Part shown: positions 1 to 64,000 of the stretch, piece by piece
Layout: every line of letters begins with the position of its first letter
How positions within the stretch are numbered: position 1 is the stretch's first letter
Notes under the pieces: generated by a model
What the model was told of the DNA's origin: nothing
The model's input: the letters and a program-made list of their open reading frames with translations, nothing else
The model's database searches: none
Origin: Lysobacter sp. Root76
Lineage (GTDB): Bacteria > Pseudomonadota > Gammaproteobacteria > Xanthomonadales > Xanthomonadaceae
Assembly: GCF_001428685.1 (NCBI RefSeq)
Contig: NZ_LMIK01000005.1
Span: 453,224-517,223, forward strand
DNA length: 64,000 nt
Direction of reading: 5' to 3'
Made by a program: the position numbers and the translations under genes

Positions 1-1
1 T

Positions 2-250
2 TTGCTGCCGCAGGCGCAGGCGGCGGCAAGCGTGCCGCAGGAGCCCGAGCCGACCGCGCAGCTGTCCGAGCGCGAGCGCGAAATCCTGCGCCTGGTCGCG
101 CAGGGTTTCAGCAACCGTGAGATCGCCGAACTGGTGGCGCTGTCCAAGCTCACCATCGAGTGCCATACCAAGAACATCTATCGCAAGCTCGCGGTGGGGT
201 CGCGTACCGCCGCCGTGTTCGAGGCGCGCGCGCTGGGACTGCTCAACTGA
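2..250 (+). CDS. LuxR-family response regulator, C-terminal part (5' end outside window)
   Basis: Only the last 82 residues or so are in the window. They hold a complete LuxR/FixJ-type helix-turn-helix: the conserved start LSEREREILRLVAQGFSNRE, then a recognition helix region ending with KNIYRKL. This domain binds DNA in NarL/LuxR-family response regulators, and a receiver domain is expected upstream but cannot be seen. The stop at 248-250 lies close to the start of the histidine kinase that follows on the same strand, so the pair is very likely one two-component system translated from one transcript. The target genes cannot be told from the sequence. Confidence 0.9.
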   Translation: MLPQAQAAASVPQEPEPTAQLSEREREILRLVAQGFSNREIAELVALSKLTIECHTKNIYRKLAVGSRTAAVFEARALGLLN

Positions 251-276
251 GCCGGAAGCGATCCGTCGCGGGCCTC

Positions 277-2106
277 GTGCGCGCATGCGCGTGGTGGCTG
301 CTGATGCTGTTCGCCTGCGGTTCGCTCGATGCCGCGGCGCAGCCGGCCGAGCCCGGCACGGTGCTGCTCGACCGTGCCGAGGCCGCGCGTTCGGACTGGA
401 ACGCCGCGGCGCCGCCGGCCGCGGGCTGGGTGCCGGTAACGCTGCTGGACGTCTGGCACAAGCGCTGGCCCGGCCACGACGGCGTGGTCTGGTATCGGCT
501 GCATTGGCGCCAGGACGATCCGCGCCGGCCGACCGCGCTGTTGGCCGACTACATGAGTTTGAGCGGCGCGATCTATGTGAACGGCGAGGCCGTCGCGCGC
601 GATCCCAATCTGGTCGAGCCGCTGTCGCGGACCTGGAATTCGCCGCACTACGTCCTGCTGCCGCCGTCGCTGCTGCGTGCGGGCGAGAACACCGTATTGC
701 TGCGCGTGTCCGGGCTGTCGGCCTATCTGCCCGGCGCCGGGCCGGTGCGGATCGGCGATCCGCAGGCGCTGCAGCAGCGCTACCGCAGCGAGCGCTTCCT
801 GCGCTACGACATCAAGCTGATCAACCTGGCCATGGCCGTGGTGCTGGGCGGCGTGTTCCTGCTGATGTGGCTGCTGCGGCGCAAGGACAGCGTCTACGGC
901 TGGTTCGCGCTGACCGAGCTGGCCGGCTCGCTGTACGGCTACAACCACATCGCCACCGACATTTGGCCCTTGCCCAACACCGACGCCTGGCAGGCGTTCA
1001 ACGCCGCGTTCTATGTGGTGGCAGGCGCCAGTTACGCCTTGTTCCTGCTGCGTTATTGCGAGCGCCGCTATCCGCGCCTGGAGCGCGGCCTGGGCGTGGT
1101 CGCCGCGGCGGCGTTGCTCGCGGCCGCGCTGGCGCCGACGTGGATGGGGCATCAGCGCAATCTCTGGTTCGCGCTCGGCGGCTCGATCTACTACGTCAGC
1201 ATCGGCTGGTTCCTGATCCAGGCCTGGCGCCATCGTCGTCCCGATACCCTGGTGCTCGCGGCCTGCCTGCTGCTGCCGGTGCTGGTGTCGTTCTACGACT
1301 TCGCCCTGTTCTTCGGCTGGGTCGACGGGGTGACTTATCTGTTGAGCCTGACCTCGGTGCTGACCCTGATCGGCATCGGCTTCGTGCTGTCCTACCGTTT
1401 CGTCGCCGCGATGCGGCGCGTGGAAGGCTTCAACCTCGAACTCAAGCGCGAGGTCGAGGCGGCCACCTCCGAGCTGGCCCTGACCTTGTCGCGCCAGCAC
1501 GCATTGGAGCTCGCGCACAGCCGCGCCGGCGAGCGCCTGCATCTGGTGCGCGACCTGCATGACGGGTTCGGCGGCACCCTGGTCGGGGCGATCGCCCAGC
1601 TCGAACGAGCGCCCGAAGACACGCCCAAGGCGCAGGTGGTTGAAGTGCTCAAGGAGATGCGCGACGACCTGCGCCTGGTGATCGACAGCACCGCGCGCGA
1701 GCACGCCGACCTGGCCGCGCAGATCGCGCCGCTGCGCCATCGTCTGGGCCGGCTGCTGGAAACCGCCGACATCGACAGCCGCTGGCAGTTGCAAGGGCTG
1801 GACGGAATCGAACTGGACAGCGCGCGCAGCCTGGACCTGTTGCGTTTGCTGCAGGAAGCGTTGACCAACGTGTTCAAGCACAGCGGCGCCCGCCGCGTGG
1901 ACGTGCGCCTGAGCCGGGTCGAGGCGCACCTGCAGTTGCGGATCGACGACGACGGCCAGGGCATCGCGCCCGCCGCCGCGTCGACGGACGGCGGCGCGGG
2001 CCTGGCCAGCATGCGCCTGCGCGCGCAACGCCTGGGCGGCGAACTGCGGATCGAAACCGGCCCGGCCGGCACCGGGCTGCGGCTGGATTTTCCGCTGCCG
2101 GCCTAG
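277..2106 (+). CDS. 7TMR-DISM sensor histidine kinase (HisKA_3 type)
   Basis: This membrane sensor kinase has about 609 residues and probably phosphorylates the upstream LuxR-type regulator. The GTG at 277 is chosen because it opens directly into a signal peptide (a hydrophobic stretch ending near ACGSLDAAAQ); it has no strong ribosome site, so the start is uncertain. Next come a periplasmic jelly-roll region (7TMR-DISM extracellular type), about seven hydrophobic helices at roughly residues 190-390, and a HisKA_3 dimerisation box with phospho-acceptor His428 in RDLHDGFGG. The C-terminus is a HATPase domain with an N-box (LQEALTNVFKHS), DDDGQGI and GLASMRLRA. DISM domains usually sense carbohydrates or other small ligands, but the ligand here is unknown. 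Confidence 0.87.
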   Translation: MRACAWWLLMLFACGSLDAAAQPAEPGTVLLDRAEAARSDWNAAAPPAAGWVPVTLLDVWHKRWPGHDGVVWYRLHWRQDDPRRPTALLADYMSLSGAIYVNGEAVARDPNLVEPLSRTWNSPHYVLLPPSLLRAGENTVLLRVSGLSAYLPGAGPVRIGDPQALQQRYRSERFLRYDIKLINLAMAVVLGGVFLLMWLLRRKDSVYGWFALTELAGSLYGYNHIATDIWPLPNTDAWQAFNAAFYVVAGASYALFLLRYCERRYPRLERGLGVVAAAALLAAALAPTWMGHQRNLWFALGGSIYYVSIGWFLIQAWRHRRPDTLVLAACLLLPVLVSFYDFALFFGWVDGVTYLLSLTSVLTLIGIGFVLSYRFVAAMRRVEGFNLELKREVEAATSELALTLSRQHALELAHSRAGERLHLVRDLHDGFGGTLVGAIAQLERAPEDTPKAQVVEVLKEMRDDLRLVIDSTAREHADLAAQIAPLRHRLGRLLETADIDSRWQLQGLDGIELDSARSLDLLRLLQEALTNVFKHSGARRVDVRLSRVEAHLQLRIDDDGQGIAPAAASTDGGAGLASMRLRAQRLGGELRIETGPAGTGLRLDFPLPA

Positions 2107-2234
2107 CGCGGGGCCTTGCGTCTACTCGGTTTCGGGGATGTTCGAGCCAGCGCCGGCCGCGCATCGTGGCGGCACTTCCGCAGCCGCGCGCGGCTCCTGC
2201 GCCGTGCGGCCCGTGCCCAAGCAAGGAGCTCGTC

Positions 2235-5200
2235 ATGCCCGGTCCCCAAGCACCGCTAGCGCCGTCCGAGGATGGCGCGCTCGCCAAACCCACGCCGGCG
2301 TCCGAATTGGCCGCGTTCCTGACCCTGCGTCGAGTCGTGGCTTTTTCCGGCGTGCTGGAAGCGCAGGACATCGCGACGCTGGACGAGTTCGCCGAGCTGA
2401 TCAAGGACGCCGGCTTGAAGGCGTCGCTGCGGCAGGCGTTCATCGACAACAAGGCGCCGCCGAAGCCGGACCCAGCGCAGGCCCAGCCCAGGACCGAGGA
2501 CGAGTTGTTGGCCGGTCACCGGCTGGCGCTGGCGGCGTTCGACGCCCTGAGCGCGCAGAGCATCGATCAGGACATCGCGACGTTCCGCCACGAACGCGCC
2601 CCGCACGGCGAAGCGCGCTATCAGGCGACGGCGGAGCTGAAGCGTTACCTGGCGCAGGAGGGCTTCCCCGAAGAGAGCGTGCCGGTGTTCGAAAGCAAGG
2701 GCGTCTATTCGATCGGCGCCCTGCAGGATTTGTGCGCCGGTCCGGACAAGGGCGAACTCGAGAATGCGCTCCGGCAGGGCGGGGTGATCGGCGGACGCAG
2801 ATACCCGAAATCCGCCAGCGCCGCGGACTTGCTGAAGAACCTGTCGGCGCAGGAGGTGGCGGCCAAATCCAAACCGCCGATCCAGGCCGACGACCTGATG
2901 TCCGAACAGGCGCAGGCGCGCCGCAAGAAGATCGAGGAGGCGATCGCCAAGGTCGACGAGTTCCGCGAATCCTGCGTCGGCGACGCCAGCGCCAATCTGC
3001 AGGAGATGAAGCAGCGCGCCGAAACCGAACTGACGGCGATGCTGGAGCGGGCCGGCGTCGGCGGCGCCTTGACCCGGCTGGACAAGGGTGCGTTCGCCAG
3101 CCTGGGCGCGTTGAACGCGGCCCTGGCCGACATCAACAAGAACCTGGGCGATGCGATCGGCAAGGAGTTGCTGGCCGCGCAACGCGGCGAGCCGCCGCTG
3201 GAGAACGCCAAGCTGGTCGAATACAACGGCCTGCGCCGCGGCGTCGTGCTGACCGTGGCCGGCGTGCGCGACGCCGGCGGCCCGGAACTGGTGGATGTCG
3301 CAGCCAGCGTGAGCCACAGCAACGAGGGCTATCGGGAAAGCATCGCCCAGTTCGACAGCGAGTCTTCGTATCAATACGCGGAGAAGACGGTCGAGCGTTC
3401 GTCGTCGGCGTTTTCGACGTCCCAGCGCATCACTGGCGGCGGCATCGGCCAGGCCGGGCTGTTCGCGCTCAGCCTGGCCGGATCCTACGCGCGGGTCAAG
3501 TACGAGCAGAAGGAATCCACGGCCGCCGGGCGCCGCAGCCAGGCCAGCAAGCTGGCGGTGCGCAAGATCGAGATGGTCAGCGCGCAGGCGCGCTTGCCCA
3601 GGGCCGGCGCGCGGCTGAGCCGCGAGGCGGTCGAGGCGCTAGGGCGGATCGCCCGCGAGGCCGACGAGGCGCAGGCGGCGGAACGCGCGCGCGCTTTCAT
3701 CGCCGAGTTCGGCAGCCACCTGTTCTGCGAGGTCAAGCTGGGCGGCTGCTACAAGAGCGTGGTCAGGGCCGAGGCGATGGCCGAGGACAGCATCGGCGTG
3801 CTGTCCAAGGCGGCCAGCCTGGCTGCGGGCTGGAAGGCCTCCGGTGCGGCGACCTATGTCGGCCTGGGTTTCCTGGGAACCGGCGGCACCGCCAACGAGG
3901 GCGACAAAGCGCAGGCCGAGGGATTCAGCAAGGACGAGCGCAACCAGCTCAAGTCGGTGCGCATCGACATCAGTTCGCATGCGATCGGCGGACTGCCGGG
4001 CCTTTCCGCGGACCTGTGGAAGTACAGCCTGGGCAAGAACCAGAACTGGCGGGTGATCGATCGGCTGCGGCCGGTGGAGGTGTGGGCGCTGTTGCGCGAC
4101 GCCAACGCCGATGGCCTGAGCAGTGAACAACGGGAGGCGGTCTGCCGCCGGTTGGAGCGCAGCTGGGTCCGGGATTACTTCCTGCCCGATCTGTTCGCGC
4201 TGGATGCCGGACTGAAGAGCAACCGCGCGCTGGCCGAGGCGGATTCGGTGGCCGCGGCGGTGGATGCGGTCGCCGGGCTGATGCGTGCGCCGCGGCTGCG
4301 CGTGAGTTGCTTCCGCAAAACCTTCCCGGCCGCCCACACGATGCGTTGCGCGCTGGATCTTCCCGAGCACTACAAGATCCTGTCCGGCGGCGCCGCCACC
4401 TTGCAGACGAAGGAAGGCAACTTCCTGATCTCGAGCTACCCGAGCTACGACCCCGCCCTCAAGCGTTGGTCGTGGCATGCGCAGATGCGCTACATCAAGC
4501 ATCCCTCCAGCGAGGAGCATGAGATCTCGGTGATCGCCGTGTACGACCCCGACGACGAATGGGAGGTGCGGCTGTTCGCCCGGCAAAGCCAGGGCCTGGA
4601 GCCGGCGCACGATCTGGTGGCGAATGCCGAGGCCGACTACCTGGTGACCGGCGGCGGCGGACGCATCGACCGCTTCGGCTGGGCGACCCTGACGCAATGC
4701 GGCTTCCAGCCCGAGCCCGATGCCGCAGCGGATGCGGCGCCGAAGCCCGGCTACTACGTCGCATCGCGCAGTTGCCTGAAAGACAGCCGCCACCAGCTGA
4801 CCGCGATCGCCATAGGCCTGCGGCCGCGCAACGGCACCCGCCTGGTGCCCCGGTATCGCAGCGAAACGGCGAAGAAGGCCGGGCATCCGGACGTCAGGAT
4901 GACGCGCCGCGATCAGAGCGAACGCTGGCTGGGCGGCGGCGTGTGCGCGCATCCCAATGGCGACAATTTCCTGGTCGGTTCGTGCCCGATCGTCGACGGC
5001 GCCGACGGTGCGATCGGATGGAAGGGCGCCAGCAAGGACCACGAAAAGGCCTGCGCGGTCAGCATGACCGTGACGACGGTGGGGGTGGCCAACGTCGAGG
5101 TCGTGAACCACAAACCGGAAGCGCAAGCGCAGCCGCACGACGATCCCAGTCAGTTCTGCCTGAACTGCGGCCATGTCGGGCCTTGGTTGACGCATAAATT

Positions 5201-5270
5201 ACCGAAGCTGATCGCGGAACAGGAGCAAACCCTGTTTCTGTGCGCGGAATGCAGGACGTTCGTGAGATGA
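2235..5270 (+). CDS. MACPF-domain protein with C-terminal repeats and zinc ribbon
   Basis: A protein of 1011 residues starting at the ATG at 2235, six bases after AAGGAG. The N-terminal third is helical and charged, with probable coiled coil near residues 230-300. The middle carries the signature of the membrane-attack-complex/perforin fold: FGSH at residues 492-495 within FIAEFGSHLFCEVKLGG, and downstream NWRVIDRLRPVEVWALL near residue 602, which matches the end of many MACPF domains. Residues of about 680-970 appear to hold three diverged repeats with GGG/GGA, GNFL and SYP-like positions, probably a beta-rich targeting region. The C-terminus has two CxxC pairs (975/978 and 1003/1006) that could bind zinc. 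No signal peptide is seen. Pore formation is inferred from the fold only. Confidence 0.75.
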   Translation: MPGPQAPLAPSEDGALAKPTPASELAAFLTLRRVVAFSGVLEAQDIATLDEFAELIKDAGLKASLRQAFIDNKAPPKPDPAQAQPRTEDELLAGHRLALAAFDALSAQSIDQDIATFRHERAPHGEARYQATAELKRYLAQEGFPEESVPVFESKGVYSIGALQDLCAGPDKGELENALRQGGVIGGRRYPKSASAADLLKNLSAQEVAAKSKPPIQADDLMSEQAQARRKKIEEAIAKVDEFRESCVGDASANLQEMKQRAETELTAMLERAGVGGALTRLDKGAFASLGALNAALADINKNLGDAIGKELLAAQRGEPPLENAKLVEYNGLRRGVVLTVAGVRDAGGPELVDVAASVSHSNEGYRESIAQFDSESSYQYAEKTVERSSSAFSTSQRITGGGIGQAGLFALSLAGSYARVKYEQKESTAAGRRSQASKLAVRKIEMVSAQARLPRAGARLSREAVEALGRIAREADEAQAAERARAFIAEFGSHLFCEVKLGGCYKSVVRAEAMAEDSIGVLSKAASLAAGWKASGAATYVGLGFLGTGGTANEGDKAQAEGFSKDERNQLKSVRIDISSHAIGGLPGLSADLWKYSLGKNQNWRVIDRLRPVEVWALLRDANADGLSSEQREAVCRRLERSWVRDYFLPDLFALDAGLKSNRALAEADSVAAAVDAVAGLMRAPRLRVSCFRKTFPAAHTMRCALDLPEHYKILSGGAATLQTKEGNFLISSYPSYDPALKRWSWHAQMRYIKHPSSEEHEISVIAVYDPDDEWEVRLFARQSQGLEPAHDLVANAEADYLVTGGGGRIDRFGWATLTQCGFQPEPDAAADAAPKPGYYVASRSCLKDSRHQLTAIAIGLRPRNGTRLVPRYRSETAKKAGHPDVRMTRRDQSERWLGGGVCAHPNGDNFLVGSCPIVDGADGAIGWKGASKDHEKACAVSMTVTTVGVANVEVVNHKPEAQAQPHDDPSQFCLNCGHVGPWLTHKLPKLIAEQEQTLFLCAECRTFVR

Positions 5271-5278
5271 AAGTGCGC

Positions 5279-5301
5279 CGCTGGCAGGCCCGCCGCCAGC
5301 G
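5279..5301. terminator. G+C hairpin between convergent genes
   Basis: A 7-bp perfect stem (CGCTGGC with GCCAGCG) and a 9-base loop lie in the 46-bp gap between the converging MACPF gene and priA. There is no U-run on either side, so intrinsic termination is only a possibility. Confidence 0.35.
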
Positions 5302-5316
5302 CGCGTCGGTCGCCGC

Positions 5317-7551
5317 TCAGTACAGATCCGCCGGGTCCACGTCCAGCGACCAGCGCACTTTGCGCGCCTGCGGCAGGGCGTGGATCGCGGGCAGGGCGCG
5401 GTCGAGCGCGGCGTGCAGGCTGCGGCGTTCCGGTGCCGACAGGATCAGCTGCGCGCGCTGGTAGCCGGCGCGGCGCGGCATCGGTGCCGGCACCGGGCCG
5501 TTGAGTTCGAGCGCATCGTCGCCGACCTCGCGCAGCGCCATGCGCGCCGCCTGCAGGAATGCATTGGCGGTTTCGGCTTCCTTGGCCTCCGCGCGCAGCA
5601 GCGCCATGTGCGCGAACGGCGGGAAGGCGGCGAGTTCGCGCTGCGCCAGTTCGATCTCGGCGAACGCGGCGTAACCGCCGGCGAGCAGGGTGCTGAGCAG
5701 CGGATGCTCAGGGTGGTGGGTCTGCAGCACCACTTCGCCCGCGCGGCGGGCGCGGCCGGCGCGGCCGGCGACCTGGATCAGCAACTGGGCGAGTTTTTCC
5801 GGTGCGCGGAAGTCGGCGCTGAACAGGCCTTCGTCGATGCCGACCACCGCCACTAAGGTCAGATTGGGCAGGTCGTGGCCCTTGGCCAGCATCTGGGTGC
5901 CGACCAGGATGCCGCGCGCGTTGCCGAACTGCGCCAAGTGTTTTTCCAGCGCGTCGCGGCGTTGGGTGGTGCCGCGGTCGATGCGCAGCACCGGCACCTC
6001 GGGGAAACGCGCGGCCAGGGCTTCTTCGATGCGTTCGGTGCCGGCGCCCTGCGATTGCAGTGCCAGGCCGCCGCAGTCGGGACAGGCGTTGGGCGCGGGA
6101 CGGCGCGCGCCGCAGTGATGGCATTGCAGGCGGCGGCCGCCGGCGTGCACGGTCATCGGCGTGGGCGAGGTCGGCGTGCTGCAGCGGTGACAGTGCGCGC
6201 TCCAGCCGCAGTCGTGGCAGATCAGCACCGGCGCGTAGCCGCGGCGGTTCTTGAACACCAGCACCTGGCCGTCGGCGTCGAGCGCACGGGCGATGGTCTC
6301 GATCAGTTCCGGCGACAGGCCGGCGTCGAGCGGGCGCTTGCGCACGTCGACCACGCGCACCCGCGGCGGCTGCGCGTCGCCGGCGCGCTGCAGCAGGCGC
6401 AGGTGCGCGTAACGCCCGGCCTGGGCGTTGCGCAGCGATTCCAGCGACGGCGTCGCGCTGCCCAGCAGCACCGGCACGTTCAGCGCCTTGGCCCGCACCA
6501 GGGCGAAGTCGCGGGCGTGGTAGCGGATGCCGTCGAGCTGCTTGAAACTGCCGTCGTGTTCTTCGTCGACCACGATCAGGCCGGCCTCGGGCAGCGGCAG
6601 GAAGATCGCCGAGCGCGTGCCCACGATCACCCGCGCCTCGCCGCGCAGGCAGGCGGCCCAGGTGCGCGCGCGTTCGCTGTCGCCCAGGCCCGAGTGCAGC
6701 GCGTGCACCGGCACGCCCAGGCGCGCGCGGAAGCGGGCCAGAGTCTGCGGGGTCAGGCCGATCTCCGGCACCAGCACCAGGGCCTGGCGGCCGCGCGCGA
6801 GGCAGTCGGCGATGGCGCGCAGGTAGACCTCGGTCTTGCCGCTGCCGGTGACGCCGTCCAGCAGCAGCGGCGCGAAGCGCTCGCGCACCGCCAGGATCGC
6901 GTCGACCGCCGCCTGCTGTTCGTCGTTGAGGGTCGGGCCCGGCTGCGGCGCCGGGGCGAGGGCGCTGGCCGGCACGGCGACGCGTTCGGCCAGGCCGCGC
7001 TTGGCCAGGGCGCGCGCGGCGGCGCGCCAGTCGGGGTCGTGACCCTCGACCTCGGCCAGGTCCAGCGCGTCCTCGTCGCAGGGGCCGGCCTGGAGCCGGT
7101 CGGCGAGCCGGCGCGGGCGCCCGGCGCGCAGGCCCGGACGCGCGGTCAGGCCGGCTTCGGTCAGCTGCCAGGCCCAGGCGTGGGTGTCGGCCAGGGGCTC
7201 GCCGTGGCGCAGCGGCGCCGGCAGCGCGGTCGCGAACACCTCGCCCAGCGGGGCATGGGTGTAGCGGGCCAGCCAGCGCAGCGATTCCAGCAACTCGCCG
7301 TGGAACAGGGGTTCGGGGTCGAGCCGGGTCAGCGCCGGCTTGGGCTCGGGCGCGTCGGCGTCGGCGGCACCGGTGTCGGCGATCACCCCGACCAGTTCGC
7401 GGCTGCCGAACGGCACCCGCACGCGCGTGCCGACATCGGCCGGATCGACCGAGCGGCCGTCGGCGGGGCGGTAATCGAACAGGCGCGGCAGCGGCACCGG
7501 CAGTGCGACCCGCCAGACGTGCATAAGTGACTGAGCGGAGCCGTCGGACAT
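5317..7551 (-). CDS. priA: Primosomal protein N' (replication restart helicase PriA)
   Basis: PriA recognises stalled replication forks and reloads DnaB through PriB/DnaT/DnaC. The 744 residues match the usual size of about 730. In order: the 3' DNA-end-binding domain beginning with RVALPVPLPRLFDY, a winged-helix region, helicase lobe 1 with Walker A DGVTGSGKTE (Lys about 239) and the DEEH box, a zinc region made of four CxxC-like pairs, helicase lobe 2 and the C-terminal domain. An alternative start nine codons in (ATG at 7524) is equally plausible because neither start has a clear ribosome site. It converges with the MACPF gene. Confidence 0.96.
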   Translation of the reverse strand: MSDGSAQSLMHVWRVALPVPLPRLFDYRPADGRSVDPADVGTRVRVPFGSRELVGVIADTGAADADAPEPKPALTRLDPEPLFHGELLESLRWLARYTHAPLGEVFATALPAPLRHGEPLADTHAWAWQLTEAGLTARPGLRAGRPRRLADRLQAGPCDEDALDLAEVEGHDPDWRAAARALAKRGLAERVAVPASALAPAPQPGPTLNDEQQAAVDAILAVRERFAPLLLDGVTGSGKTEVYLRAIADCLARGRQALVLVPEIGLTPQTLARFRARLGVPVHALHSGLGDSERARTWAACLRGEARVIVGTRSAIFLPLPEAGLIVVDEEHDGSFKQLDGIRYHARDFALVRAKALNVPVLLGSATPSLESLRNAQAGRYAHLRLLQRAGDAQPPRVRVVDVRKRPLDAGLSPELIETIARALDADGQVLVFKNRRGYAPVLICHDCGWSAHCHRCSTPTSPTPMTVHAGGRRLQCHHCGARRPAPNACPDCGGLALQSQGAGTERIEEALAARFPEVPVLRIDRGTTQRRDALEKHLAQFGNARGILVGTQMLAKGHDLPNLTLVAVVGIDEGLFSADFRAPEKLAQLLIQVAGRAGRARRAGEVVLQTHHPEHPLLSTLLAGGYAAFAEIELAQRELAAFPPFAHMALLRAEAKEAETANAFLQAARMALREVGDDALELNGPVPAPMPRRAGYQRAQLILSAPERRSLHAALDRALPAIHALPQARKVRWSLDVDPADLY

Positions 7552-7991
7552 GCGCTCAGTCTAGCGAGCGCGACCGCGCACCGGCTGCGACAAAGTTGCG
7601 GACTATTGCTGCCCCGGCCGTGACAAAGCGCACGCAAGTTGCGGTGCTTAAAGAAAATTCACCCTTATCCACACGACTTGTGGATAAATCTGTGCATGGC
7701 GTGTCGGCAGGACTGCGCGATGACGCAGGAATAAGCCCTGCAGCCAGGTTGGTGAAAAAATCGCCAATGCATATATCTCTTTCCAAATCAATGGTTTGAC
7801 CGTGAAACATGTTTGTAACGCGGGCCTTTTAGGGGTTCTCCCTCAGCTCGATGACACTTCCATTACTGCTGTGCACAACCGTTTTTTCGTACAAGCCGCG
7901 TCCTGCTTCACGGAGCAGGAATTAACGCGGTGTCAAGCGGTTTTGTGCGACCTGCGCCTCGCTATGATGCAAACATGCTGATGGGTATGCG
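7552..7991. other. 440-bp A+T-rich intergenic region between divergent genes
   Basis: This gap separates the divergent priA and the sigma-like gene. It is much richer in A and T than its surroundings, with a run near 7750-7800 (AAAAAAT and ATATAT stretches). It holds a pair of inverted DnaA boxes (listed separately). Open frames across it lack family features and ribosome sites and look spurious. A possible promoter for the downstream gene is TTTTGT, a 16-base spacer and TATGAT shortly before the ATG at 7992. Confidence 0.5.
7665..7687. promoter_or_regulatory. Inverted pair of perfect DnaA boxes
   Basis: TTATCCACA at 7665-7673 and its exact reverse complement TGTGGATAA at 7679-7687 are separated by five bases. 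Both halves equal the strict consensus DnaA box. They lie 114 bases upstream of the priA start, in an A+T-rich stretch. Plausible roles are DnaA control of priA or a DnaA-binding locus; no dnaA gene is nearby. Confidence 0.7.
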
Positions 7992-9035
7992 ATGAGCCCC
8001 GCCGCAGCGGGCTCCGCCCTCTCCGGAACGTCTGGGCACAAGAACGATGCGCCGGCTGCGCTGTCGGCGTTCCTGCGCGGCGTCGAGCGGCGCGGTGCGG
8101 TGCTGGCCGAGCTCCAGGCCGGCGATGCCGCCGCCGGCGACGCCGCCCTGGCCGCGGCGATGCAGGCCTTCCGCGCCGGCATCGAGGCCGCGCCCATGGC
8201 CGAGTGGCCGCGGCGCTTCTGGGCGCAGCTGTTGGCCCAGCCCGGCCTGCACCAGCGCACCCGGGTCGCGCTGCCGCTGGACGCCACCGACCGTCTCGGC
8301 GAACTCGGCCACGGCCCGCGCGCGGCCCTGCTGCTGCGCCTGGCGGCCGGTCTGTCCGAACCCGAGGCCGCGGCCGTGCTGGGCATCGCCGAGCCGACCT
8401 ACCGCCTGGCGCTGCAGCGCGCGCTGCCGCACCACGACGACGGCCGCGCCGATCCGGCGGCCTGGCAGCAACTGCGCGAGCAGATCCACCGCCGCATCAA
8501 GACCCTGCCGCCGGAGCGACTGGCGCGGCTGACCCTGGCGCGCGAGTCCGCGCTCAGCGGCGCCGCGTCCGCGACCGCCGTCGAGCGCGATACGGCGAGC
8601 GCGGCCTCCGGTCGCCGTCCGCGCTGGCTGTTGCCCTTGCTGTGGACTCTGCTGGCGCTGTGCGTGCTCGCGTTCGCGGCGACCTGGTGGTGGCCGTTCG
8701 GCGGGGTCGCCGACTGGCTGGGCAGCGAGCGCGTGCGGGTGGAGGCGCTGCCGCCGGCCGCCGCGCCGGCCGCGCGCTACGGCCACGAGGCCGGGCTGAT
8801 CGGCGATCGCGATTTCGCCCAGCTCGCCGATCCCGACGGCGATGCCGCGGCGCGCGAGCTGGAGTTCCACAACTGGCTGGTCGCGTACGAGCGCGCCGGC
8901 CCCGCGGGCCTGCCCGGCGCCGCGCTCGATGCGGCCGAGCCCGGAGCCGAGTCCGTGCCCGACCCCGCGACCGCCCCGGCCGGCGCGCAGGCCCCATCCC
9001 AATCCGAAACCGAGAGCGCCGATGTCCCGGGCTGA
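7992..9035 (+). CDS. Sigma-70-like protein with C-terminal transmembrane tether
   Basis: The protein has 347 residues. The first 150 or so look like a weak ECF-type sigma factor, clearest in a region-4-like helix-turn-helix (LLRLAAGLSEPEAAAVLGIA, then TYRLALQRAL). A single strong membrane segment follows (LLPLLWTLLALCVLAFAATW), then an acidic, Ala/Pro-rich tail. Fusion of a sigma-like module to a membrane anchor in one chain suggests a membrane-held regulator, but it may not be a true sigma factor because region 2 is poorly conserved. Its stop overlaps the start of the DUF3106 gene, so the two are co-translated and probably work together. Confidence 0.6.
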   Translation: MSPAAAGSALSGTSGHKNDAPAALSAFLRGVERRGAVLAELQAGDAAAGDAALAAAMQAFRAGIEAAPMAEWPRRFWAQLLAQPGLHQRTRVALPLDATDRLGELGHGPRAALLLRLAAGLSEPEAAAVLGIAEPTYRLALQRALPHHDDGRADPAAWQQLREQIHRRIKTLPPERLARLTLARESALSGAASATAVERDTASAASGRRPRWLLPLLWTLLALCVLAFAATWWWPFGGVADWLGSERVRVEALPPAAAPAARYGHEAGLIGDRDFAQLADPDGDAAARELEFHNWLVAYERAGPAGLPGAALDAAEPGAESVPDPATAPAGAQAPSQSETESADVPG

Positions 9036-9687
9036 GCGCGCGCGCCGCCGCCTCCGGCTAGGCATCGCCGCCGCTGCCGGCCTGATGCTCGCCTGCGCGC
9101 TGGGGGCGGCCGCGGCGCAGACGCTGCCGCCGGAGTACGCGGCCATCGCCGAGCGCCTGCCGGCGCAGGCGCGTGCGCGCCTGCAGGCCAACGCCGCGCA
9201 ATGGGCGGGCTGGAGCGCCGAGCAGCGCGCCGCCTTCAATGCCCGCGCCGCGGCCTGGCATGCGTTGCCGGCCGCCGAGCGCGCCGCGCGCCGCGAACGC
9301 TACGCCGCCTGGCTGGCCCTGCCCGCGGACGAACGCGCTTCGGCCCAGGCCGCTGCGGCGCGTTACGCGGCCCTGCCGCCGGAGCAGCAACAGGCGCTGC
9401 GTGCGCGTTTCGATGCGCTGGACCGCAGCCTGCGCCGCGGTTGGCTGCTGGGCCCGACCCTGGGCCTGGACTACGCCGCGCTGCAGCCGCTGCTGGCGCA
9501 ACTGCCGCCGGAGCAGCACGCGCCGATGCTGCGGGTGTTGCGCGAACTCAGCGTGCAGCAGCGCAAGGACCTGGCCGTGCTGGTGCAGCGCACGCCGCCG
9601 CAGGGTCGCGAGGCCCTGCGCCGCGAACTGCTGGCGACGCGCTGGGACGAGCGCGAGGGCTGGTTCTGGCACAAACTCCGGCAGTGA
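9022..9687 (+). CDS. DUF3106 family secreted protein
   Basis: A protein of 221 residues with an N-terminal signal peptide (GLMLACALGAAAAQ). The body is helical and repetitive, with recurring W-x4-LP-x(A/D)ER units typical of DUF3106 (for example WAGWSAEQRAAF and WHALPAAERAA). The family has no known activity; members are thought to be periplasmic. The start overlaps the end of the sigma-like gene by 14 bases in another frame, implying translational coupling and a shared role, possibly as a periplasmic sensor partner. Confidence 0.7.
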   Translation: MSRAERARRRLRLGIAAAAGLMLACALGAAAAQTLPPEYAAIAERLPAQARARLQANAAQWAGWSAEQRAAFNARAAAWHALPAAERAARRERYAAWLALPADERASAQAAAARYAALPPEQQQALRARFDALDRSLRRGWLLGPTLGLDYAALQPLLAQLPPEQHAPMLRVLRELSVQQRKDLAVLVQRTPPQGREALRRELLATRWDEREGWFWHKLRQ

Positions 9688-9730
9688 GCGCCGGCGCGGC
9701 GCCGCTTTCCCACTCCGCAAGGAACGCCGC

Positions 9731-10039
9731 ATGATCGTCGAATACCTGCGCTACGCCCTGCCGGCCGGCACCGGCGCGCAATTCGAGCTGGACTACGCCC
9801 AGGCCGCGGCCCAGCTGGACGCATCGCCGCATTGCCTGGGCTACGAGCTGGCGCGCTGCGTCGAGCAGCCGGACCGCTATCTGCTGCGGATCGAATGGGA
9901 CAGCGCCGAAGGCCACCTGCAAGGCTTCCGCGGCAGCCCCGGTTTTCGCGATTTCCTGGCCCCGATCCGGCGTTACATCGAGGCGATCGAGGAGATGCGC
10001 CATTACGAGCGCACCGGGGTGCGCAGCGCGCGCGACTAG
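9731..10039 (+). CDS. Antibiotic-biosynthesis-monooxygenase (ABM) fold protein
   Basis: A protein of 102 residues with the ferredoxin-like ABM/YgiN pattern: an N-terminal strand MIVEYLRYAL, a middle YLLRIEWDS strand, and the helix GFRGSPGFRDFLAPIRRYIE. Proteins of this fold act as cofactor-free quinol monooxygenases or heme-degrading enzymes, usually as dimers; the substrate here is unknown. The ATG at 9731 has AAGGA eight bases upstream. It lies 43 bases after the DUF3106 gene and may share its transcript. Confidence 0.75.
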   Translation: MIVEYLRYALPAGTGAQFELDYAQAAAQLDASPHCLGYELARCVEQPDRYLLRIEWDSAEGHLQGFRGSPGFRDFLAPIRRYIEAIEEMRHYERTGVRSARD

Positions 10040-10062
10040 GCGCGTCGGCGGGCTTTTGATTT

Positions 10063-10153
10063 CTGTGGGAGCGGCGTAAGCCGCGATCGCGCCACCGCAC
10101 CGGCCGGCGCGGCTTTCATGGGGTCCGAATCGCGGCTTACGCCGCTCCTACAG
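10063..10153. repeat. REP-like inverted repeat pair
   Basis: A left arm (CTGTGGGAGCGGCGTAAGCC) and an inverted right arm ending CTCCTACAG enclose about 40 bases. This is one of the dispersed palindromic elements shared by eight intergenic spots in the window; they probably fold into hairpins in RNA. Confidence 0.85.
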
Positions 10154-10231
10154 TGGGTGTTTGCGATCCCAGTTGCTTGGTGCGCGGGACTCCGGTTGCC
10201 GCAAGCTTCGGCGGAGGAGGTGGCCGTCCGA

Positions 10232-10543
10232 TCAGTCTTCGCGCAACACTCGGCGGCTGGCGCTGAAGCGGTCGCCGAAGCGGGCCTGGCCTTCGGCGCG
10301 CAGGCGCGGGGCGTGGTCGCGCAGGTAGGCGTCCAGCGAGGCCAGGCCATCGAGCCGGTACTGCACGCACAGCCGCAGCCGTCCGGGTTCGGCCGGGGGC
10401 TCCAGCTGGGTGTGGATGCGCGCATCGAGGAAGCCGGGCAGGGCCAGGATCTCGCGCATGTGCGGCCCCAGCCAGACGCGGTAGTCGTCGGCGATGGCCG
10501 CGTCGAGGTCGAGGTTGACCTCGTAGACCACGTTCGCGCTCAC
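10232..10543 (-). CDS. DUF4286 family protein
   Basis: A small cytosolic protein of 103 residues starting MSANVVYEVNLDLDAAIADD and containing WLGPHMREILALPGF, the pattern of the DUF4286 family (dimeric alpha/beta-barrel-like). The function is unknown. Its ATG overlaps the stop of the upstream DUF3667 gene by four bases (ATGA), so both are translated from one message. Confidence 0.75.
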   Translation of the reverse strand: MSANVVYEVNLDLDAAIADDYRVWLGPHMREILALPGFLDARIHTQLEPPAEPGRLRLCVQYRLDGLASLDAYLRDHAPRLRAEGQARFGDRFSASRRVLRED

Positions 10544-12033
10544 ATCCGCACCAGGCTGGCGACCATCAGCGAGAGCACCGCGATCGACATCAGGAAGAAG
10601 TAGCAGCCGCCGATCACGGTGTAGCGCAGCAGCGTTACGAGCCAGCCGTTACGGTAGACGCGCTTCTGCATCAGCAGCAGATAGATCGGCATCCAGACCC
10701 ATAGCGCGGCCTCGATCAGTCCCGCGATCCAGCCGAAGCCCGGCCAGTGCGCCGAGATCGCGCTGTCCAGGCCGAACATCAGGAACATCGCCAGCAAGCT
10801 CAGGCACAGGTAGGCGTGGCTGTAGAGCGCGACCACCAGGTGCTCGAGATAGCCGCGCCCGGAGCCCAGGTAGGTCATCTTGAGCAGCAGCGCGAACACC
10901 GGCACCAGCAGGAACAGCGCCGACGGCACCGAGCTGAGCAGGGCGTGCTTGTACAACGAGGGGTCCTTGCTCATGCGCTTGGCGTTGGCATGGCCGCGGG
11001 CGATCTGCCGGTTGATCCAGCGGTTCACGAACTCCGGCGCGCCGGTCATCACCACCGGGTTGGTTTCCTCGTCCCAGGGCGCGTTGCCGAAGAAGGTCAG
11101 CTCGCTGTCGCATTCGCCGTCGCCATAGATCTCGGCGTCGACGGCGGCCTTGCGCTTGAGCGCGCCCTCGGTGGCGACGGCGTGGTCGATCTGCAACTGA
11201 GCGGCGCGGCAGCCGGCGTTGCGGTTGATGTCGCGGATGGCGTTGCTGTTGCGGGCCAGCGCCCGCGTGTCCTTGGGTGCCAGGCCGGCGCGCTCGACCC
11301 GCAGCGGCTTGATCCTCTCGTCGCGCAGGCGTTCGAGTTCGGCCAAGGTGGCCGCGTTCTCGATCGTCGCCGGGATCTCGGCATTTTCATTGGCCGGCGC
11401 GACGATGCCGGCGGCCTCGGCCGCGGCGTCGGGACGGGTCTTTTCGCGCAATTCGGCCACGCGTTCGTCGGCGGCTTCGTTGACCTTGCGCATGCCGACC
11501 TCGACGCCTTCGCGCGCGCCGCCGGGTATCCCCTTCGGAATCTTGTCGCGCACGTTGTTGAGTTCCTTCAGCGCCTCGGCGCGCGCGGCCTCGACCTCCG
11601 GCACGCTGCGCGCGGAGGAGATGCGGTCGCCGAGCCTGCCCAGCTGGACGTTCTTGCCGTTGATCACCAGGGCGCCGGACTTGCCCTTGTAGAGCTCTTC
11701 GCTCTGGCCCTCGCCGATATGCACGGTGAACTGGGCGATGAAGAACGTCACCACGCTCAGGATCACGAACAGGCGCAACGGCGGGACGTAGCGGACGCGG
11801 TGGCCGGCCAGGTAGTTGGCCGCGACCAGGCCCGGAGACAGCAGATCGCGCAAAGTGCGGAAGATGCGTCCGTCGAGGTGCCAGAACGATTCGAACACCT
11901 CCTCCAGCGCATGTCCGGCGTGGCGCAGCGGGTTGACGATCGACTGTCCGCAGGCGTGGCAGTAGTGTCCCTGCAGCGGCGCGGCGCAGTTTTCGCAATG
12001 GGTGGGCGTGGCGTGGTCGTTTGAGGCGCTCAT
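10540..12033 (-). CDS. DUF3667 zinc-ribbon membrane protein
   Basis: The protein has 497 residues. The N-terminus is a zinc ribbon with CENC and CHACG pairs (residues about 15-32), followed by the DUF3667 core (HLDGRIFRTLRDLLSPG) and a first membrane helix (LFVILSVVTFFIAQF). A long charged, coiled-coil-like insert of about 200 residues comes next, and four or so membrane helices fill the last third. The long insert is larger than in most relatives. The family has no assigned biochemical role. Confidence 0.75.
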   Translation of the reverse strand: MSASNDHATPTHCENCAAPLQGHYCHACGQSIVNPLRHAGHALEEVFESFWHLDGRIFRTLRDLLSPGLVAANYLAGHRVRYVPPLRLFVILSVVTFFIAQFTVHIGEGQSEELYKGKSGALVINGKNVQLGRLGDRISSARSVPEVEAARAEALKELNNVRDKIPKGIPGGAREGVEVGMRKVNEAADERVAELREKTRPDAAAEAAGIVAPANENAEIPATIENAATLAELERLRDERIKPLRVERAGLAPKDTRALARNSNAIRDINRNAGCRAAQLQIDHAVATEGALKRKAAVDAEIYGDGECDSELTFFGNAPWDEETNPVVMTGAPEFVNRWINRQIARGHANAKRMSKDPSLYKHALLSSVPSALFLLVPVFALLLKMTYLGSGRGYLEHLVVALYSHAYLCLSLLAMFLMFGLDSAISAHWPGFGWIAGLIEAALWVWMPIYLLLMQKRVYRNGWLVTLLRYTVIGGCYFFLMSIAVLSLMVASLVRM

Positions 12034-12156
12034 GGCTGCGATTGCGTGCGGCTCCCCGGCCGGTCATTGCAAGCGGGTAAGATAGCGGGCCGCCGTGACC
12101 CGGCGCCAGCGCCCTCCACGGTCGCGCGGCCGCAGTCGCGGTTCTGGTCCCTCGCA

Positions 12157-13572
12157 ATGTCGTCGCATGCCCCCTCCGCCCGCGGTCTTCCGGGCGAAAT
12201 CCGCACCACCGTCCTGCTCGCCGCCCCGCTGGTCGCCGGCCACGTTTCCACCGGCCTGATCGGTTTCATCGACAACGTCCTGGCGGGGCACCACAGCACC
12301 ACCACACTGGCCTCGGTCACCATCGGCACCGCGCTGTGGTGGCTGCCGATGATGGTTCCGATCGGCACCCTGCTGTCGGTGCCGCCGTCGGTGTCGCAGC
12401 TCGACGGCGCCGGCCGCCGCGGCGAGATCGGCGCGCTGTTCCGCCAGGCGCTGTGGCTGGCGCTGGGCCTGGGCGTGCTGCTGTTCGCGTTCCTGACCTT
12501 CATTCCGCATGCGCTGGCGCCGATGGGCATGGCGGCGGAGATCATCCCGGGCGCGCGCGACTTCCTGCACGGCATCCGCTGGGGCGTGTTCGCGCTGACC
12601 CTGTTCTTCTGCATGCGCTACCTCGCCGAGGGCCTGCACTGGACCTTGCCGACCATGCTGATCAGCGCCGGCAGCCTGCTGGTGCTACTGCCGATCGGCT
12701 ATGTGCTGACCTTCGGCAAGTTCGGCTTTGCGGAAATGGGCGCCGGCGGCCTGGGTATCGCCTCGGCGATCATGCTGTGGATCCAGGCGATCGCGTTCGC
12801 GGTGGTGCTGCGCAACGCCAAGCGCTTCGCCGACCTGAAACTGTTCGAGCGCTTCGACGCGCCCCACTGGCCGACCATCCGCGGCCTGCTCGCCACCGGC
12901 CTGCCGATCGGCGTGACCGTGCTGATGGAAGGCAGCCTGTTCATCGTCACCGCGCTGCTGATCGGGCGTTTGGGCCAGGTGCCGGCGGCCGCGCATCAAA
13001 TCGCGATCAATCTGTCGGCGCTGTGTTTCATGATCCCGATGGGCCTGGCCGAGGCGACCACGGTGCGGGTCGGCCATGCCCTGGGGCGCAACGACCTGCA
13101 CGGGGTGCGGCGCGCGGCCTGGGCCGGCTACGCGATCGTGATGGGCACCCAGCTGATTTCCGGCATCGTGCTGTTCAACGCCAACGAGTTCCTGGTGAGC
13201 TTCTACACCGCCGACGCCGCGGTCGCGGCCCTGGCCGCCTCGCTGCTGTTCTACGCGGCCGCCTTCCAGTTCCCGGACGGCGTTCAGGTGCTGTCGGCCG
13301 GCGCCCTGCGCGGGCTCAAGGACACCAAGGTGCCGATGCTGCTGGCGGCGCTGGCCTACTGGGGCGTCGGCATGCCGCTGGGCGCCGGTCTGGGCCTGGG
13401 CCTGGGCTGGGGCCCGAAGGGCATGTGGATCGGCCTGATCGCCGGCCTGACCGTGGCTTCGGTGCTGTTGTGCGCGCGTTTCGTGCGCTCCAGCCACCCG
13501 CGGCGGCTGGCCGGGCGGGTGGCCCAGGAAACTTCGCCACCCTCACCTGTCCAACCCCTGGCTGAATCCTGA
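12157..13572 (+). CDS. MATE-family (NorM-type) multidrug efflux transporter
   Basis: The protein has 471 residues with about twelve hydrophobic helices arranged as two homologous halves, as in MATE antiporters that export cationic drugs or dyes with Na+ or H+ influx. Typical family stretches are LLAAPLVAGHVSTGLIGFID near the N-terminus and PAAAHQIAINLSALCFMIP in the second half, followed by a conserved LRGLKDTKVPM segment. The ATG at 12157 begins MSSHAPSARGLPGEIRTT; it has no strong ribosome site. The gene is divergent from the DUF3667 gene. Confidence 0.92.
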   Translation: MSSHAPSARGLPGEIRTTVLLAAPLVAGHVSTGLIGFIDNVLAGHHSTTTLASVTIGTALWWLPMMVPIGTLLSVPPSVSQLDGAGRRGEIGALFRQALWLALGLGVLLFAFLTFIPHALAPMGMAAEIIPGARDFLHGIRWGVFALTLFFCMRYLAEGLHWTLPTMLISAGSLLVLLPIGYVLTFGKFGFAEMGAGGLGIASAIMLWIQAIAFAVVLRNAKRFADLKLFERFDAPHWPTIRGLLATGLPIGVTVLMEGSLFIVTALLIGRLGQVPAAAHQIAINLSALCFMIPMGLAEATTVRVGHALGRNDLHGVRRAAWAGYAIVMGTQLISGIVLFNANEFLVSFYTADAAVAALAASLLFYAAAFQFPDGVQVLSAGALRGLKDTKVPMLLAALAYWGVGMPLGAGLGLGLGWGPKGMWIGLIAGLTVASVLLCARFVRSSHPRRLAGRVAQETSPPSPVQPLAES

Positions 13573-13677
13573 GCCCCGGCCGGCATTGGCCAGGCTTGAA
13601 AAATCCGCGTTACGAATGGCGGATGAAGAAAATACCCGGGGCGCGGTACGCTGCGGGCGTCAAATGGAGTGTGCGCA

Positions 13678-15567
13678 ATGAACGATACCCCGCGTCGCGG
13701 CCCGGTGGCCCGCTTTTTCGTGGCCGTCTGGGACACGATGAATTTCACCCGCCGGCTGATCTTCAACCTGGTGTTCTTCACCTTGTTGTTCCTGTTCCTG
13801 CTCGCCATGACCACGGCCGGCCGGGTCAGGCCGCTGTTGGACGACACCACGCTGGTGATCGCGCCGGAAGCGACCCTGGTCGAGCAGTACAGCAGCGACC
13901 CGGCCTCGCGCGCGCTCGGCAAGGCGCTGGGCGAGAAGGGCGGCGAAGTGCAGCTGCGCGACGTGTTGCGCGCGCTGGACGCGGCCAAGGACGACAAGCG
14001 CATCAACCGCGTGGTGCTGCGCCTGGACCAGCTGCAGGGCAGCGGCATGGCCTCGATGCGCGATGTCGCCGCCGCGATCGCGCGCGTGCGTGCCAGCGGC
14101 AAGCAGGTCGTCGCCTTCAGCGAAATGATGGACCAGAAGCAGTATCTGCTGGCCGCGCAGGCCAACGAGGTCTACATGGACCCGATGGGCGCGCTGATGC
14201 TCGAGGGCCTGGGCCGCTACCGCCTGTACTACCGTCAGGGCCTGCAGGAAAAGCTCGGCGTCGACGTGCACCTGTTCAAGGTCGGCGAGTACAAGTCCGC
14301 GGCCGAGCCCTACGTGCTCGACGCGGCCTCGCCCGAGGCCAAGGAAGCCGACCTGTTCTGGATGAACGACGTGTGGCAGCGCTACCTGGCCGACGTGGCC
14401 AAGGCGCGTAAGCTCGACGCCGCCAAGATCGCCGCCGACATCGACCAGATGGCGACCCAGATCCAGGCCGCGCAGGGCGACCTGGCCAAGTACGCGCTGC
14501 AGCAGAAGCTGGTCGACGGTCTCAAGACCCGCGAGCAGGTCGACGATCTGCTGATCGAGCGCGGCGTGGCCGACGACGATGCCGAAGGCGGTTTCCGCCA
14601 GATTTCGCTGGACGGCTACCTGAGCCACCTCAACCGCGCCGCGCTGCCGGCCGCCGCCGATCGCCGTCCGCAGGTTGCGGTGGTGGTCGCCGAGGGCGAG
14701 ATCAGCGGCGGCGAGCAGCCGCCGGGCACGGTCGGCGGCGTCTCGACCGCGGCGCTGCTGCGCGAGGCGCGCGACGACGAAAACGTCAAGGCGCTGGTGC
14801 TGCGCGTGGACTCGCCCGGCGGCGAAGTGTTCGCCTCCGAGCAGATCCGTCGCGAGATCGTCGCGCTCAAGGCCGCCGGCAAGCCGGTCGTGGTCTCGAT
14901 GGGCGATCTGGCCGCTTCCGGCGGCTACTGGATCTCGATGAACGCCGACAAGATCTACGCCGACCCCTCGACCATCACCGGTTCGATCGGCATCTTCGGC
15001 ATGATCCCGACCATCCCGCGCGCGCTGGAGAAGATCGGCGTGCACGGCGACGGCGTCGGCACCACCCGCTACGCCGGTGCGTTCGACATCACCCGGCCGC
15101 TGGCGCCGGAAGTCGGCCAGGTGATCCAGTCGGTGATCGACAAGGGTTACCGCGACTTCACCGGCAAGGTCGCCACCGCGCGCAAGCGTCCGGTCGAAGA
15201 GATCGACGGCATCGCCCGCGGCCGCGTCTGGAGCGGTGCGCAGGCCAAGGAGCGCGGCCTGGTCGACGACTTCGGCGGTCTGCAGACCGCGATCGACGAC
15301 GTGGCCAAGCGCGTGAAGCTCGGCAAGGACGACTATCAGGTGCGTTACGTGGAAAAGAGCGCGACCCCGTTCGAACGCTTCTTCGCCGGCTTCGCCGAGA
15401 GCCGGATCGGCGCCGCCTGGTTGCGCAGCGATTCCGACCTCGCCCGCGGCCTGCTCGCCAAGACCATGCCGCAGGCCGCGTCCGACCTGCGCTTCCTGCA
15501 AAGCGCGGTGCAGCCGACCCGCGGCGTGCCGGTGAAGTCGCTGGCCTACTGCTTCTGCGGCTTCTGA
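13678..15567 (+). CDS. sppA: Signal peptide peptidase SppA, 67-kDa type
   Basis: This inner-membrane serine protease digests leftover signal peptides in the periplasm. The 629 residues match the long, duplicated form found in E. coli. A membrane anchor (LIFNLVFFTLLFLFLLAM) is at the N-terminus. The Ser/Lys dyad is visible: Lys206 in VGEYKSAAEPY in the first half and Ser414 in DLAASGGYW in the second. The ATG at 13678 has GGAG eight bases upstream. A strong terminator follows. Confidence 0.95.
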   Translation: MNDTPRRGPVARFFVAVWDTMNFTRRLIFNLVFFTLLFLFLLAMTTAGRVRPLLDDTTLVIAPEATLVEQYSSDPASRALGKALGEKGGEVQLRDVLRALDAAKDDKRINRVVLRLDQLQGSGMASMRDVAAAIARVRASGKQVVAFSEMMDQKQYLLAAQANEVYMDPMGALMLEGLGRYRLYYRQGLQEKLGVDVHLFKVGEYKSAAEPYVLDAASPEAKEADLFWMNDVWQRYLADVAKARKLDAAKIAADIDQMATQIQAAQGDLAKYALQQKLVDGLKTREQVDDLLIERGVADDDAEGGFRQISLDGYLSHLNRAALPAAADRRPQVAVVVAEGEISGGEQPPGTVGGVSTAALLREARDDENVKALVLRVDSPGGEVFASEQIRREIVALKAAGKPVVVSMGDLAASGGYWISMNADKIYADPSTITGSIGIFGMIPTIPRALEKIGVHGDGVGTTRYAGAFDITRPLAPEVGQVIQSVIDKGYRDFTGKVATARKRPVEEIDGIARGRVWSGAQAKERGLVDDFGGLQTAIDDVAKRVKLGKDDYQVRYVEKSATPFERFFAGFAESRIGAAWLRSDSDLARGLLAKTMPQAASDLRFLQSAVQPTRGVPVKSLAYCFCGF

Positions 15568-15584
15568 GTCGCGGCGACGCAACG

Positions 15585-15611
15585 AAAAACCCCGCTGCGG
15601 CGGGGTTTTTT
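15585..15611 (+). terminator. Intrinsic terminator after sppA
   Basis: A 7-bp stem ACCCCGC/GCGGGGT with loop TGCG is flanked by an A-run before and six T after, 18 bases past the sppA stop. The A-run upstream makes it potentially usable from both strands. Confidence 0.92.
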
Positions 15612-15633
15612 GTGTCTGGTTTTTCGCCGTAGG

Positions 15634-16057
15634 GTAGCAGCGGCGTGAGCCGCGACCGCGAGCCTACGGCCACTACGCAATCGCGGCTCACGCCGCTCCC
15701 ACAGGTCGGAATCGGTTCCAGGCGGCAACGTGGCGAAGGCAGCGGCTTTCTGTAGGAGCGGCGCAAGCCGCGATTGCACACCTTCGGCTGCGGCGCGGTC
15801 GCGGCTCACGCCGCTTCCACAGGTCGGAATCGGTTCCACGCGGCAAGGTGGCGAAGGCAGCGGCTTTCCGTAGGAGCGGCGCAAGCCGCGATTGCGCACC
15901 TTCGGCTGCGGCGCGGTCGCGGCTCACGCCGCTCCCACAGGTCGGAATCGGTTCCACGCGGCAACGGGGCGAAGGCAGCGGCTTTCTGTAGGAGCGGCGT
16001 AAGCCGCGATTGCGCACCTTCGGCTGCGGCGCGGTCGCGGCTTACGCCGCTCCTACC
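15634..16057. repeat. Tandem array of REP-like elements, period 118 bp
   Basis: About 3.6 copies of a unit lie head to tail, with equivalent positions at 15634, 15752, 15870 and 15988 (period 118). Each unit holds an outward arm (GTAGGAGCGGCGCAAGCC), a spacer with CCTTCGGCTGCGGCGCGG, an inverted arm (GCTCACGCCGCTCCCACAGG) and a linker with AATCGGTTCCACGCGGCAA. Copies differ by only a few bases, implying recent duplication. The reading frames inside the array are by-products of the repeat. The array fills the gap of about 470 bases between sppA and the lipoprotein gene. Confidence 0.92.
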
Positions 16058-16078
16058 CCCAAGCCGGCGCAGACGCCT

Positions 16079-16327
16079 TTAGTTCGCCTGCGCTTCGATC
16101 GCGTCGCGCTGCTTGTCCGCGGCCTCGAGCACGTCCGCCTCCACCGCTTGGGCCTTCTGGATCGGCTGCTGGATGCTGTCGCGCAATTGGGTGGCCTGCG
16201 GATCGACCGGGCGTTCCTTTTCCGGCGGCTTGGGCTTGGAGCAGGCGCCGAGCACGGCCAGCGCGAGCGCCAGCGCCGCCAGCGGCGCGAGCCGGGCCAG
16301 GATCTTGCGGGACAGCGGTAAGCGCAT
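16079..16327 (-). CDS. Small lipoprotein
   Basis: An 82-residue protein with a lipoprotein signal: basic start MRLPLSRKILARL, hydrophobic core, and lipobox LGAC with Cys29. The mature part is Lys/Pro-rich at first and then an amphipathic helix (QLRDSIQQPIQKAQAVEADV) that may form a coiled coil. No family is recognised; a role at the outer membrane is inferred from the lipobox only. Its 3' end lies next to the 118-bp repeat array. Confidence 0.75.
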   Translation of the reverse strand: MRLPLSRKILARLAPLAALALALAVLGACSKPKPPEKERPVDPQATQLRDSIQQPIQKAQAVEADVLEAADKQRDAIEAQAN

Positions 16328-16525
16328 CGCGGCATCCTCGGTCGGTGACGCGGCTATGCTACGCCGGCGGCCGCGCGCGGCAAACGCCGGCCGCCGCAGA
16401 ACGGCGAATCGGAACGCCGGCTGCGGATCGGCTGCTTCGAACAGCGGTTTGAGCGGCGATTCCAAACGGCGATCCCGAACGGCGATCCCAAACACGGCCA
16501 TGGGCCGGAACAGGCGGAGGCAAGC

Positions 16526-17302
16526 ATGGACCCCAAGCGTTGGCGACTGGACGGACAGCTGGCCCTGGTGACCGGCGGCAGTGCGGGCATCGGCCGCGCG
16601 ATCGCACGTGAGCTGCTCGGCTTCGGCGCCGACGTGCTGCTGGCCGCGCGCGACATCGCAGCGCTGGACGCGGCGCGCGCCGAACTGCTGGAAGACTTCC
16701 CCGAGCGCGAGATCCAGGCCTTCGTCGCCGACGTCGCAGACGAGGAGCAGCGGCGCGAACTGCTCGATTGGGTCGAGGACTTCGGCGAAGGCCTGCATAT
16801 CCTGGTCAACAACGCCGGCGGCAACGTGGTCAAGCCGGCCACCGACTACACCGAGGACGAGTGGCGCCAGGTGTTCGAGATCAACCTGTTCTCGGCCTTC
16901 GAACTCTCGCGCTACGCCCATCCGCTGCTGACGCGCCATGCCGCTTCCAGCATCGTCAACGTCGGCAGCGTGTCCGGAGTCACCCATGTCCGCACCGGCG
17001 CGCCCTACGGCATGAGCAAGGCGGCGATGCACCAGATGACCCGCAACCTCGCGGTCGAATGGGCCGAGGACGGCGTGCGCGTGAACGCGGTCGCGCCGTG
17101 GTACATCCGCACCCGCCGCACTTCGGACAAGCTCGCCGATCCGGATTACCTGGACGAAGTGCTGCTGCGCACGCCGCTGGGCCGGATCGGCGAAGCCGAG
17201 GAGGTCGCCGCCGCTGTCGCCTTCCTGTGCCTGCCCGCGGCCGGCTACATCACCGGCGAATGCATCGCGGTCGACGGCGGGTTCCTGCGTTACGGGTTCT
17301 GA
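16526..17302 (+). CDS. SDR-family NAD(P)-dependent oxidoreductase
   Basis: A classical short-chain dehydrogenase/reductase of 258 residues. The Rossmann nucleotide site is TGGSAGIG (residues about 16-23), the NNAG motif follows, and the catalytic Ser in SVSG and the YGMSK (YxxxK) pair are present. It resembles tropinone-reductase-like SDRs, which reduce or oxidise small carbonyls or alcohols; the substrate cannot be deduced. The ATG at 16526 is preceded by GGAGG five bases away. It converges with the DUF4124 pair. Confidence 0.92.
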   Translation: MDPKRWRLDGQLALVTGGSAGIGRAIARELLGFGADVLLAARDIAALDAARAELLEDFPEREIQAFVADVADEEQRRELLDWVEDFGEGLHILVNNAGGNVVKPATDYTEDEWRQVFEINLFSAFELSRYAHPLLTRHAASSIVNVGSVSGVTHVRTGAPYGMSKAAMHQMTRNLAVEWAEDGVRVNAVAPWYIRTRRTSDKLADPDYLDEVLLRTPLGRIGEAEEVAAAVAFLCLPAAGYITGECIAVDGGFLRYGF

Positions 17303-17365
17303 AGCGACGGCCGTGGAGTACATCGGCCGCGCGGCGGCTCCGAAGCGGGCGCGACAGGCGCCGGC

Positions 17366-18004
17366 TCAGCCGCCGCAACTGCTCTCTTGCACGATCCGGG
17401 TCATGCGTTCGACATCGGCCTGGGCGCCGGCGCGCTGGTCGGCGGGGCCGAAGCGCAGCTGCGATTCGGCCTGACGCAGGCGCTGCTTCCAGCTGTCGCA
17501 CAGAGCGCCGTCGGCGACGCGCTGGCATTGGTCGGTGACCATCTGGCAGGCGGCGCCGGCGCTGGGTTCGCCGTTGATTCCGACCGTCGCCATCGGCGCG
17601 CAGCGTTCGGGCGGATCGCCCTTGTCGCTGAGGTAACGGTCGTTGTCGAAGGTGCGGCATTCGAACAGCATCGGCGGCGGCAGGCGGTCGCTGGCGGCCA
17701 CCGCGGGCGGGGTCGGGGTCGGGTTGGCGGGCGCGGCGGGTTCGCGCGGCGCAGGCGGAGCCGCGGGCGCGGCAGGCGGAGCGGGTGCGACCGGCGGCGC
17801 AGCGGGGTTCACGAAGGCGGGCGGGGTCGACGAGGTCGGCGCGGAGCCGATCACGCGCTTCTCCTGCTTCTGGCCCTTGGGGCAGGGCACGTCGTTCTGC
17901 ACCGTCAGCGCGCCGCTGGCGTCGGTGCAGCGATAGATCGTGACCTGCTGCGCCTGCGCGGCGCCGGCCAAGGCCAGCAAAGCCAAACTCCACAGCAACC
18001 GCAT
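17366..18004 (-). CDS. DUF4124-domain secreted protein (paralogue 2)
   Basis: The protein has 212 residues: a signal peptide (LLWSLALLALAGAAQAQ), then the short DUF4124 domain (VTIYRCTDASGALTVQNDVPCPKGQ) with its Cys pair, a Pro/Ala-rich linker of about 50 residues, and a Cys-containing C-terminal part. Such proteins are periplasmic or exported, with unknown function. The start overlaps the stop of its upstream paralogue (TGATG), so the pair is co-translated. Both keep the same architecture, which points to a tandem duplication. Confidence 0.78.
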   Translation of the reverse strand: MRLLWSLALLALAGAAQAQQVTIYRCTDASGALTVQNDVPCPKGQKQEKRVIGSAPTSSTPPAFVNPAAPPVAPAPPAAPAAPPAPREPAAPANPTPTPPAVAASDRLPPPMLFECRTFDNDRYLSDKGDPPERCAPMATVGINGEPSAGAACQMVTDQCQRVADGALCDSWKQRLRQAESQLRFGPADQRAGAQADVERMTRIVQESSCGG

Positions 18005-18684
18005 CAGTACGCTCCGCAATCGTCGGCCATGCGCGCATCGATGCCGCGTTGTTCGGACTGGATGCGCGCTCGCTCGCTCTGCAGCGCGCTGTTGTAGCGG
18101 CGGTCGAGCTCGTAGCGGCGGTCGCCTAGCCGCGCGCAGACTTCGCTTTGCGGCAGGGTGTGGCATTCGTCGCGTACCCAGGTGCCGGCAGGGTACGCGA
18201 ATCCCACGCCCGGCGGCAGCGGACGCGGCGGCCCGGGGCGGAATTCGCTGGGCGGCGGCCGGCGTCCGCCGACGTTGTCGCCGAGCGGATTGCGGGTCGC
18301 GATCACCGGCATCAGCGTCCACAGCGGCACCCAGCGCGGATTGCCCTCGGCGGTTTCGCTGGTGTAGCGATCGCCGTCGGGCGTCACGCATTCGTACATG
18401 GGGCGCGGGGTGTTGACCACGATCACCTGCGTTCGCGGCGCCGGCGCGGCCGCGGGCGGCGGCGGCTCGGCGCGGCTGACCGCCTCGGCCGGACGCGGTG
18501 CGGGATCGCGCGGCAGCGCCATCGCGCGGGTCTGCTGCTGCTCGCCGCGCGCGCAGGGCGTGTCGCGCAGGCTCAGGCGGCCGCTGGCATCGGTGCAGCG
18601 GTAGATGGTGACTTCGGCCGCGTGCGCGCCGCCGGCCAGGGCCAGCAACGCGAGCAGCAGGCAGGGGCGGAAACGGCGGGACAT
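18004..18684 (-). CDS. DUF4124-domain secreted protein (paralogue 1)
   Basis: The protein has 226 residues: a signal peptide (CLLLALLALAGGAHAAE), a DUF4124 domain beginning VTIYRCTDASGRLSLRDTPC that is nearly identical in pattern to the downstream paralogue, a proline-rich linker and a C-terminal region with PMYECVTPDGDRYTSE and paired cysteines. It is the first gene of a two-gene unit. No activity is known. Confidence 0.78.
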   Translation of the reverse strand: MSRRFRPCLLLALLALAGGAHAAEVTIYRCTDASGRLSLRDTPCARGEQQQTRAMALPRDPAPRPAEAVSRAEPPPPAAAPAPRTQVIVVNTPRPMYECVTPDGDRYTSETAEGNPRWVPLWTLMPVIATRNPLGDNVGGRRPPPSEFRPGPPRPLPPGVGFAYPAGTWVRDECHTLPQSEVCARLGDRRYELDRRYNSALQSERARIQSEQRGIDARMADDCGAY

Positions 18685-18757
18685 GCGCGCATCTTGCGCC
18701 AGCGATTTGCCGCGCGAAAGCGCTGCTGTTGCCGGCGGAGCGCCCGTTGACAGCCGT

Positions 18758-19327
18758 TCAGGCGCGCAGCACGGCGCCGCTGCGGGCGTCGCGGATCTGC
18801 GTCGGCGACGTCAGGCCGCCGGTCTCGCCGACGCTGACGCCGTCGAGCAGGGCCAGCACCGAGGGGTCCAGCGTCGCGCGTGCGTGCGCTGGCGGGGCGC
18901 CGGCGAGGTTGGCGCTGGTCGATACCAACGGACCTGCGAACGCGGCGCACAGCGCGATTACGGTCGGATGCGCGCTGACCCGCACCGCGACGCCGTCGTG
19001 TTGGCCGGTGATCCAGCCCGGCACGCGCGCAGTGGTGGGCACGATCCAGGTGTGGGGGCCGGGCCAGCTCGCCTGTACGGCCTGGCGGCGCTCGGGCGCC
19101 AGGGCATCCCAATCGAGCAGGCCGTCGAACTGGGCGAGGGCGCCGGCGATCAGGATCACGCCCTTGTCGACGGGGCGTTGCTTGATCGCGAGCAGGCGCA
19201 GCACCGCGGCTTCGTCGTGGGGATCGCAGCCCAGGCCCCAGACGGCTTCGGTCGGATAGGCGATCACGCCGCCGCGGCGCAGCGCGGCAGCGGCGGCCTC
19301 GATGGACAGGGGCGCGAGGGAGCTCAT
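18758..19327 (-). CDS. tsaC: Threonylcarbamoyl-AMP synthase TsaC
   Basis: TsaC makes threonylcarbamoyl-AMP from threonine, bicarbonate and ATP, the first step of t6A37 modification of ANN-decoding tRNAs. The 189 residues match E. coli TsaC (190). The YrdC-fold motifs are seen: GGVIAYPTEAVWGLGCDP, then KQRPVDKGVILIAG (the KRP-like ATP/threonine site), GPHTWIVP and VSTSANLAG. The ATG at 19327 gives the family's usual N-terminus (LSIEAAAAALRRGGVIAYPT); a longer in-frame extension exists but runs into a repeat. Confidence 0.94.
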   Translation of the reverse strand: MSSLAPLSIEAAAAALRRGGVIAYPTEAVWGLGCDPHDEAAVLRLLAIKQRPVDKGVILIAGALAQFDGLLDWDALAPERRQAVQASWPGPHTWIVPTTARVPGWITGQHDGVAVRVSAHPTVIALCAAFAGPLVSTSANLAGAPPAHARATLDPSVLALLDGVSVGETGGLTSPTQIRDARSGAVLRA

Positions 19328-19404
19328 GCGCGCAGTGTCGCATTGCGCCGCCGCGGCCGGAATGCGGCGGTCCGCCATCCGCCTTTGGGCCATCCGCCTT
19401 GGGG

Positions 19405-19522
19405 TAGGAGCGGCGTAAGCCGCGACCGCGGCAAGCGGCAACCGTCGTCAATCCCGGTTTCGGCAAGAGTCTCGTCGGCCGCTAATCCATCGCTTCGGGG
19501 TCGCGGCTCACGCCGCTCCTAC
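19405..19522. repeat. REP-like inverted repeat pair
   Basis: The left arm GTAGGAGCGGCGTAAGCC and the inverted right arm ending CGCTCCTAC enclose about 70 bases between tsaC and the AA10 gene. It is the same family as the other dispersed elements. Confidence 0.85.
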
Positions 19523-19626
19523 CCCGAAGCCGAAGCGCGGCCAAAGCTTGAAGCGCGGTCGAAGTCGAAGAGCGGTCAAAGCCGAAGCGCGACGCAGGGG
19601 CGTGCGGCCCCTGCGTCGTGTGCGGC

Positions 19627-20805
19627 TCAGTACGCGATCCAGGCGTCGCGCCAGGCCCAGCCGCTACCCGGGCGATAGGCATCGGCGTCGATGTTGCACC
19701 AGGCGCCTTCGGGGAAGGGCTTGCAGGCGTAGAGCTTGCCGTCGCCGGCCTTGACCACGGTCTGGCCCGGCACGTACTGGCCGATGCCGGTCGGGTAGAC
19801 GTAGTCGTAGTCCGGGGTCGGGCCCGGCGGCTCCGGCGGTTCCGGAGGCGGCGGCAAGAGCACGTCGATCTGGTGGCTGCGGCCGCTGCCGGTCAGGTAG
19901 ACGCGGTTGCCGGTCGCCGCCGGCACCGGCGTGATCGCGCCGTTCTGGAGCACGCCGATGCGCACGGTGCTGGCCTGGGCGTTGACGTTCTGCGCCACCC
20001 GCAGCGGCCAGGCCGCGGCCGAGGTCTGCCCGGCCGTCAGCACGGTGTCGATGCGCTCGGCGTCGCTGCCGTCGGCGTTGAACACGCGCACGCTCACGGT
20101 GGTGCCGATCGGATGGTCGTTCTGCGCGGTCAGCGGACCGGCGTCGCGCCACTGCGGCGGAGGCGGCGGGTTGCCGCCTCCGGCGAACTTCACGTCCATG
20201 CAGGTGTAGAAGGCCTCGGTCGAATCCGAACGCTGCCAGGTGTTGTAGATCACGTGGCGGCCGCTGCGTTGCGGGATCGTGCACTGCAAGCGGTAGATGC
20301 CGCCGACCACGGGCACGTTGCCGATGCTGCAGAAGTGTTCGAGATCGTTCCAGCGCAGCGGGGTCTGCGGATCCCAGCCTTCGCGGGTGATGTAGAACGC
20401 CCACTCGCGGGTCGCGTGCGGCGCGGTGCCGCGGAACTGGAACTCATAGCTGCCCGCGGAGATGTCGGTGGCCTGCCAGTCGTCGCGCGGCAGGTCCAGG
20501 CCGCGGAAGGTCGCATTGTTGCCGCTGCACAGCTTGCCGTCGGGCACCACCGCGCGGTGATTGTCGTTGGCGTTGGCCTGGTTGATGCTCATCCAGTCGT
20601 AGAACGCCTGGGTGCCGCCGACCTGGGTCGCGGCGCGACAGGCGGGGTCGGTGGGGTTCTCGATATTGCCCTGGGCGCAGTAATAGACGCGGCTGTAGGG
20701 ATGAATCATGGTGCCGTGCGCCTGCGCGTCGGCCTGCGGCCACAGGGCCGCCAGCGCCAGCGCGGACGCCCATCCGGCGTGCGTGCGCGTGTTGAACGTG
20801 GTCAT
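19627..20805 (-). CDS. AA10 lytic polysaccharide monooxygenase, chitin-binding
   Basis: A secreted copper enzyme of 392 residues that cleaves crystalline chitin (or cellulose) oxidatively. The signal peptide ends ...ADAQA, so the mature chain begins with His30, the first ligand of the copper histidine brace; His130 in TAPHATREWAF is the second. The catalytic domain runs to about residue 210, followed by a proline linker, a domain like module 2 of GbpA-type proteins, a second proline linker, and a CBM5/12-like chitin-binding module (VYPTGIGQYVPGQTVV to the C-terminal WRDAWIAY). The ATG at 20805 has GGGAG five bases upstream. Chitin is the likely substrate. Confidence 0.92.
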   Translation of the reverse strand: MTTFNTRTHAGWASALALAALWPQADAQAHGTMIHPYSRVYYCAQGNIENPTDPACRAATQVGGTQAFYDWMSINQANANDNHRAVVPDGKLCSGNNATFRGLDLPRDDWQATDISAGSYEFQFRGTAPHATREWAFYITREGWDPQTPLRWNDLEHFCSIGNVPVVGGIYRLQCTIPQRSGRHVIYNTWQRSDSTEAFYTCMDVKFAGGGNPPPPPQWRDAGPLTAQNDHPIGTTVSVRVFNADGSDAERIDTVLTAGQTSAAAWPLRVAQNVNAQASTVRIGVLQNGAITPVPAATGNRVYLTGSGRSHQIDVLLPPPPEPPEPPGPTPDYDYVYPTGIGQYVPGQTVVKAGDGKLYACKPFPEGAWCNIDADAYRPGSGWAWRDAWIAY

Positions 20806-21201
20806 GTCGACTCCCGACATAGAGTGGAAGGGTAGGTGAGCCCCTCGGTCAGGAAGTCCTGCGGTGACGCGCATCGCGGGACATGGCCGCGATCTGTTCT
20901 AGCCGTCGATGGTAGGGCGCGTGCGCGGACGAATCTGTGGCGCAGTTCGCGGTGCGGCGAGCGCGAAGACGACGATGGGCGGCGTTGGCCGCCGTACTGC
21001 GGCACGTTGCGCGCGGCGGCGACGGAACATTTCGCGGCGATTCGCCCGCTGGCTGCGTGGCCTCTGTGGGAGCGGCGTGAGCCGCGATCGCGGCAAGCCG
21101 AACTGCGTCGTCGCTCCCTTTCCATCGCGGCTCACGCCGCTCCCACAGGACTTTCCGGGGAAGCGCTGCCCCGGGCAGGCCGGGGCTCATGGGCGCCGCG
21201 A
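20806..21201. other. Intergenic region between the AA10 gene and topA
   Basis: About 400 bases with no credible gene. It contains the upstream region of the AA10 gene and one REP-like pair at 21064-21148. Frames through it are shadows of neighbouring coding or repeat sequence. Confidence 0.6.
21064..21148. repeat. REP-like inverted repeat pair
   Basis: Arms CTGTGGGAGCGGCGTGAGCC and the reverse complement ending CTCCCACAG, about 38 bases apart, just beyond the 3' end of topA. It may form the 3' hairpin of the topA transcript. Confidence 0.85.
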
Positions 21202-23757
21202 TCAGGCGGTCGTTTTCTTGACCAGTTTCTTGGCGGTGCTGATCGCTTTCTTGGCCGGCGCCGCGGCTTCGACCGGCGCCGGCTTGGCCGCGACCTTCTT
21301 CACGGCTTTCTTCGCAGCCTTCTTCGCAGCCTTCTTCGCGGTCTTCTTGACCGCCTTCTTCGCCGCCGGCTTCTTTTCCGTGGACTTCTTTTCTGCGGTC
21401 TTCTTGGCCGCCGCCTTCTTGGCCGGCGCGTCCTTCTTGGCCGCGGTCTTCTTGCCGAAACGGCCGCGCATCGGCTTGCCGGTTTCTTCCATCAGCTTGA
21501 CCACTTCCTCCAGCGTCAGCGACGCCGGCTCGCGGTCCTTGGGAATGCGGCCGTTGAGCTTGCCGTCGCTGATGTAGGGACCGAAGCGGCCGTTGAGGAC
21601 CTGGATCTCGCTGCCTTCGAATTCCTTGATGATGCGGTTGCGCGCGATCTCTTCCTTCTCTTCGATCAGGAACACCGCGCGCGCCAGGTCGATCGTGTAC
21701 GGATCGTCTTCCTTCTTCAGCGAGGCATAGGTGCTGCCGCGCTTGGCGAAGGGACCGAAACGGCCGATGCCGACGCTGACTTCCTCGTCCTTGTCCTGGC
21801 CGAGCTTGCGCGGCAGCTTGAACAGCTCCAGCGCATCCTCCAGGCCGATGGTGTGCATGCTCTGGCCGGGCCGCAGCGACGCGAAGGTCGGCTTGTCCTC
21901 GTCCTCGGCGGTGCCGATCTGGGCGTACGGCCCGTAGCGGCCCAGGCGCACGCTGACCGGCTTGCCGCTCTTGGGGTCGGTGCCGAGTTCGCGCGCGCCG
22001 GTGGCTTCGCTGCGATCGACCGATTCCTTCTTCTCTTCGACCAGCTTCTTGAACGGTTCCCAGAACCGTTCCATCAGCGGCACCCACTCCTCTTCGCCGC
22101 GCGAGACCGCGTCGAGCTCGTCTTCGAGCTTGGCGGTGAAGTCGTAGTCGACGTACTGGGTGAAATGGCCGGACAGGAACTTCGACACCGCGCGGCCGAC
22201 GTCGCTGGGACGGAAGCTGCGGCTTTCGAGTTCGACGTACTTGCGGAACAGCAGGGTCTGGATGATCGAGGCGTAGGTCGAGGGACGGCCGATGCCGTAT
22301 TCCTCCAGCGCCTTGACCAGCGCCGCTTCGGTGTAGCGCGCCGGCGGCTGGGTGAAGTGCTGGTCGGTGTGGATGCGGTCCAGCGGCACGCGGTCGCCGG
22401 TCTTCATCGCCGGCAGCTTGCGGCCCTCGTCCTCGTCCTCGGCGGCCTTGGCGTCCTTGCCTTCCTCGTAGACCGCCAGGAAGCCCGGATCGATCACGGT
22501 GGTGCCGCTGGCGCGGAAGCTGTGCTCGCTGCCGGCGGCCAGGTCGACCGAGACGGTGTTGAGCGTGGCCGGCACCATCTGCGAGGCGACGGTGCGCTTC
22601 CAGATCAGTTCGTACAGGCGGCGTGCGTCGTCGTCGAGGAAGCGCGACACCTGCGAGGGCGTGCGCAGCGCGGAGGTCGGGCGCACCGCTTCGTGCGCTT
22701 CCTGGGCGTTCTTGGACTTGGTCTTGTAGACGTTGGGCTGGTCGGGCAGGGCGCGGGTGCCGTAGTCGCGCGCGATCACGTCGCGCAGTTCGACCAGGGC
22801 GTCGGCCGACAGCGCGACCGAGTCGGTACGCATGTAGCTGATCAGGCCGACCGTGCCTTCATCGCCGATCGCCACGCCTTCGTACAGCTTCTGCGCGACC
22901 TGCATGGTGCGCTTGGTGGTGAAGCCGAGCTTGCGCGCGGCCTCCTGCTGCAGGGTCGAGGTGGTGAACGGCGGCGCCGGACGGCGCTTGCGTTCCTTGC
23001 TGGCCACGTCGGTGACGTGCAGGGCGCCGTTGGCGGCCGCGACCAGGCGCTTGCGCGCGGCTTCGGCGGTGTCGCCTTCGGTGATGGTGAACTGTTCGAA
23101 CTTCTTGCCGTCCAGCTTGACCAGCTTGGCGGTGAAGGTCTGGGTCGGGTGCGCGCACTCGGCCTCGATGGTCCAGTACTCGCGGGCGACGAAGGCTTCG
23201 ATCTCCTCCTCGCGCTCGACGATCATGCGCAGCGCCGGCGATTGCACGCGCCCGGCGGACAGGCCGCGCTGGACCTTGCGCCACAGTACCGGCGACAGAT
23301 TGAAGCCGACCAGGTAGTCGAGCGCGCGCCGCGCCTGCTGGGCGTCGACCAGGTCGCCGGCGATCGCGCGCGGATGGTTCATCGCTTCCTTGATCGCGCG
23401 CGGGGTGATCTCGGTGAACACCACGCGTTGCAGCGGCTTGCCTTCGAGCAGGCCGCGCTCGCGCAGGATCTCGCCGATGTGCCAGCTGATCGCCTCGCCT
23501 TCGCGGTCCGGGTCGGTCGCCAGAAACAGGTTGTCGGCGCTCTTGGCGGCCTTGGCGATGGCATCGACGTGCTTTTCGTTCTTCTCGATGACCGCATAGT
23601 CCATCGCGAAGTGGTTGTCCGGATCGACCGCGCCTTCCTTGGGCACCAGATCGCGGACGTGGCCGTAGGAGGCCAGGACGGTGAAGTCCTTGCCGAGGTA
23701 CTTGTTGATCGTCTTGGCCTTGGCGGGCGACTCGACGATGAGGAGGTTCTTGGCCAT
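21202..23757 (-). CDS. topA: DNA topoisomerase I (type IA)
   Basis: TopA relaxes negative supercoils by cutting one strand through a tyrosine link. The protein has 851 residues starting at the ATG at 23757 (MAKNLLIVESPAKAKTINKYLG, the family's Toprim start). The Toprim acidic cluster DPDREGEA and the active-site stretch ISYMRTDS with the catalytic Tyr are present. After the core come repeats like the C-terminal domains of this family (RFGPYISDGKLNG). The last 90 residues are a long Lys/Ala-rich tail (KKAAKKA-type repeats), as in several high-G+C relatives, probably for non-specific DNA binding. A longer reading frame upstream is less likely. Confidence 0.96.
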   Translation of the reverse strand: MAKNLLIVESPAKAKTINKYLGKDFTVLASYGHVRDLVPKEGAVDPDNHFAMDYAVIEKNEKHVDAIAKAAKSADNLFLATDPDREGEAISWHIGEILRERGLLEGKPLQRVVFTEITPRAIKEAMNHPRAIAGDLVDAQQARRALDYLVGFNLSPVLWRKVQRGLSAGRVQSPALRMIVEREEEIEAFVAREYWTIEAECAHPTQTFTAKLVKLDGKKFEQFTITEGDTAEAARKRLVAAANGALHVTDVASKERKRRPAPPFTTSTLQQEAARKLGFTTKRTMQVAQKLYEGVAIGDEGTVGLISYMRTDSVALSADALVELRDVIARDYGTRALPDQPNVYKTKSKNAQEAHEAVRPTSALRTPSQVSRFLDDDARRLYELIWKRTVASQMVPATLNTVSVDLAAGSEHSFRASGTTVIDPGFLAVYEEGKDAKAAEDEDEGRKLPAMKTGDRVPLDRIHTDQHFTQPPARYTEAALVKALEEYGIGRPSTYASIIQTLLFRKYVELESRSFRPSDVGRAVSKFLSGHFTQYVDYDFTAKLEDELDAVSRGEEEWVPLMERFWEPFKKLVEEKKESVDRSEATGARELGTDPKSGKPVSVRLGRYGPYAQIGTAEDEDKPTFASLRPGQSMHTIGLEDALELFKLPRKLGQDKDEEVSVGIGRFGPFAKRGSTYASLKKEDDPYTIDLARAVFLIEEKEEIARNRIIKEFEGSEIQVLNGRFGPYISDGKLNGRIPKDREPASLTLEEVVKLMEETGKPMRGRFGKKTAAKKDAPAKKAAAKKTAEKKSTEKKPAAKKAVKKTAKKAAKKAAKKAVKKVAAKPAPVEAAAPAKKAISTAKKLVKKTTA

Positions 23758-23961
23758 TGGAGCTCCGCAGGGGCCATTGCCGGCGCACTGCAACTGACTA
23801 ACGCAAAGAAGGCTACGCCCGCGGCAATGAAGACGCGGGCGTTCAGGGTTTCCTTTTTTATTGGGACCATGCGGCGGCCCCGGCTGTCAAGCGCGGGGCG
23901 TTGCGAGTGCGACCGGGAGCCGGTTAGGACCAGCCTCCCATTCAGCTTCGGCCGTTCAGGT

Positions 23962-24897
23962 TCAGCGGCCGGCGCTCAGGCCGACGGCGGCCAGCATGAA
24001 CAAAGCGAACACCAGATACAGCGCCGCCAGGACGCCGAAAATCACCAAAATTACGGTCGCGACCGTGCCCAGCTCGGGGCGCTGGCGCTCCGGGTGACTG
24101 GTGTAGGCCCAGCGGTCGACCACCAGGGTGCTGGCCATCATGTCGTGCAGGCCGCGCTTGCGGTCGGTGAAGGCGACCATCAGCACGCCGATGCCCAGCG
24201 GCAGGGTCGCCACGATGTAGGCGAAGAAGCGGCCGATGCCGCGCGCCAGCGAGATGCGGCGGCCGTCGTCGTCGGTGACCTTGATCCCGATCGCCATCTT
24301 GCCCAGCGTGGCCTGCTTGGCCGACGAGTGGAACATGCCGAAGTACACCGCCTGCATGCCCAGCGGAATCAGATAGACCAGGGCCAGCAGGGCGATCGCG
24401 CCGCCGCTTTCGAACATGCTCGACGGGTCGCCGCTCATGCCGGCGCCGATGCCGAAGAACACCACCATCAGGATCATCTGGACGACCGCGCCGGCGATGC
24501 CGATCACGAAGCCGTCGATCGTGCTGGCGGCGACGCGTTTCCAGAACCCGGCGTAGACGACCTCGCCGCCCTGCACGAACTCTTCGTCCTGCGCCAGCGT
24601 CGAGCGCGGCGGGGCGTAGGGCGAGACCGGTTCGGCGACGGCGTAGGGGTTGGCGGCGGCTTCCGGCGCGGCGTCCGCCGAGGCGGTGGCGAAGGTCGCC
24701 GCGGCCACGGCCGGCCGGCCGGCGCCGGGCACGACTTCGCCGATCATCTCGCGCCAGGGGCGCCAGCTCGGCATGCCCTCGCGCCAGACCAGGGTCTCGG
24801 GCGCGAGTTGGCCGTGCTCGTGCAGCTGCGCCAGGTCTTCGGCGCGTACCGGGCCGTGACGGTTGCGGTCGCTGTCGCTGTAGTACCAATCGGTCAT
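23962..24897 (-). CDS. GYF_2-domain protein with RDD membrane domain
   Basis: The protein has 311 residues. The N-terminal 50 or so residues form a GYF_2 domain (WYYSDSDRNRHGPVRAEDLA, then LVWREGMPSWRPW). After a low-complexity linker, an RDD domain of three to four membrane helices follows (GFWKRVAASTIDGFVIG; TLGKMAIGIKVTD). RDD proteins are inner-membrane proteins of uncertain transport role. It follows its GYF_2 neighbour by six bases, so the two likely share a transcript and perhaps a partner recognised by the GYF_2 domain. Confidence 0.82.
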   Translation of the reverse strand: MTDWYYSDSDRNRHGPVRAEDLAQLHEHGQLAPETLVWREGMPSWRPWREMIGEVVPGAGRPAVAAATFATASADAAPEAAANPYAVAEPVSPYAPPRSTLAQDEEFVQGGEVVYAGFWKRVAASTIDGFVIGIAGAVVQMILMVVFFGIGAGMSGDPSSMFESGGAIALLALVYLIPLGMQAVYFGMFHSSAKQATLGKMAIGIKVTDDDGRRISLARGIGRFFAYIVATLPLGIGVLMVAFTDRKRGLHDMMASTLVVDRWAYTSHPERQRPELGTVATVILVIFGVLAALYLVFALFMLAAVGLSAGR

Positions 24898-24903
24898 GTC
24901 GGT

Positions 24904-25668
24904 TCAGCCGTTGCTGATGGAAGTGCCGGGACGGCAGGCGCTGGGACGGTAGATCGCCGGCAGGTCGCCGCCGCTGCAATCCCACTGCACGCCGCCGCCG
25001 CTCTGCGGTACCGCCTCGAACCAGATCGTCTTGCCGTCGACGCGCTCGCCGATCCCGCGCAGCTCCAGCTCGATCGCGCAATGGCCGCCTTGCATGGTGC
25101 CGATCTTGATCTGCGCGGTGGTCCTGGTGGCGTAGTCCTCGGGCGCGCCGAAGCCGTCGTCGCCGTTGCTGGGGCAGTCGCCGCCGCTGCTGAGCATGTG
25201 CTCGGCCACGGCGGTCTTGATCGGGTTGACCTCGTTGATGCTCTGCATGGCCTTGGCGCGCAGGGTGTAGTCCTGATACGCCGGCAGCGCGATCGCGGCC
25301 AGGATGCCGAGCACCGGCAGGGCCAGCACCGCCAGCACGATCACCGCGATCAGGCAGCCGGACATGCCGCGCTTGGGCTCGGGCCGGCGCACGTCGGTGC
25401 GCAGGCCGGCGCCGGCGTAGGCGGTCGTGGGGTTGATGCCGATCGGCGCGCCCGGCGGCAGCGGCGGCGGCTTGGCAGTGTCCTGCTGGATGCCGTCCAG
25501 GCCGAGTTCTTCGGACACGCGGTCCAGCGGCTGCCATTCGCGCAGGCCTTCGCGCCACACCAAGGTGTCGCGCTGGATGCGGCGATCGCGATAGCGCGCC
25601 TGCAGGTCTTCCGCGCTCAAAGGTCCGACGCGGCCCTGTGCCGCATCGTGGTAGTACCAATCCGCCAT
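24904..25668 (-). CDS. GYF_2 domain fused to a type IV pilin-like region
   Basis: The protein has 254 residues. An N-terminal GYF_2 domain (WYYHDAAQGRVGPLSAEDLQ, then LVWREGLREW) is followed by a Pro-rich linker, one hydrophobic helix (CLIAVIVLAVLALPVLGILAA) and a stretch reading LPAYQDYTLRAKAMQ, the hallmark of the start of type IV major pilins. The C-terminal part has paired cysteines. In a true pilin the helix begins the mature chain after a leader; here a soluble domain precedes it, so it is probably an inner-membrane pilin-like protein rather than a pilus subunit. GGGAG lies upstream of the ATG. Confidence 0.8.
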   Translation of the reverse strand: MADWYYHDAAQGRVGPLSAEDLQARYRDRRIQRDTLVWREGLREWQPLDRVSEELGLDGIQQDTAKPPPLPPGAPIGINPTTAYAGAGLRTDVRRPEPKRGMSGCLIAVIVLAVLALPVLGILAAIALPAYQDYTLRAKAMQSINEVNPIKTAVAEHMLSSGGDCPSNGDDGFGAPEDYATRTTAQIKIGTMQGGHCAIELELRGIGERVDGKTIWFEAVPQSGGGVQWDCSGGDLPAIYRPSACRPGTSISNG

Positions 25669-25761
25669 TTCGCTCCCCCTGGAGTCGTCCTTGATGAGGC
25701 GTCGCGCGGGCGGACGCCGGCGGGGCGCCTCCCCGGGCGCCGCGCGCTAGTTCGTGCGCCC

Positions 25762-26250
25762 TTAATGTACCGGTTCGGGCTCGTCCTCGAACATCTGGGT
25801 TTCCATCCAGGCGTAGGCCGCTTCGGACCCCGGCTGGTTGAACAGCACCATCAGCACGACCCATTTGAGGTCGTCGAGATCGAGCTCGTCCTGGTCCAGC
25901 GCCATGGCGCGGTCCAGCACCAGCTCGCGCTGGCCGGCATCGAGGATGCCGTGCTGCTCCAGGAACATCAGGAAACCGCGGCATTCGACATCGAGCTTGT
26001 CCAGCTCGGGGCCGAAGTAGACGCGGGTCGGGCCGTTCGCGCGCGGCGGGCTGGCGTCGGGCCGCTGCAGGGCCAGCGCATCGAGCCACTCGAAGGCTTT
26101 GTTGATTTCGGCGGGGCTGAAACCGGCCTGGCCCAGTTCGTCGAACAGGGGGCCGCTGCGGAGCGAATCGCGGTCGCGGACGAGGTCCGCATCGTCGGTG
26201 AAGTAATGCTCGAACAGGTACAGCAGGACGTCCAGAATGCTCTCTTTCAT
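25762..26250 (-). CDS. smg: Smg/DUF494 family protein
   Basis: The protein has 162 residues starting [17 protein letters not shown], the family's signature N-terminus, and ending with [17 protein letters not shown]. Smg lies beside dprA, def and fmt in many gammaproteobacteria, as it does here. Its biochemical role is unknown. The ATG at 26250 is chosen by the family start; GAGGG precedes it closely. Confidence 0.9.
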
Positions 26251-26327
26251 TTCCCTCGGCCTGCGCCGCATGCGGCGCGGTGGGTCTGGAGTGGCTGACG
26301 ACCGCTGAGCCCCTGCGCGGGAGTGGC

Positions 26328-27467
26328 TCAGCGGTTGCGGAAGTAACGGCCGTGTTGCGCCGCTACGCGACCCTCAAGCTCCATGATCAGCAGCATGGAG
26401 GACAGTACGGCAGGCGTCAATCCGGTCCGCTCGACCAGGTGATCCATACCGGTGGGGTCATGGCCGAGCGCGTGCCACAAGGACTGGTAGTTGCGGTCGT
26501 CGAGGCGTTCATCCTGAACGGGCCTCGTGACGGGCGTGTGGCCGCACTGTATGGGGGCGTTCAGGCGCAGGCGCAAGGCGGCCGCGAGTTCCTGCGCCAG
26601 CGGCGCCAGGGCCGCGATCAGCTCGTCCGGGCGTTCGACCAGGGCGGCGCCGTCGCGGATCAGGCGGTGGCAGCCGCGGGCGAGCGGGTTATGGATCGAG
26701 CCGGGCAGGGCGAACACCTCGCGGCCGGCCTCCGCGGCCAGGCGCGCGGTGATCAGGGCGCCGGAGCGTTCGGCCGCCTCGATCACCACCGTGCCCAGAC
26801 TCAGGCCGGCGATGATGCGGTTGCGCGAGGGGAAGTGCGCCGGCCGCGCGCCGGTGCCGGGCAGGTGCTCGCTGACCACCGCGCCGGTCTCGGCGATGCG
26901 CGCGTGCAGGGCGGCGTTGGCGCGCGGATAGGGCACGTCCGGTCCGGTGCCGAGCACCGCCACGGTCGCGCCGCCGCCCGCCAGCGCGGCCTGGTGGGCG
27001 GCGGTGTCGATGCCGGCGGCGAGCCCGCTGGTCACGGCCAGGCCGGAAGCGGCCAGGGCGCGGGCGAAATCGGCGGCGTTGTCGCGCCCGCCGGGCGTGG
27101 GCGCGCGGCTGCCGACCACGGCCACCGCCGGGTGCCACAGCCGGTTCGGGTCGCCGGCCACGAACAGGGCCAGCGGCGGGTTCGGGCTGCGCCGCAGCAG
27201 CGGCGGGTAGTCGGGGTCGTGCCAGCCGATCAGATGGTGCCCGGGCGCGGCCAGCCAGGCCTGGGTGCGTTCCAGTTCGGCCCCATCCGGCGTCCGCAGC
27301 GCCACCGCCTGGGCTTCGCCCAGTTTGGCCTCGCGCCAGGCCGCGGGCCCGGCCGCAAGCGCGGCGGCGGCATTGCCGTGGCGTTCCAGCAGGGCCCGGC
27401 GCGGGGCCCTGGCGCCGTCGGCGGCGATCAGGGCGATCAGGGCGTAGTGGTCGGCGATCTCGGGCAT
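26328..27467 (-). CDS. dprA: DNA-processing protein DprA (Smf)
   Basis: DprA binds incoming single-stranded DNA during natural transformation and loads RecA. The 379 residues contain the Rossmann-like core: [48 protein letters not shown] and GSALITAR-like positions, in that order. A C-terminal winged helix ([20 protein letters not shown]) is present. The ATG at 27467 begins [16 protein letters not shown]; the extra 23 upstream codons of the open frame do not resemble the family. The ribosome site is weak. Confidence 0.94.
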
Positions 27468-27491
27468 GCGGTCAGCCTGCCCCGGAAACGA

Positions 27492-27515
27492 CGACGGCGC
27501 CCTAGGGCGCCGTCG
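27492..27515. terminator. Perfect 24-bp palindrome between the LysM gene and dprA
   Basis: A perfect 12+12 bp palindrome (half CGACGGCGCCCT). It sits 44 bases past the stop of the minus-strand LysM gene and 25 bases upstream of dprA. The T-run after it on the minus strand is poor, so it may act as a terminator, an attenuator or a protein-binding site. Confidence 0.4.
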
Positions 27516-27558
27516 CTTCGTTGCGTAGGAAAACACCCCGGTCTGCGAGGCGCCCCGA

Positions 27559-28731
27559 TCAGTACGGGGCGTCCGGATGCTTGAGCTCGTAGCCGACCCG
27601 GGTCGGACGCACGCCTTCCATCACCAGGCCGTAGCTGACCTTGTCGAAGGTGCGGAAGATCATCACGTGACCGGCGTATTCGTCGGGCACGCGGACCTTG
27701 TTGGCATGGCCGACGGTGTCTTCGCTGCGCTCGGCGCCGACCTTGACCCGGTCGACGACGTTACGGCCGACCCGCCAGGTCGAGAGCACGGTGCCGTTGT
27801 CGATGCCGTCCAGACGGCCCACCGACAGGGCGACCACGTCGCGCGCGCCGCCGCTGGTCAGCTGGTCGGCCACGGCCAGGACGCGGGCGTGACCGTACTG
27901 GAATTCCTGCTTCGGCGGATGCGGGAAGAACTGCAGGTCGTAGGGCTGGGCTTCGACCGGGATCAGGCGGTCGCCGACCCGGACTTCGCGACCGGCGTCG
28001 TCGATCACCAGCGTGCTGGCGCCGACCCCGCCGACTTCGCCGCGGCTCAGGGTGCCCGTGGTCAGCTGCATCAGCTCGTAGCCGAGCAGATCGCCGCGGC
28101 CCTGGGGCAGGGTGGAATCGCTCCACATGGCCTGGAACCCAGGCGGGATGCGGCCGTTGAAGTCCAGATCGTGGCTACGCAGGTCGGTGGTGCGGTGGTT
28201 GACGTCGCAGCACTTGTCGCTCGTCAGGCGGCTGTAGCGCTGGGTCGGGCGGACCACGGCGTAGCGCTGACCGGCCTCGGCGCCGCTCAGGCCCTTGATG
28301 TAGGCGACCTGGCCCTGAGAGCCGCGCAGGCGGTCCTCTTCCAGGCTGACCACGTAGGGCAGCTGCTCGAAGCTGTCGACCACGCGCAGATTCTTCAGGA
28401 ACGGCTCGACCTGGCTCAGCGGGATGCCGGTGATCGGGGCTTCCTCGCGCGGACCGGGCTGGACGCCCAGGCGGTCGAGGTAGGCCAGCGAGATCACGTC
28501 GCCCGGGTAGATCAGGTGCGGATTCTTGATCTGCGGGTTGGCCTGCCAGATTTCCGGCCACAGCCACGGGCGCTTAAGGAAACGCCCGGCGATGTCCCAC
28601 AGGGTGTCGCCCCGCTTGACCACATAGGTGTCGGGGTGACCGCCTTGCATCTCCGCCGCGAGGGCGTAGGTGGCGATCGTCAGCAACGCGGCGGTTGCAA
28701 CCGCGCGGAATGGTTTAAACATGGCGGCCAT
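27559..28731 (-). CDS. LysM peptidoglycan-binding exported protein
   Basis: The protein has 390 residues: a signal peptide (AVATAALLTIATYALAAE), then one LysM domain (YVVKRGDTLWDIAGRFLKRP, WLWPEIWQANPQIKNPHLIYP) that binds peptidoglycan. The remaining 270 residues are beta-rich and typical of a conserved family located next to dprA in many gammaproteobacteria; its role is thought to be in cell-wall maintenance. The ATG at 28731 is chosen over 28722 because AAGGGGA lies nine bases upstream of it. It diverges from def. Confidence 0.88.
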   Translation of the reverse strand: MAAMFKPFRAVATAALLTIATYALAAEMQGGHPDTYVVKRGDTLWDIAGRFLKRPWLWPEIWQANPQIKNPHLIYPGDVISLAYLDRLGVQPGPREEAPITGIPLSQVEPFLKNLRVVDSFEQLPYVVSLEEDRLRGSQGQVAYIKGLSGAEAGQRYAVVRPTQRYSRLTSDKCCDVNHRTTDLRSHDLDFNGRIPPGFQAMWSDSTLPQGRGDLLGYELMQLTTGTLSRGEVGGVGASTLVIDDAGREVRVGDRLIPVEAQPYDLQFFPHPPKQEFQYGHARVLAVADQLTSGGARDVVALSVGRLDGIDNGTVLSTWRVGRNVVDRVKVGAERSEDTVGHANKVRVPDEYAGHVMIFRTFDKVSYGLVMEGVRPTRVGYELKHPDAPY

Positions 28732-28774
28732 CTACCTGATTCCCCTTGCAGGTTTGCCCTTTGCGGGCCTCGGA

Positions 28775-28834
28775 ACTATAGCCCAGAAGAACCCCGTGCT
28801 TGCAAGCTTTCGAGGCCCAAAACGGGGTTACAAT
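28775..28834. promoter_or_regulatory. Divergent promoter elements for the LysM gene and def
   Basis: On the minus strand, TATAGT (28775-28780) lies 19 bases from TTGCAA (28800-28805). On the plus strand, TACAAT (28829-28834) precedes def, but without a clear -35 at normal spacing. These are likely sigma-70 -10 elements for the two divergent units; assignment is by consensus only. Confidence 0.4.
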
Positions 28835-28883
28835 CCTCTTCTTGCTTGTGTATGTGACCGACGCCCCCATTTTTTTCGACGCC

Positions 28884-29405
28884 ATGTCTCTGTTGCCGAT
28901 CCTCGAATTTCCCGACCCCCGGCTGCGCACCAAAGCCGTGCCGGTCGACCCTGCCCGAGTCACCGAGCCTGCGTTCCAGAAGCTGCTCGACGACATGTTC
29001 GAAACCATGTACGAGGCCCCGGGCATCGGTCTGGCGGCGAGCCAGGTCGATGTCCACCAGCGCTTCATGGTGATAGACGTGTCCGAGGAGCACGACCGGC
29101 CGTTGGTGTTCATCAACCCGGAAATCCTGGTCAAGGCCGGCGAACAGGTCTACCAGGAAGGCTGCCTGTCGGTCCCCGGCATTTTCGCCGACGTGACCCG
29201 CGCCAACGAGATCACGGTGCGTGCGGTCGGCCGCGACGGCCAGCCGTTCGAACTGCAGATCGACGGCCTGCTCGCGGTCTGCATCCAGCACGAAATGGAC
29301 CACCTGGACGGCAAGCTGTTCGTCGACTACCTCTCGCCGCTCAAGCGCGAGATGGTGCGCAAGAAGCTGGCCAAGCAGCGCAAGCTCGCCGGCGACGCGG
29401 CCTGA
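28884..29405 (+). CDS. def: Peptide deformylase
   Basis: Def removes the formyl group from the N-terminal methionine of nascent proteins, using a bound metal. The 173 residues contain all three motifs: [16 protein letters not shown] (Cys ligand) and QHEMDHLDG (two His ligands and the catalytic Glu). The start [15 protein letters not shown] is the family's usual N-terminus. fmt and rsmB follow on the same strand, the conserved formylation/deformylation cluster. Confidence 0.97.
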
Positions 29406-29658
29406 GGTCGCGGGCGCGGCCGGCGTCGCCGCGACCGCGCGCCCACCCGCATCGCTCCGGTACCGCTCGCCTAGGTACCGACCGCTGCGATGCCCGCACG
29501 ATGCGGCGGCCTTCGCGCCGCGTCGGCCCATGCTCCCCGTATCCGCCGCACGCAGCGCACACGGCCGCCGTCGCAGGCGGCATGCTGGTCCCCGGACGCG
29601 CGCCGCCGTCCGGCCCCGATCCGAGCGCTTCCGCTCCCCCGCTTCCGGAGTTTTTCGC

Positions 29659-30588
29659 ATGTCCCTGAGGATCGTCTTCGCCGGTACGCCCGATTTCGCC
29701 GTGCCCAGCCTGCGCGCCGCCGCGCGGCACAACGAAGTCGTCGCCGTCTACACCCAGCCCGACCGCCCGGCCGGCCGCGGCCGCGAACTCACCCCGTCGC
29801 CGGTCAAGCGCGAGGCGCTGCTGCGCGGCATCCCGGTGCTGCAGCCGGAAAACTTCAAGGCGGCGATCTCGCGCCAGGCGCTGCGCGCGCTGCAGCCGGA
29901 CCTGATGATCGTGGTCGCATACGGCCTGATCCTGCCGCAGTCGGTGCTCGATATCCCGACCCATGGCTGCTGGAACGTGCATGCCTCGCTGCTGCCGCGC
30001 TGGCGCGGCGCCGCGCCGATCCAGCGCGCGATCGAAGCCGGCGACCGCGAAACCGGCGTCTGCCTGATGCAGATGGAAAAGGGCCTGGACACCGGCCCGG
30101 TGCTGCTGGCCCAGACCACCGAGATCGGCGAGACCGAAACCGGCGGCCAGTTGCACGACCGCCTGGCCGAGATCGGCGCGAGCGTGCTCAGCGACGGCCT
30201 GGGCCTGCTGCGCGCCGAACTGCGCCCGCAGCCCTGGGTCCAGCCCGAGGAAGGCGTGACCTACGCGCACAAGCTCGACAAGGCCGAGGCGCGGCTGGAT
30301 TGGAACCAGCCCGCGGTCGCGCTCGCGGCCAAGGTGCGCGCCTTCAACCCCTGGCCGATGGCCGAGGCCGTGGTCGCCGGCGAACGCGTGCGCCTGCACG
30401 GCGCGATCGCGCTGCCGCTGGCCCACGGCGCGGCGCCCGGCACCCTGCTGCAGGCCGGGCGCGAAGGCATCGACATCGCCTGCGGCGAAGGCGCGCTGCG
30501 CATCCGCGTGCTGCAGCGCGACGGCGGCAAGGCCATCACCGCCGCCGACTACCTCAACGGCCGCCGCGACCTGGCGGTCGGCGCGTGA
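29659..30588 (+). CDS. fmt: Methionyl-tRNA formyltransferase
   Basis: Fmt transfers a formyl group from 10-formyl-THF to initiator Met-tRNA. The 309 residues contain the N-terminal Rossmann start [15 protein letters not shown], the catalytic region [17 protein letters not shown], and [19 protein letters not shown]. The C-terminal OB-like domain is complete. The ATG at 29659 follows GGAG by nine bases, after a 253-base gap from def that contains no convincing gene. It overlaps rsmB by four bases. Confidence 0.97.
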
Positions 30589-31895
30589 ACGCGTCCAGCG
30601 GCGCCGAAAGCCGCGCCGTCGCCGCGCGCGTGCTCGACGCGGTGCTGCACCGCGGCCGCTCGCTCAAGCCCGAACTCGCCACCGCGCTGCCGACCCTGAA
30701 AGATCCGCGCGACCGCGCGCTGGTCGAGGCGATCTGCTTCGCCGTGCTGCGTCGCCCCGCGCGCTACGAAGCCGCGCTCAAGGACTGGATGCCGCGCCCG
30801 CTGGGCAAGCGCGACAGCGACCTGCGCGCGCTGCTGTACGTCGGTTTCGCTCAGCTGGACCTGGCCTTGCCCGCGCATGCGGCAGTCGCGGCGACGGTCG
30901 ACGCCGCGCGCACGATCGGCCGCAGCCATCAGGCCGGCATGGTCAACGCGCTGCTGCGCCGCGCCCAGCGCGACGGTTTTCCAACGATCGAGGCGCATGC
31001 GCATTGGCCGGCCTGGCTGCGCGCCCGCGTGCGGCGCGACTGGCCCGCGGACGAGCTCGCGATCCTCGAAGCCAGCGCCACCGCGCCGCCGCTGTGGCTG
31101 CGCGTCAATCGCGGCCAGGGCGGGCGCGAGGCCTATCGCGCGCGTCTGGCCGAAGCCGGTATCGCGGCCTCGGTCGACGAAGCCCTGCCCGATGCGCTGC
31201 GCCTGGACGAGCCGATCGCGATCGCGGCCCTGCCGGGCTTCGCCGACGGTGCGGTCTCGGTGCAGGACGGCGCCGCGCAGTTGGTCGCCGATGCGCTGTC
31301 GCCGCCGTCCGGCGCGCGCGTGCTCGACGCCTGCGCCGCGCCCGGCGGCAAGACCGCGCATCTGCTCGAACGCGATCCCAGCCTGCGGCTGACCGCGCTC
31401 GACGTCGATGCCGCGCGCCTGGACACGGTGCGCAGCGGCCTGGCGCGCCTGCGCCTGGGCGCGCAGGCGTGGCTGCTCGCGGCCGACGCGTCCGACCTCG
31501 CCGCCTGGTGGGACGGCACGCCGTTCGACGCGGTGCTGCTGGACGCGCCGTGTTCGGCCACCGGCATCGTCCGCCGTCAGCCCGACGTGCTGATGCACCG
31601 GCGCGAATCCGACATCGCGGTGGTGGTGGCGCTGCAGGCGCGGCTGCTCGATGCGCTGTGGCGGACCGTGGCTGCGGGGGGCGTGCTGGTGTACGCGACC
31701 TGCTCGATCCTGAGGGAAGAGAACGAGGATCAGGTGCGCGCGTTTCTGGCGCGTACGCCGGATGCGCGGGTCGAGGCTTTGGGCGAGAGTTATGGCCGTG
31801 ATCGCGAGGTCGGGCGGCAGCGTTTGCCGGGTGAGTTGGGCTACGACGGTTTCTTCTATTCGCGCCTGCGCCGCGTGTCACCTGCCTTGGGGTAG
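30585..31895 (+). CDS. rsmB: 16S rRNA (cytosine-967 C5) methyltransferase RsmB
   Basis: RsmB methylates C967 of 16S rRNA with SAM. The 436 residues hold an NusB-like N-terminal domain, the SAM site ([15 protein letters not shown]), the motif [19 protein letters not shown] with one catalytic Cys, and motif [13 protein letters not shown] with the second. It starts at the GTG at 30585, overlapping the fmt stop. Its own TAG lies inside a REP-like element (GTAGGAGCGG), so the last residues (near PALG) depend on the repeat. Confidence 0.95.
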
Positions 31896-32710
<815 letters not shown>

Positions 32711-34387
32711 ATGCTGAACTCGACACGCTCCCGCGACACTTGGCTGTTCTGGATCATCGCCCTGCTGGTGCTCGGCGCCGGTTTGGGCATGCGCGACCCC
32801 TGGCCCGCCGACGAGCCGCGATTCGCGCTGGTAGCGCGGCAGATGGTCGAGAGCGGGGACTGGTTGTTTCCGCACCGCGGGACCGAGCTCTACTCGGACA
32901 AGCCGCCGTTGTTCATGTGGCTGCAGGCCGCCGCCTACACCGTGTTCCGCGACTGGCGCGTGGCGTTCCTGCTGCCGTCGCTGCTGGCCGCGCTGGGCAC
33001 GCTGTGGTGCGTGGTCGATCTGGGCCGCCGGCTGTGGACGCGCAAGGTCGGGCTGTACGCGGGCTGGGCGCTGCTGTTCGCGCTGCAGTTCACCTGGCAG
33101 TCGAAGAAGGCGCAGATCGATCCGCTGGTGGTGTTCTGGATCACCCTGGCCAACTACGGCTTGCTGCGGCACCTGCTGCAGTGGCGCCGGGACGGCCGCG
33201 GCGACTGGCGGATGTGGGTCCTGGGCTGGGCCGCCGCCGGCCTGGGCACCATCACCAAGGGCGTCGGCGCGATCGCGCTGCTGATGCTGATACCGGCCGG
33301 CATCGCCTCGCTGTGCGGCTGGCCGGTGCGGGTGCAGGTGCGCGATCCGAAGTTCTGGCTGGGGCCGCTGGCGTTCGTGGCCGCGGCCTGCGTGTGGTTG
33401 GTGCCGATGGTGATCGCCGCGACAGGCCACGGTTCGCCGGAATACCGCGGCTACATGGACGACATCCTGCTGCGCCAGACCGCCAAGCGTTACAGCGCGT
33501 CCTGGGACCACGGCCAGCCGCCGTGGTACTTCGTCCAGGTCGTGCTGACGATGTGGTTGCCGACCATGCTGGCACTGCCGTGGGCGATTCCGGCCTGGCG
33601 CCGGCGCCTGCGCCGGCGCGATCCGCGCTACCTGCTGCCGCTGGCGTGGTGGTTGCTGGTGCTGGTGTTCTTCACCCTGCCCAACGGCAAGCGCGACATG
33701 TACATCCTGCCGGCGCTGCCGATGGTGTGCCTGGCGCTGGCGCCGCTGCTGCCGGGCATCGTGCGCAAACTGTGGCCGCGCCGCATCGCCGCCGGCTTCA
33801 CCTGGCTGTTCGCGCTGGGCCTGCTCGGCCTGGGTGCGGCGATGTGGTTCGGCGAACCCGGTTTCGAACGCAAGCTGGTCGCCGAGCGCGGCATCGCCGA
33901 GGGCGCGCGCGCGATGGCGGCCAGCCTGATGGCGGTCGGCGGCTGGGGCCTGGCGAGCCTGCTGTGGTTCGGGCCGCGGCGTCCGCTGGCGTCGATGGCT
34001 TCGCTGCTGACCGGCCTGTGGGTCGGCTTCGGCCTGCTGATGGCGCCGCTGCTCAACGATTCCTCGTCGGCGCGCGGCCTGATGGCCCAGGTCGGCCAGG
34101 AAATCGGGCCCAAGGCTGAGCTGGGCCTGGTCGCCTGGCGCGAACAGAACCTGCTGATGGCCGATCGCCCGGCCGCGACCTTCGGCTTCAAGGTCGACTT
34201 CAAGGAACAGATGCGCCGCGGCCTGGCGTGGCAGGCGCAGCATCCCGATACCCGCTGGCTGCTGGTGCAGGACGTGGCCCTGGCCGAATGCGTGGATGAC
34301 CGGCTGAGCACGCACATGGGCAGCGCCAACCGGCGCGGCTGGACCCTGGTGCCGGGGGCGGCCATTCAAGCCTGCGTCCCCAAGTAG
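32711..34387 (+). CDS. ArnT/PMT-like integral membrane glycosyltransferase
   Basis: A protein of 558 residues with about eleven membrane helices. The first periplasmic loop has DPWPADEPRFALVARQMVES and HRGTELYSDKPPLFMWLQA, the acidic and aromatic positions of the GT83/PMT_2 superfamily that take sugars from polyprenyl phosphate (ArnT adds aminoarabinose to lipid A). The acceptor here is unknown; lipid A or another envelope glycan is likely. The ATG at 32711 opens into a clear first helix (WLFWIIALLVLGAGL). The longer upstream frame includes the hexamer repeat and is not believed. Confidence 0.86.
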   Translation: MLNSTRSRDTWLFWIIALLVLGAGLGMRDPWPADEPRFALVARQMVESGDWLFPHRGTELYSDKPPLFMWLQAAAYTVFRDWRVAFLLPSLLAALGTLWCVVDLGRRLWTRKVGLYAGWALLFALQFTWQSKKAQIDPLVVFWITLANYGLLRHLLQWRRDGRGDWRMWVLGWAAAGLGTITKGVGAIALLMLIPAGIASLCGWPVRVQVRDPKFWLGPLAFVAAACVWLVPMVIAATGHGSPEYRGYMDDILLRQTAKRYSASWDHGQPPWYFVQVVLTMWLPTMLALPWAIPAWRRRLRRRDPRYLLPLAWWLLVLVFFTLPNGKRDMYILPALPMVCLALAPLLPGIVRKLWPRRIAAGFTWLFALGLLGLGAAMWFGEPGFERKLVAERGIAEGARAMAASLMAVGGWGLASLLWFGPRRPLASMASLLTGLWVGFGLLMAPLLNDSSSARGLMAQVGQEIGPKAELGLVAWREQNLLMADRPAATFGFKVDFKEQMRRGLAWQAQHPDTRWLLVQDVALAECVDDRLSTHMGSANRRGWTLVPGAAIQACVPK

Positions 34388-34444
34388 GGGCGAGAGGAAA
34401 CGAATCGCGCCCCAGCGCCGCGCTTCTGGCCCGTGTTCCTGGCC

Positions 34445-34593
34445 CTGTGGGAGCGGCGTAAGCCGCGATGCGCCGCGGCAACGACGCAAGTTTCGAATAT
34501 GGGAAGTAAGGCGGCGTCCCGCGCGATTCGCGTTTCGTGATCTGAGCGAAGCGCCGCCTGGCGGCGGCATCGCGGCTTACGCCGCTCCCACAG
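34445..34593. repeat. REP-like inverted repeat pair
   Basis: Arms CTGTGGGAGCGGCGTAAGCC and the inverted copy ending CTCCCACAG flank about 90 bases of unique sequence between two convergent genes. Confidence 0.85.
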
Positions 34594-34649
34594 GGACAGT
34601 GGCTCGCCTGGGGCGTGGCGCCCAAGGCCCGCGAAGCGTCATTGCGGGC

Positions 34650-35504
34650 TCAGCGCGCGCCTCTCAAATCGGGCAGCGGGTTCAGCGCGAACTCGGCCAG
34701 ATGCCGATCCAAGCCGACCGGCGCGCGCACGCGCTGGCTCGCCTTGGCCTCGGCCAGCAGCGCGTCGTTGGGGCTGTCGCCGTCGTCGTGGCGTTCGCGG
34801 TGGTACAGGTGCGTGGCCAGGCCGGCGAAGCGCAGCGAGCGCCGTTCCAGGCCGGCGTGGAACGCGCGCACGGCCAGGTCCTTGTCTTCGCGGCCCCAGC
34901 CCTCGTAGCGCTCGTCGAAACCGTTGAGCGCGACCAGATCCTCGCGCCACCAGCCCTGGTTGCAGGTCTTGATCGCGGCGGTGCTCCGGCCGCGCGTGCC
35001 GCGCAGCGACAGCGCCGCCAGCGCCGGCACGCGCAGGGTGTGGCGGCGCCGGGTCAGGCCGCGGTCGAAGAAGCCCAGGGCCTGGGTCTCGCCCGACAGC
35101 AGGCGGTCGCGGCCGACCTCGTCGGTGAGCACGCGCTGGCCCTGGACGAAGCTGCCCGGCTGCGCCGCGCGCAGGTGGTCGGCGACGAACTGCGGGTGCG
35201 CGACCATGTCGCCGTCCAGCAGCAGCACGTAGTCGCCGGACGTGGCGGCGATCGCGCGGTTGCGCGCCAGGGCGACGCGGAAGCCGCGGTCTTCCAGCCA
35301 GCTGTGGCGCAGCGGCACCGGGTAGTCGCGCGCGGTGCGCTCGATCAGTTCGCGGGTGTCGTCGCGCGAGCCGTCGTCGGCGACCACGACCTCGTACGGC
35401 AGCGTGCGCTGGCGCGCGAGCGCGCCCAGGACCAGGCGCAGCGCCTCGGGCCAGTTGTAGGTGGTGACGACCACGCTCGCGCGCGGGACGATGGCTGCGT
35501 TCAT
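34650..35504 (-). CDS. Family 2 glycosyltransferase with GT7-like C-terminus
   Basis: The protein has 284 residues. The GT-A core is visible: SVVVTTYNWPEALRLVLGAL, EVVVADDGSRDDT, the DGDM metal motif, and a second region GFDERYEGWGREDKDLAVR of the Glyco_transf_7C type that positions the acceptor. Such enzymes add hexoses or HexNAc to LPS core or capsule. The start overlaps the stop of the preceding GT2 gene (ATGA), so both are translated together. Confidence 0.88.
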   Translation of the reverse strand: MNAAIVPRASVVVTTYNWPEALRLVLGALARQRTLPYEVVVADDGSRDDTRELIERTARDYPVPLRHSWLEDRGFRVALARNRAIAATSGDYVLLLDGDMVAHPQFVADHLRAAQPGSFVQGQRVLTDEVGRDRLLSGETQALGFFDRGLTRRRHTLRVPALAALSLRGTRGRSTAAIKTCNQGWWREDLVALNGFDERYEGWGREDKDLAVRAFHAGLERRSLRFAGLATHLYHRERHDDGDSPNDALLAEAKASQRVRAPVGLDRHLAEFALNPLPDLRGAR

Positions 35505-36316
35505 GGTTCGGACGTGGTGACGGGTTGGCCGTTCTGCAACATCCACAGCATGATGGTTTTCTGGCGCACGTAGTTCGCGCGCACATAGGCATAGACCAGC
35601 CCGTGCCAGCCGTCGAGGAAACCCAGCCGCAACACGTAGCCGCGCCAGAAGCGCCAGGCCGGCGCCAGCACCAGTTTGCCCAGGGTCGCGCGCTTGCCGC
35701 GCGCGTAGTCGTGCTCGGCCATCATCCGTGCGTAGCGCTGGGTCTTGGCCAACTGCTGTTCCAGCGAGCGGTAGGGGTAGTGGATCAGGTCGCCGGGCAG
35801 GGTGAGCACCGCACCGTCGACGCTGGCGGCCTCGTGGACCTCGCGCTGGCCGCGCCAGCCGCCGCGGCGGCGATCGAACAGGCGCAGCACGCGGTCGGGA
35901 TAGGCGTTGCCGTGGCGCAGGAACTTGCCGAAATACTCCGACAGGCGCGCGAAGCGGTAGCCGGCGGCGGCCGCGAAACCGGCCGCGCGCTCGGCTTCGA
36001 TCGCCTCGCGCAGGCGCTCGTCGACGCGCTCGTCGGCGTCCAGGCACAGCACCCAGTCGTGCGCGGCCTGCTCGATCGCGAACTGCTTCTGGCTGCGGAA
36101 ACCGTCGAACGGCCGCTGCAGCACGCGCGCGCCGACCGCGCGCGCGATCTCGACCGTGGCGTCGGTCGAAAACGAGTCGACCACCACCACTTCGTCGCAG
36201 AACGCCAGCGAGGCCAGGCAGTCGCCGATGCGGTCGGCTTCGTTGAACGCGATGATGCAGGCCGAAAGCTGGCAAGATGCCTGCGCTGCGCGCGCCTGCG
36301 CGCCCGCGGCGGCCAC
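35501..36316 (-). CDS. Family 2 glycosyltransferase, WaaE/KdtX-like
   Basis: The protein has up to 271 residues. The core SACIIAFNEADRIGDCLASL, VVVVDSFSTDATVEIA, GFRSQKQFAIEQA and CLDADERVDERL match the WaaE group, which adds glucose to the inner LPS core. Its only upstream in-frame start is a GTG at 36316 with a weak ribosome site, so the first 15 residues are unsure. It diverges closely from the TagB-like gene, with only 25 bases between starts. Confidence 0.88.
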   Translation of the reverse strand: MAAAGAQARAAQASCQLSACIIAFNEADRIGDCLASLAFCDEVVVVDSFSTDATVEIARAVGARVLQRPFDGFRSQKQFAIEQAAHDWVLCLDADERVDERLREAIEAERAAGFAAAAGYRFARLSEYFGKFLRHGNAYPDRVLRLFDRRRGGWRGQREVHEAASVDGAVLTLPGDLIHYPYRSLEQQLAKTQRYARMMAEHDYARGKRATLGKLVLAPAWRFWRGYVLRLGFLDGWHGLVYAYVRANYVRQKTIMLWMLQNGQPVTTSEP

Positions 36317-36341
36317 GTTCGATTCAGTCCGGGATGCGTTG

Positions 36342-37394
36342 ATGGCGGATTACCTGTTGTTCGCAAGCGAGCGTTATGCGCTGCCCATCCTGCAACCGGT
36401 GGCCGATGCGCTGCAAGCGCAGGGGCATGCGGTGCATGCCTGGTTCGTCGACGGCGCCGCCGGCGCCAAGCTGCCGGCGCCGGTGCGCGGCATCGGCCTG
36501 CACGAGGCCGTGGCGCTGAAACCGCGCGCGGTGTTCAGCGCCGCCAACTGGGTCCCGCCGTTCGTGACCGGGGCCAAAGTGCAGCTGTTCCATGGCTTCA
36601 ACGTCGAAAAACGCGAGGACGCGCGCGGCCATTTCCGGGTGCGCGGGCTGTTCGACCTGTACTGCACCCAGGGCCCGGCGACCACCGCGCCGTTCCGTTC
36701 GCTGGCCGCGCAGGCCGGGCATTTCGCCGTGGTCGAGACCGGCTGGCCCAAGCTCGACCCGCTGTTCCGCGACGACGACGGCAGCGCCGCGCGCCTGCGC
36801 CGGCGCGCCGGGCGGCGCCCGGTGGTGCTGTTCGCTTCCACCTTCACCGAGCGTCTGAGCGCCGCCCCGCACCTGTACGAGGCGATCGCCGACGAGGTCC
36901 GCCGCGGCGACCGCTACTGGCTGCTGACCCTGCACCCCAAGTGCCCGCCGGAGCTGTTCGAGCGCTACCGCAAGCTGGCCGGGCCCAACGCCGACTTCGT
37001 CGAGACCGAGCAGCTGATCGCGGCCCAGCGCGCGGCCGATGTGCTGGTCGCCGACACCACCTCGGTGGTCTCGGAGTTCGTGGTCCAGCGCAAGCCGGTG
37101 GTGACTTTCCGCAACCGTGCGCCGAAGGCCCACATGATCGACTTCCACGAGCCGCACGAGCTGCCGGCGATGCTGGAAAACGCCTTCACCCCGAGCCCGG
37201 AGCTGCAGGCTTCGCTCGACGCTTACGCCGACGCGATCCATCCCTATCGCGACGGGCGCTCGTCCGAGCGCGTGATCGCAGCGACGGAAGACCTGATCGA
37301 AGGGCGCCTGGGCCGGCTCGGCGCCAAGCCGTTCTCGGCGCGCCTGCGCGCGCTGCAGATCCGGCGCGAACTGGGCTACTGGGGCCGCGGCTGA
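36342..37394 (+). CDS. CDP-glycerol glycerophosphotransferase-like (TagB/GT-B) protein
   Basis: The protein has 350 residues starting MADYLLFASERYALPILQPV. The GT-B pattern of the TagB/TagF family is present: LFHGFNVEKR in the first half, LLTLHPK, and VADTTSVVSEFVVQRKPVVTF near the C-terminus. Family members transfer glycerol-phosphate or related units, or act in LPS/capsule assembly in Gram-negatives. Placement next to the two GT2 genes supports an envelope-glycan role. Confidence 0.82.
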   Translation: MADYLLFASERYALPILQPVADALQAQGHAVHAWFVDGAAGAKLPAPVRGIGLHEAVALKPRAVFSAANWVPPFVTGAKVQLFHGFNVEKREDARGHFRVRGLFDLYCTQGPATTAPFRSLAAQAGHFAVVETGWPKLDPLFRDDDGSAARLRRRAGRRPVVLFASTFTERLSAAPHLYEAIADEVRRGDRYWLLTLHPKCPPELFERYRKLAGPNADFVETEQLIAAQRAADVLVADTTSVVSEFVVQRKPVVTFRNRAPKAHMIDFHEPHELPAMLENAFTPSPELQASLDAYADAIHPYRDGRSSERVIAATEDLIEGRLGRLGAKPFSARLRALQIRRELGYWGRG

Positions 37395-37450
37395 GGCGCG
37401 GCGGGGCTGTCGCCACACTCGCGGTCCCGCGGCTTCGGTTTTTTGGCTTT

Positions 37451-37556
37451 CTGTGGGAGCGGCGTAAGCCGCGATGGGCCGCCGCGCTGCAGGCGGGCGC
37501 ACGACCTTGCGCCGGTCTCTGTGGCTTCGCGATCGCGGCTTACGCCGCTCCCACAG
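37451..37556. repeat. REP-like inverted repeat pair
   Basis: Arms CTGTGGGAGCGGCGTAAGCC and the inverted copy ending CTCCCACAG, followed by a further partial arm (GAGCGGCGTAAGC). It lies between convergent genes. Confidence 0.85.
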
Positions 37557-37669
37557 AGAGCGGCGTAAGCGTAAGCACCGACCTTGGCCGTAGGGTGCGG
37601 TGGCAACCGCACCGTCGCGAAAAATCGAACCAACGCGCCGCTGCGGTCATCGCCGCATCCCACGCCGCC

Positions 37670-39232
37670 TCACCAGCTCAGCTTGCGCCGGGCCAGGGCC
37701 GCCGACAGGCCGCGGTACAGCGCTTCGGCATCGGCGACCGGCAGGAAACGGATCCGCAGCGGCGGCGCCAGTGCGGCGGCGCCGGCGGTGTCCAGCCACA
37801 GCGTCGCGGTGCCGCAGCGGCGGTCGATCGGACTGCGGGTGAGCTGCAGCGCCTGCAGCTTGTCGATCTCGGCGAAGCGCCAGTAACGCTGCCACCAGCC
37901 TTCGCGCACCGCGATCAGCTCGGTGTTGAGGGCGTAGCCGAGCCGGCGCGCGCGCTGGCGCGCCTTGAGCGCGGCCCAGGGCAGCCACAGCAGGGCGAGC
38001 AGGCCCCAGGCGCCGAAGCGCAGGCACAGCAGGCCGGTGATTGCGGCCAGCCAGGGCAGGCCGGGCAGGAACAAGCGCCACCAGCTCGCCAACGGCAAGG
38101 CGCGCCAGTCCAGGCTAGCCCAGCCGGCCTTCGGCAGCAGATGTTCGATCAGCGACTCGCACGCGGCGGCGGTCGCGACCGGCGCCAGTTCGCGCAGCGC
38201 ACGCTCCTGCTGCTGGTCGTCGCCGACCGCGGTTTCGATCTCCAGACTGCGCCGGCGCAGCAGCCGGTGCATCAGGCCCTCGCGCAGCGTCCAGGCCTGG
38301 ATCCGCCGGCGCGAGGCGCTGGTGCGCCAGCGCGCCAGCAGGCCGCGTTCGACGGTGAGGCGACGGCCGTGCTCGGTCAGGCTGAAGCCGTAGTACTGCA
38401 GCAGGGCCAGCAGCATCGACAGCACCCGCACCAGGCCGATGAACAGCCCCGCCAGCACCAGCGCGCCGAGCAGGTACTGCGGCGGGCCGAAGTGGTGCTC
38501 GCTGGTCCAGCCGAACAGCGACAGGATCAGGTGCCGGGTCGTGCTGGGCATGATGCCGCCGGGGATGAGGTCGCGGCTGTAGGGCATGAACGCGGCGATG
38601 CCGGCGCCGACCACGAACATGCCGCGGTTGTTGACCACGCCCACGCGCAGCACGTCGCCCAGCGACATCGTCAGCAGCGGCGCGGCGGCCGGCTCATCGA
38701 CCGCGCCGGCGGCATCCTCGCTCGCGCCGCGACGCCGTACCAGCGCTTCCAGGGCCAAAGCGTCGGACAGCTTGAGCACGCGCATCTCGGCTTCGGGCTT
38801 GTGCCCGCCGGCCGATTCCAGCCGCACCTCGGCCACGCCGAACACGCGGTGCAATGCGGACTGCCGCAGCGCGACGTTGTGGATGCGCGCGAACGGGATC
38901 ACCCGCAAGCTGCGTTCGAGCAGGCCGCTGCGCACCACCAGGCTGTCGCCGGTGGCGCCGTAGCGGTAGGTGAAGTACTGCCATAGCGCCAGCATCACCA
39001 GCACGCCGACCACGAGCAGCGACCACAGCTCGTTGCGATCGCCGCGCCCGAACACCAGCAGCGCGATCAGCGGCACGATGAACTGCTTGAGCTGCTGCAG
39101 CAGCACGAACAGCCACGACATCGGGTGCAGCCGGCGCTCGGCGCTGGCGGCTTCCGCCGCGGTCGGCGCGGCCGGTCCGGAGGCTGCGGCGCCCGGGGTG
39201 GGGTCGCCGGCGCCGGGATCAGACATCGTCAT
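37670..39232 (-). CDS. Bacterial PH-domain membrane protein (YdbT-like)
   Basis: The protein has 520 residues with pairs of membrane helices alternating with three bacterial PH-like (bPH_2) domains; the clearest is YRYGATGDSLVVRSGLLERS, then IPFARIHNVALRQSALHRVFGVAEV. The E. coli and Bacillus YdbT proteins have the same layout and work with a short YdbS partner. In Bacillus the pair affects bacteriocin resistance; here the role is unknown. The start overlaps the stop of the YdbS-like gene. The second ATG at 39226 is an alternative. Confidence 0.85.
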   Translation of the reverse strand: MTMSDPGAGDPTPGAAASGPAAPTAAEAASAERRLHPMSWLFVLLQQLKQFIVPLIALLVFGRGDRNELWSLLVVGVLVMLALWQYFTYRYGATGDSLVVRSGLLERSLRVIPFARIHNVALRQSALHRVFGVAEVRLESAGGHKPEAEMRVLKLSDALALEALVRRRGASEDAAGAVDEPAAAPLLTMSLGDVLRVGVVNNRGMFVVGAGIAAFMPYSRDLIPGGIMPSTTRHLILSLFGWTSEHHFGPPQYLLGALVLAGLFIGLVRVLSMLLALLQYYGFSLTEHGRRLTVERGLLARWRTSASRRRIQAWTLREGLMHRLLRRRSLEIETAVGDDQQQERALRELAPVATAAACESLIEHLLPKAGWASLDWRALPLASWWRLFLPGLPWLAAITGLLCLRFGAWGLLALLWLPWAALKARQRARRLGYALNTELIAVREGWWQRYWRFAEIDKLQALQLTRSPIDRRCGTATLWLDTAGAAALAPPLRIRFLPVADAEALYRGLSAALARRKLSW

Positions 39233-39749
39233 CGAGATCGATCTGCCGGCCCAGGCGGTCGCGCAGGCGCTGCGCGTCCTCGGCGTCGAGGTGCGGCACC
39301 TGGACCGAGCTGTGGCGGGTGCCGGCGGTGTGCACGACCAGGGTCGCCAGCCTGCGCCGGCGCTGCCAGGGCCCGTGCTTGAGGTCCAGGTGCTGCACGC
39401 GCGTGATCGGCACCCGGGTCTCGCGCTGCCACAGGCGACCGCGGCGCACCGCCAGGCCGTGATCGTCCAGGCGCCAGTAGGTGTAGCGGAACTGCTTGGT
39501 GCCTATCCATATCCCGGCGGCGATGCCCAGCAGCGCGCCGGTGCCGCCGGCGGCGATGCCCGCGGCCATGCCCAGGCCCAGGGTCGCGGTGATCACCCCG
39601 GCCACGCCGAACAGTATCGCCAGCGAGATCGAGGTACCGAGCACGAACAGCGGGCGCGCGCGCAGCGGCAGCGACTGCCAGGCGGGTTCGCCCTCGACGG
39701 CGGTGGCGGGCGCGGCGGACGGGTCGGAGTCGGATCGCGTTTCGCTCAT
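39219..39749 (-). CDS. Bacterial PH-domain protein (YdbS-like)
   Basis: The protein has 176 residues: two adjacent membrane helices (FVLGTSISLAILFGVAG and GIAAGGTGALLGIAAGIWIG) followed by one bPH_2 domain (YTYWRLDDHGLAVRRGRL, RVPITRVQHLDLKHGPWQRR). It forms a cassette with the YdbT-like gene just downstream. Its start overlaps the stop of the Sel1-like gene (ATGA), so three proteins are likely translated from one message. Confidence 0.85.
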   Translation of the reverse strand: MSETRSDSDPSAAPATAVEGEPAWQSLPLRARPLFVLGTSISLAILFGVAGVITATLGLGMAAGIAAGGTGALLGIAAGIWIGTKQFRYTYWRLDDHGLAVRRGRLWQRETRVPITRVQHLDLKHGPWQRRRRLATLVVHTAGTRHSSVQVPHLDAEDAQRLRDRLGRQIDLDDDV

Positions 39750-41179
39750 TCGCCTGGCAGCTCGAAGTAGTTGTAGTCCTGCACCCAGTCCTTGCCGCGC
39801 TTGTAGTCGTTCAGGCGCTGCTTCATGCGGCGGGCGCTGTCGACGTCGTCGCCGCCGAGCTTGGCGATCGCGCGTCGCTGATAGTCGCCGGCTTCGGCGA
39901 AACGCGCATTGGCGGCGTAGGCGGCGGCCACGGTGTCGAGTTCGCCGGCGCCGATGGTGTCGGCGCGCTCGATCATGTACGCGGCCAGCTCCAGCGCGCG
40001 CTTGGGATCGCGTTGGTCGGGGATGGGGCAGGTGGCCAGGTACCACACACGCTCGTTGCGGCCGGCCTTCGCGCCGGCGTCTTCCGCGCGCGCGGCCCAT
40101 TCCTCGGCGCGCTTGCAGTCGCGCGGGCCGCCGACACCGTTGAACGTGAAGGTGGCCGTGCTGACCATGGCGTCGGCGATGCCGCCCTCGGCGGCGCGGC
40201 GCGAATGCACGGCCATGCGGTTCAGGACGTCGGGCGGCGCGACCTTGCCCTTGGCCGGCCGGTAGGTTTCGGTCAGCGCCAGCAGCGCCAACAGGGAGGC
40301 CTGAGTATTGCCCTTGTCGCTGGCCTGCTCGAGCAGCTTCAGGCCGCGCGGCTTGTCCTGCGGGGCGTACTCGGGCTTCGCGCCGCTGTACAGCAGCGCG
40401 CCCAGGCCGAGCATCGCCAGATCTTCGCCATCGGCCGCCTTGCGTTCGGTGGCGAGCATGCGGCTGCGGTAGCTGTCCCGGTAGTCCGGCCAGATCTCGT
40501 TGAGGCGCGTGCGCGCAGCCGCGTCGTCGCGCAGCGGGCGGTCCAGGTCCGACAGCGTGACCACGGGCATGAGTTCGCCCACCAGGTCGTTCAGGAGGAG
40601 CTCCATCATCTCGTTCTCGCTCAGGCCGGACTTGCGCAGCTCCTGGTCGAAAAGGATGGTGTTGTCCACGACCATGGATTCGAAACGAACCTTCCACTGT
40701 CCGTTTTCGCGCTTGAACTCCGGGCCGTACTGGTACTGCTCGCCGTTCGGCGGCCCGAGCTCGCCGATCGCGCGATCGCCGGGGATCAGCGTCACGTGGG
40801 TGATCGTGGGCAGGCGTTCGCCCTCGTCGCGCGGGCCCAGGCCGTAAACGTTGATCTTGGTGCAGTGGCGGGCGACGCCCTCGCCGTCGAGCGCGGCGAG
40901 CTTGGCTTCGTCCAGGGTCGCGCGCATCGCATACACCGGTGCGCGCTCGGTCATGGGAATCCGGCGTACCTGGTCGGGCGAGGCGTACAAGGCCGCGTCG
41001 CGCAGGAAGGTCATGTAGCGCAGGCTGTCCTGGCTGAGCAGGGCGACGCTGTCGGGGTCCCTTTCGCTGCTCAGTTGGGCGAAACGGTCCCAGGCCTGGC
41101 TCACCGCATTCATGTCCTCCAGCTCGTCCGCCATCGCCGGCGCGGCGAGCAGCGCCAAACACAGGATCCAACCACGCAT
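39746..41179 (-). CDS. Exported protein with Sel1-like repeats
   Basis: The protein has 477 residues: a signal peptide (WILCLALLAAPAMAD), an N-terminal region of about 200 residues with no recognised family, and a helical C-terminal half with Sel1-type TPR repeats (LKLLEQASDKGNTQASLLALL, EGGIADAMVSTATFTFNGVGG). Such repeats mediate protein contacts in the periplasm. The ATG at 41179 follows GGGGA by four to five bases. It heads the PH-domain operon. Confidence 0.75.
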   Translation of the reverse strand: MRGWILCLALLAAPAMADELEDMNAVSQAWDRFAQLSSERDPDSVALLSQDSLRYMTFLRDAALYASPDQVRRIPMTERAPVYAMRATLDEAKLAALDGEGVARHCTKINVYGLGPRDEGERLPTITHVTLIPGDRAIGELGPPNGEQYQYGPEFKRENGQWKVRFESMVVDNTILFDQELRKSGLSENEMMELLLNDLVGELMPVVTLSDLDRPLRDDAAARTRLNEIWPDYRDSYRSRMLATERKAADGEDLAMLGLGALLYSGAKPEYAPQDKPRGLKLLEQASDKGNTQASLLALLALTETYRPAKGKVAPPDVLNRMAVHSRRAAEGGIADAMVSTATFTFNGVGGPRDCKRAEEWAARAEDAGAKAGRNERVWYLATCPIPDQRDPKRALELAAYMIERADTIGAGELDTVAAAYAANARFAEAGDYQRRAIAKLGGDDVDSARRMKQRLNDYKRGKDWVQDYNYFELPGE

Positions 41180-41253
41180 CCGCTTCCCCTTGAGTCGTTG
41201 AGTCCGGCGCGGCGCCGGAATTCGCTTGTCGCGTCGCGCAGCGCAGCGGCCGC

Positions 41254-42171
41254 TCAGCGATTCCAGTACGGGTTTTCCTCGCCCGAACCCGGCGGTCGCA
41301 GCGTATAGCGTTTGTAGGTCCACTGGTATTGCGCCGGGTCGCGGCGCGCGATGCGTTCGACCGCGGCATTGAGCGCGGTGGTGGCGACCACCAGGTCGGC
41401 GTCGCCGATCTGCGCCGGCGCCGGTTCGATGCGCAGCGCGAAGCCGGGCGCGCCGGTGTGGGTGTCGATGCGCTCGCAGTAGGCGAACAGCACGGTCGCG
41501 CCGGTGCGGCCGGCGAGGCGGCCGAGCAGGGTCATGGTCAGCGCCGGTACGCCGAAGAACGGCGCGAACTCGCCGTCGCCGGCCTTGGGCTGCTGGTCAG
41601 GCAGGATCCCGGTCACGCCGCCGGCGTTGAGCAGTTTCCACAGCTGGCGCACCGCCGGGCCCTCGGCGCGGATCTGGGTGACCCGGTCGGGCGCGTCGGC
41701 GCGGACCAGGTTCAGGAACGCCTCGCCGATCTTCGACTCCGGCGGCCGGTACAGGATCGCCAGCGGCGTGCGCGAGGCCAGCCACTGGTTCAACAGCTCC
41801 CAATTGCCGTAATGCGGCGCGGCCACGATCACCCCGCGGCCGGCGGCGATGGCCGCGTCGAACAGCTCGGTGCCGTGGGTCTCGCGCAGCAGGCCCAGGT
41901 TTTCCTGGTGCGGCCGGGTCCACAGGCGCAGGGTCTCCAGGATCTGGCGGCCGGTGGTGCGCAGGATCGCGCGGTGCCACTGCGCGCGCTCGGCCGGCAG
42001 CAGCTCCGGGTAGGCCAGTTCCAGGTTGATCCGGGCGACCCGGCTCTCGCGGCCGTCGCGCCAGCGCCAGGCCGCGGCGACGAGGTCGCCCAGGCGCAGC
42101 AGCCAGGACCAGGGCAGGCGCGCGAGCGCGGAGGCGAGCAGGTACAGCACACGGGCGACGAATCGGGTCAT
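41254..42171 (-). CDS. LpxL/HtrB-type lipid A acyltransferase
   Basis: The protein has 305 residues starting MTRFVARVLYLLASALARLP, with an N-terminal membrane segment. The catalytic HxxxxE appears as HYGNWE, and NRxxxR-like and LPDQQPKAGDG motifs follow in order. It adds a secondary acyl chain to lipid A on the inner membrane. It diverges from dtd. Confidence 0.91.
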   Translation of the reverse strand: MTRFVARVLYLLASALARLPWSWLLRLGDLVAAAWRWRDGRESRVARINLELAYPELLPAERAQWHRAILRTTGRQILETLRLWTRPHQENLGLLRETHGTELFDAAIAAGRGVIVAAPHYGNWELLNQWLASRTPLAILYRPPESKIGEAFLNLVRADAPDRVTQIRAEGPAVRQLWKLLNAGGVTGILPDQQPKAGDGEFAPFFGVPALTMTLLGRLAGRTGATVLFAYCERIDTHTGAPGFALRIEPAPAQIGDADLVVATTALNAAVERIARRDPAQYQWTYKRYTLRPPGSGEENPYWNR

Positions 42172-42336
42172 CGCGTCAGTCTAGCCGGCGCGGGCGGATC
42201 GGCCGGTGCGCGGGCTGGCCAGTGCGGGCTGATCGGTGCGAGCTCGTCGGAAGCGGGCTGGTCGGTTCAGGCTGGCCGGATGCGGCCGGCCCGGGCGACA
42301 CTGTGCGGCCCGTCGCCGAACCGCAGGACCCGCCCC

Positions 42337-42777
42337 GTGCTCAGCCTGATCCAGCGCGTGACCCAGGCCGCCGTGACCGTCGACGGCGAGACCGTCGGGG
42401 CGATCGGGCCCGGCCTGCTGGCCCTGGTCGGGGTCGAACCCGGCGACGGCGAGGCCCAGATCCTGCGCATGGCCGAGCGCCTGCTCGGCTACCGGGTCTT
42501 CGCCGACGCGGCCGGGCGCATGAACCTGGGCCTGGGCGACACCGGCGGCGGCCTGCTCCTGGTCAGCCAGTTCACCCTGGCCGCCGACACCCGCAGCGGC
42601 ATGCGCCCGGGCTTCAGCACCGCGGCCGCGCCGGAACTGGCTGAACCGATATTCAACCGGCTGGCGGCCATCTGCCGGGACCGTCACGCCGGGGGGGTGG
42701 AAACCGGGCGGTTCGGTGCCCATATGGTGATCAGCCTGGTCAACGACGGCCCGGTCACCTTCCTCCTCCGGTCCTAG
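42337..42777 (+). CDS. dtd: D-aminoacyl-tRNA deacylase
   Basis: Dtd removes D-amino acids (and glycine) wrongly loaded on tRNA. The 146 residues agree with E. coli Dtd (145). The signature SQFTLAADTRSG and the C-terminal NDGPVTFLL (Gly-cisPro-type) motif are present. It starts at a GTG at 42337 with AGGA nine bases upstream, giving the usual MLSLIQRVTQAAVTVDG. rpoD follows on the same strand. Confidence 0.96.
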   Translation: MLSLIQRVTQAAVTVDGETVGAIGPGLLALVGVEPGDGEAQILRMAERLLGYRVFADAAGRMNLGLGDTGGGLLLVSQFTLAADTRSGMRPGFSTAAAPELAEPIFNRLAAICRDRHAGGVETGRFGAHMVISLVNDGPVTFLLRS

Positions 42778-42801
42778 ATCGGGCCCGAGCCGGCCCGGCC
42801 T

Positions 42802-42809
42802 GCTATACT
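42802..42809 (+). promoter_or_regulatory. Extended -10 promoter of rpoD
   Basis: TGC followed directly by TATACT at 42804-42809 makes an extended -10 element 40 bases before the rpoD start. No -35 consensus is seen. Confidence 0.55.
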
Positions 42810-42849
42810 GGAACGTTCCCTAGACCTACAAGCGCGGGTGGCGCAGCCC

Positions 42850-44706
<1,857 letters not shown>

Positions 44707-44727
44707 AGCTGGCGTTGCGGCGGTACG

Positions 44728-44755
44728 AAAAAGCCCCGCCGATGCGGGGCTTTTT
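44728..44755 (+). terminator. Intrinsic terminator after rpoD
   Basis: The stem AAAAAGCCCCGC/GCGGGGCTTTTT with a four-base loop (CGAT) starts 22 bases after the rpoD stop; its T-rich end continues to 44759. Confidence 0.95.
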
Positions 44756-44783
44756 CTTTGGGGATTCGTCGCGGTGGTGGCGC

Positions 44784-44970
44784 CATCGCGGCTTACGCTG
44801 CTCCCAAAAAAGGCCGTGCCGTAGGGTAGGAGCGGCGTGAGCCGCGACCGCGCAATACAGCGACGACGAAAGCTCCGGTGCTAGCTGGCATTGGGTCGCG
44901 GCTCACGCCGCTCCTACCCCAAGGCCGGGCGTCGCCGCCTACTGTGGGAGCGGCGTAAGCCGCGATCGAT
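44784..44970. repeat. Cluster of REP-like arms
   Basis: A partial arm at 44784-44805, a complete pair (GTAGGAGCGGCGTGAGCC at 44826, inverted arm ending at 44917), and a lone arm (CTGTGGGAGCGGCGTAAGCC) at 44942. The cluster fills most of the 279-base gap between rpoD and the SnoaL-like gene. Confidence 0.85.
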
Positions 44971-44985
44971 TCTCCGGGCGCCAGC

Positions 44986-45357
44986 TCAACCCACGTCGTA
45001 GAAGAACTGCTCGTGCACGATCTTGCCGTCGCGCACGCGATAGACGCAGATCTCGGACATGTCGATGCGGCCCCTGCCCTTCATGGTCACGTCCAAGCGC
45101 ATGGACAGGCTGAACCAATTGCCCGCGACCACTGGGTCGCTGACGCTGCTGCCGTGCATGGTTTCGATGCCTTCGTTGAACTTGCGGCCCTTCTCGCGGA
45201 TCGCGTCCATGCCGCGCACGTTGCCCAGCGCTTCCGGGGGCAGGCCTTCGGGCTCGATGCTGACGGCGTCGTCGGCATACAGCTCGACCTGGGCCTGCTC
45301 GTACTCGCCCTGGCGGCACAGCTCGACCAGGCGTTGCGCGATCTGTTCGGTATTCAT
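44986..45357 (-). CDS. SnoaL/NTF2-like fold protein
   Basis: A protein of 123 residues with the cone-shaped NTF2-like pattern: helix IAQRLVELCRQGEYEQAQVELY, then strands including AVSIEP, GNWFSLSMRLDV, MSEICVYRVRDGKIVHEQFFY. This fold serves as ketosteroid isomerase, cyclase or ligand binder; the role here is unknown. AAGGA lies nine bases before the ATG. The operon partner, if any, is not seen. Confidence 0.82.
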   Translation of the reverse strand: MNTEQIAQRLVELCRQGEYEQAQVELYADDAVSIEPEGLPPEALGNVRGMDAIREKGRKFNEGIETMHGSSVSDPVVAGNWFSLSMRLDVTMKGRGRIDMSEICVYRVRDGKIVHEQFFYDVG

Positions 45358-45499
45358 GGGGGCATTCCTTTGGGGGAGGAACCGCAGCTTACGCCCAGGC
45401 TGCTGACAGCGTGTTGTCAGGGGCCTGCGCCCGCGCCGGCGGCTTGCGATGTCGGGGCGGGCGCGGCATTGTCCGATCCAGCGCACCAGGAAGCCGCGA

Positions 45500-45967
45500 A
45501 TGTCGGACGACAACCCCTACCAACCGCCCAGCGTAGCCGTGCACGATGTCGCCCAGGCCGACCCGAGGGCGCGCCTGTACAGCGTCGCCGGCATCACCCT
45601 GGCGGCCTTCGTGGGCAGCGCCTTTGCCGGCGGTTTGCTGATGGCGCTCAACTACCGCTCGCTGGGTGAGCCGATCAAGGCGCGCAACGCACTGGTGCTG
45701 GCGTTCTTCGCGACCGCGGCGGTGCTGGCGCTGGCCATGGTGCTGCCGGAATCGGTGCCGGGCCTGGCATTCGTGCTGCCGCAGTTGCTGGTCGTGCAGA
45801 TGCTGGCGCGCAAGCTGCAGGGCGTAGCGATCGGTGCGCACCAGGCGCGCGGCGCGGCGATGCATTCGAACTGGCTCGCCTTCGGCATTTCGTTGCTGGT
45901 GGCCGCGGCGCTGGTCGCGATCGCCGTGGTCGTGGTGTTCCTGCTGCCGGCATCGCTACTGGCCTGA
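45500..45967 (+). CDS. Small four-helix membrane protein
   Basis: The protein has 155 residues starting MSDDNPYQPPSVAVHD, a short NPYQPP-type head found in many small membrane proteins of this group. Four hydrophobic helices follow. No family function is recognised. It converges with the GH47 gene. Confidence 0.65.
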   Translation: MSDDNPYQPPSVAVHDVAQADPRARLYSVAGITLAAFVGSAFAGGLLMALNYRSLGEPIKARNALVLAFFATAAVLALAMVLPESVPGLAFVLPQLLVVQMLARKLQGVAIGAHQARGAAMHSNWLAFGISLLVAAALVAIAVVVVFLLPASLLA

Positions 45968-46008
45968 CGCTAGCGGCGCCGCGCCGTCCCGGTTCGCGCA
46001 CTCGACTC

Positions 46009-47499
46009 TCAGTCGGCCCGCTTCCAGGTCGCCCGGATCGGATGCGCCTCGGTGTTGAGCACCACTGCCTGCGGATCCAGCGTCGCCGGCGGCGCGAACA
46101 GCAGATAGAAGTACTTGAAGGTCTCGGCGAGCACGAAGCTCTCCATGTCGTCCGCCTGCTCCTTGCTGACCACGTTCTTCAGCGAGGCGTAGCCGGCCTC
46201 GGTGCGGGTGTAGCGGACGAAGTCGTCGAACAGCGAACGGCCCATGCTGCGGTAGCGCGCATCGCCGGTCAGGCGATACAGGTACCAGGTCGACTCGACG
46301 ATCTCCGGCCGCAGCGGGTAGCCGGCCGAGGTCACCTCGCGCTTGCGGTAGTCGTAGGCCTCCGGTTCGATGCCGTGCGCGTTCCACATCGCGAACGAAG
46401 ACTCCTGCAGGCGCCGTGCGCGTTCGATGTTGCCCGACAGCGCCAGCAGGCCGGGATAGAACGCGTCCAGCGCGCCGTAACGGCTGGCCAGGCGCTGGCC
46501 GCTGTGCATGTCGACATGGCCGTACCAGAGCGCGCCGTTCACCTCTTCGCCGTAGTAGCGGTCGGCGGCGGCGACGCTGGTCTTCCACATCGCCAGGCAA
46601 TCCTGGTCGCCGAACAGCTGCCAGCACTTCCACAGATACTCGTAATAGGAATCCACGCGCGCGCCGATATGGCTGCGGGTGTTGGTCCACTGCCCGCTGA
46701 CCACGTCGAAGCGCTCGCCGACCAGGCCGATCTTGGAGCGGCGCTTATAGGTTTCCACCAGTGCGCGCTTGGCTTTGGCGTAGTACACCGGATTGCCGGT
46801 GAGCTTGCTCAGGGTGCCGTATTCGATCAGCAGGGTGCCGGCCTCGGCCGGATTGCTCTCGTTGCCGTGGGCCTTGCCGCTGCGCAGGTTGATGTAGACA
46901 TAGGGCAGGCCGGTGGGCGAGTCGAAGGCCGGCAGCAGGCGATCGCCCAGGTCGGTGGCGAGCTTGAGCAGGCGTTCGTCGCCGCTGAGCTGATAGCCCG
47001 AGAGCAGGCCGCCGAGCAGGCGGATCACGATCTCGAAATGCTTGACGTCGAGGTCGCGGTCGAACGAGAGCCGGGTCGCGATCAGTTCGCGCGCCTCGTC
47101 GGCTTCCTGGTCCAGGCCCATCAGGATCATGGTGTCGAGCGCGTCCACCGGCGTCATCAGCAGCGATTCGCCGTACCAGTCGTGCGCGCCCTTGCTCAGC
47201 GGCTTGAGCGCGTCGTGGCCCCAGGCGTAGCGCTTGTAGCCGTTCCAGGCGTGCAGGAATTCGGCCTTGACCCGCGCCGCGTCGCGCGCGGCGGCGGCTT
47301 CGTAGGCGATGTCGGTAGGGGCTTTCGACGCCGCGGCCGCCGTCAGGGGGGATGCGGCCGCGGCAGCGATCGCCGAGAACGCGGGGGCAGGGGACGCTTG
47401 CGCAAGCGGCGTCCCGGACCAGGCAGTCGCAGGCAGGGCGAGCGATACGCAAAGCAGCAGGGCGCAGGCGCGCGCGCGGGACGGCAACGGCAACGGCAT
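46009..47499 (-). CDS. Secreted GH47 alpha-mannosidase
   Basis: GH47 enzymes are inverting alpha-1,2-mannosidases best known from eukaryotic N-glycan trimming; bacterial ones are uncommon. The 496 residues have a signal peptide (ALLLCVSLALPATAWSG), an Ala-rich spacer, then the family's motifs in order: WNGYKRYAWGHDALKPLSK, LMTPVDALDTMILMGL, FEIVIRLLGGLLSGYQLSGD, FDSPTGLPY, RPEIVESTWYLYRLTGD, and the terminal LNTEAHP with the Ca2+-binding Thr. GGAG lies seven bases upstream. It is the last gene of the mannoside operon, 16 bases after the isomerase. Confidence 0.92.
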   Translation of the reverse strand: MPLPLPSRARACALLLCVSLALPATAWSGTPLAQASPAPAFSAIAAAAASPLTAAAASKAPTDIAYEAAAARDAARVKAEFLHAWNGYKRYAWGHDALKPLSKGAHDWYGESLLMTPVDALDTMILMGLDQEADEARELIATRLSFDRDLDVKHFEIVIRLLGGLLSGYQLSGDERLLKLATDLGDRLLPAFDSPTGLPYVYINLRSGKAHGNESNPAEAGTLLIEYGTLSKLTGNPVYYAKAKRALVETYKRRSKIGLVGERFDVVSGQWTNTRSHIGARVDSYYEYLWKCWQLFGDQDCLAMWKTSVAAADRYYGEEVNGALWYGHVDMHSGQRLASRYGALDAFYPGLLALSGNIERARRLQESSFAMWNAHGIEPEAYDYRKREVTSAGYPLRPEIVESTWYLYRLTGDARYRSMGRSLFDDFVRYTRTEAGYASLKNVVSKEQADDMESFVLAETFKYFYLLFAPPATLDPQAVVLNTEAHPIRATWKRAD

Positions 47500-47515
47500 C
47501 TTCGGTCTCCGGGGA

Positions 47516-48745
47516 TCAGCGGGGGCGCAGCAGTTCCAGCGCGTCGTAGCAGGCGCCCATGGTGTGGTAGTCGGTCTTGCCGGCCGGACTCTTCTCGTCG
47601 CTGTACTTGCGGTTCTCGCGATCGAGGATGCGGAACCATGCGCCGTGTTCGTGATCGACGAAATGACGCCAGCTGTAGGCCCACAGGCGCTGATACCAGT
47701 CCCAGTAGCGCACCTGTCCGGTGCGGTGCGCCAGGCGAGCGGCCGCGGCCAGCGACTCGGCCTGGACCCAGAAATACTTGTCGTCGTCGCAGACCGCGCC
47801 GTCGGGATCGAAGCCGTAGCACAGGCCGCCATGGCGCTCGTCCCAGGAATGCGCGATCGCGGTGTCGAACAAGTGTTGCGCGGTCGGCAGCAGCCAATCG
47901 ACCGGCGCGCCGCGCTCCTGCGCATGCTGGTCCAGGATCAGCAGCAGCTTGGCCCATTCGGTCTGGTGCCCGGACTGGAAACCCCAGGGCCGGAACAGGT
48001 GTTTGGGATCGTCGCGGTGATAGTCCCAGTCGACGTTCCAGTCGCGGTCGTAGTGCTCCCACACCAGCCCGCCGGCGAGCGCGGCCTGGCGTCGGGTCAT
48101 CTGGCTGGCCACGGTGCGCGCGCGGTAGTAGTAGCGCGATTCGCCGCTGGCTTCGTACGCCGCGATCAAGGCCTCGCACAAATGCATGTTGGCGTTCTGA
48201 CCGCGGTAGTCGGAGAAGCGCCAGTTGGCGTCGGCTTCGTCGCGGTAGAGACCGGCGTCCTCGTCCCAGAACCAGGTTTCCAGCAACTGCCAGGTTTCTT
48301 CCAGCCACGGTGCGGCCTCGGCGATGCCGCCCTTGAGCGCACTGGCATAGGCCAGCATCACGAAGGCGACGCCGTAGGCATGGTTGGTGCGGTCTTCGGC
48401 GACGCCGTCGCGCAGGGTCCAGGCATAGCCGCCGCCGACCGGATCGCGATGGGCCTGGCGCAGATAGCGCAGGCCATGGCGCGCCGCTTCGCGATAGTCC
48501 TCGCTGTCGAACTCGCGCGCGGCCATGGCGTAGTTGAAGACGAAGCGGGTACTGCTGACCAGGTGCCGGTGCGAGGCGTCGTAGACGCTGCCGTCGTCGC
48601 GGAAGTAGTGGAAGTAGCCGCCGGCCGGGTCGATCGCGCGCGGATGATAGAACGCCATGGTGTCGGCGATGTGCGCGCGCAGAAAGGCGGGATCGCGGAA
48701 ATCCGGCAGGGCGCCGTCGCGGACGGGGGCGTCGTAGCGGCTCAT
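47516..48745 (-). CDS. AGE-family sugar isomerase/epimerase, likely mannose isomerase
   Basis: The protein has 409 residues of (alpha/alpha)6-barrel type, as in N-acylglucosamine 2-epimerase and YihS/ManI. Seen: STRFVFNYAMAAREFD, DRTNHAYGVAFVMLAYA, and FQSGHQTEWAKLLLILD with the catalytic His region. With a PfkB kinase and mannosidases beside it, mannose-to-fructose isomerisation is the likely reaction; mannose 2-epimerisation is a second option. Its ATG overlaps the kinase stop (ATGA). Confidence 0.86.
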   Translation of the reverse strand: MSRYDAPVRDGALPDFRDPAFLRAHIADTMAFYHPRAIDPAGGYFHYFRDDGSVYDASHRHLVSSTRFVFNYAMAAREFDSEDYREAARHGLRYLRQAHRDPVGGGYAWTLRDGVAEDRTNHAYGVAFVMLAYASALKGGIAEAAPWLEETWQLLETWFWDEDAGLYRDEADANWRFSDYRGQNANMHLCEALIAAYEASGESRYYYRARTVASQMTRRQAALAGGLVWEHYDRDWNVDWDYHRDDPKHLFRPWGFQSGHQTEWAKLLLILDQHAQERGAPVDWLLPTAQHLFDTAIAHSWDERHGGLCYGFDPDGAVCDDDKYFWVQAESLAAAARLAHRTGQVRYWDWYQRLWAYSWRHFVDHEHGAWFRILDRENRKYSDEKSPAGKTDYHTMGACYDALELLRPR

Positions 48746-49737
48746 GACTGTTCCTCCATCAGACTCTCCACTTCCGAGCGCGGCGGCATGGCCGCGAAGG
48801 CGCCGTGGCGCGTGGTCGCCAGCGCGCCGGTCGCCGCAGCGTAGCGCAGCGCATCTTCGAACGCGTCGCCGCCTTCGAGAAACGCCGCGAAGTCGGCGGC
48901 CTGCACGTCCAGGGTCGCCAGCCGATGCAGCCAACCGCCGACGAAGGCGTCGCCGGCGGCGGTGGTGTCGGTGGGCAGCACTTCGTACGTACCCAACTCG
49001 CCCTGGCGCGTGCGCGTGTACCAGCGGATCGGCGCGGCGCCGTCGGTGACCAGCACGCAGGTCGCATAGCCGTGCCACAGGCGCTGCAGCGCCGCGGTCT
49101 GGCTGCCCAGCGGCGCGGCCAGGAAGTCGAATTCGGAGCGGCTGAGCTTGATCGTGTCCGCCTCCAGCAACGCGCGCCACACCGTCGGCTGCGGGTCGAA
49201 GGCATCGGCCCACAGCGCCGGGCGCAAGTTGAGGTCCATGCTGACCAGCGCGCCGGCCTGGCGCGCGCGCTGCATGCCCGACAGGGTCGCGTTGGCGATG
49301 CCGGCCTCGGTCAGGCTGTTGGAGCAGACATGGAAGGCCAGCGCGTCTTCGAAACAGTGCGCCTGGTAGTGCTCGGCGCGGAACAGCAGGTCGGCCGCGG
49401 GCGGGCGGTAGAAGCTGAAGCTGCGCTCGCCGTGCGCGTCCAGCGACACGAACGCGAGCGCGGTCTTGGCCCCGGCGGTGCGCACCGTATAGCGCACATC
49501 CACTCCGGCATCGCGCAATTGTTCGTAGAGGAAATCGCCGAACATGTCCTCGCCGAGCATGCCGACGAAGCGCGCCTGACCGCCCAGCCGCGCGATCGCG
49601 GCGGCGACATTGGCCGGCGCACCGCCGGCGTACTCGACGAAATGACGCGCCTCGCCCGGCTGCGTCGGCGGCCGCGCGAGGAAGTCGATCAGGGCCTCGC
49701 CGAAACAGACGATGGCCTGGCGTTGCTCGCGTGCCAT
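48742..49737 (-). CDS. PfkB-family sugar kinase (fructokinase-like)
   Basis: The protein has 331 residues starting MAREQRQAIVCFGEALIDFL. The sugar-binding YAGGAPANVAAAIARLG and the catalytic DTTAAGDAFVGG region (the usual GAGD reads AAGD here) are present. It would phosphorylate fructose made by the neighbouring isomerase, giving fructose-6-phosphate. It overlaps the permease stop (TGATG) upstream and the isomerase start downstream. Confidence 0.88.
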   Translation of the reverse strand: MAREQRQAIVCFGEALIDFLARPPTQPGEARHFVEYAGGAPANVAAAIARLGGQARFVGMLGEDMFGDFLYEQLRDAGVDVRYTVRTAGAKTALAFVSLDAHGERSFSFYRPPAADLLFRAEHYQAHCFEDALAFHVCSNSLTEAGIANATLSGMQRARQAGALVSMDLNLRPALWADAFDPQPTVWRALLEADTIKLSRSEFDFLAAPLGSQTAALQRLWHGYATCVLVTDGAAPIRWYTRTRQGELGTYEVLPTDTTAAGDAFVGGWLHRLATLDVQAADFAAFLEGGDAFEDALRYAAATGALATTRHGAFAAMPPRSEVESLMEEQS

Positions 49738-51041
49738 CAGTGCAGGGCCCTCGCCAGCGCTGCGCCCGCCAGCGCTTGGCTCTGCAGCGACGGCGCCAGA
49801 CGCGAGCCGCGCCAGCCGTACCAGACGATGTAGGCGTAGCACAGCAACGGAATCGCATACGAGGACTGCAGACCAGTGTGGTCGGCCAGCGCGCCCTGCA
49901 GCCACGGGATGATCGCGCCGCCGACGATGGCCATGACCAGCAGGCTGGAGGCTTTGCTGGTCATCGGTCCCAGGCGTTCGATGGCGATGGTGAAGATGGT
50001 CGGGAACATCACCGAATTGAACAGGCCGATCGCGAGCACGCTCCACATCGCCAGCGGCCCGTGCAGCGACATGGTCGCGACCAGCAGACCGATCGCGACC
50101 ACCGCGGCCAGAGCGAGCAGACGCCGCGCGTCGTAACGGCGCAGCAGCGCCGCGCCGATGAAACGGCCGACCATCGCGCCGCCCCAGTAATAGGCCAGGT
50201 GCTCGGTGGCCGCGCCGCGGTCGAGCCTGCCGATGGACGGCTCGGTGATGTAGTTGATCATGAAGCTGCCGATCGACACCTCGGCGCCGACGTAGACGAA
50301 GATCGCCAGCACGCCCCAGCGCAGGTGCGGGTGGCTCAGCACCTCGCGGTAGGTGTGGCGCGCGTTGTCGGCGCGCTCGGTGGCTTCGGTCAGCGGCGGA
50401 ATCCGCATCAACGCGACGAACGCCGCCATCGCCAGCAGGCAGCCGGCGATCACCATGTACGGCAGTTGCACCGACGCGGCTTCCTCGGCGCGATACGCAG
50501 CGAGCTGGGCCGGCGACAGCGCCGCCAGCTCGGTCGCGCCGAGCACCGCGCCGGACAGGATCAGTGGCCCGATCAGGTACGGAAACAGCGTCGTGCCCAG
50601 GGAGTTCAGCGCCTGCGCCAGGTTCAGGCGGCTGGGCGCGCCGGTTGGATCGCCGAGCAGGCTGATGTAAGGATTGGCCGCCACCTGCAGCAGGGTGATG
50701 CCGCTGGCGAGCACGAACAGCGCGCCCAGGAACAAGGGATACGAGGGCAGCCGCGCCGCCGGGAAGAACAGCGCCGCACCGGCTGCGGCCACCAGCAGCC
50801 CGACCACGATGCTGCGCTGGTAGCCCAGTTTCGCCAGCACGCGTCCGGACGGCAGCGACATCAGGAAGTAGGCGCCGAAAAAGCTCGACTGGATCAGCAT
50901 CGTCTGCGCGTAGTTCATATCGAACACGGACTTCAGGTGCGGGATCAGCACGTCGTTGAGGCTGGTCAGGCCGCCCCAGGTGAAGAAGATCAGGCTGACG
51001 ACGGCGGTGGCCGCGCCGTAGGACAGGGTGCGACCGTTCAT
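49737..51041 (-). CDS. FucP-like MFS sugar:H+ symporter
   Basis: The protein has 434 residues with twelve membrane helices. The FucP/NagP/GluP-like N-terminus VSLIFFTWGGLTSLNDVLIP, then FFGAYFLMSLPSGRVLAKLGYQ, and LLQVAANPYISLLGD are characteristic of this group, which imports hexoses with protons. In this locus mannose is the likely substrate. It overlaps the regulator stop by four bases. Confidence 0.9.
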   Translation of the reverse strand: MNGRTLSYGAATAVVSLIFFTWGGLTSLNDVLIPHLKSVFDMNYAQTMLIQSSFFGAYFLMSLPSGRVLAKLGYQRSIVVGLLVAAAGAALFFPAARLPSYPLFLGALFVLASGITLLQVAANPYISLLGDPTGAPSRLNLAQALNSLGTTLFPYLIGPLILSGAVLGATELAALSPAQLAAYRAEEAASVQLPYMVIAGCLLAMAAFVALMRIPPLTEATERADNARHTYREVLSHPHLRWGVLAIFVYVGAEVSIGSFMINYITEPSIGRLDRGAATEHLAYYWGGAMVGRFIGAALLRRYDARRLLALAAVVAIGLLVATMSLHGPLAMWSVLAIGLFNSVMFPTIFTIAIERLGPMTSKASSLLVMAIVGGAIIPWLQGALADHTGLQSSYAIPLLCYAYIVWYGWRGSRLAPSLQSQALAGAALARALH

Positions 51042-52087
51042 GCGATGTCTCCGGGTGGGACGGATGCGATGTCGCTGCTGGCGCGGACCTGCAGGCGCAC
51101 CGGCGCGATGGTGCGCGTCGGCGCCGCGTCGGGATCGCGCAGGCGTTGCAGGATCAGTTCGGCGGCCTGGCGTCCGCGTGCGCGCGGATCGACCGCGACG
51201 GTGGTCAGCGGCGGCGCGCTGACCTGCGCTTCGGGAATATCGTCGAAGCCGACCACCGCGAAATCGTGGCCGGCGCGGCGGCCGCGTGCGGTCAGTCCGG
51301 CCATCAGGCCCAGCGCGACCGCGTCGTTGTAGCAGACCGCCGCGGTCGGCGCGGGGTCGCGCACGAACAGCGCGCCGGTCTGCCCGGCCGCCTCCAGGCG
51401 CGTGGGCGCGCATTCGATCAGCCATTGCGGTTCCGGCGTCAGCCCGGCCGCGGCCAGCGCCTCGCGATAGCCGTCGCGGCGCTCGCGGCAGGAACTGGAA
51501 TCGCGATGGCCGCCGAAGAACGCGATCCGGCGATGGCCGCGTTCGAGCAGGTGCTCGGTCGCCAGGCGCGCGCCGCGACGGTTGTCGAGCGCGAGGAAGT
51601 CCCAGTCGGCGTCGAGTTCGCGGTTGAACACCAGCACCGGCGTGCGCGCGCCGACCAGCGCACGCAGGCGCGCGCCGTCGCTGCCTTCGGCCGGCGACAG
51701 GATGATCCCGGCCGGATCGTGTTCGATCAGCGAGCCCAGCACCGCGTGCTGGCGTTCGGCCGACTCGCCGGTACTGCCGAGCAGGGTGACGTAGCCGGCG
51801 GCGGCCAGGGACTCGTCGACGCCGGCGGCGAATTCGGCGAAGAACGGATTCGACAGATCGTTGATCACCAGCGCCACGCCGGAAGACACCTTGCGGCGCA
51901 GATTGGCCGCGCCGCGGTGATAGACGTAGTTCTGGCGCTTGAGCTCGGCCTCGACCCGGACCCGTGTCTCGGCGTGCACCAGCGGACTGCCGCGCAGCAC
52001 CAGCGACACGGTCGCGCGCGACAGGCCGCAGCCCTTGGCGATGTCGGTCAGGGTCACGCGGCCGTGGCGGGCGCGGGTCGGCGTCAT
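51038..52087 (-). CDS. LacI-family transcriptional regulator of the mannoside locus
   Basis: The protein has 349 residues with an N-terminal LacI HTH (VTLTDIAKGCGLSRATVSLVLRG) and hinge, then a periplasmic-binding-protein-like effector domain (VALVINDLSNPFFAEFAAGV, DFAVVGFDDIPEAQVSAPPLT). It heads the operon whose genes it most likely controls. The intergenic region just upstream carries two matching operators. Confidence 0.93.
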   Translation of the reverse strand: MTPTRARHGRVTLTDIAKGCGLSRATVSLVLRGSPLVHAETRVRVEAELKRQNYVYHRGAANLRRKVSSGVALVINDLSNPFFAEFAAGVDESLAAAGYVTLLGSTGESAERQHAVLGSLIEHDPAGIILSPAEGSDGARLRALVGARTPVLVFNRELDADWDFLALDNRRGARLATEHLLERGHRRIAFFGGHRDSSSCRERRDGYREALAAAGLTPEPQWLIECAPTRLEAAGQTGALFVRDPAPTAAVCYNDAVALGLMAGLTARGRRAGHDFAVVGFDDIPEAQVSAPPLTTVAVDPRARGRQAAELILQRLRDPDAAPTRTIAPVRLQVRASSDIASVPPGDIA

Positions 52088-52128
52088 CGGCTGGCGGCCG
52101 GGGTGGTGAGCGGGGTGGGGCGCATGCG

Positions 52129-52144
52129 TTTAGATCGTTCTAAA
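52129..52144. promoter_or_regulatory. LacI-type operator 1
   Basis: TTTAGATCGTTCTAAA, a near-perfect palindrome centred on CG, 42 bases upstream of the regulator ATG. The central CG with flanking half-sites is typical for LacI-family operators. Confidence 0.85.
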
Positions 52145-52231
52145 TTCGCCGCATGCTGCGCTCCGGGCCACGCCCTTGCATTCTGCAGTGCAGCATGCGG
52201 GCACATCGGCTGCGTGCTAGCGTTCCGGCCG

Positions 52232-52247
52232 TTTAGAACGATCTAAA
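52232..52247. promoter_or_regulatory. LacI-type operator 2
   Basis: TTTAGAACGATCTAAA, the exact reverse complement of operator 1, 62 bases upstream of the GH92 start. The two centres are 103 bases apart, which suits regulator looping or separate control of the two divergent promoters. Confidence 0.85.
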
Positions 52248-52309
52248 TTCGTTGCCAGCGCTGCCCGATCGGGTCGTCCGCACCCGGTCCGTCCCTACCG
52301 GAGCCGTCC

Positions 52310-54691
52310 ATGCCCGCCGATTCCCCGCCGCCGCGCCTCCCGTTTACGCGTCGCCTGCGCTGGCCGCTGCTGCTGGCCTGGGCCATCAGCGGCATCGCCG
52401 CGGCGGCCGCGCCGGTCGCCTCCGACGAAGCCGGCCGCCGCGCCTACGCCGCGGTCGATCCCTTCATCGGCACCGGCGGCGAAGGCCACACCTTCCCCGG
52501 CGCAGTGGTCCCGTTCGGCATGGTCCAGCTCAGCCCCGACACCCAGATCAAGCCGCGCAAGGAGGCCTACGGCTGGGCCGCGGGCTACCGTTACGACGAC
52601 AGCAGCATCGTCGGCTTCTCGCATACGCATTTCTCCGGCACCGGCCATTCCGATCTCGGCGACGTGCTGCTGATGCCGATCGCGGGCGAGGTGCGTTTGG
52701 AGCGCGGCGAAGACGGCAAACCCGGCAGCGGCTATCGCTCGCGTTTCCGCCACGACGACGAAGTCGCCCAGCCCGGCTACTACGCCGTCACCCTGGACGA
52801 CTACGGCGTGCGCGCCGAACTCACCGCGACCGAGCGCGTCGGCGTGCACCGCTATGCCTTCCCCAAGGGCAAGCCCGCGCACGTGCTGATCGACCTGCGC
52901 ACCAGCATGTACGACTACCCCGGCAAGGTGCTGTGGTCGCGCCTGCGCCTGCGCCCCGACGGCACCGTCACCGGCTTCCGCGAAACCCGCGGTTGGGCGC
53001 CCGGGCGTCAGCTCTACTTCGCGATGCGCTTCTCGCGCCCGCTCAGCGGTCACCAGTTCCACGACACCGAACAGGACGTGATCTACAAGGGCTTCCCGCC
53101 GCCGGCCGAGAAGACGCCGACGCAGCGCGCGCAGATCGAAGGCCGGCAGCTGGTCGGCGCGTTCGATTTCGCCGATGCGCCGGGGCAGTCGCTGGTGGTC
53201 AAGGTCGCGATCTCACCGGTCAGCGAAGACAGCGCGATCGCCAATCTCGACGCCGAAGTGCCCGCCTGGGATTTCGACGGCGTGCGCGCGCGGGCGCGCG
53301 CGAGCTGGACCCAGGCGCTGTCGGCGGTCGAGCTCGACGCGCCCGAACCGATGCGCAAGAGTTTCTACACCGCGCTCTACCACTCGCTGATGGGCCCCAG
53401 CCTGTTCATGGACAGCGACGGCCGTTACCGAGGCCCGGACAACGCGGTCCATCAAGCCAAGGGCTACCGCCACCATTCCACTTTTTCGCTCTGGGACACC
53501 TACCGCGCGCTGCACCCGCTGCTGACCCTGGTCCAGCCCGAGCAGCGCAACAACGACTTCGTCAACTCGCTGCTGGCCTCGCGCCGCGAAAGCCCCTACG
53601 GCGTGCTGCCGGTGTGGGCGTTCCACGGCCAGGAAACCTGGTGCATGGTCGGCTACCACGCCGTGCCGGTGATCGCCGACGCCTACATGAAGGGCATCCG
53701 CGGCTACGACGCCGACGAGGCCCTGCAGGCCATGGTAGCCAGCGCCAGCTACGGCCCCTACGACGGCATCGCCCAGTACATGGAACTGGGCTACGTGCCG
53801 ATCGACGAAGAAGGCGAAGCCGCGTCCAAGACCCTCGAATACGCCTATGACGACTGGACCATCGCGCGCATGGCCGAAGCCATGGGCCGCAGGGACGTCG
53901 CCGCCGACTTCAGCAAGCGCGCCGGCAACTGGAAGCACGCCTTCGACGCCAAGACCGGCTTCATGCGCGCACGCAAGCGCGACGGCAGCTTCCGCGAACC
54001 CTTCGACCCCACCGTCAGCGGCTACGGCAGCGACTACACCGAAGGCAACGCCTGGCAGTACTCCTGGTACGTGCCGCAGGACGTGGCCGGCCTGACCTCC
54101 GCGCTGGGCGGCGACGCCAAACTGGTCGACAAGCTCGACCAGGTCTTCGACGCCAAGGTCGACCCCAAGATCTTCGAGCACATGGAAGACATCACCGGCC
54201 TGATCGGCTGGTACGCCCACGGCAACGAACCCAGCCACCACGTCGCCTACCTCTACGCCTACGCCGGCCAGCCCTGGCGCACCCAGGAACGCCTCAAGCA
54301 GATCATGGCCACCCAGTACGCCCCGCGCCCCGACGGCCTGGCCGGCAACGACGACCTCGGCCAGATGTCGGCCTGGTACGTGTTCACCGCCCTGGGCTTC
54401 TACCCGGTCGCCCCGGCCAGCAACGAATACGTGATCGGCCGCCCCTTCGTCCCGCGCGCCAACCTCCACCTGCCCAACGGCAAGCGCTTCAGCGTGATCG
54501 CCGACGGCCTGGACGAAGCCCACACCTACATCGGCCGCGCCACCCTCAACGGCAAACCGCTGGACCGCGCCTACCTGCGCCACGACGAAATCCTCGCCGG
54601 CGGCGAACTGCGCTTCACCATGCAGGCCCAGCCCGACAAGGCCTGGGCGACGGACCCGACGCAGCGCCCCTACTCGATGTCGCAACCCTGA
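52310..54691 (+). CDS. Secreted GH92 alpha-mannosidase
   Basis: GH92 enzymes are Ca2+-dependent exo-alpha-mannosidases that trim N-glycans. The 793 residues start with a signal peptide (LLLAWAISGIAAAAAPVA). The family signatures are clear: VDPFIGTGGEGHTFPGAVVP, PFGMVQLSPDT, GFSHTHFSGTG, the catalytic-acid region HGNEPSHHVAYLY, and GNDDLGQMSAWYVFTALGFY near the C-terminus. It is divergent from the operon and shares its operators. The mobile element lies immediately downstream. Confidence 0.96.
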   Translation: MPADSPPPRLPFTRRLRWPLLLAWAISGIAAAAAPVASDEAGRRAYAAVDPFIGTGGEGHTFPGAVVPFGMVQLSPDTQIKPRKEAYGWAAGYRYDDSSIVGFSHTHFSGTGHSDLGDVLLMPIAGEVRLERGEDGKPGSGYRSRFRHDDEVAQPGYYAVTLDDYGVRAELTATERVGVHRYAFPKGKPAHVLIDLRTSMYDYPGKVLWSRLRLRPDGTVTGFRETRGWAPGRQLYFAMRFSRPLSGHQFHDTEQDVIYKGFPPPAEKTPTQRAQIEGRQLVGAFDFADAPGQSLVVKVAISPVSEDSAIANLDAEVPAWDFDGVRARARASWTQALSAVELDAPEPMRKSFYTALYHSLMGPSLFMDSDGRYRGPDNAVHQAKGYRHHSTFSLWDTYRALHPLLTLVQPEQRNNDFVNSLLASRRESPYGVLPVWAFHGQETWCMVGYHAVPVIADAYMKGIRGYDADEALQAMVASASYGPYDGIAQYMELGYVPIDEEGEAASKTLEYAYDDWTIARMAEAMGRRDVAADFSKRAGNWKHAFDAKTGFMRARKRDGSFREPFDPTVSGYGSDYTEGNAWQYSWYVPQDVAGLTSALGGDAKLVDKLDQVFDAKVDPKIFEHMEDITGLIGWYAHGNEPSHHVAYLYAYAGQPWRTQERLKQIMATQYAPRPDGLAGNDDLGQMSAWYVFTALGFYPVAPASNEYVIGRPFVPRANLHLPNGKRFSVIADGLDEAHTYIGRATLNGKPLDRAYLRHDEILAGGELRFTMQAQPDKAWATDPTQRPYSMSQP

Positions 54692-54791
54692 GCCCGCAAC
54701 GGCCGCGCCGCGCCAAACCGCGCGGCCGCCTCCGGCACATCGCGCATGGCTTATGCCGCGCAGCCCGCTCCCGTAGAATTCCCCCACGCGC

Positions 54792-54832
54792 GGGCCTATA
54801 GCTCAACGGTTAGAGCAGAGGACTCATAATCC
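54792..54832 (+). tRNA. 5' part of a tRNA with anticodon CAU, cut after the anticodon
   Basis: The acceptor 5' strand (GGGCCTA), D-arm (GCTC/GAGC) and anticodon arm (GAGGA, loop CTCATAA with CAT at 54825-54827) are seen. Similar genes of the group continue TCC-TTTGG and then a T-arm and acceptor 3' strand; here the sequence departs after TCC (54832). No T-arm or matching acceptor strand follows. It is either an Ile2 (AUA-reading) or Met gene interrupted by the element. Confidence 0.75.
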
Positions 54833-54983
54833 GTTCGCGGCGAGTTGCCGCAAATTGTCAGCAGTTGTAAAAACCTGCGAAAATAAGCGCTTCTATAGGG
54901 TTTTCTTCATGCGGGGGTAGTGGTGCACGCCCCGTTTTTTCCTGGCATTTCCGGCGCGATTACACCGGATCTACACAGGACAC
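54833..54983. other. Left-junction region of the element
   Basis: A hairpin (GCGGC, loop GAGTT, GCCGC) directly follows the broken tRNA; it is not a T-arm because the loop has five bases and no TTC. The next 130 bases are A+T-rich with runs (TTGTAAAAACC, GGGTTTTC) that may bind integrase or accessory proteins. No gene is seen. Confidence 0.5.
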
Positions 54984-55511
54984 CTATCTGCCAAGCATTG
55001 ACTTCGCTAGATCGAGAAGCCCTTGAACTGTTCGCAGTTGAGGCGGAGAAATATCCGTAAGCCCGGATTCGTCCCGCCCTTTTTCAGATCCTTTATCGCG
55101 CTCCGCAGAAATTCTGATGAGAGCGAATGCCAGGGACATGGGCACAGTCGCCACGACAAGGAGTAGGAGTGAGAAGGCGATCGCCGAGTGCGGCCTGGAG
55201 AGTGCTCCCAGGGTCGCAGAGAGGTCGTCTCCCTCGATCAGCTTGTTTAGAAGCTGGATCAGAATTCCGAAGAAGACGATCGATAGAATTGTGAAATAAA
55301 AGAACGCAGCACGACGCATCATGCGTCGGTCAAGATCGCTTTTGAGCTCTGTCTCTGCTTCCGCCCGCTCTACCAGGGGAAGAGCATCCCTTTGCGCGTG
55401 TGAGGCCGTCGAAGACGAACCTATCGGCTTCTCGCCCGGAAGAATTACTACGTCACCGTCGCCCGTCTTGACTACGGCGTGGCCGGCTTCCGTGCCGTTC
55501 GCTTCGCTCAT
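54984..55511 (-). CDS. Two-helix membrane protein paired with the ImmA-like protease
   Basis: The protein has 175 residues: a soluble acidic head, then two hydrophobic helices at roughly residues 68-85 and 110-130 (FFYFTILSIVFFGILIQLL; AFSLLLLVVATVPMSLAFAL), then a charged tail. No family is recognised. Its ATG overlaps the protease stop (ATGA), so they are co-translated. Base composition is lower in G+C than the chromosome. Confidence 0.65.
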   Translation of the reverse strand: MSEANGTEAGHAVVKTGDGDVVILPGEKPIGSSSTASHAQRDALPLVERAEAETELKSDLDRRMMRRAAFFYFTILSIVFFGILIQLLNKLIEGDDLSATLGALSRPHSAIAFSLLLLVVATVPMSLAFALIRISAERDKGSEKGRDESGLTDISPPQLRTVQGLLDLAKSMLGR

Positions 55512-55969
55512 GCTAAATAGCCGAGGTTCTTCAGTCGGATCTTCATGGCTACTTCTGATACATCGAAGTAACGTGCCAATGTTGCTATATCAGTTTCGCC
55601 TCTGTCGACAACAAGAAGCTGCACGGATCCTGCCGGCATCAGAAGCTCAGCTGCGAAACGATTCGCTTGAGATTCGATGGGATCGAAGTAAAGCGCGCTG
55701 AACTGAGCCGCCGAGTCCCGTGGGCGCTCGCCATGCTGAAAGAAGTGATGCCCCAATTCATGGGCAACAGTAAAGCGTTGCCGAGTGGGGGGCTCGGTCG
55801 GATTAAAATAGATGATCTTTTCTGCTGGCTTATACCAGCCACTAGCGTCAAAGAACGGGTGGATACTCAACCCTTCCTTTTGCGCAATTTCGAAAGGGTC
55901 TATGGGTAGCGTCCGACCTGTCCAATGACGCTGCAGAAGTGCGTTGACAACAGCGCGTTCTTGCAGCAC
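55508..55969 (-). CDS. ImmA/IrrE-family metallopeptidase
   Basis: The protein has 153 residues with the zinc-protease motif HELGH (residues 70-74) and a downstream Glu in ESQANRFAAELLMP as the likely third ligand. ImmA-type proteases cut HTH repressors (ImmR in ICEBs1) to switch on mobile elements or stress responses. It starts at a GTG with AAGGAGG upstream. A target repressor is not adjacent; the Arc-like or AlpA-like proteins at the right end are possible targets. Confidence 0.85.
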   Translation of the reverse strand: MLQERAVVNALLQRHWTGRTLPIDPFEIAQKEGLSIHPFFDASGWYKPAEKIIYFNPTEPPTRQRFTVAHELGHHFFQHGERPRDSAAQFSALYFDPIESQANRFAAELLMPAGSVQLLVVDRGETDIATLARYFDVSEVAMKIRLKNLGYLA

Positions 55970-55991
55970 GGGACACCTCCTTAACCGCGAG

Positions 55992-55997
55992 ATTATA
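55992..55997 (-). promoter_or_regulatory. -10 element for the ImmA-like gene
   Basis: A perfect TATAAT on the minus strand, about 22 bases before the GTG start, with AAGGAGG between. No good -35 is seen, so the call rests on the -10 and position. Confidence 0.5.
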
Positions 55998-56365
55998 ACG
56001 GGGTGGTACCGAAAAGATAGGATGCGTAAGTGTTTGATTAATAAAGGTACAGCTTCGACGTCTCCCAGCCTGCGATCAGTGATCCCTCTTAACTCGGCTT
56101 GTTCAGCCCTTCATCTGCTGGTCCTCTCCAGGCCCCGGCGAGCTGCGATCGCGGGCTGCTGGTCGTAGGTCCATGCCTCCGCATATTGCGATTCTTGTAC
56201 TCCTTGAATTGTGACGACGATCACCTCAGTCTAAGAGGGTCTCCCACTCGGGGGAGCCAAAGGAGTCGCCCTTGAAGCGTTTCTTTTCTCCCCGACCCCG
56301 ATCCATGGCCTGTCGGCCAGGCATTGGGTGTTGACCTAAGGGAGCGTAGAGAGTCAAACGGTGAA

Positions 56366-56413
56366 GCGTGGAGAATCATCACCTCCACGCACCTGCAGGG
56401 CCGACCTGCAGGT
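56366..56413. repeat. Two adjacent inverted repeats
   Basis: First: arms GCGTGGAG (56366-56373) and CTCCACGC (56383-56390). Second: arms ACCTGCAGG (56391-56399) and CCTGCAGGT (56405-56413). Both are perfect and abut each other, 180 bases upstream of the next gene. They could be protein sites or an RNA structure. Confidence 0.65.
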
Positions 56414-56591
56414 AGATCCTGATAGCGTCACCCCATGCCTGGGGCAAGACGATGACGGGCGACAAATCGGTCCGGAGGTCAACAACCTGAGAAACGGAAG
56501 CCCGCGTCTGAGACGTGGACACCTTCCCAGCCTTGGGACTGCGGGGAAAGCCGGGCGACTCTCGAATTTTGAGCGAGACACAGGGGGCACT

Positions 56592-57170
56592 ATGGACGAG
56601 GGATGGGCAGGCCTCATGGGCGCCGTGCTCGGCGGAGCTATCAGTCAAGCCGCGACCTGGGGTGTTGAACTACGGCGAGAGAGTCGAATTGCCCGCAACT
56701 TTGCCGTGGCTGCCTCCAGCGAGCTTGCGGCAAGCATAGGCATGGTCAAAGTCCGAAACTGGCGTGACGCGTTCGTTTCAGCAGCCAACAATGCCTACGC
56801 CGGCAATGTTTACTCGATTAGCGTCCACACCAAGGACGATTACCTGCCCATGTGTCGCGCAGCAATGGCCCATGCAGGCTCAATTGATCACGACTTGGCG
56901 ATTCTACTGGGCAGAATTCTAACGCTAACGGATAGCCTGATCGCAGATATAAAGCGTATTTCAAGCTATACGGTCGATACTCCCGAGAGCCTTCTCTCCA
57001 CGGAGGATCCCGAAGGGGCAGCGCGTGTCTACAACACACTTGTCAATTTGTTGGACGCGGCAATTATCACGGGGGATCAAGCCATACAGAGAGTCGACTT
57101 GATCTATCCGCGGCCGGCGCGAGGACTGGTTACCAGAATGCGCGCGGCCTGGCGTGCGTTTAAAAGCTAG
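56592..57170 (+). CDS. Unknown protein with one N-terminal hydrophobic helix
   Basis: The protein has 192 residues starting MDEGWAGLMGAVLGGAISQA, a glycine-rich membrane-like helix, followed by a mostly helical soluble part (RIARNFAVAASSELAASIGM; SLIADIKRISSYTVDTPESL). No family is recognised. GGGGG precedes the ATG. It converges with, and overlaps by four bases, the Ntn-hydrolase-like gene. Cargo of the element, function unknown. Confidence 0.6.
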   Translation: MDEGWAGLMGAVLGGAISQAATWGVELRRESRIARNFAVAASSELAASIGMVKVRNWRDAFVSAANNAYAGNVYSISVHTKDDYLPMCRAAMAHAGSIDHDLAILLGRILTLTDSLIADIKRISSYTVDTPESLLSTEDPEGAARVYNTLVNLLDAAIITGDQAIQRVDLIYPRPARGLVTRMRAAWRAFKS

Positions 57171-57772
57171 TCCAGGGACCCCACCGTAGCGATTGAGACC
57201 CCCGATCGAGTCAGCTCGGCTATCACCAATCGGCCTCCGATCACGGCGTCCGGCCCAAATGTCTCCCGGGTGTGCCTGACTTGATCGCGCGCGAGTTCCA
57301 CCATGGCCGCGGAATCCTCAGGCGCATCCACGTCTTCCCAGCCGCCATTTGGAGCTAGAAGACTTGGGTTAATTTCCGATATGGCGACAGTGTCAGATAC
57401 AGGGTTCATGCGGTAGAGGAAGGCGGTCATTCGCCCCCTATACGCGGACCAACCTACGACGGCTACTTCAGTCAGCCCTGGATGCAGAACAGCCTTGTCG
57501 GCTATTCCAAGGTAGGTGGTTAGAACCGAATCGACCCGCTTCTGCATCCCAAATAGCAGTGTGTCGAAGTCCTGCACACCGTTGGCGAAGGATGACTGGG
57601 CCAGCACGTTGAAGAGAAGTAGCCTCTCTCCTCGTCCCGCTATGACTGTATTCGCATGCGCTAGGTAGTGGAGCTTGCTCCAATCCGAGGAGCCCCCATC
57701 CTGCAAGCGCCCGGCGGTGTCAGAGGCGATTAATGCGACGTGCCGAGTCAGCTGCACGTTAAGAATGCTCAT
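57167..57772 (-). CDS. Ntn-hydrolase-like (proteasome-type fold) protein
   Basis: The protein has 201 residues. The beginning LTRHVALIASDTAG and HANTVIAGRGERLLLFN resemble the first strands of the proteasome beta-subunit fold seen in some phage proteins. The N-terminal Thr/Ser/Cys nucleophile is not evident (the chain begins MSILNVQ), so peptidase activity is doubtful. AAGGAG lies four bases before the ATG. It overlaps the end of the glycine-zipper gene. Confidence 0.55.
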   Translation of the reverse strand: MSILNVQLTRHVALIASDTAGRLQDGGSSDWSKLHYLAHANTVIAGRGERLLLFNVLAQSSFANGVQDFDTLLFGMQKRVDSVLTTYLGIADKAVLHPGLTEVAVVGWSAYRGRMTAFLYRMNPVSDTVAISEINPSLLAPNGGWEDVDAPEDSAAMVELARDQVRHTRETFGPDAVIGGRLVIAELTRSGVSIATVGSLD

Positions 57773-57956
57773 GGCGCTCCTTATCGGCCCTTGCATCGAG
57801 CTCCGATACTGGCTGGTTTGGGATAGCCCTGCATCCAGCCGGCTCAAGCGATGATCCGATCGCAGGGCCAACCATCCAACCAATTTGCGGCCCGATTGCC
57901 GGGATGAAAGTCCCGACGATAGCTCCGGCCACGCCTCCAATCGTTGAACCTGACAT
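57759..57956 (-). CDS. Glycine-zipper small membrane protein
   Basis: A protein of 65 residues beginning MSGSTIGGVAGAIVGTFIPA with GxxxG-like spacing (a glycine zipper) over a hydrophobic helix, then a charged tail ending KERHEHS. Such proteins occur in phage structural or membrane-inserting modules. AAGGG lies about ten bases before the ATG, and the stop overlaps the start of the Ntn-like gene by 14 bases, supporting a real gene. Confidence 0.55.
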   Translation of the reverse strand: MSGSTIGGVAGAIVGTFIPAIGPQIGWMVGPAIGSSLEPAGCRAIPNQPVSELDARADKERHEHS

Positions 57957-58124
57957 GTAGTTAGCCCTTTAATGGGGCCAGCGCGCGGGCGGGAGCATCG
58001 GGGGATCAGCGATGGGGAGCCTCACCGCCCGCAGGCTGGCATGCGTTGTTTAACCACGATCAACGCCAATCGTCCCGAACGGTCTACGAGCCTCAGCCGG
58101 CCCGCTCAGGTCCTCCCGACTGGG

Positions 58125-59306
58125 TTACGTTGCGGGGCTCAGGTCCACGCGGCGGAAAGCCAGCGCGTCCAGAATGGCCAGGCCGATGCGGGCCTCCACG
58201 AGGATCAGCACCAGGTTGCGCGTGCGGTAGTCCTTGTGGTCGCGGCTGATGAAGACCGTGGGCTGCATCCGGTCGCGGATCTCCACCTTGCCCGTGTCGC
58301 CGACCAGCGCCGTGCCTCGCGGAAGGTCCGGGATCGTGACCACCGGGCGGTTCCACAGCGTGGGCGGCGCCGGCGACGCAGGGTTGCCATACAGGTAGCG
58401 CCCTTCCTCGTCCTTCATGACCGAGATGTCCAGCCAGTCCGCCGGGTTCATCAGGATCACGTTGACCGTGTAGCCGGCTGTCTCCATCGCCGTGATCGCC
58501 TCGCCGATGCGGTCCGGCGTCGGGTTCATCAGGGTCGGGATCGTGGTGGCCGCGGTGTACAGGCCTTCGATGTTCACGCCGGTGCCCGAACCGACGGTCA
58601 GCTGTTGCTCGATCCGGCCGCGGACCTTCTGAGAAAGGATGTTCTGCAGCGTGTTCTGCAGCTGGGTCTCATCGTCGAGGATCTGGGCCGACGCGGTGGT
58701 GTGCACCGCGATCGTGGCTACCTTGTCCTGCATCAGCGTGCCTTCGAAGTCCATTTCGGCCTTCTCGGCGCCCTCTCCGTCCTGCACCTCGGCGTCGCCG
58801 ACGAAGCCCAGGCGGACGTACTCGAACGTGTTGGTGTCCTGGGGCACCGCCGGCAGCAGATCGATCAGACGCACCGGTCGCAGCACGTAGCCGTGATATC
58901 CGGGAATGCGCTGCGGGTTGGCGGGCATGGTGCCGTTGACCGAGTCCGGCGCACCGGGATCGTTGATCAGCGCCTTGATGCCGGCCTTCAGGCGAATGTG
59001 CGGCGATTTGTCGACCGACTTCTCGACGAAGGCCTTAAATCCCTCGTCCTCGGTGATCGTTTGCAGATCGAAGCCGGCCGCGGCCGAGCTATAGCTCAGG
59101 GAAAAGTCGCCGCCGGCGATCTTCTGCTCGACGTCCTGCAGGCGCTGCAGCATCTCGGTCGTCTTGCCGCCGCTCTTCTCGATGAAATCCCGAACCTGGC
59201 CGCTGATGCGGTCCAGCGCGGCCTTCACTTCGATGTCGTATTCGTTACCGTGCCCGTTCTTGCGGCCGTGCTCGATTGCACCAGCCATCGCGGTCTTGCG
59301 AAGCAT
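58125..59306 (-). CDS. HK97-type phage major capsid protein
   Basis: The protein has 393 residues. After a short N-terminal coiled coil (IEVKAALDRISGQVRDFIEK, like a reduced delta/scaffold domain) the HK97 fold follows: PVRLIDLLPAVPQDTNTFEY, MDFEGTLMQDKVATIAVHTT (the beta-region and E-loop), LMNPADWLDISVMKDEEGRYL (P-domain helix), and ...KDYRTRNLVLILVEARIGLAI at the end. It is a normal length, with no frameshift. No prohead protease, portal or terminase is near it. Higher in G+C than the 55-57 kb cargo. Confidence 0.92.
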   Translation of the reverse strand: MLRKTAMAGAIEHGRKNGHGNEYDIEVKAALDRISGQVRDFIEKSGGKTTEMLQRLQDVEQKIAGGDFSLSYSSAAAGFDLQTITEDEGFKAFVEKSVDKSPHIRLKAGIKALINDPGAPDSVNGTMPANPQRIPGYHGYVLRPVRLIDLLPAVPQDTNTFEYVRLGFVGDAEVQDGEGAEKAEMDFEGTLMQDKVATIAVHTTASAQILDDETQLQNTLQNILSQKVRGRIEQQLTVGSGTGVNIEGLYTAATTIPTLMNPTPDRIGEAITAMETAGYTVNVILMNPADWLDISVMKDEEGRYLYGNPASPAPPTLWNRPVVTIPDLPRGTALVGDTGKVEIRDRMQPTVFISRDHKDYRTRNLVLILVEARIGLAILDALAFRRVDLSPAT

Positions 59307-59491
59307 GGAAGTCTCCTGGGGTCGCGGGGACGCTGTGCCCCTAAGCCTTTAGCGGTTGGCTCGCTCGCGGCCTGGATCCCCCAGACGTCGCTTCGAGATG
59401 GTGCGCCCGGCGCCCGGCTCCCGCCGGACTTCCGCTGCCACGCAACCATCGTCCGACCGTTGCACGCGACCGACAACGGGTTTCGTAACAC

Positions 59492-59866
59492 TCAGTGCTG
59501 ATTCGGCACTTCAAGCTTCACGGTGGCCACAGTCTTGCGCGCGCCCTGCGCGTCCAGGCAGGCCAACGTGATGCTCGGCTTCGGCAGGTCGAACAGCACC
59601 GACAGTTCGAACTTCTCGCCGTGGTTGATCGCGAAGGCGACTGCCTGGGCCATTTCCGGATCTCGCGACTGGACGTCCTGGATCATGTCGCTGAGCAGCT
59701 GCTGTGCGCTCAGCACAACGTCTCGGGACTTCTGGGTGATGCTCATGGTTGGGGCTCCTTGGCGGGTTCGGTGTGCCTTTTGGCGACACCCGTTGCTGCA
59801 GTACCGGCGGGGCCGGCCATTGGTCTTTGCCTTGAGCCGCCGGCCGCAAGTGCCGCAAGCGCTCAT
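59492..59866 (-). CDS. Zinc-finger phage-type protein with a second in-frame start
   Basis: The protein has 124 residues from the ATG at 59866 (GGAGG six bases upstream). The first 35 residues form a CxxC...C-x3-C zinc finger (CGTCGRRL, then GRPRRYCSNGCRQKAHRTR), a motif common in mobile elements. The rest is alpha/beta (VVLSAQQLLSDMIQDVQSRD; FELSVLFDLPKPSITLACLD). A second ATG at 59746 in the same frame has its own AAGGAG and would give an 84-residue form without the finger. Confidence 0.7.
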   Translation of the reverse strand: MSACGTCGRRLKAKTNGRPRRYCSNGCRQKAHRTRQGAPTMSITQKSRDVVLSAQQLLSDMIQDVQSRDPEMAQAVAFAINHGEKFELSVLFDLPKPSITLACLDAQGARKTVATVKLEVPNQH

Positions 59867-59980
59867 CTGGTACCTCCAAAAAATCTGAAACTTTCGAATT
59901 GACGGTGTGAATAAACGACTGGGAGGACGGTGTCCGGCGGTTACGGCCGTGAGTTTTGACCCACCTACCCCTATGGGCAC

Positions 59981-60850
59981 TCACGCAGCCTGCCGCGCGC
60001 GCCACTGCTCCTCCTCGTCTTGCCCGTCCACCGCCTTCAGCAGGCGCAGGGAGGGCGGCGCAGGCTCCTGGTGGGCGTCAGGCGCTCTGCGCAGGGCCTC
60101 GTCCTCCGCCGCCTCCTGGCGCTTGCTGGAGCCTGTCAGCACCACACCCGTGCAGGCCTCCCGCAGACGGTCGGCCGTACGCTCGCCGACCCTCAGCAAC
60201 TCCGAGGCAGTGAGGTTGGTCGCGACCAGCATCGGCAGCGCGCGGCTGTAGCGGTAGTCGATTAGCTCGAATAGACGCTCTTGCTCCTTAGGCGTGCCAG
60301 ATCGAATACCGATCTCGTCCAGAGCCAGGAAGTCCACGTTCATCAGCTCGCGGAACAGCAGCTCAGGACTGCCATCGAATGGCGGGCGGCACCGTGCCCA
60401 GGCTTCTGGCCAACTGGCATAGCGCGCCTTGAACCCCGCACCTATCACCGCGCTCACCAAGCCGGCGAGAAGATGGGTCTTGCCCACGCCTGGCGGCCCC
60501 ATGACTAGCAGGCCCTCGCCAGCGTCGTAGCGGCTTCGTATGTCAGCCGCCCATGCGTCGACCAGGCGAAAGGCTTGCTGCTGGTCCTGCGACGGCTTCC
60601 AGTTGCCCAGCGTACGATTGCGATAGCGATATGGCACTTCCGCGGCTTCCCAGCGCCGCCACCGCGACAGATCGATCTCGTAACGCTTCTGTGCCTCCTG
60701 TTTCGCGGCATCTGCGTCGGCCACGCATTGGGTGCAGCGCGCGCGCCGCTTGACGGCGAGCGGCACGATCGTCCTCAAGTCCGCGGCCAACGTGATCGCT
60801 TCTGGGGCCAGGTAGTCGCCATGACGTGGGCAGATGAAGGTCTCGCTCAT
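59981..60850 (-). CDS. DnaC/IstB-like helicase loader ATPase
   Basis: The protein has 289 residues: an N-terminal zinc-binding region (CPRH at 7-10 and CTQC at 39-42), then an AAA+ core with Walker A GPPGVGKT (118-125) and Walker B DFLALDEIG (173-181), and a Sensor-like VATNLT. DnaC-type loaders place the replicative helicase at an origin; lambda P plays the same role with lambda O. It overlaps the initiator gene (ATGA) upstream, supporting the O/P analogy. Confidence 0.88.
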   Translation of the reverse strand: MSETFICPRHGDYLAPEAITLAADLRTIVPLAVKRRARCTQCVADADAAKQEAQKRYEIDLSRWRRWEAAEVPYRYRNRTLGNWKPSQDQQQAFRLVDAWAADIRSRYDAGEGLLVMGPPGVGKTHLLAGLVSAVIGAGFKARYASWPEAWARCRPPFDGSPELLFRELMNVDFLALDEIGIRSGTPKEQERLFELIDYRYSRALPMLVATNLTASELLRVGERTADRLREACTGVVLTGSSKRQEAAEDEALRRAPDAHQEPAPPSLRLLKAVDGQDEEEQWRARQAA

Positions 60851-61683
60851 GGCTTGATCCCTAGGCGCTTCGCGCTCGCAGCGTTGATGGCATCAGCCGC
60901 CTCCTGGGTTTCCCTTGGTAGGCGACCGAAGTCTGCGTCGATCACATTGCCTCCATGGTTGGGAGCCGCGACAGAGGGGTCGTCCTCCCATCGCCGCTGG
61001 TTGAGGTAGGTACTGGGGTGTGGAATGAACTGGGCGTCTGTCCACTGCTGCGGATCTCCACAGCGCGCGCGCACGTCTTGCAGGATCTGATCGGCCAACT
61101 TGTCGAGGGCGTGCCGCTTCCATGCCTTTTCGGCCGTCGCCCTAGCCACCTTGCGTGGGTACTCAGACCAGAACTCACCGAATCGAACAAGAGATTTAGT
61201 GGGTTCTTTAAGTGGGTTGCTTTTAAAAGCGGGTTGGTTACCGGTGGGCCGGTCTACCCCAAAACCGGCCGGCCGGTCTACCTCCGACCGGTGGACCGGT
61301 GTACCCCTGCGCACCGGTGTAGACCGGCTAGCAGGTGTAGGCCGATCCACCGGTGTAGGTCGGTCTGCCGGTATACCTGTATCGCTCGGTGTGCCCTGCC
61401 TGTACCTGTTGGCCTGCGTGCGATCGCCACTAATCCGCACGACGTAGCCGCAGCGCTCCAGCAGATCGATCGCGGATTGCACGCTGCTGCGCGCGCGGCC
61501 CGTATCTTTGGACAATCGCGACAGCGATGGGAATGCCTCGCCGGTGTCCCGGTTGATGCGCTCCAGGATCGTCCAGAGCACCGCGATAGCGGCCGTGGAG
61601 TCTCTGGTCCGTGGATCATTCAGCGCTGCGCCCAGCAAACGCCAGCGATCAAGGAGAAGGCTGGGTTTGCCGTCTTCGCTCAC
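60847..61683 (-). CDS. Winged-helix replication initiator containing an origin-like repeat tract
   Basis: The protein has 278 residues, starting at a GTG. Residues about 30-88 hold a winged-helix domain (STAAIAVLWTILERINRDTG, FPSLSRLSKDTGRARSSVQS). Residues about 90-130 are a low-complexity Pro/Thr tract with a six-residue period (RPTPVD, RPTPAS, RSTPVR). That tract is encoded by six 18-bp iterons. The C-terminal 110 residues are a second domain (FGEFWSEYPRKVARATAEKA) as in phage O-like proteins. The layout mirrors lambda O, whose gene contains the lambda origin. Confidence 0.82.
   Translation of the reverse strand: MSEDGKPSLLLDRWRLLGAALNDPRTRDSTAAIAVLWTILERINRDTGEAFPSLSRLSKDTGRARSSVQSAIDLLERCGYVVRISGDRTQANRYRQGTPSDTGIPADRPTPVDRPTPASRSTPVRRGTPVHRSEVDRPAGFGVDRPTGNQPAFKSNPLKEPTKSLVRFGEFWSEYPRKVARATAEKAWKRHALDKLADQILQDVRARCGDPQQWTDAQFIPHPSTYLNQRRWEDDPSVAAPNHGGNVIDADFGRLPRETQEAADAINAASAKRLGIKP
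61190..61231. other. A+T-rich stretch beside the iterons
   Basis: AGATTTAGTGGG, TTCTTTAAG and GCTTTTAAAAGC lie in a row, 64 bases from the first iteron, inside the initiator gene. This is the expected place for a DNA-unwinding element. Confidence 0.5.
61295..61402 (+). repeat. Six 18-bp iterons, replication-origin candidate
   Basis: Copies begin at 61295, 61313, 61331, 61349, 61367 and 61385, exactly 18 bases apart. The conserved head is ACCGGTGTA (perfect at 61295, 61313 and 61349; GCAGGTGTA, GCCGGTATA and CTCGGTGTG in the others). The rest of each copy varies but is often GACCGG/GGTCGG-like. Equal spacing places them on nearly the same face of the helix, as for iterons bound by an initiator. 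Confidence 0.85.
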
Positions 61684-61955
61684 GCCCGAACCTCGCCTCT
61701 GCGGCGCTTCACAGCCTTGCTCACACGGCCCTGCAGGTTTCCCAGCCCCCGCGCCGTGGAGCTCAGGACGGGGTGCCAGGTGTCAACGACCTGTTTCAAC
61801 TCCGACAGGTCCGTGAGCGGGATGGCGTAAAGCGGATTCGGGTTTGCACGTACGCCGCCGCCGACAGCGCACACGCTTTCGCCGAGTTCCGTCAGTGCGA
61901 TCGGGTCGACAATGTCCAATCGAACAGCCTTGATCCTGGATTCTTCGGTATTCAC
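61680..61955 (-). CDS. Unknown small protein of the element
   Basis: A protein of 91 residues from a GTG at 61955 that overlaps the stop of the gene upstream (GTGA); AGGAG lies nine bases before. It begins NTEESRIKAVRLDIVDPIAL and ends Lys/Arg-rich (GRVSKAVKRRRGEVRA). Its stop overlaps the start of the initiator gene. No family is recognised; location between regulation and replication genes suggests a helper of either. Confidence 0.6.
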   Translation of the reverse strand: MNTEESRIKAVRLDIVDPIALTELGESVCAVGGGVRANPNPLYAIPLTDLSELKQVVDTWHPVLSSTARGLGNLQGRVSKAVKRRRGEVRA

Positions 61956-62260
61956 TGAATGGTCTCCTCGAAGCGCCTGCCGCACTCCAGGGCGTACATG
62001 GCCTGGTCGGTTAGGTGGCGGGCGCCCTGCAGGCAGTACGCAGCCATAACTGCTTGAGAGGTCGGCCTTGAGTCGGCGGTGTCGCTTTCCGACAGCGCGC
62101 GCTCCACAAGCCACTGGATGGCATCGCTCATCAGCAGCAGATCCTGCGGCGTGGCTCGGCTGAGCATGGGGCCGCAGCCTGGCTCCGAACGGCGGATCGG
62201 CGGCATCGCGGCTTCCAGTTCTAACGCCAGCGTCTTGATCTCAGGTCTGGTCAGCGCCAT
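61952..62260 (-). CDS. Unknown small protein of the element
   Basis: A protein of 102 residues beginning MALTRPEIKTLALELEAAMP, helical, with a DLLLMSDAIQWLVERALSES stretch and two cysteines. It lies three bases after the HTH protein and overlaps the next gene. No family is recognised. Confidence 0.6.
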   Translation of the reverse strand: MALTRPEIKTLALELEAAMPPIRRSEPGCGPMLSRATPQDLLLMSDAIQWLVERALSESDTADSRPTSQAVMAAYCLQGARHLTDQAMYALECGRRFEETIQ

Positions 62261-62263
62261 GGC

Positions 62264-62473
62264 TTAGCCCTCCCTACCCATCGGCAGGACGCCGGCATCG
62301 AGTAAGGCAGCCCGCCACCTGTAAGCCGTGGCTCGGCTCATGCCGAATGTGCGCTGCAGCGAATCTACCGTCGGCATCCGGTTCGGATAGGCGCGAACAA
62401 CTCGAAGCGCCAACTCGATGCAGCGGCTGTAGCCAGGTTGTACACGGTAGCTGCTGGTGCCGCGCGCGCTCAT
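62264..62473 (-). CDS. Small helix-turn-helix protein
   Basis: A protein of 69 residues whose second half is an HTH (MPTVDSLQRTFGMSRATAYR, then WRAALLDAGVLP). The ATG at 62473 has GGGAGG five bases upstream and overlaps the stop of the preceding 52-residue gene. It may regulate the replication operon. Confidence 0.68.
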   Translation of the reverse strand: MSARGTSSYRVQPGYSRCIELALRVVRAYPNRMPTVDSLQRTFGMSRATAYRWRAALLDAGVLPMGREG

Positions 62474-62628
62474 TGCTGCCTCCCCGCGGCGCTCGCCCGC
62501 TTGCTCACGATGTCGCACTCCGTGCGCGTGGCCAGCCGGGGCCGCGTCAAGTAGGAGTTTTCTGACACCACGACGGGTTGCTTTCTCACTGCCTGGGATT
62601 TCGGTTCCTGTACACTTTGGGTGGTCAT
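62470..62628 (-). CDS. 52-residue protein of the element
   Basis: A short gene starting MTTQSVQEPKSQAVRKQPVV and ending ...SAAGRQQ. AGGAGA lies about six bases before the ATG at 62628, and the stop overlaps the next start (ATGA), as in the rest of this operon. These features support a real gene, though no family is seen. Confidence 0.55.
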   Translation of the reverse strand: MTTQSVQEPKSQAVRKQPVVVSENSYLTRPRLATRTECDIVSKRASAAGRQQ

Positions 62629-62696
62629 GATCGTTCTCCTAACGAACGGTTGTGGTCTCGCGGGTCGGGCGTCTTCAGCGCTCGGCCCGTTCTCTT

Positions 62697-62930
62697 TTAG
62701 GCAGCATCCTTCCGGCTATCCGCCGTCTCGACGGTTGAGGCGCTGAGATACGCGTCCAGATCCGTGCGCCGATAGAAAACGCGACCGCCGAGCTTCACGT
62801 AGCGTGGGCCTCGCCCTTGGCTTCGCATCTTGTGAAGCGTCTGTTCGCTTAGCCCCAAGTAGGCCGCAGCCGATGCCACCCTCAGCCTTTCGAGAACTTC
62901 CGCCGTCGATTGGTCGTTGCTATGTCCCAT
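62697..62930 (-). CDS. AlpA/Xis-like MerR-type HTH protein
   Basis: A protein of 77 residues with the compact winged-HTH of excisionase/AlpA proteins (LRVASAAAYLGLSEQTLHKM, GRGPRYVKLGGRVFYRRTDLDAYL). AlpA-like proteins activate integrase or excision in satellites and prophages. The ATG at 62930 is preferred, with AGGAG ten bases upstream; a TTG at 62963 would add 11 residues. Possible operators lie just upstream. Confidence 0.82.
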   Translation of the reverse strand: MGHSNDQSTAEVLERLRVASAAAYLGLSEQTLHKMRSQGRGPRYVKLGGRVFYRRTDLDAYLSASTVETADSRKDAA

Positions 62931-62961
62931 CTCAATTCGTCTCCTGATATTCGAGTTTTCC

Positions 62962-63013
62962 AAGCACGGTGCTTTGTATCACGGTGCTTTATAGAAGTGC
63001 AAGCACCGTGCTA
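62962..63013. promoter_or_regulatory. Three AAGCACNGTGCTT-type operator sites
   Basis: AAGCACGGTGCTT (62962-62974), a degenerate copy ATCACGGTGCTTT (62978-62990) and AAGCACCGTGCTA (63001-63013) occupy the short gap between the divergent AlpA-like and Arc-like genes. The two full palindromes are 39 bases apart. They are likely binding sites for one of these regulators. Confidence 0.72.
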
Positions 63014-63026
63014 GTACCATCCGCGT

Positions 63027-63503
63027 ATGGCGCGATCTGATCCTCAAGTTAATTTCCGCATTCCTTTGAATTTGAAGGATATTTTGGAGGCGTCTGCTCG
63101 GAATAGCGGTCGGACCCTGACGGCTGAGATCGTCTGGCGCCTTGAAGCGAGCTTCTCCGCTTCAGGCCAAGATCCCGCGGATCCTGAAATTCAAATGCTG
63201 GATCGTCGGCTTCAGGAACTTGAGGCGCTCCAGGCCCGGTGGAACGGTTTGAATGAAGAGGGCAAGCAACTAGACGTTGCCGAAGAAGAGGCCATGAAAG
63301 AGGCTGACAGGCTGAAACGTGCGCCACAACTTGCCGCTATAAGGGCGCGAATCATCGCGTGCGCCGAATCAGCTTTGCGCCTCGACACCCAGATTCAACG
63401 CGTGCGAGCAGACATTGACGCCTTGACCGACTCCATCAAGGGGCGTGCGCATCAGTTGCATGAGGCGCATCAGTTGCAGGGCGAACGGAAACTCAAGAGA
63501 TGA
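63027..63503 (+). CDS. Arc-like ribbon-helix-helix regulator with coiled coil
   Basis: The protein has 158 residues. The N-terminal 45 are an Arc-type RHH domain (VNFRIPLNLKDILEASARNS then GRTLTAEIVWRLEASF). The rest is a long coiled coil (LDRRLQELEALQARWNGLNE; RLDTQIQRVRADIDAL). It is divergent from the AlpA-like gene and its stop overlaps the integrase start (ATGA), so it may control integrase level by coupling. Confidence 0.78.
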   Translation: MARSDPQVNFRIPLNLKDILEASARNSGRTLTAEIVWRLEASFSASGQDPADPEIQMLDRRLQELEALQARWNGLNEEGKQLDVAEEEAMKEADRLKRAPQLAAIRARIIACAESALRLDTQIQRVRADIDALTDSIKGRAHQLHEAHQLQGERKLKR

Positions 63504-64000
63504 CCGCATTCGTCAAGCTAACAAGGCCCGCCATGCGCGCCCTGAAGGCCGGCGAGTCCATCAGCGAGCACGGCATCACCTTCACCAGGCTGGTCAATGG
63601 CGATGGTCGTTGGTCCATCAACGTAATGGTCAGCAGGGTCAGGCACCACAAGGTTGTCGGCAACGAATCGGAGGGCTACACCCGAACCCAGGCCGAGGAC
63701 GTGATTGCTGGCCTCAAGGCGCAAAAGCGCTCCGCAGGGCATGGGGTGTCCGGCAGCCGTCAGGGAGTGCCTAAGACCGTTCGCGGAGCCGCGGCAGACT
63801 ATCTCGCCTTCCTGCGCTCACACGATGGCAAGGACGTCGACACGAAACAGATGCGGTTCCGGGAGCACCTAACCCCGCATCTTGGTGACAAGAGCGTGTC
63901 TAGGCTCACAGAGGACGACTGGGCGGCTTACGTGGCCGCCCGGAAAGGGGAGGGGGCTGGTCCGGGTACGATCAACCGCGAGCGATCGGCGCTTCTCCAT
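63500..64000 (+). CDS. Tyrosine-type integrase, N-terminal part (3' end outside window)
   Basis: The first 167 residues are in the window. An N-terminal arm-binding type domain (HGITFTRLVNGDGRWSINVM) is followed by a SAM-like core-binding domain (VRGAAADYLAFLRSHDGKDV; HLGDKSVSRLTEDDWAAYVA; GPGTINRERSALL). The catalytic domain with the Tyr lies beyond 64000. It probably inserts the element at the tRNA gene found at the left edge. Confidence 0.85.
   Translation, partial: MTAFVKLTRPAMRALKAGESISEHGITFTRLVNGDGRWSINVMVSRVRHHKVVGNESEGYTRTQAEDVIAGLKAQKRSAGHGVSGSRQGVPKTVRGAAADYLAFLRSHDGKDVDTKQMRFREHLTPHLGDKSVSRLTEDDWAAYVAARKGEGAGPGTINRERSALLH

Follow-up and report, generated by a model that had tools for sequence, protein, structure and literature searches.

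Satellites known to bear capsid genes, the capsid-forming PICIs (cf-PICIs), encode the entire head together with the packaging machinery and borrow nothing but tails. By the definition in the accessible part of PMC10690885, the full capsid set of a cf-PICI comprises the major capsid protein (MCP), protease, portal and head-tail connectors, a set that the element described here does not carry. According to the same excerpt, scaffold-like proteins of P4 and SaPIs remodel the capsids of the helper, and these satellites, in contrast to cf-PICIs, form none of their own; the Streptomyces satellites MulchRoom and MiniFlayer have their own capsids, with small heads of ∼43 nm. Satellite-only capsid clades have been reported for cf-PICIs too, in the available portions of PMC11389934 and PMC13230959. 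Among the matches listed in the open-licence PMC literature, as excerpted there, we recognised no description of an MCP-only or tape-measure-bearing satellite. The cf-PICIs are the closest known kind to the element that we describe here from Lysobacter sp. Root76.

Results

The complete mobile element is 9,882 bp (9.9 kb) long, running from position 54792 of the window (the whole stretch of 64,000 nucleotides that was analysed) to 717 bp past the window end, and is flanked by 41-44 bp of repeated sequence that corresponds to the 5' half of a tRNA gene. The intact tRNA (L003 12674-12749) follows directly after the integrase, whose stop lies 10 bp ahead of it; the element end is therefore placed 717 bp beyond the window, at 64,717. 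In a sister species (G015), an empty site has the same upstream flank as the element (91% identity). The att repeats enclose an entire integrative element, which encodes an integrase, regulators, a replication initiator and a helicase loader of its own; its features are as follows.

54792..54835, + strand: attL, the 5' 44 bp of the target tRNA gene, of which 41 bp are identical to the intact tRNA
54984..55511, - strand: cargo, 175-aa putative membrane protein with a weak homologue in L179 (G235; E 4e-5)
55508..55969, - strand: ImmA/IrrE-type M78 metallopeptidase (PF06114, E 9.6e-22; phrog_87, 2.5e-31)
56592..57170, + strand: cargo, ORF for a 192-aa protein, no function assigned
57167..57772, - strand: g4, 201 aa, with homologues in satellites and a possible Ntn-hydrolase fold (weak)
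57759..57956, - strand: 65-aa glycine-zipper ORF, like a phage tail protein N-terminus, overlapping the g4 start
58125..59306, - strand: HK97-type MCP, 393 aa, intact (Pfam, PHROG, structure model)
59492..59746, - strand: g6, 84 aa, directly upstream of the MCP gene
59747..59866, - strand: zinc-finger segment in frame ahead of g6, a separate gene in L025
59981..60850, - strand: DnaC-like helicase loader (phrog_50, E 4.1e-47)
60847..61683, - strand: replication initiator, HTH_36 (phrog_270, E 3.6e-33; PF13730, 4.7e-12)
61680..62114, - strand: small protein with a homologue in L176 (E 1.7e-15)
61952..62260, - strand: ORF for a 102-aa protein, no function assigned (Pfam and PHROG searched)
62264..62518, - strand: 84-aa HTH protein (weak profile match)
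62697..62963, - strand: AlpA/excisionase-like HTH_17 regulator (PF12728, 2.1e-12; phrog_66, 2.8e-10)
63027..63503, + strand: Arc-domain regulator (PF03869, 1.7e-7)
63500..64000, on to 64663, + strand: tyrosine integrase, 387 aa (PF00589, E 2.2e-30)
64674-64717 in window coordinates, outside the window: intact tRNA copy, matching attL over 41 bp

These features bear out the original prediction that a span from a broken tRNA to an integrase holds one complete HK97-type capsid gene, a replication initiator with a DnaC-like loader, and AlpA-like and Arc-like regulators; the AlpA-like regulator matches the Pfam AlpA profile itself only at E 0.063. The prediction had proposed reading to the right of 64000 for the other attachment site and any packaging genes. 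The site is there, and in the 6 kb past the element end our own profiles recognised no phage-type gene, packaging genes included. Terminase, portal and tail genes or their pseudogenes beyond the window, named in advance as the finding that would make this an ordinary prophage, were not recognised there, and the satellite reading stands.

The MCP matches the Pfam Phage_capsid family (E 9.7e-33) and the PHROG major head protein (9.8e-46). The best structural matches of its AlphaFold model (pLDDT 66.7) are HK97 heads (E 7.3e-22), encapsulin is absent among the best 50 of 616 matches, and the N-terminus is modelled, in a low-confidence region, as a long helix like those of phage delta domains. Phage records matching the MCP number 952, all at <60% identity and the 25 best of these at 31-37%. 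Judged from its substitutions, the MCP is under purifying selection (dN 0.131, dS 0.726, dN/dS 0.18 against L043; NG86).

The 192-aa and 175-aa cargo proteins have no match in Pfam, PHROG, PADLOC or NCBIfam. We rejected the idea that the cargo consists of defence genes: among 10 proteins (four of this element and six from L124, L125 and L129), PADLOC matches only the M78 peptidase, with 17 models, the best being capP (3.1e-25).

Among the loci compared, g6 has homologues only in satellite loci and g4 only in other satellites (L025/L133, L026/L128, L032, L177); g4 matches none of 50,697 phage records. A terminase assignment for g4, suggested by phrog_13702 ('terminase large subunit', E 6e-6), was rejected because this profile is short (only 218 positions) and no phage record matches. 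The best 50 of 511 Foldseek matches to the g4 model (E up to 10) are all proteasome subunits, none of the 511 falling below 0.001 (best E 0.017; low-confidence model, pLDDT 53.7). No sequence match to g4 was found in the PDB, and hhalign against E. coli HslV gives a score of 13.3, compared with a mean of 12.3 and a maximum of 20.4 for 40 shuffled controls. An Ntn-hydrolase identity for g4 is a lead only. The neighbouring 65-aa ORF is 54% identical (E 3e-10) to part of a tail protein encoded by gene 25 in prophage locus L041 and may be a tail-gene remnant; such a trace would fit loss from a phage and counts against the satellite reading.

At E 0.05, our own profiles recognise no TerL, portal, protease, connector, tail tube, tape measure or P27-type TerS in the element. 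Scaffold is likewise unseen, no packaging genes of its own (TerS, TerL, HNH) were recognised, and most relatives also lack protease, scaffold and portal. Across 16 att-bounded elements, TerL, portal, two connector types, tail completion and tail tube are found in none at the same threshold; TerL and portal are found in 10/10 prophage controls, the very prophages on which these profiles were trained. The claim that terminase, portal, protease, scaffold and tail genes are all missing thus holds for the main parts as far as profiles recognise them, and needs qualifying for the possible tail trace. We rejected an ordinary prophage, since the element has no head, packaging or tail modules and the 65-aa tail-like ORF is the only possible remnant of them.

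In the Root76 genome, portal families PF04860 and phrog_145 and TerL family PF03354 have no match, and TerL phrog_2 has a weak match only (E 6.7e-4); a helper-type portal or terminase of the families searched is unrecognised, and we therefore see no resident helper, a point that weighs against the satellite reading. No match to PF04860, PF03354, phrog_145 or phrog_2 (the last counted at 1e-8) occurs in 11 of the 17 satellite-bearing genomes, Root76 included, and the other six have matches to these four families outside the examined satellite stretches. Weak phrog_2 matches in G000 and six other genomes (best 2.6e-6) we take to be helicase-like. No single portal or terminase family settles absence. 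PF04860 finds no portal in G304, although a phage there has a phrog_145 portal, and phrog_2 is only weak in G116, although this genome holds the HK97-type prophage L040; because portals of other types escape PF04860, the search was extended with phrog_145 and phrog_2. The phage in G304 neighbours locus L043 but encodes an unrelated MCP (PF20036), and its portal comes from a different family (phrog_145); it is therefore not necessarily the helper of L043.

Relatives of the MCP were collected as 41 loci from 84,980 species genomes, and this search, along lines also proposed in advance, turned up relatives whose capsid gene is intact and sits in a comparable small element. By our own profiles, the 13 best relatives have no TerL or portal, three of them being only partly seen. 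Portal absence is weaker evidence in the partly seen loci, namely L128 (contig edge at the MCP), L131, and L030 and L044 (contig ends); the L131 MCP ORF is without its N-terminal part and, by our reading, lies beside a transposase-like gene. In the 43-row MCP tree, satellite MCPs make up two satellite-only clades, with 2 satellite/phage label changes against a shuffled mean of 14.3, and the MCPs of HK97-type prophages of the same host family fall outside both (L135 and L141, cut within the MCP at contig ends, were left out of trees). About 35 of 80 viral_contigs loci are also without a TerL or portal match by our own profiles. Those other than L043, L044 and L046 have more distant MCPs and lie mainly on long contigs; we suppose that their terminases have diverged beyond the reach of the profiles, and count these loci for neither side.

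The 12 bounded elements average 9,722 bp (SD 490), and size differs little between those with a tape measure (9,906; n=5) and those without (9,590; n=7; p 0.43). Sizes were tried for 17, with L029 (14-bp repeat), L030 and L024 (no repeat) and L037 and L141 (13-bp, chance-level) dropped; the set is also without L026/L128, L044, L131 and L135. Such ∼10-kb att-bounded elements occur in unrelated hosts and sites.

Because relatives were sampled by MCP similarity, the presence of an MCP in most members is by construction. In an integrase-based sample (6 of 297 genomes), this MCP type occurs in only 2/6 and a different MCP in one more. Related integrases sit at the same tRNA in elements whose virion parts differ: just a tape measure; protease and small terminase alongside a different MCP; or tail-assembly protein I. 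A maturation protease is kept beside the MCP in L124, L125 and L134. The tape measures of satellites interleave with phage ones (7 label changes, shuffled 7.6), and in three satellite-phage sister pairs both partners come from the same host genus. Judged by this gene content, the family is modular, and "capsid only" describes one of its states. The predicted capsid-only satellite is supported for this element, and many relatives depart from it by carrying other single virion parts.

Discussion

Taken together, these results make it probable that we are dealing with a phage satellite, one that contributes a capsid protein of its own and obtains portal, terminase and tail from a helper. The dedicated capsid is probably small; particle packaging and helper use are what we infer. 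Upon helper infection or induction, the element would excise, replicate itself and produce MCP in quantity. This protein, which has a helical delta-like domain at its N-terminus, would nucleate on the helper portal together with the helper maturation protease, assembly on a foreign portal being our assumption. The resulting capsid would be sized for ∼10 kb (T=3, perhaps T=4), to be filled by the helper terminase and joined to a helper tail. Relatives would swap individual parts of other kinds (tape measure, small terminase, protease, tail protein I), possibly as an adaptation to the helper, and the generic machines (TerL, portal, connectors, tail tube) would be left to it.

Could the element instead be an ordinary HK97-type prophage stripped of all but its capsid gene, the competing explanation from the outset? 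The 65-aa ORF resembles the start of a tail protein, and both the MCP and the tape measure have homologues among the genes of prophages in the same host family. We nevertheless consider this very unlikely because the capsid clades contain satellites only and element size is nearly constant; purifying selection on the MCP, the recurrence of att-bounded ∼10-kb elements in unrelated hosts and sites, and the absence of TerL, portal, connector and tail-tube pieces from all 16 bounded elements (E 0.05) also argue against it. Lone virion proteins (MCP, tape measure, tail protein I) might otherwise poison helper assembly and so protect the host, as the swapping of single parts on one backbone and the interleaved tape measures, with their three same-genus sister pairs, could suggest. 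However, the MCP lies far from phage MCPs (all <60% identity), making co-assembly unlikely, the near-constant element size points to packaging, and L124, L125 and L134 retain a maturation protease with the MCP; we regard interference as unlikely.

HK97-fold proteins are able to self-assemble without a portal, and the MCP might on that ground form an encapsulin-like compartment for host or element use. This is extremely improbable: the nearest structures are HK97-type phage heads, encapsulin does not appear among the best 50 of 616, and the long N-terminal helix (a low-confidence region) resembles phage delta domains. An own capsid of helper size, holding several element copies, would agree with the packaging of several DNA copies without capsid resizing by some satellites (PMC11389934, in the part available) and with our identifying no size-determining protein in the element, but there would then be little reason for a dedicated MCP or a tight size range, and we judge it quite unlikely.

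If the satellite reading is true, the element would show how far HK97-type head parts can be interchanged and would offer a natural handle on capsid-size control, since a shell-only element must mount on a foreign portal with foreign protease and terminase. For the family as a whole, the prediction is that DNA of ∼10 kb is held in small heads that are built from satellite MCP and mounted on helper portals.

Comparison with known systems

Like the element, a cf-PICI is an integrated satellite with its own integrase, regulators, replication genes and HK97-fold capsid gene. For comparison we used NZ_CP008957 1680329-1694760, which we take to be EcCIEDL933. This putative EcCIEDL933 encodes, in addition to its MCP, a protease, portal, head closure, connector, HNH, TerS and TerL, whereas the element has the MCP alone, and it spans ∼14.4 kb from integrase to last gene, compared with ∼10 kb. 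Its MCP, the one cf-PICI MCP compared, has at most 20% identity to any row of our MCP tree. We therefore rejected cf-PICI membership: the head set and packaging genes are missing and, on that single comparison, the MCP is of another lineage.

Classical PICIs and P4-like satellites share with the element an integrase, an AlpA-like regulator and their own replication, and are of similar size, near 10 kb. Unlike them, the element supplies the MCP itself, and no family match in it suggests a capsid-redirecting scaffold-like or TerS-modifying protein. MulchRoom and MiniFlayer carry TerS, TerL, portal, MCP, scaffold and adapter without primase-like replication genes, the reverse of the element. HK97-type prophages found in the same host family (L031, L033-L036, L038-L042) have an MCP homologous to that of the element, and their tape measures belong to one family with those of related satellites but, unlike the element, these prophages possess TerL-portal-protease-MCP-connector-tail modules.

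In keeping with phage satellites in general, the element is integrative, has its own integrase, regulator and replication genes, and lacks genes essential for a particle. We tentatively suggest, as a serious possibility, that it belongs to a separate satellite class, in which a common integrase-regulator-replication backbone would carry exchangeable cassettes of one to three specificity-setting virion parts (capsid, protease, small terminase, tape measure, tail protein I), with the generic machines always left out. The MCP would then be an old satellite-only lineage, with members in Lysobacteraceae, Bordetella, Pseudomonas, Zhongshania and a Verrucomicrobiaceae MAG, and would assemble on helper portals into a dedicated T=3 shell (∼10 kb).

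Boundaries of the element and its target tRNA

The element lies on contig 5 of the Lysobacter sp. Root76 genome (G000). A 4-kb query from its left end recovered, beyond the right edge of the window and at a distance of 9,882 bp, a second copy of the tRNA-derived stretch (44 bases, 98% identical). The repeat copies correspond to the 5' part of a tRNA with anticodon CAU (tRNA-Met according to ARAGORN), and the intact gene of this tRNA follows the integrase gene. Because these repeats flank the element and the site is empty in a sister species (G015), whose sequence there is 91% identical to the left flank, we conclude that the element is complete and ends 717 bp beyond the window.

Integration (window 54792-54835; 12650-12749 of L003, the locus holding the right end and the sequence beyond) separates the tRNA (CAU) gene from its own upstream region. 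One full-length copy of this gene, at ≥97% identity, was found in each of the eight genomes searched. The intact copy begins 10 bp past the integrase stop, with equal spacing in the loci L025, L176, L177 and L178; therefore the tRNA is probably now transcribed from the element. To the right of the element, L003 14942-18775 contains a 964-aa ORF with a GFSRGG motif that we read as hydrolase-like, a small partner gene and a partial second partner copy, none with an NCBIfam match above cut-off.

Gene content

Pfam and PHROG profiles identified an integrase, an Arc-domain protein, an AlpA/excisionase-like HTH protein, an M78 peptidase, a replication initiator (phrog_270), a DnaC-like loader (phrog_50) and an HK97-type major capsid protein (MCP; Pfam 9.7e-33). 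The remaining proteins received no confident assignment in family profile searches; a 65-aa ORF is similar to the beginning of a tail protein. A six-frame scan with our own profiles (E 0.05) found no large terminase (TerL), portal, protease, tape measure, P27-type small terminase, connector, stopper, tail completion or tail tube gene in the element. Three genes are referred to below:

57167-57772, g4, a 201-aa ORF found in satellites (the related elements of ~10 kb without TerL or portal) only
58125-59306, minus strand, MCP
59492-59746, g6, an 84-aa family encoded immediately upstream of the MCP

Among the loci examined, g6 matched satellite loci only, including the capsid-less L178, and none of the prophage loci, making it a candidate hallmark gene. 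The low-confidence predicted fold of g4 is similar to proteasome subunits, and g4 could be a maturation protease; a sequence test of this idea failed.

The capsid gene

The AlphaFold model of the MCP, whose input included 13 family sequences, has a pLDDT of 66.7 and a pTM of 0.54 and is weakest within the first 141 residues. In the PDB it most closely matches HK97 heads (E 7.3e-22), confirming a genuine capsid gene; the solved capsid of EcCI2, a capsid-forming PICI (cf-PICI), ranks 42nd, with 14% identity. Relative to the nearest homolog (79% identity), dN is 0.131 and dS 0.726 (NG86), which shows purifying selection on the gene.

In a tree of 43 MCPs chosen by us from available sequences (19 satellite, 24 phage or prophage), the satellite proteins form two clades free of phage rows: 15 rows including the window element (support 100/99) and four rows (100/96), with two satellite/phage label changes versus a shuffled mean of 14.3. 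Adding a cf-PICI capsid (≤20% identical to every row) and the different MCP of genome G250, both very long branches, left this pattern unchanged; on that enlarged tree, one joint satellite clade was not rejected (AU p 0.115). All 952 phage records matching the MCP fall below 60% identity, with 31-37% among the best 25 of the 952.

A family of elements without recognized large terminase or portal

MCP relatives occur at 20 places in 19 of 297 host-family genomes. Ten places are prophages with the order TerL-portal-protease-MCP-connector-tail; in the other ten, the window element included, neither TerL nor portal was recognized. Nine of these ten have an integrase gene in the same stretch, recognized by Pfam (window element, L024, L028, L029, L037) or by similarity to the window element's integrase (L025, L027, L030, L032); in the tenth locus, L026, the contig breaks off at the MCP. 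A wider search of 84,980 species genomes matched 41 MCP loci, 14 without TerL or portal and 27 with at least one by our profiles. All 13 best-scoring loci belong to the former group, with hosts such as Dokdonella, Lysobacter, Stenotrophomonas, two Pseudoxanthomonas, Bordetella, two Pseudomonas, Zhongshania, Paracoccus and a Verrucomicrobiaceae MAG. Of these 13 loci, three (L128, L131, L135) are seen only in part, and five overlap with genomes of the host-family search.

Sampling instead by integrase gave loci in six of the 297 genomes, all with Int-Arc-AlpA; five of these share one target tRNA, and in each the integrase gene stops 10 bp short of it.

Virion genes of the window element and of related elements, by genome
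Window element: MCP
G227: MCP of the window element's clade, tape measure
G250: different MCP (phrog_617), protease, small terminase
G116: tape measure only
G271: tail assembly protein I only (phrog_32, 4.8e-69)
G235: nothing recognized by our profiles; also no tRNA or att repeat

A small terminase also occurs in L029 and L044, and in L129 tail protein I adjoins the MCP. In 16 bounded elements (12 whose size was set, L029, and those of G116, G250 and G271), our profiles detected protease in four, tape measure in six and tail protein I in two (each at <1e-4), whereas none of the 16 had a match for TerL, portal, connectors, tail completion or tail tube. Unlike the MCPs, satellite and phage tape measures are mixed in their tree (22 rows; seven changes versus 7.6 shuffled). 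Three satellite-phage sister pairs share a host genus; because they are only 39-46% identical, they are not recent transfers.

Element size

A terminal repeat of at least 18 bp was found in 12 of 17 elements tried, mostly in tRNA genes; that of the Dokdonella element is 75 bp, in what we take to be an SRP RNA gene. The 12 bounded units span 8,709-10,597 bp (mean 9,722, SD 490), averaging 9,906 bp with a tape measure (n = 5) versus 9,590 bp without (n = 7; Mann-Whitney p 0.43). Because length is similar with or without this 2-3-kb gene, elements without it holding other genes to about equal total length, we read the near-constant length as a packaging limit. HK97 packages 39.7 kb at T=7; scaled from these values, a T=3 shell would hold 11.1 kb and a T=4 shell 17.1 kb.

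Helper and proposed mechanism

The closest relative, on the IMG/VR contig L043 (MCP 79% identical), shares homologs of Rep, DnaC, Arc and g6 with the window element and also carries a tape measure, which PHROGs confirm. Its satellite unit (L043 3540-13342, record G304) is 9,758 bp long with perfect 45-bp repeats, which we read as a tRNA 3' end, and is flanked by the tail end and an integrase gene of a ~38.5-kb phage. The phage encodes its own TerL, portal, head-morphogenesis protein, tape measure and integrase, and an MCP unrelated to that of the satellite (PF20036, 2.5e-118). Since a phage tail end would meet an integrase gene in this way only if the phage DNA were circular or arranged in tandem, the satellite appears to occupy the attachment site of the phage.

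We searched 17 satellite-bearing genomes with four portal and terminase families (PF04860, PF03354, phrog_145 and phrog_2, the last counted at 1e-8). Six had matches (G001, G114 and the genomes of L125, L126, L131 and L134), which by contig or position all fall elsewhere than in the satellite regions examined; eleven, including that of Root76, had no match to these families. Because its own genome gave no such match, the helper of the window element is probably external to it.

Four parts of the proposed mechanism are demonstrated: integration, the genes carried, the selection acting on the MCP and the structure of the family. Beyond these, the satellite would depend on a helper, its MCP would build a small shell, and the helper's portal, protease, terminase and tail would be used. 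The main rival to a satellite with its own capsid is that lone virion proteins act as decoys that poison helper assembly, protecting the host rather than building satellite particles; we regard this as improbable.

Comparison with known satellites

According to PMC10690885, cf-PICIs carry a full head and packaging set, and the cf-PICI element that we compared is laid out accordingly, whereas the window element, with its lone MCP, departs from this layout. A satellite with an MCP alone is not described in the parts consulted of PMC11389934, PMC13230959 and PMC10803314, and none was recognized among the matches listed from open-licence PMC full texts. There is thus a fair chance that the window element and its relatives constitute a class of their own.
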